Shown here piece by piece: positions 1 to 36,625 of a stretch of DNA of 36,625 nt. Below the pieces are notes generated by a model that saw only the letters and a list, made by a program, of their open reading frames with translations, did not search any database and had not been told where the DNA came from. Within the stretch, counting starts at the first letter, position 1. Each line of letters begins with the position of its first letter. Origin of the DNA: Chloroflexota bacterium (GTDB taxonomy: Bacteria; Chloroflexota; Limnocylindria; Limnocylindrales; CSP1-4). Location of the stretch: positions 1 through 36,625 of the forward strand of contig JANYJI010000060.1 in assembly GCA_025358525.1 (NCBI GenBank). The letters are read 5' to 3'. Position numbers and translations under genes: made by a program.

Positions 1-446
1 CGGACTTGCCGGGCGGCCAGCTGGGCCATCGGAGTCAGCTCATCGTAAGTGACCATGTGCGTGACGCCGGCGAGCTTGCGAGCCTGTTTGGCGACGGAGC
101 CGGCATGGTCGCCGATCCTCTCCAGCTCGTATGTGACCCGATCGAGGGCAAGCAAGAAGCGCAGGTCGCGGGCGACCGGTGCCTGGGTGGCGATAGTCAT
201 TGCCACAATGCCGGCGACGGCCCGTTGAACCTCATTGATGCGTCCGTCGGCGGCGATGACCTTCTGGGCCAGGGACGCGTCGCGGTTCAGAAGGGCGTCG
301 TGGGCCGCGAGGATCTGCTCCTCCACGTAACTGCCCATACGCAGCACGCCGTCCTTCACGTCTCGCATCTCGACATCGAGACTCGCGCGAATGCGCAAGG
401 CGTGGCGCTTTGCATCGGCGACTACTGCGTCCTCCAGGGACCTCAT
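1..446 (-). CDS. phoU: PhoU phosphate-signalling protein (partial, C-terminus beyond left edge)
   Basis: Minus-strand translation from ATG at 446 gives MRSLEDAVVADAKRHALRIRASLDVEMRDVKDGVLRMGSYVEEQILAAHDALLNRDASLAQKVIAADGRINEVQ...TIATQAPVARDLRFLLALDRVTYELERIGDHAGSVAKQARKL, typical PhoU repeat. Missing from the ORF track because no stop lies in the window. Directly downstream of pstB. Confidence 0.93.
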   Translation of the reverse strand, partial: MRSLEDAVVADAKRHALRIRASLDVEMRDVKDGVLRMGSYVEEQILAAHDALLNRDASLAQKVIAADGRINEVQRAVAGIVAMTIATQAPVARDLRFLLALDRVTYELERIGDHAGSVAKQARKLAGVTHMVTYDELTPMAQLAARQV

Positions 447-472
447 CTTCGACTCCTGATTTTGATTGGGAC

Positions 473-1354
473 TCATCCGAATCGTCCGGAGATATAGTCC
501 TCGGTGAGTCGCTCGGTCGGCCGGGTGAAGATTCGGCCGGTGGGTCCAACCTCGACGAGGTAGCCGGCGCGATCCTCGGCCATCGTAAAGAAGGCCGTGA
601 CATCGCTCACGCGTGCCGCCTGCTGCATGTTGTGAGTAACGATGACGATGGTGTAGGCCTGTCGCAGCTCGCGCATCAACTCTTCGATACGGAGTGTCGA
701 GACCGGGTCTAGGGCCGACGCGGGCTCGTCCATCAGGATCACCTCTGGATCCGTGGCCAGGACTCGGGCGATGCAGAGGCGCTGCTGTTGGCCGCCGGAC
801 AGGGCCAGGCCGGACTTGCGCCGCAGGTCGTCCTTGACCTCGTCCCACAGCGCCGCCCGCTTGAGACTCGTTTCCACCAGTTCCTCGAGTTTGCGCCGAT
901 CATTCATGCCGCGGCGGCGCGGGCCGTAGGCCACGTTCTCGAAGATGGACATCGGGAACGGGTTGGGGCGCTGGAAGACCATGCCGACCCTGCGCCTCAG
1001 CTCGACGACACTCACCTCGGGGTCCATGACATTTTCGCCTTCAAGGCAGACAGCGCCTTGGACGCTTGCGCCCGGAATGAGATCGTTCATGCGGTTGAAG
1101 CAGCGCAGGAAGGTGCTCTTGCCGCTGCCGGAAGGTCCGATGAGGGCCAGGATCGAGCGTGCCTGGACCTGGAGGGATACGTCGCGAACCGCAACCTTCT
1201 CGCCATACATGATGGAGACGTGCTCCGTTGCGATCTTGATAGAGATGGTGGCGGCAGATGCCTCGTCGCGGACCACGGGCGCGGTCACGTCGATAGCCCG
1301 GACCGAGGGTACGGGGTGGGGGGCAGTAGCAAGCATTTCGTCTCCGAAGTTCAT
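473..1354 (-). CDS. pstB: Phosphate ABC transporter ATP-binding protein PstB
   Basis: Walker [10 protein letters not shown], signature LSGGQQQR, Walker [17 protein letters not shown] track shows an upstream-extended ORF to 2194; real start MNFGDEM at 1354, overlapping the pstA stop. Confidence 0.95.
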
Positions 1355-2307
1355 GCGGCCGTCAGCCTTCGGGTCAGCACGCGGCCCAGAAAGCGCGCCC
1401 CAAGGTTGAATATCAGGACCAGCGCGATCAGGAGCGCGGCCGAGCCATCGACGATCTGGTTGCGGTAGGCGCCCAGACCCTCGGATTGCAGCTTGTAGAT
1501 ATAGACGGACAGGGTTGTGGCGGGTCGGAAGGGGCTCCACGGCGATGCCGGGTTGGTAATGTCGAGGTTGCCGAAGTTGAGGTGCGTGGGCGTCCCGATC
1601 CCTGCCGTGAACAGGAGAACGGCAGCCTCGCCGAAGACGCGGCCCGCTGTCAGGATCACGCCTGTGACGAGCCCCGGGATGGCGAGCGGCAGGACAACGT
1701 GGCGGATGGTCTGCCATTTCGTGGCGCCCAGAGCGAGGCTGGCGCTGCGCTCGTCCTGCGGTACGGCCCGGAGTGCCTGTTCGGCGAGCCGGGTCATTAG
1801 GGGCAGGTTGAACATGGTGAGGGCAAGCGCGCCGCCGAGGGCCGTGAAGCCCATATGTAGCTCGTCCACGAACAGGATGAGGCCGAACATGCCGACCACA
1901 ATCGAGGGCACGGAGCTGATTGCCTCTTCGGCGAATCGGATGGCGCTGGTAACGGCGTTGTCGCCGGCATACTCGGACATGTAGATGCCGCCAAGGATGC
2001 CGACCGGCACCGAGACCATGAGCGTCAGAGCGAGCATGTAGATGGAGTTCCAGAGGAGCGGGAAAATGCCGCCCAGATCGGAGTCGCTTGGATCGCTGAG
2101 CACGAAGCTCGGCGAGACGACGCCCCAGGCAGCCATGGCGAAGTGGACGATGATCGCCCCGAGCAGAAGTAGGACGAACGCGCCAGTCCCCCACAGGACG
2201 GCAGTGGCTACGCGGTCGGCGAGCATGCTGCCCCTGGAACTCTTGCCGTGCAGGCTGGGACGGCCCGGGCCAGCCTGCCTGTCGATCGATGGAGCGCCGG
2301 CGCTCAC
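1351..2307 (-). CDS. pstA: Phosphate ABC transporter permease PstA
   Basis: Multi-TM permease, [16 protein letters not shown]..., ATGA overlaps with pstC and pstB. Confidence 0.93.
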
Positions 2308-3305
2308 AGGGCGATCCTCCGACTGTTGATCACGCGCACGAGCACCACTGAGGTGATCGAGATGACCAGCAGGACCAGGCTCATGGTCCAGAGCGCGTCT
2401 TGCCAGGGTTCACCGAAGACCGTGTTGCCCATCTCCAGGGTGATCTGGGAGGTCAGCGTCGAGAGAGGCTGGGTGATCGCCCTGGGGAATACAGGGCTGC
2501 TGCCGATGACCATCTGCACGGCCAGGGCCTCGCCGGCGGCTCGAGTCATGCCCAGCACGACCGCCGTAAGGACACCGGGCAGGGCGGCCGGAACGAGGAT
2601 GTGGCGGATCGCCTGCCAGCGGGTAGTGCCGAGGGCGAGCGATCCCGTACGGAGCTCCTGCGGGACGGCCCGAAAGGCGTCGTAGGAGACGCTCGTGACG
2701 GTGGGCAGGATCATGATCGATAGGACCAGCGACCCGGCGAGCCAGGAAAAGCCAGTCCGGAAGCCCGGCGCCCGAAAGACCTCACCGAGGACTGGCAGCG
2801 AGACCACAAGACCCTGCTGAAATGTGTCGCTCAAGAACGGCACCAGGATCGTCAGGCCGAGCCAGCCCCACACAACGCTGGGGATGCCGACAAAGATCTC
2901 CAGGGCGGGCTGCACGATCGCCTTGGCCCATTGCGGAGCGACCTCGGAGAGGAAAAGGGCCAGCCCCACGGAGAGTGGCGTCGAGATGACCAGGGCCACG
3001 ACCGTAACAAAGATCGTGCCGGCAATGAACGGCAGCAGGCCAAAGTTGACGGTGCCGCTCATCCGGTCAGGCTGCCACTCAGCCGAAAAGATCTGAGTGA
3101 TCGGGATGCCGTCCTTTAGGAAGAGCTGCAGGCCCTGCCAGGCGATGAAGGCGAGCAGCAGGACGACCACTCCGATCATCGAGGCCGCGGCCACAAAGAC
3201 CACTCGCCGCGGCAGATCGATACGTTCGCGGAAACCCGGTCTGGCGCGCAGGCTGGCCCGTCGGTCAGGGGTTGCCAAGTGGACCATTGGCTCAACTTCG
3301 GTCAC
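2304..3305 (-). CDS. pstC: Phosphate ABC transporter permease PstC
   Basis: [17 protein letters not shown] and [16 protein letters not shown] permease motifs, position in pst operon. Confidence 0.93.
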
Positions 3306-3330
3306 TGCGGGGTCCGGAGCGGAGCGGTGG

Positions 3331-4221
3331 CTATTTGGCGGCGGGGGCGTAGGAAAGGCTGGGGATGAGATTGGTCTGAACGTCCGCGCTCATCATGTAG
3401 TCGAGAAAGGCCTTGGTGAGTCCGGCGGGCTGGCCGTTGGTGTACATGTGGCCGTCGGCGGCGAGCTTGTAGGTGCCAGTGGACATGTTGGCGATCGTGG
3501 CATCGGCGCCGTTGAGCTGAAGGCCGTTGAGCAGGGACTTGTTCGCCGGGTCGTTGTAATACGCGAAGCCGATGACGCTGATCGAACCCGGGGTTTTGCT
3601 GATGGCCGTCGTGATCGCGCCGTTTGAGTCTTCAGTCAGGGTCTCGCCGCCCGTCGCCTCGTTGGCGCCGCTCAGGACGAGCTTCTTGTACGTTGAGCGG
3701 GTGCCGGAGGAAGCAGGACGCAGGATCAGGACGATCGCCTTGTCGGGGCCGCCGACAGCCTTCCAGTTGGTGATCTTGCCGGTCCAGATGTCGATGCTCT
3801 GCTGCGTCGTGAGGTTGGTGACGCCGGTCACGTCCTTGTTGGTGACGACGATCCAACCCTGCTTGGCGACGATATGGTCCACGAGTTTGTTCGCGTCGGG
3901 CGTGGCGAGCTTGCTGCCGGCGGTGATGTCGGAGTTGCCGATCTGGACGGCGCCCTGGACGACCTGGCTGAGGCCGGTGCCGGAACCGCCGCCGTTGACG
4001 GTGACCGTGGCGCCGGCGCAGGCCTTGGTGTACGCCTTGGCAGCGGCATCGATGAGCGGCTGAAGGGCCGTCGAGCCGGCAGCGGTGATGCTACCGGTGA
4101 CGCAGTTCGTGGCCGAGGTGGCGGCGGTCGGCGCTGGCGATGTGCCGGCCGACGAGCACGCAGCGGCCAAGATCGTGGCCGCAATGGCCAGTCCGCCGAG
4201 ACGTCGGGTTCCGTTGAGCAA
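3331..4221 (-). CDS. pstS: Phosphate-binding protein PstS (lipoprotein)
   Basis: Lipobox-like signal peptide (ATILAAACSS), AAGSTALQPL, NGGGSGTGLSQV. TTG start preceded by GAGGAG. Confidence 0.93.
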   Translation of the reverse strand: MLNGTRRLGGLAIAATILAAACSSAGTSPAPTAATSATNCVTGSITAAGSTALQPLIDAAAKAYTKACAGATVTVNGGGSGTGLSQVVQGAVQIGNSDITAGSKLATPDANKLVDHIVAKQGWIVVTNKDVTGVTNLTTQQSIDIWTGKITNWKAVGGPDKAIVLILRPASSGTRSTYKKLVLSGANEATGGETLTEDSNGAITTAISKTPGSISVIGFAYYNDPANKSLLNGLQLNGADATIANMSTGTYKLAADGHMYTNGQPAGLTKAFLDYMMSADVQTNLIPSLSYAPAAK

Positions 4222-4294
4222 CGTAGTGTCTCCTCGTGCGCTGGGCGACTGGACGAGCCAACCTGCTCCCAGTTGCGAGGAGATGGTCCAAGAC

Positions 4295-4327
4295 GGCGTT
4301 TAACGCGGTGTTGGCGGTTCGTTAACG
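4295..4327 (-). promoter_or_regulatory. Candidate PHO-box-like array: three contiguous 11-bp units upstream of pstS
   Basis: Minus strand CGTTAACGAAC|CGCCAACACCG|CGTTAAACGCC, about 74 bp upstream of the pstS start. 11-bp direct repeats are typical of OmpR/PhoB-family operators. Confidence 0.45.
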
Positions 4328-4400
4328 TTCGAGCGGCCGAAAACGGGTGGGCCCGAGCGCGGGACGGTCTGAGGCGGGCCGAACGAAGCCGAGGCGGAAG

Positions 4401-5021
4401 TTAGGCGTGCTTGACGACGATCCGCTCGATCAGGTCCGCCACGTCCTCGCATTTGTCGATCGTGTCTTCGAGGAGGGAGTAGACGTCCTTCCACTTGAGG
4501 ACCTCGATCGTCTTCGCGCCGTCATCGAAGAGGCCGGCGATTGCGGAACGGCTCAGTCGGTCGCCCTCGTTCTCGATCCTATGAACCTCGATGATGAAGC
4601 GGTCGAGATCCTTGAAGCCGCGCAGGTTGCTCAGGGCCTGGTGGATCGTTTCGCAAGCCTGGACGACCAGGGACGCCTGCTTCACGGACGTCTTCGTAGG
4701 CGACACGATGCGATAAAGGACAAAGGTGTCGGCTACCTCTTCGATCAGGTCGAGGATGTCGTCGAGGGCACTGATGAGGGCGTGGATCTCCTCGCGATCG
4801 AAGGGCGTTACGAAGGTCTGTTCCAGGCGCCGGCCGATGTCGTGGCTGATCTCGTCGCCCCGGTGCTCCGTTTCTCGAATCTTCTTGGCGGCCTTGTCGG
4901 GGTTGTCGAAGGTGCGCAGCATCGCCTCGAGCTGCCGGGCGCCGTCGAGGACGTTTGCCGCGTCCTCCACGAAGAGGTCGAAGAATCGCTCTTCGCGCGG
5001 GATCAATCGAAACGAGCGCAC
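4401..5021 (-). CDS. DUF47 family PhoU-like protein
   Basis: ERFFDLFVEDAANVLDGARQLEAML...ETEHRGDEISHDIGRRLEQTFVTPFDREEIHALISALDDILDLIEEVAD, characteristic of DUF47/PIT accessory proteins. Confidence 0.9.
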   Translation of the reverse strand: MRSFRLIPREERFFDLFVEDAANVLDGARQLEAMLRTFDNPDKAAKKIRETEHRGDEISHDIGRRLEQTFVTPFDREEIHALISALDDILDLIEEVADTFVLYRIVSPTKTSVKQASLVVQACETIHQALSNLRGFKDLDRFIIEVHRIENEGDRLSRSAIAGLFDDGAKTIEVLKWKDVYSLLEDTIDKCEDVADLIERIVVKHA

Positions 5022-5190
5022 CTGGTCAACCTCCGGAAGACGTCGCTGTCGTGAGACGAGCCGGCCGTACGCTCGGCCTCGTCGTCGCGCTCAGATCGTC
5101 GTCATCGCTTAGGGTAGCGCTCGAGGGGCTCTCTTGCTCATTGAGCCAGGTAGTCAGGCTGAAGTCGGCCGGGTGTGGCATGCTCGATTC

Positions 5191-6507
5191 GTGGACATAG
5201 TCGAAGTCCTGTTCATCGTCGGCCTGGCGATCCTGCTGGGCTGGTCTCTGGCAGTCGCGATTTCTCGCGGTCGCGTTATCGAACGACTCGAGGATGCGAC
5301 CGGTGCCAGCGATGCCGACGACGTGGAGCGGCTGGTTCGCGGTGCCATCGAGGAGGCCTCGGACGCCCGCTGGAACGCCGAGCAGACAGCCCACGATACT
5401 GGCTATCTCACCGAGCTGCTGACTGCGGGAGTCGTCCGGCTCAAGGACGATCTGACGGTGGAGGCCGCGAACGACGCGGCTCACGTCATGCTCGGGCGGA
5501 GGCTCGGGACAATGGTCGGGCGATCGGCCCTGGAGGCCTTTGTCGACGCTCGGATCGAGGGCATCGCCCAAACGGCCATGGAGTCAGGATCGGCCAACGG
5601 CGAGCTGGCCGTCAGGTCAAGCACGGGGACGACGGTCACGGTTCGGGCCCGTCGCTCCCCCGTGTCGGGGGTATGGCTGGTGATGGAGGACGTGTCGGAA
5701 CTGCGGCGCCTGCAGCGGATCCGATCCGAGTTCATCGATAATCTCTCGCACGAGCTTCGAACGCCGCTTACGACAATCAGCCTTCTGGCCGAAACGGCTG
5801 CCCGCGACGCGGAATCCGCGTCACCGAGACTGCGTGACCGGATTTCCAAGATCGAGATCGAGACGGGTCACCTGACCCAGATGGTCAACGAATTGCTCGA
5901 TCTGTCGCGTATCGAGAGCGGTACCGCCCAGTTGCTGCTCGACGACGTCAACATGATCCGAGTCGTCAGCTCCACGGCCGAACGGCTACGCCTCTTCGCG
6001 GAGCGTCAGGGACTTCGGATCGTACTGGACCTGCCAGGGCATGTCTCCCCGGTTCGCGGCGACGAGGATCGGCTCGGTCAGGTGTTGATCAACCTGCTGC
6101 ACAACGCCGTCAAGTTCAGCCCTAATGGCGGCGAGATCGCCGTCGGGGTCCGCGAAGTCGCCACTGAGATCACGGTCTGGGTTCGCGATTCTGGCATGGG
6201 CGTTCCGCGGGCCGATCTGACTCGCATCTTCGAGCGTTTCTACAAGGTCGACAGGGCACGTGTCCGGGGCCGAGGCGGTACGGGCCTGGGACTCTCTATC
6301 GCCCGACACGTAATCGATTCGCACGGTGGACGAATCTGGGTCGAATCCGAGGAAGGCCGGGGATCGACATTCTCATTTACAATCCCACTCGCCCCGAAGC
6401 CGTCTGCTCCAGGGCAGGGGACATCCTCGACTGCCCACCTGGGGGCTCAGGGAATCGCCGAACCAGCCCGCCCAGGCCTGGGCTTGGGCCCGAAGCCCGG
6501 CCCCTGA
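5191..6507 (+). CDS. phoR: PhoR-like sensor histidine kinase (TM + PAS + HisKA + HATPase)
   Basis: H-box FIDNLSHELRTPLTTI, N-box NLLHNAVKFSPNGG, G-box GTGLGLSIARHVIDSHGG; one N-terminal TM. Likely GTG start at 5191; ORF extends to 5134. Confidence 0.82.
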   Translation: MDIVEVLFIVGLAILLGWSLAVAISRGRVIERLEDATGASDADDVERLVRGAIEEASDARWNAEQTAHDTGYLTELLTAGVVRLKDDLTVEAANDAAHVMLGRRLGTMVGRSALEAFVDARIEGIAQTAMESGSANGELAVRSSTGTTVTVRARRSPVSGVWLVMEDVSELRRLQRIRSEFIDNLSHELRTPLTTISLLAETAARDAESASPRLRDRISKIEIETGHLTQMVNELLDLSRIESGTAQLLLDDVNMIRVVSSTAERLRLFAERQGLRIVLDLPGHVSPVRGDEDRLGQVLINLLHNAVKFSPNGGEIAVGVREVATEITVWVRDSGMGVPRADLTRIFERFYKVDRARVRGRGGTGLGLSIARHVIDSHGGRIWVESEEGRGSTFSFTIPLAPKPSAPGQGTSSTAHLGAQGIAEPARPGLGLGPKPGP

Positions 6508-6510
6508 GCG

Positions 6511-6993
6511 CTACTCCTTCGTGGTCGAGTCGCCAGTGGGCCGTCGACGCGTGGTAGGACGCTTCGTGGCGGTCCTCTTGCGCGGCGCATTGGCCACCGT
6601 GGCGGCAGGACGCGTAGTGGCGGTCTTCTTGCGCGTGGCTTTGGCCACTGTGGCCGCGGCCGGAGCGGCCGGAGCGGCCGGTTCGGGTGGCCTGTGCGGC
6701 TCGGGCGCTGGAGTCGGCTCTACCAGCGTCGCGGCCGCGATTGGCGTTTCGCCGCGCAGGTCTTCCAGTTCAGCCTGGAGCATCTGGCGCCGGAAGGTGG
6801 CCCGGTCAAGCTTTCGCAATCGCCTGCGCTCCTGGCGGGTCGCATCGGAGAGCTGGCGCTCGAGCTGTCGGAGATGCTTTCGCACGCGCCGCGGAAAGGC
6901 GGCCTTCTTGGACGCCTTGTTGCGTGTCTCGCCGGAGAGCACTGGCGCACCAGCGTGAGCCTTGCCAGGTTGCTTGGATTTGCCCTTTACCAT
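6511..6993 (-). CDS. Small basic protein with histone-H1-like Lys/Arg/Ala/Pro/Thr-rich C-terminal tail
   Basis: MVKGKSKQPGKAHAG...coiled basic region RRVRKHLRQLERQLSDATRQERRRLRKLDRATFRRQMLQAELEDL, then PAAPAAATVAKATRKKTATTRPAATVANAPRKRTATKRPTTRRRPT. Confidence 0.75.
   Translation of the reverse strand: MVKGKSKQPGKAHAGAPVLSGETRNKASKKAAFPRRVRKHLRQLERQLSDATRQERRRLRKLDRATFRRQMLQAELEDLRGETPIAAATLVEPTPAPEPHRPPEPAAPAAPAAATVAKATRKKTATTRPAATVANAPRKRTATKRPTTRRRPTGDSTTKE
6556..6657. repeat. Two tandem 51-bp repeats encoding the basic tail
   Basis: Units 6556-6606 and 6607-6657 align end to end (aggacgc..gtggcggtc.tcttgcgcg...ttggccac.gtggc.gc). Confidence 0.8.
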
Positions 6994-7085
6994 GCCAGCC
7001 CCTTTTCGAAGATGTAGATGGTCGTTCGCCCTCCAGCAGGGCGCACGTGCGTCTTTGCCGAAGGATATGCCGTCGTCCTGGATGG

Positions 7086-7592
7086 TCAACCGTCAGTGCC
7101 GGCGGTCAGGAGATCGGGTGGCAGCAGCCAGCGCAGAATGCCACTCCCGGCCCCGAGCGGCCGCCGCGTGTCGATGCGCAGCAGAGTGCCCTTGCGGACT
7201 GGCAGCTCCGCCACGCCCACGAGTTCGGCCGCCAGCGAGCTGAAGTCAGGGTCGTGGCCAACCAGCAAGGGCCGGCTAGGGTTGCCGGCGCCGGCCAGCA
7301 GCCGTTCGAGTGACTCGAGGTCCAGCGGGCCTGCCAGGGCGTTGGTGACTACGATGGGCAGGCCAAGGGGGGTTGCCACGAGCCTGGCCGTCTCGAGGGC
7401 GCGAACGAGTGGTGAGCTCATGATCAGGTCCGGAAGAAAACCGATGTCGGCCAGGAAGAGGCCCAGGCGCTCCGCCTGGAGCCGGCCCTTCTCGGACAGC
7501 GGCCGCGCGGAATCGGGACCGTCCCACTTCATGGGGTCGCCGGCGTGGGCATGCCGGAGCAGGTGGAGTTGGAGTTCTTCTCTGGTCTTCAC
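7086..7592 (-). CDS. SixA-like histidine phosphatase family protein
   Basis: LHLLRHAHAGD (RHG-like motif), RPLSEKGRLQAERLG, LLVGHDPDFSSLA. Likely GTG start at 7592. Confidence 0.85.
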   Translation of the reverse strand: MKTREELQLHLLRHAHAGDPMKWDGPDSARPLSEKGRLQAERLGLFLADIGFLPDLIMSSPLVRALETARLVATPLGLPIVVTNALAGPLDLESLERLLAGAGNPSRPLLVGHDPDFSSLAAELVGVAELPVRKGTLLRIDTRRPLGAGSGILRWLLPPDLLTAGTDG

Positions 7593-7713
7593 GGTTCGAT
7601 CATCGCACGCCTGGTAATCGTATCGACTCCACCAATCCGGCACAGCGCCATAAATGCATTCGCGTTCCGTGTGGCGGTTCGGCGCAGTGGGCGAGGGCCA
7701 GCGCCGTCCGGCG

Positions 7714-9489
7714 TTACAGCGAGGCCGTTGCCCTGCCCAGCGCGCGGCGGAATGGAGCGCCGTTTACGGCCCGCCAGACCGGCCCCAGGGAGCGGCGTCG
7801 GCGGGCAACTTCGCGTTCGCGGGAGCGCAGGTAGGCACCGATCGCACGTCGCTCGATCTTGGAGAGATCTCCGGCTCGGGCGAGCAGAACTTCCCGCGCC
7901 AACTTCGCGGCCACGTCTGCATCGTGGAGACTGCCAAGGTGGTCCTGCAGTGCCGCCACCTTAGCCAAAAGGGGGTCACCGTCCGGGCCGAGCGTCTCGC
8001 CAAAGAACTCCAGCGCGTAGCGCAGCCATTTGGTCGAGATGCGCAGATTGTGGAGAGTCTCAATGTCGGCCCAGGGCAGCACCAACTCGTAGGCCCTGAC
8101 GGCCTGGTAGGTGGCCCAGACCTCGGACGGGGCGCGGTCACGGAGACGATGCGGCTCCGTCGGCGTGGCCACGCTAGACGCGGCACTGGCGCCCGCGTCG
8201 AGGAAGGCTGCCATCTCCTTGACGAAGGACTCGTACCGCTTCGAGTCGAGCTCGCGCACGAGGTCCGTCCCGGCCGCTTCTCGCTGCTGCCGCCAAAGCG
8301 ACGCGAGCGGCTCCAGACCGGGCCGCTGATCCTCATCGAGCCCGAGGCGATACGCTTCGAGCCCCTCGGTAAGCACGTCGAGGTCGCGTGCGGCACCGAG
8401 ACGGTCTGCGATCGTTTCGAGGCGGCGGCGCAACTTCTTGGTCTTGCCCGCCTTGAATGCGTCGTCGAAAACTCGCCAGGCCGCGCGCATCCGGCGGGTG
8501 GCGACGCGCATGGCGTGGAGGTCTTCTATTTCGAGACCGCTGCGGGTTCCGGCCTCGCGGTTCTGCATTCGGGCGAAATGGAACCCAAGCACCTTCAGGG
8601 CGGCTTCCGGCAGGCTATCGTCGGCATGGACCCCGAGTTTCCGGGACCCGGGCTTGGGAGTGGGTCCGGCCGCTGGCGCGTCGTTCGGCGCGGACGTGGG
8701 CGTAGGTCCTACTTCGTTCACGGGTTCTGTCTCGGGGGCGGGGCCGGCCTCGGGTTCGGCCTCGTGTTCGGCGCCTGCGGGTGGCCTGGACTTCGAGGTG
8801 AGCAGCTCGGGCGGCGCTGCAAGCCAGCGCTTCCTAAGATCCTTGGACATGGACGGCATGGCAGCTCGGATCGTCTCAACAGCGCGTTCGAGCTTGGAGC
8901 TCGAGACCGGCCTCATGCCATCGTCGCGATCGAGTAGTTCGGCCAGAGCCGCCAGGGGAGCCTCGTTGCCGCCCTTCAGCTCCACCTCGAGTTCCTCGAA
9001 GGCGTCCAGGACCTGGCCGTCGCCAACGATCTCGACCTCATCCACGCTCAGCTCGACTCGCGTGCGACCGGCCCGCAGCGGTCGTATCCGCCGCAACTGG
9101 CGGATCGTCAGCAGGTCGACGAGGGCAGCTGCGCCGCAAACCTTCAGAACCAGGGTGCGGGCCTGCGAAGAGGGCCAGTCAGCGGGGATCAGGCTCGCGT
9201 TGGCCGGGCCCTCAACCTCTTCGCGCCGCTGCAGGCGCGCTCCGGAGCTGCCCAGCGCCTTGAGGCTGATGCGGGTACCGCGCGACGTTCTGCGGAGGCG
9301 CGCAGCGAAACCGGCCCTGGCGAGAGCCCAGTCGGCCGAATCGATGTAGCGGTCCTCCAGCCGGACCGAGCGCACGGGTCCAGCCGGCGCAAAGAAGCCA
9401 AGCTCCGGTGCGACCAGATACCGATCGGCCCCGCCGGGCGCCTTCACCTGGTACTTGGTCTCGACTTCGATCATCCGCCCAGTAGCCAC
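7714..9489 (-). CDS. CYTH-CHAD domain protein (triphosphate tunnel metalloenzyme fold + polyP-associated CHAD)
   Basis: IEVETKYQV (ExExK) CYTH N-terminus; CHAD helices with LHAMRVATRRMRAAWRVF and LHNLRISTKWLRYALEFF; P/E/A-rich linker between them. Confidence 0.9.
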   Translation of the reverse strand: MATGRMIEVETKYQVKAPGGADRYLVAPELGFFAPAGPVRSVRLEDRYIDSADWALARAGFAARLRRTSRGTRISLKALGSSGARLQRREEVEGPANASLIPADWPSSQARTLVLKVCGAAALVDLLTIRQLRRIRPLRAGRTRVELSVDEVEIVGDGQVLDAFEELEVELKGGNEAPLAALAELLDRDDGMRPVSSSKLERAVETIRAAMPSMSKDLRKRWLAAPPELLTSKSRPPAGAEHEAEPEAGPAPETEPVNEVGPTPTSAPNDAPAAGPTPKPGSRKLGVHADDSLPEAALKVLGFHFARMQNREAGTRSGLEIEDLHAMRVATRRMRAAWRVFDDAFKAGKTKKLRRRLETIADRLGAARDLDVLTEGLEAYRLGLDEDQRPGLEPLASLWRQQREAAGTDLVRELDSKRYESFVKEMAAFLDAGASAASSVATPTEPHRLRDRAPSEVWATYQAVRAYELVLPWADIETLHNLRISTKWLRYALEFFGETLGPDGDPLLAKVAALQDHLGSLHDADVAAKLAREVLLARAGDLSKIERRAIGAYLRSREREVARRRRSLGPVWRAVNGAPFRRALGRATASL

Positions 9490-9510
9490 GTCCGCTCCGC
9501 TTTCTGTGCG

Positions 9511-11676
9511 CTACGCCCTCGGATCGAGTGACCCTCTACCGGCGTGAGGTCTGTGGGGTGCGACGAGTGCGACGGCCACCATCTCGGCCGTCTGATCCTT
9601 GAGCGTTTCGAACGTGTCGATGCTACCGGGTCGGCCGTTGATCTCCTCGGTCCGACGGTAAGTGGCGTCCGGGCCGAGCTGCCAGGATCGCCGATCGTCA
9701 ACGAGCATTATCTCGAGCGCCGACTCGATGCGGGCTCGGCCCTCCGGATCCTCGATGGGGACGATGGCCTCCACCCGCCGATCCAGATTGCGCTCCATCA
9801 GGTCTGCCGAGCCGATGTACAACTCGGACCGGCCGCCATTGGCGAACGAGAACACTCGCGAATGCTCCAGGTACTGGCCCACAATCGATCGCACCTGAAT
9901 TCCCTCGCTCACTCCCGGCACGCCCGGCCAGAGCGAGCAGATGCCGCGGATGATCAGGTCCACCTTAACGCCAGCCTGGTCTGCAGCGTAAAGGGCGGCC
10001 ACGCAGGCCGGGTCTACGAGTGAGTTCAGTTTCAGCACGATGCGTGCCTTCCGGCCGGCCAGGGCGTGGTCCGTCTCGCGCTGGATCATTTCGAGAATCC
10101 ACGTTCTGAGGTTCATGGGGGCCACGATGAGACGCCGGAAGTCACGCTGGCGCGAGAGGCCGGTCAACACGTTGAACAGGTCGCTGACATCGGCGCCCAG
10201 CTCCGGCCGGCACGATAGCAAGCCCAGGTCGGTGTAGAGCCGGGCCGTGCCGGGGTTGTAGTTGCCCGTGCCGATGTGGACGTAGCGCCGCAGCGCGGAG
10301 CCCTCCCGCCGGACCACTAACACGGTCTTTGAGTGGGTCTTGAGACCGACCAGGCCGTAGACGACGTGGGCGCCAGCATGCTCCAGCTTACGGGCCCAGG
10401 TGATGTTCGCTTCTTCGTCGAAGCGAGCCTTGATCTCGACCAGAACCACGACCTGCTTGCCTCGCTCGGCAGCGGAGATCAGGTCGCGAATGATTGGTGA
10501 GTCGCCGCTGGTGCGGTAGAGCGTCATCTTGATCGAGAGGACTTCGGAGTCTGTCGCGGCCTGAGCGATGAACCGCTGCGTGGAGGCGGCGAAGCTCTCG
10601 TACGGGTGGTGTACCAGGATGTCGCCCTCGCGGATTGCCGCAAATACGTCCGCCGGCTCGTCTTCGTCGAGGGGCACGAGGCGGGGCGGAATTACGGGCG
10701 AGTAGGGAGGCAGCTTGAGATCCGGCCGATCCAGCCCGGCGATCTGCCACAGGCCGGTGTGGTCGAGCATGCCGTGGATTTCGTAGCAGTCGTCGGCGTC
10801 GACGCCCACGCCCCTTTCAAGGATCTTGCGCATCGAAGATGGCATGGCCTTGTCGATTTCCAGCCGCACAGCCTCGCCGAATCGACGTCGCCGCAGCTCC
10901 TCTTCGAGGGCCAGCATGAGGTCGTCGGCCTCGTCTTCCTGGAGTTCCAGATCGGCGTCGCGCGTGACCCGGAAGAAATGGGTCTCGAGGATGGTCATAC
11001 CGGAAAAGAGCATGTCCAGGTTGGCGGCGATGATCTGCTCGAGAAGAACGAACCGGTTTGGCTCGATCTCGAGGAATCGGGGTAGTACCGGCGGAACCTT
11101 GACCCGGGCGAATCTCTCCTCGGCCGCATCGGGATCTTCCATCCGGATCGCCAGGGAGAGGCTGAGGGTGCTGATGTACGGGAACGGATGGCCGGGGTCG
11201 ACCGCCAGTGGCGTGAGGACCGGGTAGACCTCGTCGATAAAGCGCTGCCGCAGCGTGGCGTGGTGCTTGGGTACGTCGGCGTAGTCGACGATATGAATGC
11301 CGGCGGCACTGAGGTCGGCGCAGATCCGTTCGAAGATTTCGCGCCGCTCGGTCATTAGCTCGCGGAAACGCGTCCGAATTGCGGCGAGTTGCTCGGCGGC
11401 GGGTCTCTCACCCGGAGCCGCCGGCGCGGCGTGAGCCTCGGCCTGCTCCATCAGCCCCGAGACGCGGATCTGGAAGAACTCGTCCATGTTGCTGGCGAAA
11501 ATGGCCAGGAACTTGACCCGCTCAAGCAACGGGTTGCGTTCGTCGCGGGCCTCGAATAGGACGCGATGCTGGAACTCGAGCGAACTCAGCTCACGGTTGA
11601 TGTACGGAAACGCCGGACTGGCCTGGCCCTTGATTGGGGCAGGCCTGGCGGCTGTTCTCCGGACTATCGCGGTCAC
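9511..11676 (-). CDS. ppk1: Polyphosphate kinase PPK1
   Basis: YINRELSSLEFQHRVLFEA, YVHIGTGNYNPGTARLYTDLGL (phospho-His region), SADLMERNLDRRVEAIVPI. Confidence 0.97.
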   Translation of the reverse strand: MTAIVRRTAARPAPIKGQASPAFPYINRELSSLEFQHRVLFEARDERNPLLERVKFLAIFASNMDEFFQIRVSGLMEQAEAHAAPAAPGERPAAEQLAAIRTRFRELMTERREIFERICADLSAAGIHIVDYADVPKHHATLRQRFIDEVYPVLTPLAVDPGHPFPYISTLSLSLAIRMEDPDAAEERFARVKVPPVLPRFLEIEPNRFVLLEQIIAANLDMLFSGMTILETHFFRVTRDADLELQEDEADDLMLALEEELRRRRFGEAVRLEIDKAMPSSMRKILERGVGVDADDCYEIHGMLDHTGLWQIAGLDRPDLKLPPYSPVIPPRLVPLDEDEPADVFAAIREGDILVHHPYESFAASTQRFIAQAATDSEVLSIKMTLYRTSGDSPIIRDLISAAERGKQVVVLVEIKARFDEEANITWARKLEHAGAHVVYGLVGLKTHSKTVLVVRREGSALRRYVHIGTGNYNPGTARLYTDLGLLSCRPELGADVSDLFNVLTGLSRQRDFRRLIVAPMNLRTWILEMIQRETDHALAGRKARIVLKLNSLVDPACVAALYAADQAGVKVDLIIRGICSLWPGVPGVSEGIQVRSIVGQYLEHSRVFSFANGGRSELYIGSADLMERNLDRRVEAIVPIEDPEGRARIESALEIMLVDDRRSWQLGPDATYRRTEEINGRPGSIDTFETLKDQTAEMVAVALVAPHRPHAGRGSLDPRA

Positions 11677-11716
11677 TGTCTCGTGCGCCTCGACGCTCTC
11701 AACTGGGAGTGTGCGC

Positions 11717-12064
11717 CTAATCGATGGTCGGGTGGCCGGCGTTGGCGTCGGGCACGATCACGACGGCCGTCCCGTAGGCCACGATCTCGGACATGGATGT
11801 GCCGATCTCAGACGAGTCGAAGCGCATCGAGATCACGGCGTTGGCGCCCATCAGAGTCGCGTTCTGGATCATCCGGTCGAGGGCCTGGCGCCGGGTGTCC
11901 TCGAGCAGCTGGGTGTACTCGTGGATCTCGCCGCCGACGATCGAGCGGAGGCGGGCCACGAAATTGCCGGCGAGGCCGCGGCTTCGGACGACGAGGCCAA
12001 AGACCTGACCCTTGACCTCGGTGACGCGATATCCGGTCAGGTAGGGGGTGGTGGCGACGATCAT
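11717..12064 (-). CDS. YbjQ/UPF0145 (DUF74) family protein
   Basis: TGYRVTEVKGQVFGLVVRSRG...GGEIHEYTQLLEDTRRQALDRMIQNATLMGANAVISMRFDSSEI. Confidence 0.92.
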   Translation of the reverse strand: MIVATTPYLTGYRVTEVKGQVFGLVVRSRGLAGNFVARLRSIVGGEIHEYTQLLEDTRRQALDRMIQNATLMGANAVISMRFDSSEIGTSMSEIVAYGTAVVIVPDANAGHPTID

Positions 12065-12456
12065 TGGATCTCCTTCGTTGGTTGGGATGATGCCTTACCG
12101 CTCAGCGTGTGCGAGATGGATCTGTTGGCGGCGCAGGTCGGGCACGGGCAGCCAGCGCGAAGCGCCTCGAACGTGTAGTAGCCAGTATCGTGCCCGTCGG
12201 CCCAAGTCGGCGCCAGGGCATACTGGCCGACGAGGCGCATGCCCACGAGTTGTGTCTGTTCGGGCGTCAAGGTGGGCATCGAGTCGAGCCAGCCCGGCCT
12301 GCCGGCCTCGCCCCGGCAGAACGCACAGGGGCAGAGCCAGCGCAGGGACACGGCCTGGAACTGGCTCCGATGACCGTCGGTCCAGTCGATGGTCACCAGG
12401 CCGGCTTCTCGGTCGGCGTTGATAGCGCTGGGCTGAATTGCCGGGTTCGTTGCCAT
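12061..12456 (-). CDS. DUF971 family protein (gamma-butyrobetaine hydroxylase-like N-terminal domain)
   Basis: ITIDWTDGHRSQF-like start, SLRWLCPCAFCRGE, YALAPTWADGHDTGYYTFEALRAGCPC. Confidence 0.85.
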   Translation of the reverse strand: MATNPAIQPSAINADREAGLVTIDWTDGHRSQFQAVSLRWLCPCAFCRGEAGRPGWLDSMPTLTPEQTQLVGMRLVGQYALAPTWADGHDTGYYTFEALRAGCPCPTCAANRSISHTLSGKASSQPTKEIQ

Positions 12457-12524
12457 GCCTCATTCTAAGGGCGGCGTCGGGGCGGACGCCCAAAGAGTGA
12501 CAAGCGAGCAGCGGACCCGGCTCG

Positions 12525-15128
12525 ATGTGGTGGCTTGTCATGATTACTCCTGCTCGAGAGGGCACCGAGCCGCTCTCTGCTCGTTTCGCCGACCTGTCCG
12601 AGACCGCTGCCCAGCTGTCAGCCGACTCCGTTCTGGAAAGGCTCGGGACAGACTCTTCACTCGGCCTCACACCAGAACAGACTTCAGCCCGCCTCGCCGA
12701 GTTCGGTCCAAATGAGCTGGAACCGTCGCAGAAGACCTCGCTGTGGCGCCTTATCTGGGACGGCGCGCGCGAGCCGTTCGTCGTCCTGCTCTTCATCGCC
12801 GGCTGCCTTGCCATCGCCCTCAACGAGGTTCGCGACGGTCTGCTGGTACTCGTGATCCTGGCCCCGATCGTCGGCGCGGGCGTTGTGACTGAGTACCGGG
12901 GCGAGAAGGCACTCGAGGCCCTGCGCGATGCCGCCGCACCGCTGGCACGGGTCAGGCGCGGCGGTACCGTGGGCGACGTTGCAACTCGCGACCTGGTGCC
13001 GGGCGATCTGGTTCTGTTGCGCGTCGGCGACGTGGTCCCGGCCGATCTTCGGCTCGTCCGGGCCGAGGCCCTGAGCTTCGACCGCAGCGTGCTGACGGGC
13101 GAGTCGCTCCCGGAGCCAGCCGCCGTGGAGCCAGCCCCAGAGGGCGTGGCTCTGGCCGATCGCCGCTGCATCGCCTACGGTGGCACGGCAGTGGTCGGCG
13201 GGCGCGGTGAGGGCGTGGTGATCACGACCGGTTTGCGGACCGAGTTCGGACGCATATCCCAGGCTCTGGCCGGGCGCGAGCGGCGCCGCTCGCCGCTGCA
13301 ACGGGAGATGGATCGGCTCGTCAGGATCCTCCTCTTCGTGGCCATCGGTCTCATCGCCACGGTGGTCACGCTGGGCTTCCTGCGCGGCAATGAGGCCGGC
13401 AAGAACGTGCTGGCGGGCGTCTCGGCCGCGATCGCGGCTATTCCCGAGGAACCGCCGGCTCTCGTGGCGGTGGTGCTGGGTCTGGGCGCCTATCGACTCC
13501 TGCGCATGAAGGTGCTTGTCCGCCGTCTGTCGGCTCAAGAGACGCTAGGCTCGGTCGATCTGATCATCACCGACAAAACGGGCACTCTGACGGAGAACCG
13601 GCTTTCACTGACTGCCATTCGCACTCCGGAAGGCGTGGTCGAGGATCAAGCCAGGGTGGTCGAACTGGCAACGCTGGCCGTTCGAGCCGAAGAGGACGCC
13701 TGGAGCGTTGCCACCGGCAGTAAGCCCGGCTCGTTCAGTCGATCGCTATTCGGGTTCCTATCCGAGCAGGCCGTGGTCCTGGACCTGGACCCCCAGGATC
13801 TATTAGCCGCCGACCCGGTCAGTGATGAGCGGCCCTACTCGCGTACGAGAGCCCGCAGCCGGGACGCCGCCGGCGGTGCGGTCGTTGAGGAGCTGGCGCT
13901 GGGTGCGCCGGAGGCGGTCCTCGAGATGTGCTCCGGCCTCTCGCCAGCGGAGCTAGTTGCCTGGCACGATCTGGTCGAGAGTGGGGCGGAAGCCGGGGAG
14001 CGGCTTCTGGCGCTGGCACGCTGTCTGGAGGGCGAACAGTGGCTGCCGCTCGGTGTGCTCGCCTTTGCGGACCGCATCCGGCCGGGGATCCGGGAGGCCA
14101 TGGCTCTGGCGCGCGCTGCCGGCATCCAGACCATGGTCGTTACGGGCGACCATCCAACCACTGCCGCGGCAATCGCCGCGGATGCGGGCCTGCCCAACCA
14201 GCACGTTGTGACCGGCCCTGAGCTGGCCACCTGGGACGATGCCCGACTCGCCGACGAACTGCCCCGACTCCACGTCGTGGCCCGGGCCATCCCAGAGCAG
14301 AAGCTGCGCATCGTGGATGTGGCTCGAGGCTGCAATCGGACCGTGGCCGTCACCGGCGACGGTGTCAACGACGCCCCGGCTCTCCATCACGCCGACGTGG
14401 CCGTGGCCATGGGCAGCGGCACCGCAGTAGCCCGCGAGGCCTCGGACCTCGTTCTTGGCGACGATTCGTTCGTGACCCTGATGCACGGTCTGCGTGAGGG
14501 CCGTCGGCTGGTCGCCAACGTCCAGAAGGGCCTGATCTTCCTGGTCTCGACGCACGTTGCGATGCTGGGTTTCATCCTCATCGCGACCATCGCCGGCTTC
14601 GGCCAGCCGCTCCTGCCAATCCAGATCCTGTGGCTGGAGGTCTTCATCGACCTGCTCACGGCGGTCTCATTCGAGGGCGAGGCGGAGGAGCCGGGAGCGA
14701 TGGAGCGGCCGCCGCGACAGAGGACCAAGCCGTTGCTCGATTGGTCGATCCTGGTTCGGATCTGCCTGGCGGGCGGCTTCAGTGCCTTCGCCGCGCTGTG
14801 GTTGATCGAGCAGCACAGCACCGACTTCACGCATGCCCGCTGGCTGGCCTACACCGCCTTGGTCGTGGGTCAGGTCGTTCGGGCCAATGCCAATCGGAGC
14901 TTGTCGCATCCGGTATTGCTGCGCCGCCCCAACTTCCTGTTGCTACTGGGGGGCCTCCTCTGCCTTGGCATCCAGGTGGCGATTCCGTTCGTGCCACCCG
15001 TCCGGGACGCCTTCGCAGCCACGCCGCTCGATGCCTTCGACTGGCTGCTGGTGGCGGCAATTGCGCTGGCCCCGGCTGTGGTCGCAGAGGCATATCGGGC
15101 CATTCGTCATCGTCCCTGGGTCGCCTGA
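12525..15128 (+). CDS. P-type cation-transporting ATPase
   Basis: TGES, DKTGTLTENR, TGDGVNDAPALHHADVAVAMG, multiple TM. TM4 reads AAIPEEPPALV. Internal start at 12540 also possible. Confidence 0.92.
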   Translation: MWWLVMITPAREGTEPLSARFADLSETAAQLSADSVLERLGTDSSLGLTPEQTSARLAEFGPNELEPSQKTSLWRLIWDGAREPFVVLLFIAGCLAIALNEVRDGLLVLVILAPIVGAGVVTEYRGEKALEALRDAAAPLARVRRGGTVGDVATRDLVPGDLVLLRVGDVVPADLRLVRAEALSFDRSVLTGESLPEPAAVEPAPEGVALADRRCIAYGGTAVVGGRGEGVVITTGLRTEFGRISQALAGRERRRSPLQREMDRLVRILLFVAIGLIATVVTLGFLRGNEAGKNVLAGVSAAIAAIPEEPPALVAVVLGLGAYRLLRMKVLVRRLSAQETLGSVDLIITDKTGTLTENRLSLTAIRTPEGVVEDQARVVELATLAVRAEEDAWSVATGSKPGSFSRSLFGFLSEQAVVLDLDPQDLLAADPVSDERPYSRTRARSRDAAGGAVVEELALGAPEAVLEMCSGLSPAELVAWHDLVESGAEAGERLLALARCLEGEQWLPLGVLAFADRIRPGIREAMALARAAGIQTMVVTGDHPTTAAAIAADAGLPNQHVVTGPELATWDDARLADELPRLHVVARAIPEQKLRIVDVARGCNRTVAVTGDGVNDAPALHHADVAVAMGSGTAVAREASDLVLGDDSFVTLMHGLREGRRLVANVQKGLIFLVSTHVAMLGFILIATIAGFGQPLLPIQILWLEVFIDLLTAVSFEGEAEEPGAMERPPRQRTKPLLDWSILVRICLAGGFSAFAALWLIEQHSTDFTHARWLAYTALVVGQVVRANANRSLSHPVLLRRPNFLLLLGGLLCLGIQVAIPFVPPVRDAFAATPLDAFDWLLVAAIALAPAVVAEAYRAIRHRPWVA

Positions 15129-15265
15129 GCGATCCAAAAGGGGTCGCGTCGTTTCGATACCGAGCACGTCATTTTCACCAATCGATCCGCTCGGCGACCG
15201 CGCCCGACGGAATCTGCATAATCGAGGCTAACACCACGTGCCTGCTCCAACGCCAAGGGGAAGCA

Positions 15266-16210
15266 ATGTCACTGATAGTCGATTCGGTGTCCAAACGCTT
15301 CGGCGAAATCCATGCCCTCGAGGGCATTTCGCTCGAGATCAAGCCCGGTGAGGTCTTTGGACTCCTGGGCGCCAACGGTGCCGGCAAGACGACCGCGATG
15401 CGCATCGTCCTCGATATCCTCCGGCCCGACTCCGGCACGATCTCTTGGAAAGGCAAGCTCAATACCGAGCTGCCGCGCGAGACCTGGGGTTATCTGCCCG
15501 AGGAGCGGGGCCTCTACGCCAAGATGAACGTGCTCGACCAGCTCGTGTTCTTCGGCAAGCTCCATGGTTTGCGGGGCAAGGCGGCCGAGCGCGAGACCCG
15601 CGACTGGCTCGAACGCTTCCGGATCCCCGAGTACGCCGATCGGCGGGCTGAGCAACTCTCCAAGGGCAACCAGCAGAAGATCCAATTCATCGCCGCAATC
15701 CTGCACGACCCACAGGTGCTCCTGATGGACGAGCCTTTCACGGGTCTTGATCCGATCAACGCTGCGCTCCTCAAGGAGGCCTTTCTCGAGTTGAAGGATC
15801 GAGGCAAGACGATCATTTTCTCCACTCATCAGATGGAGACGGTGGAAGAGATGTGCGAATCGATCGCCATCCTCGATCGCGGGCGGGTCGTCGTCTGCGG
15901 GCCGGTGCGCGAGGTCCGACGCTCGAGCGGCCGACAGGTGGTTCGCCTGGCCGTCGAGGGCGACCCCGAGATCGCCTGGCTCGGCACGCTGGATGGCATC
16001 GTCGTCGAGCGGCGCGGTCAGGACTACACGGAGGTTGAGGTGGCGCCGGGTCACGATCCTGCGGTGGTGCTCCAAACCGCTCTGGTGCGGGGCTGCAAGG
16101 TCCGGCATTTCGAGATCGCCGACCCCTCGCTCGAGGAGATATTCATCGAGCACGTGGGCCAGATCGACTCGAGCGAACGAACGCTCGCCCCCAAGACGGT
16201 GCACGCATGA
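15266..16210 (+). CDS. ABC transporter ATP-binding protein (NatA/EcsA-like)
   Basis: Walker A GANGAGKTT, signature LSKGNQQKIQF, Walker B VLLMDEPFTGLDP. ORF track start 14630 is an out-of-frame extension through the ATPase gene. Confidence 0.92.
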   Translation: MSLIVDSVSKRFGEIHALEGISLEIKPGEVFGLLGANGAGKTTAMRIVLDILRPDSGTISWKGKLNTELPRETWGYLPEERGLYAKMNVLDQLVFFGKLHGLRGKAAERETRDWLERFRIPEYADRRAEQLSKGNQQKIQFIAAILHDPQVLLMDEPFTGLDPINAALLKEAFLELKDRGKTIIFSTHQMETVEEMCESIAILDRGRVVVCGPVREVRRSSGRQVVRLAVEGDPEIAWLGTLDGIVVERRGQDYTEVEVAPGHDPAVVLQTALVRGCKVRHFEIADPSLEEIFIEHVGQIDSSERTLAPKTVHA

Positions 16211-17520
16211 ACGGCTGGCGGACTCTCTTCCCCAACGCCCGGTACATCGCGATCCGCGAATACCGGAGCCGCGCAAGGAGCCGCAGCTTTGTCATCGGCA
16301 CACTCATCCTGGCCGTCCTGGCATTCGCAGCGACGCAGACACCGATCCTGATCGACGCGGTGGCGGGCGGGAGCAAGACCAAAGTCGAGGTGGTCGTCCG
16401 TGCTGCTGGCCTGCCGTCGGACGCACAGACGGTCCTCGATCAGGCCCTCAACGGCGCGCCCGCACCCGGATCGAGCCAGCACAAGAGCTTCGACTTCAGC
16501 TGGCTGACGTCGGACCAGCTTTCGCCCGCACAGAAGGTTCTGGAGGCGGGCAAGTTCGATGCGCTGCTCATCGTCGACCGCGACGCGAGCAGCCGCGACC
16601 TTGTCTTTACGCTGCGAACCGACCTGCCAGCCGACGGCCGGCAGGCTCAGTTGATCGCCAACGCCGTTACATCGCTCACGATCGAAGACAGGCTGGTTCG
16701 GGCAGGGACGTCGGCCGCCGCCATACTCGCGCCCACCAGGTGGGAGGTTCTGCCGGTCAACTCATCCGCCGCGACGCCGGTCAACAGCCTCAACCAGGAG
16801 ATCTCGTCCACTCTTCTGTCGACCGGTCTCATCGTCCTGATCTTCATGGCCATCATCACTTATGGGGTCTGGGTGGCGATGAGCGTGGCTGAGGAGAAGG
16901 GCAGCCGGGTGATGGAGCTGATGCTCAACGCCACGACACCTCTACAGATGCTGACCGGCAAGGTGATGGGCAACGGAGCTGCGGGGTTGACCCAGTACGG
17001 CATAGTCCTGGGCGCGGTGGTGGCCGGCCTGCTAGCCCAGGGCCCGATCCATAAGGCTGCCTTGGGCACTGATGCGGGAGCTCAGTTCGGGGGGCTCAGC
17101 CCGACGGTCCTGGTCGCTTTCGTGGTCCTCTTCGTCCTTGGCTTCCTGCTGTACTCACTTCTGTATGCCGCACTCGGATCGCTCGTCAGCCGGCAGGAGG
17201 ACGTCCAGAGCGCCACTTCGCCGTTGATGATGCTGATCATGATCGGCTACTTCCTGTCGGTCTTCGGTCTGCAGGCCATCGATGAGACATGGGTCAAGGT
17301 CGCCTCGTTCGTGCCCTTCTTCAGCCCGTACCTGATGCTGGCCAGGGTCTCGATGGGCCATGTCCAGATCTGGGAGTTTGCCCTGGCAATCCTGCTGCTG
17401 ATCGCGAGCATCGCCGTGGCACTCTTCGTTGCCGCTCGGATCTACAGCGCCGGGGTCCTTCTGTACGGTCAGCGAGTCGGTCTGCGCCAGGTCCTGCGGG
17501 CGGCACGGATGTCGCGCTAA
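16207..17520 (+). CDS. ABC-2 type permease (NatB-like)
   Basis: IREYRSRARSRSFVIGTLI, AMSVAEEKGSRVMELMLNATTPLQMLTGKVMG; 4-bp overlap with the upstream ATPase. Confidence 0.92.
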   Translation: MNGWRTLFPNARYIAIREYRSRARSRSFVIGTLILAVLAFAATQTPILIDAVAGGSKTKVEVVVRAAGLPSDAQTVLDQALNGAPAPGSSQHKSFDFSWLTSDQLSPAQKVLEAGKFDALLIVDRDASSRDLVFTLRTDLPADGRQAQLIANAVTSLTIEDRLVRAGTSAAAILAPTRWEVLPVNSSAATPVNSLNQEISSTLLSTGLIVLIFMAIITYGVWVAMSVAEEKGSRVMELMLNATTPLQMLTGKVMGNGAAGLTQYGIVLGAVVAGLLAQGPIHKAALGTDAGAQFGGLSPTVLVAFVVLFVLGFLLYSLLYAALGSLVSRQEDVQSATSPLMMLIMIGYFLSVFGLQAIDETWVKVASFVPFFSPYLMLARVSMGHVQIWEFALAILLLIASIAVALFVAARIYSAGVLLYGQRVGLRQVLRAARMSR

Positions 17521-17573
17521 CGCGGCTCGGCCGGCGGGACGCGGGTGGATGTCAACGGGCCAGGCCAGCTCAG

Positions 17574-18305
17574 TCAGAACTCGAGTGGCAGGCGCTGGAT
17601 CAGGGCCAGGACGGGCCGTGTTGGCGCCGCAACTTCCTGCTCGGCCAAGACGTGAAGAGGCATTTCGCCCGGTTGGGTGGCAATCGAGCGCCACAGTTCA
17701 CTCTGGCGGCCGGGCAAGTATGGGCTGCGCAAGTGGCGTGCCATCACTCCCCGCAGCCCCTGCTGGGCCACGGCGAAGTAGAGATCCAGCCCCTCGCGCA
17801 CGACGCCCGGCAGCACGACCAACTCCTGGCTGGGCCGAACGATGCGAGCCAGATGCTCCCGGCGACGCAGGAGCGGCTGGGCGATGATCGGCCGGCCGGC
17901 GACCCACAGCAAGTCGAAAGCAAGGTAGACGGGCGTCGAGTCGGTCCGGCTGCCGTCGGCCAGGCGACCGACGAGGGCATCCTCGTCCATGCGGCCGACT
18001 TTGTCGGGAATGACGATCTCGCCGTCGAGAATGGCGGGCCGGCTGCCCACCAGATCCGGAATTCCGGCCAGTTCGGGCAGGTACGGAGCCAGGTCGCGGC
18101 CCATCTCATCAAGCAGACGAAGCCGCGGCCCGTGCGCGCCGTCCGGTTCGATGAAGGCCAGGGCTCGGCGGCCACCCCAGCGCGGCTCGAAGACATGGTC
18201 GTCGGAGTCGAAGGGGGCGTGGGCGGGTTTGGGCAGCATCGGCCGCAGCGAACGGGGCAGGCGGGCCACGTCGCCGGTTAGGCTCAGCGAGAGCTGGTCT
18301 GACAC
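17574..18305 (-). CDS. ATP-dependent DNA-ligase-like nucleotidyltransferase domain with degenerate active site
   Basis: Ligase-like framework (RPMLPKPA, FEPRWGGRRALAF, AILDGEIVIP, VYLAFDLLW, GLRGVMARHLRSPYLPGRQSELW), but the motif I Lys is Arg and motifs IV/V are altered. Confidence 0.75.
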   Translation of the reverse strand: MSDQLSLSLTGDVARLPRSLRPMLPKPAHAPFDSDDHVFEPRWGGRRALAFIEPDGAHGPRLRLLDEMGRDLAPYLPELAGIPDLVGSRPAILDGEIVIPDKVGRMDEDALVGRLADGSRTDSTPVYLAFDLLWVAGRPIIAQPLLRRREHLARIVRPSQELVVLPGVVREGLDLYFAVAQQGLRGVMARHLRSPYLPGRQSELWRSIATQPGEMPLHVLAEQEVAAPTRPVLALIQRLPLEF

Positions 18306-18358
18306 GCCCCGATACTACGCCCTGACGCTGTTCGCGCCCCTGCGATTTCTGGGAGCGA

Positions 18359-19420
18359 TCAGTACTTCTCGGGGACGAAGTGCTGCTTGCGGATGGGAGG
18401 GCGCTTGTAGCCCTTGTCCACCTGGCGCGGCGGCAGAACGATCTGATCGGGCGTGGTGTCCTCGTAGGGGATCATGCCCAGAAGGTGGCTGATGCAGTTC
18501 AGCCGGGCCCGCTTCTTGTCGTCCGCCTCTACCACCCACCAGGGCGCCTCGGCCGTGTTAGTGGCGGCGAACATGGCGTCCTTGGCTCTCGAGTAGTCGA
18601 CCCACTTGGAACGGGCGGTGACGTCCATCGGAGAAATCTTCCAGCGCTTGGTCGGCTGGTCGATCCGATCCTGGAAGCGGCGTTCTTGCTCCTCGTCGCT
18701 GACCGAGAACCAATACTTGATCAGGATGATTCCCGAGCGGACGAGCATCCGTTCGAACTCGGGCGCCGTCTTGAGGAAGTCCTTGTACTCCTCCTGCGTG
18801 CAGAAGTCCATGACGTGCTCGACCCCGGCTCGGTTGTACCAACTGCGATCGAAAAGGACCCACTCGCCGGCGGCCGGAAACTCGGCCACATAGCGCTGGA
18901 AGTACCACTGCGTCTTGTCGCGGTCGGTCGGGATGCCTAGGGCGCAGATGCGAGCGACGCGCGGGTTGAGGCTCTCGGTGATGCGCTTGATGACGCCGCC
19001 CTTGCCGGCCGCGTCGCGTCCTTCGAAGAGGCAGACGACTTTCAGGCCGCGAGCCTTGATCCACTCCTGGAGCTTGACCAGCTCGATCTGAAGATGTACC
19101 AGCTCCGCTGCGTACACCTTGCCCTTGAGCTTCTTGCGGCGCCTCTGAACCCGGTCGCCCGTACTCGGGTCGAATGCGTCAGCGCGGGCAATACGGGCAT
19201 TCTGCTGATGCTCCGTCCTAGATCGGACCACTCGCTTCTCGCGCCGAACGACCGCCGCGGCCTCTGCCCTCGACGCCCCGCTCTCGTCCGCGACACTCGG
19301 CTGCGCCGGCTGCGCCGACGCCGAGGGCGGCGGATCTGAAGCGGCGTGGGTGACCGCTGAGGCGGGGTCGTGGAGCGACCCCTTCATGGTGCCGTGACCT
19401 TTGCTGCGATCTTTCGCCAC
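18359..19420 (-). CDS. ppk2: Polyphosphate kinase 2 (PPK2 family)
   Basis: VVCLFEGRDAAGKGGVIKRI (Walker A), WVLFDRSWYNRAGVE (Walker B), TQWYFQRYV. GTG at 19420 preceded by AAGGAGG; ORF extends to 19441. Confidence 0.95.
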   Translation of the reverse strand: MAKDRSKGHGTMKGSLHDPASAVTHAASDPPPSASAQPAQPSVADESGASRAEAAAVVRREKRVVRSRTEHQQNARIARADAFDPSTGDRVQRRRKKLKGKVYAAELVHLQIELVKLQEWIKARGLKVVCLFEGRDAAGKGGVIKRITESLNPRVARICALGIPTDRDKTQWYFQRYVAEFPAAGEWVLFDRSWYNRAGVEHVMDFCTQEEYKDFLKTAPEFERMLVRSGIILIKYWFSVSDEEQERRFQDRIDQPTKRWKISPMDVTARSKWVDYSRAKDAMFAATNTAEAPWWVVEADDKKRARLNCISHLLGMIPYEDTTPDQIVLPPRQVDKGYKRPPIRKQHFVPEKY

Positions 19421-19568
19421 GCGGACCTCCTTTTGACTCACGGTAGGTCATGGCGGGCGCCGAGGCAACGGCCAACAGGAGCAGGGTCGTCGCCGCCGAG
19501 ATGGCCCCGCAGTAGTACGTCAGCGCGATGAGGTGGCGAACCATTGTGTCTAGTACCATCCCGAACGG

Positions 19569-20801
19569 ATGCTTTGGTTGCGAGCCCTCTACCTGTCGAA
19601 CGGCCTTGCCGTCGGCGCGCTGTACGGCTTCATCCCCGTACTGCTCCTATCCAAGGGCTTCGACCCGGCCTTGATCGGCCTCACCACGAGCCTCGGTTCT
19701 CTCGGCTACTCGTTCGCCTTGCCCGCATGGGGCCATGTGGGCGACGTCTTGACGGGGCCGAGACGTGCTCTGCAGCTGGCCTGCATTCCCGCCGCGGTCT
19801 TCGCCCTGGGACTGAGTGCTCCGCTGCCAGTCGTGGCGGTGATCGTCTGCCAGGTGGTCATCAGCGCCGGCGGCGGTCCGATGGCGGCGCTGACAGACGC
19901 CATGGCTATCCCCGTTCTCGCGAACGCGTCGCGGGAGTACTCCCGATTGCGGCTGATTTCGAGCATCGGGGCGGCCGGCATGGCCATAGTCTGTGGCTTG
20001 CTGTACAGCCGGACCGGGTATTTGGCAGCGCCGATCGTCTACGGCCTCACGATGGGGATGACGATCCTCTCGGCCCACAAGGTGCCGCTCGGCCGAGACA
20101 GCGAACGCCACCGCAAAGCTCGCGGTGTGCTCGAAGGGCGGGCTCATATACCGCCGGTGCGGGGCCGGTTCGGTTCGGTCGGGGAGGCGCTGTCCGGTCG
20201 ACCGCGCTTGCTGGCGGTCCTCGCCTCGGTCTTGCTCGTTTTCATTGGATTCATGGGCTCGGCCACCTACATCTCGGTGCGTATCACCGACCTGGGTGGC
20301 GGTGCCGCGGAGGTGGGCCTCGCCAATGGGCTGGCCTGGGTGGCCGAAGTGCCGGGGCTCATCCTGGCCGGCTGGCTCGTCGTCAGGTTCGGCCTGCGGC
20401 CCATCCTGGCGGTGTCGGCGGCCGGGTTCGCCGCATGTATGGTCAGCTGGATTGTCCTTGTCGATGCTGGGCCGATCCTGATCACGCGCTTCCTCTCGGG
20501 CGTCTGCTTCGGCGGGATCCTGGTCGCGTTCGTGCTGACGATGGCGCAATTGCTGCCGGCGCGCCTCCAGGCGACCGGTCAGACGCTCTTCCAGGCAGTT
20601 GGTTTCGGGGTCGCGGCTGTGCTCGCCAACCTTCTGGGCGGAATCCTGTACTCGACGGCAGGGCCGCTCGGTGTCTTTGGCGGAGGTGCGATTTGCGCCC
20701 TCATCGGCGGCCTTGTGGGCCTCGTGGCCCTTCCCGAACGGGCTCCCGGGAAGCCGAGCGCCGAGCTGGTGCCGTTGGCCTCTGTCCCGGCGGTGATCTA
20801 G
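19569..20801 (+). CDS. MFS family transporter
   Basis: 12-TM-type hydrophobic pattern, PVLLLSKGFDPALIGLTTSLGSLGY, GILVAFVLTMAQLLPARLQATGQTLFQAVGFGVAAVLANLLGG. Confidence 0.85.
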   Translation: MLWLRALYLSNGLAVGALYGFIPVLLLSKGFDPALIGLTTSLGSLGYSFALPAWGHVGDVLTGPRRALQLACIPAAVFALGLSAPLPVVAVIVCQVVISAGGGPMAALTDAMAIPVLANASREYSRLRLISSIGAAGMAIVCGLLYSRTGYLAAPIVYGLTMGMTILSAHKVPLGRDSERHRKARGVLEGRAHIPPVRGRFGSVGEALSGRPRLLAVLASVLLVFIGFMGSATYISVRITDLGGGAAEVGLANGLAWVAEVPGLILAGWLVVRFGLRPILAVSAAGFAACMVSWIVLVDAGPILITRFLSGVCFGGILVAFVLTMAQLLPARLQATGQTLFQAVGFGVAAVLANLLGGILYSTAGPLGVFGGGAICALIGGLVGLVALPERAPGKPSAELVPLASVPAVI

Positions 20802-20932
20802 CTTCACAAGAGCCGGTGTCTACGGCCCTCCTCACGTCGCGCGTCGCCCTTGCCGGGCCGGTACCATGGCCCCAACGAGCGCCGGTTTCGTCGGGCCGAC
20901 GGCGATGCGGCACTCGTAGCGGAGGAGTTCTC

Positions 20933-22348
20933 ATGAGGCTGTGGGGCGGTCGATTCGAAGGCCTGTCTGACGAGCGGATGGCCGAGTTCACCCGTTCCAT
21001 CGACTTCGACCATGTCCTCGCCCTGGACGACATCGCCGGCTCGATCGCCCATGTGCACGGCCTGGGCCGGGCCGAGCTGCTCGCACCGGACGAGGTAGAA
21101 ACGCTCGTGCGAGGACTCGCTGAGCTGCGGGCCGACGTGGCGGCGGGCAAGCTGACCTGGGACCCCGCTCTCGAGGACATCCATATGAACCTCGAGGTTG
21201 CGCTGCGGGAACGGGTTGGGCCGGTGGCCGGGCGGCTGCACACCGGCCGATCGCGCAATGACCAGGTTGCCACCGACATGCGCCTGTGGCTGCGCCGCAC
21301 CATCGACGGCTTGGACGCATCGATCGTGGTCATGGAGCAAGCCCTGGTTGGGCTGGCGGAGCGGGATGGCGACGCGATCCTGCCTGGCATGACCCACATC
21401 CAGCCTGCCCAGCCGGTCCTGTTCGCCCATCACCTGCTGGCCTACGTTGAGATGTTCGAACGCGACCGGGGCCGATTGGCCGATTGCAGACGGCGCGCGA
21501 ACGTCAGCCCACTCGGCTCGGGCGCGCTCGCTGGGGCCGGCTACCCGCTCGATCGAGAGGGCACGGCAGCGGAGCTCGGCTTCGACGGCGTCACCGCCAA
21601 CTCGCTCGATGGGGTGTCAGATCGCGACTTCGTGATCGAGGCCATGGCTGCCTTCGCCTTGTCGATGGTCCATCTCTCGAGGTTCGCGGAGGAGATCACC
21701 TGGTGGTCGAACCCGCGCCTTGGTTTCGTTCGCGTTTCCGACGCCTTCTCTACCGGCTCATCGATGATGCCCAACAAGAAGAACCCGGACCCGGCCGAGC
21801 TGGTCCGGGGCAAGGCGGCTCGGGTGATCGGCGAGCTGACGGGTCTGCTGGCGCTGATGAAGGGCCTACCGCTGGCCTATCAGAAGGACATGCAAGACGA
21901 CAAGCCGCCTCTCTTCGATGCCGCGTCCACCCTCGACATGTCGCTGCGGGTGATGGCCGGCATGGTTGCGACGCTGACCGTGAACCGCGAGAAGATGCGT
22001 GCGGCGGCCGGCGAGGGGTTCACCACTGCCACGGCCGTGGCCGATGCCCTCGTCCGGAAGGGAGTGACTTTCCGGGCCGCTCACCACATCGTCGCTACGC
22101 TAGTTGCCGAGGCCGATCGCGCTGGCATCACACTGGACGCTCTAGACGACGCGACGATCGCGGCGGCTCTCTCCGCGTCCGACGACTCCATCGCGCTCGC
22201 CCTTGTCGGTGACGCGGCGGTGGCCGCTGATTTGCGGGTTGCGGCTGGTCTGGAGGGGGCCCTGGCCGGCTGCGATGTGATCGGCGGCACGGCCCCCCGA
22301 CGCGTGGCCTCGGCCCTGGCGGCGGCCAAAGGGCGGCTGGGGCTTTAG
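20933..22348 (+). CDS. argH: Argininosuccinate lyase
   Basis: MRLWGGRFEG, HTGRSRNDQVATDMRLWLR, GSSMMPNKKNPDPAELVRGK; SD GGAGGAG. ORF track start 19544 is an extension. Confidence 0.97.
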   Translation: MRLWGGRFEGLSDERMAEFTRSIDFDHVLALDDIAGSIAHVHGLGRAELLAPDEVETLVRGLAELRADVAAGKLTWDPALEDIHMNLEVALRERVGPVAGRLHTGRSRNDQVATDMRLWLRRTIDGLDASIVVMEQALVGLAERDGDAILPGMTHIQPAQPVLFAHHLLAYVEMFERDRGRLADCRRRANVSPLGSGALAGAGYPLDREGTAAELGFDGVTANSLDGVSDRDFVIEAMAAFALSMVHLSRFAEEITWWSNPRLGFVRVSDAFSTGSSMMPNKKNPDPAELVRGKAARVIGELTGLLALMKGLPLAYQKDMQDDKPPLFDAASTLDMSLRVMAGMVATLTVNREKMRAAAGEGFTTATAVADALVRKGVTFRAAHHIVATLVAEADRAGITLDALDDATIAAALSASDDSIALALVGDAAVAADLRVAAGLEGALAGCDVIGGTAPRRVASALAAAKGRLGL

Positions 22349-22366
22349 GGGCGGCTGGGGCTCTAG
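22331..22366 (+). repeat. Tandem 18-bp duplication containing the argH stop codon
   Basis: GGGCGGCTGGGGCTTTAG (22331-22348) + GGGCGGCTGGGGCTCTAG (22349-22366), 17/18 identical. Confidence 0.9.
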
Positions 22367-22454
22367 AGGCCTCGCGGGGGGGGAGGGGCGATGGCGTAAG
22401 GGCGATCGCGGCGCGCTTCGGCCCGTACGAGGCGTCCCGAACCACAACTCTCAC

Positions 22455-22514
22455 GCCACCCAGGCGCTACCGGAGGGCTACCCGGTCGCTACCGATTCGG
22501 GTGCCTGCGCTACC
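22455..22514 (+). promoter_or_regulatory. 11-bp-phased GCYACC direct-repeat array upstream of amt
   Basis: GCCACC at 22455; GCTACC at 22466, 22477 and 22488 (exact 11-bp steps); further GCTACC at 22509. Confidence 0.55.
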
Positions 22515-22581
22515 TACGCTTCCCCAGACGGAAATCTGTGACCTGGTTTCGTTGCGAGTTGGAAGCGAAGGAGTTCCGAGC

Positions 22582-23811
22582 TTGGTTTCCCAGATCAACG
22601 CTGGCGACACGGCCTGGGTGCTGACTGCGACAGCGCTCGTCATGTTGATGACGCCCGCCCTGGCCCTCTTCTATGGCGGCCTCGTTCGTCGGAAGAACGT
22701 GCTCAGCATCCTGATGCAGTGCATGTTTATCCTGGCCCTTGTCAGCGTGACGTGGGTACTCGTGGGCTACACCCTGGCCTTCGGAAAGGATGTCAACGGT
22801 TGGGGCATCATCGGGGGCCTGGACAACCTGGGCCTCAAGGGCGTCGGAGCTGATCCGGGTCCCTACGCCAAGACGATCCCTGCCAGCGCGTTCGCCCTCT
22901 TCCAGATGATGTTCGCCATCATCACTCCGGCTCTTATCATCGGCGCCTTTGCCGAGCGCAAGCGGTTCAAGGCATTCGTCCTGTTCGCTCTCTTGTGGAG
23001 CCTTGTGGTCTACTCGCCGATCGCCCACTGGGTCTGGGGCGACGGTGGTTGGCTGCGCAACATGGGCGTGCTCGATTACGCCGGCGGCACCGTCGTTCAC
23101 ATCAGTTCGGGCGTAGCCGCCCTCGTGGCCGCCCTCGTTCTGGGGCCGCGCGTACGGCGCGAGTCAGACCGTTTCGAGCCCCATGACGTCCGCTTGACCG
23201 TGATCGGGGCCGGAATCCTGTGGTTCGGCTGGTTCGGCTTCAACGGCGGGTCGGCGTTTGCGGCCGACTCGCATGCCGTCAACGCCGTCATGGTGACCAA
23301 CACGGCGGCCGGCATGGGCGCCCTGACGTGGCTCACGATGAGCTGGCTGCACAAGGGTTCGCCGTCAGTCATCGGGGCTGTCTCGGGCGCAATTGCGGGC
23401 GAGGTTGGCATCACCCCCGCGTCCGGCTTCGTCGACCCGAGTTCGGCCATTGTGATCGGCTTCATCGCGGGTGCCGTTTGCTACGGCGCCATCCTGCTGC
23501 GCGAGCGTCTCAAAATCGACGACGCCCTCGATGTCTGGGCGGTCCACGGCGTCGGCGGCACGCTGGGCATTCTCCTCACGGGCATCTTTGCCACGACGGC
23601 CATCTCAAGCAGTAGGGGCCTGATCGACGGCAATCCGGGCCAGATTGGCATCCAGATGGTCGCCATCGTCGCGACTTGGCTCTACAGCGCGATCGCCACG
23701 CTGGTGATTCTCAAGGTAGTGGACTTGCTGGTGGGGCTTCGTGTCGAGGAAGCAGAGGAGGAACTCGGCCTGGACCTTTCGCAGCACGGGGAGGCGGTCG
23801 GGGCGGTGTAG
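22582..23811 (+). CDS. amt: Ammonium transporter (Amt family)
   Basis: NAGDTAWVLTATALVMLMTPALALFYGGLVRRKNVLS, DYAGGTVVHISSG, WAVHGVGGTLGILLTGIFA. TTG start at 22582 has SD AAGGAG (22568-22573); ORF track gives GTG 22501. Confidence 0.92.
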   Translation: MVSQINAGDTAWVLTATALVMLMTPALALFYGGLVRRKNVLSILMQCMFILALVSVTWVLVGYTLAFGKDVNGWGIIGGLDNLGLKGVGADPGPYAKTIPASAFALFQMMFAIITPALIIGAFAERKRFKAFVLFALLWSLVVYSPIAHWVWGDGGWLRNMGVLDYAGGTVVHISSGVAALVAALVLGPRVRRESDRFEPHDVRLTVIGAGILWFGWFGFNGGSAFAADSHAVNAVMVTNTAAGMGALTWLTMSWLHKGSPSVIGAVSGAIAGEVGITPASGFVDPSSAIVIGFIAGAVCYGAILLRERLKIDDALDVWAVHGVGGTLGILLTGIFATTAISSSRGLIDGNPGQIGIQMVAIVATWLYSAIATLVILKVVDLLVGLRVEEAEEELGLDLSQHGEAVGAV

Positions 23812-24040
23812 GCTACGGCCTCACGGCCGCGAGTCTGCCCCACGGACTCGTGCGGCAACCCAAGCCTCGTCGGTTGTTGGCAAGCGCCACCGGCTTGATC
23901 GTCCCCAAGCGCAACCCTGGCGGCACTAGAGCGTCACCCATGTATCACCGCTGCGCTACTGATTGCGACCGACTCTCTACGTAGACTTCCAACCATCAAG
24001 AGGGTCGAAAGGCCGGAGCTTCAGCCGAAGGAGCCCAGAA

Positions 24041-24124
24041 GTGATCGCAGCCGCATTCGTCAGCTTCGCAATCCTGGTCGTGGCATGGATCATTGCTCCC
24101 TCGCGCGCCAAGGTCGCCGAGTAG
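24041..24124 (+). CDS. 27-aa single-TM micro-ORF (MIAAAFVSFAILVVAWIIAPSRAKVAE)
   Basis: GTG start with SD AAGGAG at 24028-24033 (7-nt spacer), one hydrophobic helix plus a short charged tail, terminator-like hairpin just downstream. Below the ORF track length cutoff. Confidence 0.55.
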   Translation: MIAAAFVSFAILVVAWIIAPSRAKVAE

Positions 24125-24159
24125 GAGCCGGCTGTCGGCAGCTGAATACTTCGGGCTCG

Positions 24160-24198
24160 ACCCGCGCGCCATTCGGCCGGCAGCGCGGGTTCTTGTTT
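24160..24198 (+). terminator. Rho-independent-like terminator
   Basis: Stem ACCCGCGC (24160-24167) / GCGCGGGT (24183-24190), perfect 8 bp, followed by TTCTTGTT; no U-tract on the opposite strand. Confidence 0.55.
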
Positions 24199-24215
24199 GA
24201 GAGCGCTCGCGCTGG

Positions 24216-24926
24216 CTACTCGGCTCCCTCCAGGCGGTAGCCGACGCCACGAACAGAGGTCGGGACGGCTGCGCCAGCCGCTGCGAGCTTAGAGCGCAGA
24301 CGTGCCAGGTGCGGCTTGAGCCACTGTGGGTCGGGGTTGGGTTCACCGGGCCAGCCCGCCGCGAGCAGCGACGCGTGCGAGACCACGTGGCCGGCAGACG
24401 CGACCAGAGACGCCAGCAGGCTGTACTCAATCCGGGTCAGCACGATCTCCGCGCCGCCTACCGCCGCCGTGTGGCGGCCGCGGTCCAGGACGACAGATCC
24501 CCAGCGCAATTCACCAAGGCCGCGGGGTTCGGCCTCGTTTCCGCGACGGCGCATGACCGCCCGGATGCGAGCCAGGAGTTCCTGTTTGCCAAAGGGCTTG
24601 ACGACATAGTCGTCCGCGCCGGTGTCCAGCGCTTCTACCTTGGCGCGCTCGTCGGCCTCGCCGGTCAAGACGATGATCGGCGTTTGAGATATCCGGCGGA
24701 TGGCCCGGCAGACCTCGACGCCATCGAGGCCGGGCATGGCTAGGTCGAGCAGGACGAGATCCGGCCGCTCCTCGCTGAAGCGCCGCAGAGCGGTGTTGCC
24801 ATCGTATGCGGTTACGACGCGGTGGCCGGCGCGACCGACCAGAGCCGACACGGCGCCCACCATGGCCGGCTCGTCGTCCACGACAAGGACCAGCAGGCTC
24901 GTCTCGCCTTGACCGTTCGCGTTCAA
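24216..24926 (-). CDS. OmpR-family response regulator
   Basis: VVDDEPAM, LVLLDLAMPGLDG, DDYVVKPFGKQELLARI; winged-helix C-terminus ending VRGVGYRLEGAE. Confidence 0.93.
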   Translation of the reverse strand: MNANGQGETSLLVLVVDDEPAMVGAVSALVGRAGHRVVTAYDGNTALRRFSEERPDLVLLDLAMPGLDGVEVCRAIRRISQTPIIVLTGEADERAKVEALDTGADDYVVKPFGKQELLARIRAVMRRRGNEAEPRGLGELRWGSVVLDRGRHTAAVGGAEIVLTRIEYSLLASLVASAGHVVSHASLLAAGWPGEPNPDPQWLKPHLARLRSKLAAAGAAVPTSVRGVGYRLEGAE

Positions 24927-24944
24927 CTGGGCCTCCCGCGCTGT

Positions 24945-26372
24945 CTACCCTGCCGGACCTGTCTCTGACATCACGTCTGTCTCCGGACCGGCCTTGCCGT
25001 TATCAGTTTGGCGCATCTCGGGCACCGCCACCATGAATCGACTACCGCCGTACCCGTTTGATTCCAACCAGACGCGTCCGCCCATTGCATCCATGAGCCT
25101 GTGGGCCGCGTAGAGACCGATTCCTGAGCCGCGCGGTCGGTTCGCGGTGCGGACGTAGGCATCGAAGACGGACTTCCACTCTGGCTCGGGGATGCCCGGC
25201 CCGTCGTCTGTGACGTAGACCTGGATCTCCCCGTTGGCCCGCCAAATTCCCACGCTGACGGAGCCGCCTTCGGGCGAGTACTTCACTTCGTTCTCGAAAA
25301 GGTGCTCGAGAACCTGGCGGAAGCGGCCCTCGTCGCCGATACCTAGCAGCTCGTCCCAAGTGCCTGTGCGACGAAGCGGGTGACCGCGGAGGAGGGGCGT
25401 CATCTCGCCGATCGTATCGTTGACGGCCCGGGCGATATCGAAGGGCACGCGAGCCAGGCCCGCCGCCAGGCCCTCGCCGCGCACAGACGCCAGGATCGAA
25501 TCGACCAGCCTATCCAGGCGGGTGACCTGGGCGATTGCTTGGGCGCGCCACTCATCGACTTGCTCGGGCATGGTGATCGCCGGCGGGACTCCAGCGGCGC
25601 AGTCCGACGAACCGCCGGCGGCATCTATGGCCGCGTCGGCCAGCAGGTCCACGTATGCCCGCACAACCGCCAGCGGCGTACGCAACTCGTGCGTGACCAC
25701 GGCCAGCAGCTCGGCCCTGGCTCCGTCGAGTGCGGTCAGTGTTTCGAGTTGCTCTTCCGCCTCGGCCTGCAGGCGTCCCTTCTCAACGATGCCGCCGAGC
25801 AGCGCGCCGATCGTGACCAAGAACTCGACCTCTTCGGACGAGAAAGTACGCGACTCGATCGCCTGGACATTGATGACGCCGGCTATCGAATCATTCCATG
25901 GCAACGGCACCGAGAGCATCGACACGAACTGCGACTGGTCGAAGCCCGGAACCCACTTGAAACGCGGGTCCACTCGAACGTCGGGCGACGCCACCGACCG
26001 TCCGATGAATGCCGCCAGGCCCGTCAGCCCTTCACCCACGGCGAGCGTGACCGAGCCGACCTGGTCGAGGTCGAGGCCATTGGTGGCGGCCAGCCGAAGT
26101 CGGGCGCCATCGCGCTCCATCAAGTAGACGGAGCAGACATCGACGTCCAGGGCGTCGGTGGTGCGGTCGACGATCGTCCGCATCAGCTCATCCCAGTTGC
26201 GGGCAGTGGTCAGCAACTTGGCGAACTCGTGCAGGAACGAGAGCTCACGCAGCTTCCGGCCCGCGTCGAACGGCGAGTCCACGTCGGGCCCGGTGACCCC
26301 GGTTTCGTCGGTAGGGCCTTCCGGCCCGCGGCGGGCCGTAGCAGGCGTCACGGGCTCGCTCGGGCTACCCAT
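24945..26372 (-). CDS. Soluble GAF-domain sensor histidine kinase
   Basis: GAF-like region (VDVCSVYLMERDGARLRLAATNGL...GEGLTGLAAFIGRSVASPDVRVDPRF), H-box ELLAVVTHELRTPLAVV, HATPase G-boxes DDGPGIPE and GSGIGLYAAHRL; no TM segment. Confidence 0.92.
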   Translation of the reverse strand: MGSPSEPVTPATARRGPEGPTDETGVTGPDVDSPFDAGRKLRELSFLHEFAKLLTTARNWDELMRTIVDRTTDALDVDVCSVYLMERDGARLRLAATNGLDLDQVGSVTLAVGEGLTGLAAFIGRSVASPDVRVDPRFKWVPGFDQSQFVSMLSVPLPWNDSIAGVINVQAIESRTFSSEEVEFLVTIGALLGGIVEKGRLQAEAEEQLETLTALDGARAELLAVVTHELRTPLAVVRAYVDLLADAAIDAAGGSSDCAAGVPPAITMPEQVDEWRAQAIAQVTRLDRLVDSILASVRGEGLAAGLARVPFDIARAVNDTIGEMTPLLRGHPLRRTGTWDELLGIGDEGRFRQVLEHLFENEVKYSPEGGSVSVGIWRANGEIQVYVTDDGPGIPEPEWKSVFDAYVRTANRPRGSGIGLYAAHRLMDAMGGRVWLESNGYGGSRFMVAVPEMRQTDNGKAGPETDVMSETGPAG

Positions 26373-26377
26373 CTGCG

Positions 26378-27664
26378 CTACTTCACGCCGCTGGCCGGCG
26401 CGTCGTAGATCTGGGTCGGCAGGTTCTCGAGGAGTGGGTCCGTCCAGGTCCAGGCCGCGCCGTGGTGTCGGCCAACTGCTCCGTGCCGGGCCGCCTCTGT
26501 GCGTAGCGGCAGACCAAATATCTCGATGAACCCGACCGCGGCGGCGTGGTCGTATGTGTCGTCCGCCTCGTACGTAGCCAGCGACTTCTCATACAACGAG
26601 AGGGGGCTGCGCCGGCCGACGATGACGGCGTTGCCGTGGTCGAGCCGGACGCGGACATCGCCGCTGACGACGCGCTGGCTGCTGGCGGCGTAGGCGCGCA
26701 AGTCGCGATGCAGGGCACTGAACCACAGGCCGTCGTACGTGAGCTGGGCGACCTCGTCGGCCACGAAGCGGTTGAAACGGAGCGTGTCCTTGCTCAGCGT
26801 CAAACCTTCCAGGGCGCGGTGCGCCCGGTGGATGACAGTGGCCGCGGGCGCCTCGTAAATCTCGCGGCTCTTGATGCCGACGAGTCGGTCCTCCACGTGG
26901 TCCACTCGGCCCACGCCATGCGCGCCCCCCAGCACGTGGAGCTTCTCGACGAGCGCCACCGGATCGAGCCGGTCGCCGTCGAGTGAGACGGGCACGCCGC
27001 CCTCAAAACCGATCACGATCTCGACCGGATCGGGGGCCTTGGCCGGATCGACGGTCCACCTGTAGACGTCGTCGCGCGGACCCGTCCACGGATCCTCGAG
27101 CATGCCCGCCTCGATCGAACGGCCCCACAGGTTCACGTCAATCGAGTAGATCGATTCCTTGGACGTCGTGATCTCTATGTTGCGCGCCCTGGCGTACTCG
27201 ATCTCCTCTTCGCGGCTCAGGCCCATGCCGACCCGCATCGGGGCGATGACGGCCAGCGATGGATCGAGGGCGTGAGTTGCGACGTCGAAGCGGACCTGGT
27301 CGTTGCCCTTGCCGGTGCAGCCGTGGGCGACCGCGTCGGCGCCTTCCTTGTGGGCCACCTCGACTAGGAGCTGGGCGATAAGAGGCCGGGCCATGGCCGT
27401 GGCCAGGGGGTATACGCCTTGATACAGCGCCCCGGCCTGGACGTGCGGCCAGCAGAAATCGCGCACGAAGCGCTCGCGGCCATCGACGACGTAGGCGCGC
27501 ACGGCTCCGGCGCTGATGGCCCGCCGATCGACATCCTCCTTGAGCACGCCTCCGCCCAGGTCAACGGTCAGGGTCACGACTTCAGCGTCGTACTGCTCGC
27601 GCAACCAGGCGATGGCGACCGAGGTGTCGAGTCCACCGGAATAGGCGAGCACTACTTTCTTCAT
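26378..27664 (-). CDS. argG: Argininosuccinate synthase
   Basis: MKKVVLAYSGGLDTSVAIAWL; HGCTGKGNDQVRFDV. Confidence 0.97.
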   Translation of the reverse strand: MKKVVLAYSGGLDTSVAIAWLREQYDAEVVTLTVDLGGGVLKEDVDRRAISAGAVRAYVVDGRERFVRDFCWPHVQAGALYQGVYPLATAMARPLIAQLLVEVAHKEGADAVAHGCTGKGNDQVRFDVATHALDPSLAVIAPMRVGMGLSREEEIEYARARNIEITTSKESIYSIDVNLWGRSIEAGMLEDPWTGPRDDVYRWTVDPAKAPDPVEIVIGFEGGVPVSLDGDRLDPVALVEKLHVLGGAHGVGRVDHVEDRLVGIKSREIYEAPAATVIHRAHRALEGLTLSKDTLRFNRFVADEVAQLTYDGLWFSALHRDLRAYAASSQRVVSGDVRVRLDHGNAVIVGRRSPLSLYEKSLATYEADDTYDHAAAVGFIEIFGLPLRTEAARHGAVGRHHGAAWTWTDPLLENLPTQIYDAPASGVK

Positions 27665-28224
27665 CGAGGGGCCTCCGAATGCGCGACCCGGCCAACAGCC
27701 GGGCTAGGTCGACCGTTAGGCAGCGACGCAGCCCCGGCCGGTTGATAGCTACCGAAATGGACCAGCCACCGCTCGAGGGCGGCCTCGGTCTCGAAGAGGA
27801 CGAGTAGAGTGTTGTCGCCGGCAAGGGTGCCGACCTGCTCCTGCAGGCTCGATTGGTCGATCGCCTGAGCGATCGCGCCGGCCGAACCCGGCGTGGCGAG
27901 GAGCACCAAGCTGAGTCCACTGCGTCCAACCCGGACCGGGATGTCCTCCAGGAGTCGGTGGAGCCTCGAGTCGTAGAGGTTGCCGGTGGCGGCGGTTTCG
28001 GGCGTGGCATACACGTGTCGGTCGGCGCGCGGCACCTTAACCAGCCCGAGCTCGGACGCGTCACGACTAACGGTCGCCTGAGTGACCTCGAATCCGGCCC
28101 CTCGAAGCAGCTCCACGAGCTCCTCCTGGCTGCCGATAGGCGAGCGGTTCACGAACTCCAGGAGCATCCGCTGTCGGCGCTGCTTGGCGTTGGCCCCGCT
28201 GCCGTTGAGAACCATGGCTGCCAT
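27661..28224 (-). CDS. argR: Arginine repressor ArgR
   Basis: IGSQEELVELLRGAGFEVTQATVSRDASELGLVKV; C-terminal VVLLATPGSAGAIAQAID...GTLAGDNTLLVLF. Confidence 0.95.
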   Translation of the reverse strand: MAAMVLNGSGANAKQRRQRMLLEFVNRSPIGSQEELVELLRGAGFEVTQATVSRDASELGLVKVPRADRHVYATPETAATGNLYDSRLHRLLEDIPVRVGRSGLSLVLLATPGSAGAIAQAIDQSSLQEQVGTLAGDNTLLVLFETEAALERWLVHFGSYQPAGAASLPNGRPSPAVGRVAHSEAPR

Positions 28225-28227
28225 CCG

Positions 28228-29025
28228 CTAGAGGGTGCCGGCCGAGGCTTCGTTCGCCCCACGCGCGGCCGTGATCCGAGTCCCAAAGGTCGGATCGGTG
28301 AGGGCTCGGGTCAGGGCGTGCGGGTCGGCCGAATCGGCGATGACGGCCTCGGCGCCGGGCCAGTTGACGGCCCCCAGGGCGGCCCGGATCTTGGGCACCA
28401 TCCCGCCCCGGATAATGCCCTCCGCAATCAGTTGCTCGGCCTGGTCCGCGGTCATGGTCGAGAGCTTCTGACCGGCCGCGTTCCGGACTCCGTCCACGTC
28501 GGTCATGAGCACTAGCTGGCGGGCGCCCAGGCCAGCCGCGATGCCGGCCGCCGCGTCATCGGCGTTGACGTTGCAGACGATGCCCTGCTCGTCGCGAGCG
28601 AGCGGCGCCACGACAGCCACCTGGCCGGCTACGAGCAGCTGATCGAGGAAGTCGCGCCGAAGGCCGACAACATGGGCCACAAGCCCCAGGCCGGGCACGC
28701 GCTCGGCGATCATGAAGCCGCCATCCACGCCACTGAGACCGACGGCGTCGACGCCACGGTCGCGCAGATCCGACACTAGCTCGGAGTTGACCACGCCTCG
28801 CAGAACGGCCGCGGCGACCTCCAGAGCTGCCTGGTCGGTTACGCGAAGACCGCCCTCGAACTTGCTCTGTACGCCCAGTCGTTCGAGCCATTCGGTGATG
28901 CGCTTGCCGCCACCATGGACGAGGACGACGGGACGCCCGCGAGCGACGGTCGCGACCTCGTCGAGAATGTGCGCCTGATCGGCGAGCGTTGTCCCGCCGA
29001 GTTTGAGGACGAGGACTTCGCTCAC
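28228..29025 (-). CDS. argB: Acetylglutamate kinase
   Basis: VLKLGGTTL, VLVHGGGKRITEWLERLG, NVNADDAAAGIAAGLGARQLVLMTDVDGV. Confidence 0.95.
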   Translation of the reverse strand: MSEVLVLKLGGTTLADQAHILDEVATVARGRPVVLVHGGGKRITEWLERLGVQSKFEGGLRVTDQAALEVAAAVLRGVVNSELVSDLRDRGVDAVGLSGVDGGFMIAERVPGLGLVAHVVGLRRDFLDQLLVAGQVAVVAPLARDEQGIVCNVNADDAAAGIAAGLGARQLVLMTDVDGVRNAAGQKLSTMTADQAEQLIAEGIIRGGMVPKIRAALGAVNWPGAEAVIADSADPHALTRALTDPTFGTRITAARGANEASAGTL

Positions 29026-30413
29026 GTCGTGTACTCCGCGTTCTCGATTACATATTGCTCAGTCAAGTCGCAGCCGAAGGCCTCGCCCACGCCGTCGCCG
29101 AGGCCAAGGTGGAGGCGGATCAGAACCTCTGGAGACTCCATTGCCTGGCGGACCGCAATGCGGTCGAAGGGCAGGGGAGCGCCGTCGAAAACGAGGGTTC
29201 CGGCGATGGCGATTCGGAGCTTGTCGACGTCTAGCTCCGGCGCGCGACAGGCTCGCGGAGCGGCCGCGGTGCGGTGCAGGCCAGCGGCCTCCAAAAGTTG
29301 CTCGTCGGGGAGGCGGGCATTGCCGGCAGCGCTCGCTACCCGGCCCCAGTTGGGATCGCGACCGTGGACGGCGGCCTTAAGGAGGCTGCTGCTGACCACG
29401 GATCGGGCGATTGCTCGGGCGTCGTAGTCGTCTGCCGCCCCGCTTACCTGGCAGGTGATCAGAGTCGAGGCGCCTTCGCCGTCGGCCGCCTGCTGGCGGG
29501 CGAGCGAGCGAGCCACGGCCTCGATCGCGTTGCTCAGCAGAATGGCTTCGTGGCTGACTTGGGCGGCAGACGCCTTCGACGCGCCCGAGGCCAGCAGGAA
29601 CACCGTGTCGTTGGTGCTGGTGTCACCGTCGACGCTGATCTGATTCCACGTCCGCTGCACGATCGGGGCCAGGATGGAGTGAAGAATGGCAGGCGCAACG
29701 CTGGCGTCGGTCAGGATGACGCCCAACATCGTGGCCATGCGGGGGTGGATCATGCCTACGCCCTTGGCGATGCCCGAGACGGTGACCTTGACCGGAGCGC
29801 CGTTCGGGCCCGGCATCTCGATGGCGGCGGTGGCGAGCTTGACTTTCGTGTCCGTGGTCATCATCGCCACGGCCGCGGCCTGAAGGCCCTCGTCTGTTGC
29901 TGCCAGGGCAGGAACCAGTCGCGCCAGCCCCTCCTTGACCTTGGAGACCGGCAGCCGCAGCCCGATCACGCCGGTGGAGAGGGCCAGGGTCCGTTCCGGC
30001 GTGGTCTGAAGCAGTTCGGCCAGGGCTTTGCTCACCGCACCCTGGTCCGCGTCTCCCTCAACGCCTGTGGCCGCGTTCGCAGAGCCGGCCGTGGCGACGA
30101 CCGCATCGGCCCAGCCGAACTTGCCGCCCCCAGTCGTCTCGGTGGCGTTGAGATGCGCACGCGAAAGCCGGATAGGCGCGGCAACGACCTGATTGCTGGT
30201 GAAGACCGCGGCCACGGCTGCCGAGTCCCCGGTCGTGGCGATGACGCCCAGATCCGGCCGCCCTGAGGGTTTGATGCCGGCCGCAAGCCCGCCTGCCCGG
30301 AACCCGCCCGGCATGACAGCTCGTTCCTCTACTACAGGCAGCGCGATGGGCAGCGGCGCGAGATCGCCGGAGTGTGGCTTGTCTGATGCGGCGCGCTGCG
30401 AGCCTGGATGCAT
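29022..30413 (-). CDS. argJ: Bifunctional glutamate N-acetyltransferase/amino-acid acetyltransferase ArgJ
   Basis: GVGMIHPRMATMLGVILTDA (autocleavage region), DPNWGRVASAAGNA; a later start at MPGGFRAGG is possible. Confidence 0.95.
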   Translation of the reverse strand: MHPGSQRAASDKPHSGDLAPLPIALPVVEERAVMPGGFRAGGLAAGIKPSGRPDLGVIATTGDSAAVAAVFTSNQVVAAPIRLSRAHLNATETTGGGKFGWADAVVATAGSANAATGVEGDADQGAVSKALAELLQTTPERTLALSTGVIGLRLPVSKVKEGLARLVPALAATDEGLQAAAVAMMTTDTKVKLATAAIEMPGPNGAPVKVTVSGIAKGVGMIHPRMATMLGVILTDASVAPAILHSILAPIVQRTWNQISVDGDTSTNDTVFLLASGASKASAAQVSHEAILLSNAIEAVARSLARQQAADGEGASTLITCQVSGAADDYDARAIARSVVSSSLLKAAVHGRDPNWGRVASAAGNARLPDEQLLEAAGLHRTAAAPRACRAPELDVDKLRIAIAGTLVFDGAPLPFDRIAVRQAMESPEVLIRLHLGLGDGVGEAFGCDLTEQYVIENAEYTT

Positions 30414-30430
30414 AAGATGCGGGTCCCTTT

Positions 30431-30454
30431 CGACTGGGCGTTCGACTGGGCGTT
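30431..30454. repeat. Two tandem copies of a 12-bp repeat in the argC-argJ gap
   Basis: cgactgggcgtt at 30431-30442 and 30443-30454. Confidence 0.8.
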
Positions 30455-30510
30455 CGGCTGATGGGTCGGCTGTCGCGCCGGACTCCAGCCCGGCGGCGCA
30501 GCCTCAGCTG

Positions 30511-31662
30511 TTAGGGCGCGATCGGGTAACCCTCGAGGCCGGTCGTCTCGGGCAGACCAAAGACCACGTTGAGAGCCTGAACCGCCTGCCCGGCGGCTCC
30601 CTTGATGAGGTTGTCGATGACGCCGATGGCCAGGACACGGCCAGTGCGTGGATCCACGCGACACCACACTCGACACATGTTGCTGCCTAAGACCTGCTTG
30701 GTTGAGGGCGGGTCGGCCACGAACTGGACGAAGGGCTCGTCGCGGTAGGCTTCGGCGTACAGCGTGTCCAGCTCGTCCTGCGTCACCGGTCGGGTTGGCC
30801 GCACGTGACAGCTCGTCAGGATGCCTCGCGTCATGGGGATGAGGTGGGGCAGAAAGTCGACCATCGCCACGCCCGGATTCGCCTCACGGCTGGCAAGCGG
30901 GCCGCGCTCGCCCTGCTGCTGCAGCTCCTGCTCCATTTCGGCCGTATGGCGGTGGCTGAACATGGCGTAGGCCTTGACGCTCTCGTTGACCTCGGAGAAC
31001 AGGAGATCAGCCCTGGGCTCGCGACCCGCACCGGAGGCGCCACTCTTGGCGTCGACCACCAGGTCGGCGATAAGGCCGGCTCGGGCCAGCGGGGCGAGGG
31101 TCAGGATCGTGGCCGTGGGATAGCAGCCCGGCAGTCCGATGATCGTGTTTGGGCCGTCGACCGCAGCGCGCATCTGGTCTCGATGCAGCTCGGGCAGGCC
31201 ATACACGGCCTGAGCCAGCAGTTCGGGCGACGGGTGTTCGAACTTGTACCAGCGCGGGTAGTCGGCCGGGTCGTGGAGGCGGAAGTCAGGCCCAATGTCG
31301 AAGAGGGCGGATCCACGGGCCACGATATCGGCCGCCATTCCGGCCGCGATGCCGTGCGGCAGGGCCGTGAAGACGGCGTCGGCCTCGGGGATGGCCTGGT
31401 CGATGACGAGGCCCGATCCACTTAGGTGCGGGTGCGAAGCGGCGATCGGCTGGTGGTCGCGATTGCGGCCATACAGGCCCGCCAGCTTGACGTTGGGGTG
31501 GTTCAGTAGCAGTCGAACCAGCTCGCCCCCCGCGTAGCCCGTCGCGCCGATGATGCCAACCGTGATGGTTCGGCCGCCTGACCGGCTTCGCAAGGCCTTG
31601 GGTCCGGACTTATCTCTGGAAGTGGCAGCAGGAGTCTGGGGCGTGGATTGGGGCGCGGTCAT
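30511..31662 (-). CDS. argC: N-acetyl-gamma-glutamyl-phosphate reductase
   Basis: ITVGIIGATGYAGGELVRLLLNHPNVKL; GLPGCYPTATILTLAPL; 30+ aa N-terminal extension. Confidence 0.95.
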   Translation of the reverse strand: MTAPQSTPQTPAATSRDKSGPKALRSRSGGRTITVGIIGATGYAGGELVRLLLNHPNVKLAGLYGRNRDHQPIAASHPHLSGSGLVIDQAIPEADAVFTALPHGIAAGMAADIVARGSALFDIGPDFRLHDPADYPRWYKFEHPSPELLAQAVYGLPELHRDQMRAAVDGPNTIIGLPGCYPTATILTLAPLARAGLIADLVVDAKSGASGAGREPRADLLFSEVNESVKAYAMFSHRHTAEMEQELQQQGERGPLASREANPGVAMVDFLPHLIPMTRGILTSCHVRPTRPVTQDELDTLYAEAYRDEPFVQFVADPPSTKQVLGSNMCRVWCRVDPRTGRVLAIGVIDNLIKGAAGQAVQALNVVFGLPETTGLEGYPIAP

Positions 31663-31671
31663 GGTAGGCAG

Positions 31672-31701
31672 AGTATACGGTCGTATGAATAGCTATGCAA
31701 C
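31672..31701 (-). promoter_or_regulatory. Candidate sigma70-type promoter overlapped by an ARG-box-like operator for argC
   Basis: Minus strand TTGCAT-N17-TATACT (-35 at 31695-31700, -10 at 31672-31677). Plus strand ATGAATAGCTATGCAA (about 31685-31700) resembles the ArgR/AhrC ARG box. Confidence 0.6.
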
Positions 31702-31770
31702 TCGACCGCAAGGCCAGGAGAGCCTGCTCGCAATGCGCCGGAACTCGAGGGAGACCGAAACCGGCCCGCC

Positions 31771-32451
31771 CTACACGTACCCCGCCGCTACAACGAGGAC
31801 CCAGGCCACCATGAACCAGTGGAGCAGCCAGCCGTACAGGAACGACTTCGTCCGCCAGGCAAGGATGCCGAAAAAGGCGCCGCCGAGCAACGTCGACAGC
31901 TGCTCAATCTCGGGCTTCCAAACGTGCATCAGGGCAAACGGGACTATCTGGAGCCATATGGCATCGGTCCCGTACTTGCGTCCCAGGGCCCATAGCAGCC
32001 AGCCGCGGAAGAAAAACTCCCAGGCGAAGAGGTCGACTGCCGTGTCAACGATGAGCCTCCAGGCCGGCCGGCCGGCGATCGACTCGGTGTAGTACTGGCG
32101 GAAGTCTGGCTGGCGCCCGACGACCCAGATCACCACGGCCATCACAGCGATGCCGACGATGGCGATCGGCAAACCTCGACGCCAGTCGCCCAGAGTCAGC
32201 CCGTATCGGCCCGGGTGTTCATGCCAGGCCAGAACTATCACCGCGACGGGGATGATGAATTCGAGGACGAACCGGTCATAGGCGGCCTCGAGGAAGCGGT
32301 TGTTGAAGGCCAGGATCAGGATGACCGTGGTCAGGGTGACGATCTGGACGATCCGGGCGTCGAAGTCGAGGCCCCAGATCCGCCACGTCCTGGGCCCAGG
32401 GGGGCCTGCGGCGGCTTGGCCAGCGTCGTCGATGGACTTGCTTTCTGCCAC
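31771..32451 (-). CDS. CPBP family intramembrane metalloprotease-like protein
   Basis: DLFAWEFFFRGWLLWALG, FALMHVWKPEIEQLSTLLGGAFFGILAWRTKSFLYGWLLHW; multi-TM. Confidence 0.8.
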   Translation of the reverse strand: MAESKSIDDAGQAAAGPPGPRTWRIWGLDFDARIVQIVTLTTVILILAFNNRFLEAAYDRFVLEFIIPVAVIVLAWHEHPGRYGLTLGDWRRGLPIAIVGIAVMAVVIWVVGRQPDFRQYYTESIAGRPAWRLIVDTAVDLFAWEFFFRGWLLWALGRKYGTDAIWLQIVPFALMHVWKPEIEQLSTLLGGAFFGILAWRTKSFLYGWLLHWFMVAWVLVVAAGYV

Positions 32452-32532
32452 GACCTCATGATCGCAGGGAAGGACGAGGCCGTCCGACCGTTAGCGCCGC
32501 TGATCGCCCGCCGCGCAGGACGCCAGCTGCGG

Positions 32533-33024
32533 CTACTCCGCCAGGACGTCCTTCATAGGGCCCGTGACCGCGACCTCGCTCGATTCCTGGGTGGCAGGCG
32601 CGCCGCCGACACCGGGCCGCTTGATCGTATAGCGGTGGCTGATTCGGGCCGGTCCGGCCGCGATCTGGGCGCTGACGGTGCAGTACTTCATGGCCGACAG
32701 CTCGATCGAGCGCCGCACCGCCTCGGTGTCCACGGCCCCCTCGACCACGTGCGTGACGGTGATGTCCGTGTAGACGTTTGGCGCTTTCTCGCGCTGGCTG
32801 CCGGTGACTTCGACCGAGTAGCTGTCGAAGACCTGGCGCTTCTTGGCCATGATCTCGACCACATCCATGGCCGTGCAACCGGCGATAGCTGCGAGGATTA
32901 GTTCGGTGGGTCGCGGCCCGGTGTCACTCGAGGCGTTGTCGATGACGACGTCGTGGCCGGAACCGGTCCGAGCCACGAACCGCAACCCGCCCTCGTACCT
33001 GAGGCTGACCTTCTTCTCGCCCAC
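32533..33024 (-). CDS. OsmC family protein
   Basis: RPTELILAAIAGCTAMDVVEIMAKKRQ and SAMKYCTVSAQI (two Cys). Confidence 0.92.
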   Translation of the reverse strand: MGEKKVSLRYEGGLRFVARTGSGHDVVIDNASSDTGPRPTELILAAIAGCTAMDVVEIMAKKRQVFDSYSVEVTGSQREKAPNVYTDITVTHVVEGAVDTEAVRRSIELSAMKYCTVSAQIAAGPARISHRYTIKRPGVGGAPATQESSEVAVTGPMKDVLAE

Positions 33025-33071
33025 GCCTTCCTCCTGTCTGTTTGTGCCGCCAGCGACGTTCGCCTGCCAGC

Positions 33072-35051
33072 CTACCGCGCCTCAGGCATCTCCATCGGCC
33101 GAGGCGCGGCGCCGTCCTCCTGCGCGCGGCTCTGCGTGCGGCCATCGGCCACTTCCGGGGCGGCGAACTGCTCGTGGTAGAGCCGAGCGTAGAGGCCGCC
33201 GGCCACCAGCAGTTCCGCATGCGTGCCCCGCTCCACGATACGGCCCCGCTCGTAGACGAGGATCAGGTCGGCGCGGAGGATCGTGGAGAGCCGATGGGCG
33301 ATGGCGATCGTGGTTCGGCCAACCTCGAGCCCCTCCAGCGCGGATTGGATAAGCCGTTCGCTGACGGTGTCGAGGGCCGACGTGGCCTCGTCGAGGATCA
33401 GGACCCGCGGGTCCTTGAGCAGGACCCGAGCGATAGCGATCCGCTGCTTCTCGCCTCCGGAAAGCTTGTAGCCGCGCTCGCCGACAGTCGTGTCGTAGCC
33501 GTCGGGTAGCTCCATGATTCGGTCGTGGATGGCGGCCGCACGCGCCGCCACTTCCAGCTCGCCGTCGGTGGCGTCCGGTCGGGCGTAGCGTAGATTGTCC
33601 CGGATAGAACTGTGGAAGAGGTAGGTCTCCTGGGTCACGAAGCCCACGATCTGCCCGATCGACTTGAGGCTGATCTGCCGCACGTCCAGGCCGTCGATCT
33701 CGACCGATCCTGAGTCGACGTCGTACAGGCGCGGGATCAGGTATGTCGTCGTCGTCTTGCCTGCGCCCGAAGGCCCGACGAGTGCCACCAGCTGACCCGG
33801 TTTGACCTCGAAGTCGATGGCTTCCAGGGCGAACGGACGGTGGGCGGCGGGTCCGGTCTCTGCGGCGATTTCGACCGCCAGCACCTCGGCGGTGGGCGCC
33901 TCCGGCGTCTTGGTCGGGTAGCGGAACCAGACGTCGCGTAACCGCACGCCGCCCTTCACGGCCGCCGGATCGAGCGCGACCGCGTCGGGTGCGTCAGCTA
34001 TCTCGGGCTTCATCTCCAGGTATTCGAAGATGCGATCGAAGAGGGCCAGAGCGCCCTGCAGTTCAACCTGGACGTTGAGCAGCTGTCCAAGCGGGAAGAA
34101 GAGCCGGCTCTGGAGCGTGGTGAAGGCCACGATGTCGCCGATCGTAGGCGGGTGGGGGTCGTGGTTGATCGCCAGATAGCCGGCCAGCCAATACACGAAG
34201 GCCGGGATGATCGACATGATGGTCCCGATTAGGGCGAAGAACCAGCGGCCCACCATGGCCTGCCGGATCTGGTTTCGAGCGACCTTCTCGTTGAGTTGGT
34301 CGAATCGGGCGGTCGACTGGGCCTGCTGACCGAACGTCTTGCTCAGCAGGATGCCGCTGACGCTGAGGGTCTCCTCCGTGGCGGCCGTCATGTCGGCCAG
34401 CGACTTCTGCGTTTCGGTCGAGACGGCGCGCCGGACCTTGCCGACGCGGTTGGCGATGAAGGAGAAGGCCGGCAGCATGGCCAGCGAGAGCGCGGTGAGC
34501 CGCCAGTCGATGAAAAGCATGGCGATGATCGTGCTGGCCACGACAGCGACGTTGCTGGTGATGCTCGCAGCTGTGTCGGTCACGACCGACTGGATCCCGC
34601 CGACGTCGTTGGAGAGGCGACTCTGGATCTCGCCCGTCCGCGTTTCGGTGAAGAAGCGCAGCGGCATGGCCTGGAGGTGGGAGTAGAGCGCGTGGCGCAG
34701 GTCGCGCATGACGCTCTGTCCGACTTTGTTGTTCAGGTAGCTCTGACCGACCCCGATCAGGCTCGAGATGATCGGGATGGTGATCATCAGGATGACGAAC
34801 AGGTTCAGCAGCCCGAAGTCGAGATGCCCTATAGCGACGTCGATCAGGAGCTTGAGCAGGATCGGGTTGATGACGCCTAGGAAGCTCGTCACCAGGATCG
34901 CGCCCAAGACGACGTAGACCTCGGTCCGGTAGGGGACGAAGAAGGCCACGATCTTGCGAGCGGTGCGATAACGCCGCTCCCTGGGCATGGGCGGGTAGCT
35001 GCGCGGAGTTGAGTCGGCGAAAGGGTGGCGGCCGCCGCCGGTGAAAGCCAC
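33072..35051 (-). CDS. ABC exporter half-transporter (TM + ATPase, MdlB/MsbA-like)
   Basis: TM domain with RFFTETRTGEIQSRLSNDV; GPSGAGKTT; LSGGEKQRIAIARVLLKDPRVLILDEATSALD. Confidence 0.93.
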   Translation of the reverse strand: MAFTGGGRHPFADSTPRSYPPMPRERRYRTARKIVAFFVPYRTEVYVVLGAILVTSFLGVINPILLKLLIDVAIGHLDFGLLNLFVILMITIPIISSLIGVGQSYLNNKVGQSVMRDLRHALYSHLQAMPLRFFTETRTGEIQSRLSNDVGGIQSVVTDTAASITSNVAVVASTIIAMLFIDWRLTALSLAMLPAFSFIANRVGKVRRAVSTETQKSLADMTAATEETLSVSGILLSKTFGQQAQSTARFDQLNEKVARNQIRQAMVGRWFFALIGTIMSIIPAFVYWLAGYLAINHDPHPPTIGDIVAFTTLQSRLFFPLGQLLNVQVELQGALALFDRIFEYLEMKPEIADAPDAVALDPAAVKGGVRLRDVWFRYPTKTPEAPTAEVLAVEIAAETGPAAHRPFALEAIDFEVKPGQLVALVGPSGAGKTTTTYLIPRLYDVDSGSVEIDGLDVRQISLKSIGQIVGFVTQETYLFHSSIRDNLRYARPDATDGELEVAARAAAIHDRIMELPDGYDTTVGERGYKLSGGEKQRIAIARVLLKDPRVLILDEATSALDTVSERLIQSALEGLEVGRTTIAIAHRLSTILRADLILVYERGRIVERGTHAELLVAGGLYARLYHEQFAAPEVADGRTQSRAQEDGAAPRPMEMPEAR

Positions 35052-35053
35052 GC

Positions 35054-36169
35054 CTATCGAACGACCGCAGCGTCGGCCCTTGAAATGGCCGCCTCGTGCG
35101 CTTGCGCTTCTTCAGCCTCCCTGGCCTCTAGCCAGCGCTCGACGTCGATGGCGGCACGGCAGCCCTCGCCGGCCGCGGTCACGGCCTGGCGGTAGCGGCT
35201 GTCGTCGACGTCGCCCGCCACGAATACCCCGTCGATGTTGGAGGCCGTTGTGGCGCCGTCGGCGTGGAGATAGCCCTTCTCGTCGGTCTCGAGCCAGTCG
35301 CGGAAGACGGCCACGTTGGGCCGGTGGCCGATGGCGATGAAAACGCCGTCCAGGCGAACGGTCTCCTCGCCGGGCTCGTCTGTCTTGAGCAGCCGGATTG
35401 CCTCAACGTGATCGGTCCCCAGGATCTCGTCGACGGCGCGATTGAGGTGGAGCTCGACCTTGGGGTGCGTGGCAACTCTGTCCTGCATTATCTTGCTGCC
35501 GCGGAACGCGTCGCGACGGTGAATCAGATGGACCTTGGTGGCGAAGCGGGTAAGGTAGAGCGCCTCTTCCAGGGCGCTGTCGCCACCGCCCACGACCGCT
35601 ATCTCCTTCCCGCGGAAGAAGAAGCCGTCGCAGGTCGCGCAGGCGCTGACGCCGCGACCACGAAGCCTTGTCTCGCTCTCAATTCCGAGCCACAGAGCCT
35701 CCGCACCGGTGGCCACGATCACGGCCTCGGCGCGGTACTCCACGCCTCCGGCCCAGAGACGGAACGGCCGGCTGCCCAAATCGACGCGATCCACGTCCGC
35801 GTCCACGATGCGCGTGCCGAATTTCTCGGCCTGCGCACGGAAGAGGCCCATCAGGGCCGGCCCCTGGACGCCGTCGGGGAAGCCTGGGTAGTTCTCGACC
35901 TCGCTCGTGATCATGAGCTGGCCGCCACCTGCGACCCCGCCTATGAGGACGGGCTCCAGGTTGGCCCGGGCAGCGTAGATGCCAGCCGTAAGTCCGGCCG
36001 GCCCGGAGCCAACGATGATGACGCGAGCAGACACGGACTTGCCGTCGGTCTGCGCGGTTGGTGCGGCAGGTTTGGCCGGCGTCATCTGGGCGCCCTCCGC
36101 AGGGGCGAGGAAGGTCAGGTTGAGCCCGGCAAACGGGCTCTTCGGCTTAGGGCGGGAGTCGTCGCTCAT
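35054..36169 (-). CDS. trxB: Thioredoxin reductase
   Basis: VIIVGSGPAGLTAGIYAARANLEP, SACATCDGFFFRGKEIAVVGGGDSALEEALYL, GVFVAGDVDD; about 45-aa N-terminal extension. Confidence 0.94.
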   Translation of the reverse strand: MSDDSRPKPKSPFAGLNLTFLAPAEGAQMTPAKPAAPTAQTDGKSVSARVIIVGSGPAGLTAGIYAARANLEPVLIGGVAGGGQLMITSEVENYPGFPDGVQGPALMGLFRAQAEKFGTRIVDADVDRVDLGSRPFRLWAGGVEYRAEAVIVATGAEALWLGIESETRLRGRGVSACATCDGFFFRGKEIAVVGGGDSALEEALYLTRFATKVHLIHRRDAFRGSKIMQDRVATHPKVELHLNRAVDEILGTDHVEAIRLLKTDEPGEETVRLDGVFIAIGHRPNVAVFRDWLETDEKGYLHADGATTASNIDGVFVAGDVDDSRYRQAVTAAGEGCRAAIDVERWLEAREAEEAQAHEAAISRADAAVVR

Positions 36170-36192
36170 GAGCCTATCCTAGCACGCCGTCG

Positions 36193-36209
36193 ATACTCCC
36201 GGGGAGTAT
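36193..36209. promoter_or_regulatory. Perfect inverted repeat ATACTCC-CGG-GGAGTAT upstream of trxB
   Basis: 7-bp arms, 3-nt centre; right arm overlaps AGTATACT, giving a TATACT -10-like hexamer on both strands. Confidence 0.5.
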
Positions 36210-36385
36210 ACTGACTCGCCAGGCGCACTGACGATGTCTGGCCATACGCGAACGAACGACCGAGAGCCTCGGGGCGCCTGTTTCGGCCGGCTCGCCGCTC
36301 ACAGAGTCTCCTGTTGTCCCGGTTTACACGTTTCTCGATGGTTCACCCCAGCGTCAGTCGATCGCGCCCCGACGTTGAGCCATCA

Positions 36386-36450
36386 CGTGACTGGTATCGA
36401 CCCGAGGCGGCCTCAAAGCTCTGGTCTAGCCAGCCCGTGACTGGTATCGA
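36386..36450 (+). repeat. Direct repeat CGTGACTGGTATCGA, two perfect copies 50 bp apart
   Basis: 36386-36400 and 36436-36450; a 12/15 inverted copy TTGATACGAGTCATG at 36557-36571. Confidence 0.75.
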
Positions 36451-36625
36451 AGTTCGGGGCGGTTCGAGGGCGGGTTCCGACCATATCAAAGGCCGCGCTT
36501 GAGCGTGTTGGGGGCCCAAGGCGGCAGCCTCAGGCCGCTCGGAGGGACGTCGCGACTTGATACGAGTCATGGGGTGGCTAGGCGAAGTCGCTCGTGCCCC
36601 GATCCGTTAGGGAAGCGCAACGCTG

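Follow-up and report, generated by a model that had tools for sequence, protein, structure and literature searches.

Bacterial NHEJ is usually described as the work of Ku together with LigD or LigC. In ligases, the Glu of motif III contacts the ribose and the Phe of motif IIIa stacks on the adenine. The Mtb Ku core binds the ligase domain of LigD (PMC9638933), vertebrate Lig4 still promotes repair when it is inactive (PMC9638927) and contributes structurally to synapsis (PMC10858965), and bacterial polymerases bind the clamp through a hexameric motif, QLxLxL (PMC4564189).

The window, i.e. the whole stretch of 36,625 nucleotides that was analysed, belongs to the draft MAG of a soil Chloroflexota bacterium. 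It holds on its minus strand (17574..18305, with a GTG start codon) a gene for a 243-aa degenerate LigD/LigC-type nucleotidyltransferase (NTase) domain with no OB domain, to which we refer as the pseudoligase; window features given below lie on the minus strand unless stated otherwise. Our preferred reading, to which we give a probability of roughly 0.6, is that this inactive LigD/LigC-type domain is an NHEJ-linked, clamp-tethered scaffold at Ku-bound ends, a reading in which we infer both the binding and the function.

Fold and catalytic motifs of the pseudoligase

The profile and structure searches that the earlier note had proposed both led to ligases. PF01068 (DNA_ligase_A_M) matched residues 32-205 (E=2e-12), the AF2 model (pLDDT 82.9, pTM 0.80) had the mycobacterial LigD ligase domain (6nhx) as its top Foldseek match (E=3.7e-15), and LigD-type ligases are the nearest NCBIfam and PDB relatives, so that by profile and predicted model the NTase fold is retained. 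PF04679 (OB domain) gave no match in the protein, in which motif V is followed by a short disordered linker; disorder is predicted at residues 1-11, where the pLDDT is below 50, and at residues 215-233. The pI is about 6.3, and DNA binding by an NTase domain that has no OB domain may be weak.

The open reading frame reads as first described, i.e. as a ligase-like protein without the catalytic Lys. In the degenerate motif I, FEPRWGGRR (residues 39-47, 18165..18191), the nucleophile Lys is replaced by Arg (R42) and the Asp by Gly, and the codons of EPRWGG (GAG CCG CGC TGG GGT GGC) bear out the CGC that had been reported for the Arg. The metal-binding Glu is gone from the degenerate motif IV, RGVMARH (residues 185-191, 17733..17753), as is the Lys from the degenerate motif V, LWRSI (residues 204-208, 17682..17696). 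The framework motifs III (DGE, residues 94-96, 18018..18026) and IIIa (FDLLW, residues 130-134, 17904..17918) are present here as had been claimed, but the claim does not extend to the Ku-linked sister form described below, in which DGE is lost (DGT or DGW) and the Phe of motif IIIa is gone. Taken from the sequence, all the residues examined that adenylation needs are lost in the pseudoligase and the fold is kept.

When 61 related genomes were searched at the protein level, all 20 congeneric ones (mostly fen-soil 'Chloroflexi bacterium' MAGs by their records) proved to have an orthologue, in most cases with 70-82% identity; orthologues from several further genera of the family share about 43-52%. 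The catalytic loss is conserved across the family and in all 21 genomes of the window genus with a readable motif. Lys stands at the nucleophile position in none of the 25 aligned family members, the intact motif I that might have spoken against the earlier note thus being found in 0/25, and W43-G44-G45 is invariant. The alignment that had been called for shows the loss of the Lys and the WGG to be conserved, but not the Arg itself, since the aligned WGG orthologues have Arg, Asn, Ser, Ala or Ile in that place, with Thr in one further family member; the sister form has Trp (FEPWWPG). The motif IV Glu and the motif V Lys are absent across the whole clade, and in the window genus the median dN/dS is 0.18 with zero internal stops, which points to purifying selection. 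These clade-wide losses, that of the OB domain included, uphold the suggestion of a non-ligating paralogue.

Singleton decay or a sequencing or assembly error, to which a draft MAG assembly could be prone, has a negligible probability and was ruled out, since the same losses recur in all 20 congeners and in many family members, at a dN/dS of about 0.18 and with no stops, and since the position is never Lys, the WGG is invariant and some orthologues have no lysine at all. This last observation also disposes of an altered chemistry through another lysine, which had been suggested: no alignment column has a Lys share above 48%, i.e. there is no conserved Lys column, and the orthologues L033 and L034 are lysine-free, so an alternative nucleophile Lys was ruled out.

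A second stand-alone Lys-less ligase-like family, of ~232 aa, is present at another locus in most genomes of the window genus, with the motifs VEPSWSGVRV, DGFLTV and FVAVDLL and PF01068 matches at E of about 1e-7 to 1e-10. It was located at L198:2225-3322 (minus strand; window genome, C131), L199:1956-2663, L200:1976-2668, L204:1722-2417 and L205:2067-2786 (all plus strand) and L201:1946-2638 (minus strand). Micromonosporaceae proteins at L086:2377-3525 and L090:7401-8558 combine an N-terminal LigD-phosphoesterase-like sequence with a ligase-like domain that has no motif I Lys (YELDWDG, FEMTWPG) and stops after motif V.

The sister form and co-occurrence with Ku

A search of the class brought out a sister pseudoligase form of the same length, with FEPWWPG or FEAWWPG as its motif I. 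In 29/31 loci its gene comes immediately downstream of Ku in the same orientation, abutting or slightly overlapping it; these are 19 Ku loci of the L107-L126 set, G025, G057 and G059, five loci of g24, and G126 and G143, in which the sister form is fragmentary and occupies the same place after Ku (g-numbers denote genera and f-numbers families, g1 being the window genus, i.e. the window genome and its 20 congeners). The exceptions are G026 and G140. The gene order is Ku - pseudoligase - LigD in genus g24 and LigD - Ku - pseudoligase in G141. The window form (WGG) is not adjacent to Ku in the window genome or its genus, and no genome was found in which both forms are present together, the two being mutually exclusive.

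Across the family, the pseudoligase and Ku were both present in 66 genomes, the pseudoligase only in 4, Ku only in 2 and neither in 12 (Fisher p=1.3e-9), and the unlinked WGG loci outside the window genus gave 34/4/2/12 in the same order (p=6.6e-7), in tests that ignore phylogeny and were made on incomplete, phylogenetically non-independent MAGs. Genera g2, g3, g7, g17 and g30 each hold double-positive and double-negative members. The pseudoligase was found without detectable Ku in genus g5 (G024, G114) and also in G121 and G152. Ku was found in 0/19 small sister-family (f2) genomes, whose weak ligase matches are ordinary ~600-aa ligases.

In the core-column tree each form is supported and the union of WGG and WPG is not (47/8); the union reached a support of 95* when the terminal motif columns were included, a value on which we did not rely. 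Given this core-only tree, it is their architecture, their shared end motifs and their complementary distribution that speak for the two forms being orthologous.

The slot after Ku is held in families f3 and f5 by an intact K-containing ligase (FELKWDG or FEVKWDG, EGIVAKR, OB domain). Intact ligases of ~360 aa were observed directly after Ku at L192:7258-8346, L193:2705-3811 and L195:7771-8859, and the f3/f5 loci also carry a divergently encoded LigD-size protein, which makes for a two-ligase NHEJ locus. In the window genus, Ku and the pseudoligase are present in 21/21 genomes and the LigD phosphoesterase domain in 6/21, and since a LigC-like ligase is widespread, NHEJ may run there on Ku and LigC. 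The window genome itself encodes LigC (NF006078, 505 bits with a cut-off of 296), which makes LigC a candidate active partner in this genome.

As far as sequence alone can tell, the Ku operon and the co-occurrence data would fit equally well a negative regulator or decoy, in which the dead domain fills Ku or the DNA ends, blocks LigD/LigC and thereby limits error-prone joining; an inert domain could for instance compete for a Ku-LIG interface of the Mtb type (PMC9638933). However, where Ku, the pseudoligase and LigD follow one another in the same direction in one operon, the middle place is more usual for a helper, and we regard a decoy as quite improbable compared with a scaffold that assists joining.

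Conserved end motifs and the PPK2 neighbour

Near its N terminus, in a segment predicted to be flexible, the window protein carries QLSLSL (residues 4-9, 18279..18296), which fits the hexapeptide sliding-clamp-binding consensus QLxLxL. QLx[LM]xL occurs in 25/25 WGG family orthologues, those of the Ku-less g5 included, and QLxLx[LIV] in 18/21 sister-form proteins despite their variable linkers. The pattern QLx[LM]x[LIV] was not found elsewhere in the pseudoligases, is present in 0/19 active ligases examined and turned up in about 0.5-1.3% of shuffled N-termini. The DinB of the window genome has QITMF in its C-terminal region, which suggests that the clamp of this host uses ordinary motifs.

At the other end, the tail PVLALIQRLPLEF (residues 231-243, 17577..17615) is of the LALIxRLPL type, which is found in 25/25 WGG and 21/21 sister-form pseudoligases (46 in total). 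As a second clamp motif it was rejected, having no fit to QLxLF or QLxLxL. A similar tail, of the RPRLVVLQSLPF type, is carried by the intact Ku-linked ligases of the sister families f3/f5; a profile test of tail homology between these and the pseudoligases gave one weak match, so that the similarity rests on eye and position; it makes a common partner, for instance Ku, a fair guess.

Upstream of the pseudoligase lies a PPK2 polyphosphate kinase (18359..19441; PF03976, E=7e-104), on the same strand and with a gap of 53 bp, exactly as had been noted. It is a neighbour and not a conserved partner, being present beside 13/20 congeneric loci, absent beside the other 7/20 (L056, L057, L059, L062, L066, L067 and L070) and found beside no family member outside the window genus. 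Between the two genes, 12 nt before the start codon, there is a -10-like box (TANNAT) reading TAGTAT (18312..18317). TANNAT lies 12-15 nt upstream of the start in 23/25 family orthologues (12 nt in most congeners), with an expectation of 0.8% per shuffled sequence, and this spacing makes it likely that the box is the pseudoligase's own leaderless promoter. The coupling to PPK2, and with it the co-expression that the earlier note had thought plausible, was rejected on this promoter-like box and on synteny. A convergent ABC permease is a more constant neighbour than PPK2; at 12525-17520 the window has, in convergent orientation to the pseudoligase gene, a P-type ATPase and an ABC pair resembling NatAB, with synteny kept genus-wide and partly family-wide.

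A nucleotide (ATP/ADP) sensor coupled to PPK2 would draw on the adjacency of the two genes in the window genome and on the DGE and FDLLW contacts of the WGG form. However, PPK2 is inconstant within the genus and missing outside it, the gene has a TANNAT box of its own, the phosphate and metal contacts are gone, and the sister form is without the ribose-binding Glu and the adenine-stacking Phe, which weakens the idea of nucleotide sensing to the point where we hold it to be very improbable. Of the earlier sensor proposal, the nick sensor comes close to what fits best: with the Ku operon, the co-occurrence with Ku and the clamp-binding consensus, this is a role at DNA breaks.

The clamp consensus could also serve a more general role in replication or repair, in which a clamp-tethered pseudoligase competes with or recruits nick-processing enzymes and the Ku link is partly historical. 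The motif is indeed kept in all aligned WGG orthologues, even in the Ku-less g5, and the WGG gene, which has its own promoter-like box, stands at a distance from Ku. We nevertheless find this explanation unlikely, as within the family the presence of the unlinked WGG genes goes with that of Ku all the same, and the sister form is tied to Ku.

Proposed role in end joining and comparison with known systems

According to the scaffold reading, the NTase domain of a LigD/LigC-type NHEJ ligase would have lost AMP uptake and DNA sealing and would have a structural role in Ku-dependent end joining. The N-terminal QLxLxL is predicted to dock the protein onto the sliding clamp of the DNA; the dead NTase domain, the tail or both may contact Ku, or DNA ends to which Ku is bound; and the pseudoligase, as a scaffold or placeholder, would pass the aligned break to the active LigC or LigD. 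By analogy with Mtb Ku-LigD and with Lig4, it would most probably engage ends bound by Ku, or the complex that joins them, with no sealing of its own. The broader proposition, that a permanently inactive NHEJ ligase joins Ku-bound breaks to the replication clamp and provides a separate subunit for a Lig4-like synapsis, is a tentative one about which we are rather doubtful. No match for a Ku-linked pseudoligase or for a LigD-clamp link was found in the literature, in which subscription journals were thinly covered. If true, bacterial NHEJ would gain a further component, a conserved dead ligase that is tied to Ku throughout a lineage; the structural part played by an NHEJ ligase, studied until now through Lig4 mutants, could then be examined in a natural protein in which it is separate from catalysis. 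The clamp motif raises, moreover, the testable possibility that break joining and the replication clamp are connected.

The LIG domain of LigD and the stand-alone LigC resemble the pseudoligase in NTase fold, in motif order and in the Ku association of the sister form. They differ in having the OB domain, the Lys of motifs I and V and the Glu of motif IV, all of which the pseudoligase lacks, whereas the N-terminal QLxLxL and the C-terminal LALIxRLPL are extra features of the pseudoligase. The intact f3/f5 ligase (L192:7258-8346) shares with the Ku-linked pseudoligase its position after Ku and a hydrophobic tail of the RPRLVVLQSLPF type, but it differs in its intact FELKWDG and EGIVAKR, in the Lys that it keeps in motif V, in its OB domain and in the absence of QLxLxL. 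The second ~232-aa family (L199, L200) is alike as a stand-alone degenerate NTase domain (VEPSWSGVRV) and differs by its other locus, by a long insert before FVAVDLL and by having no QLxLxL or RLPL tail.

Among clamp-associated proteins, the clamp motif of Hda is QLSLPL. The QLxLxL clamp clients, such as E. coli Pol IV with QLVLGL (PMC4564189), show this hexapeptide consensus too, likewise in a terminus that is flexible, but their domain is unrelated to that of the pseudoligase, for which clamp binding is predicted. Vertebrate Lig4, finally, is alike in that a ligase fold helps to join ends although it does not do the sealing itself (PMC9638927, PMC10858965), a capacity that we infer for the pseudoligase; Lig4 is however catalytically active and has DBD, OB and BRCT domains, whereas the pseudoligase is permanently inactive and minimal.
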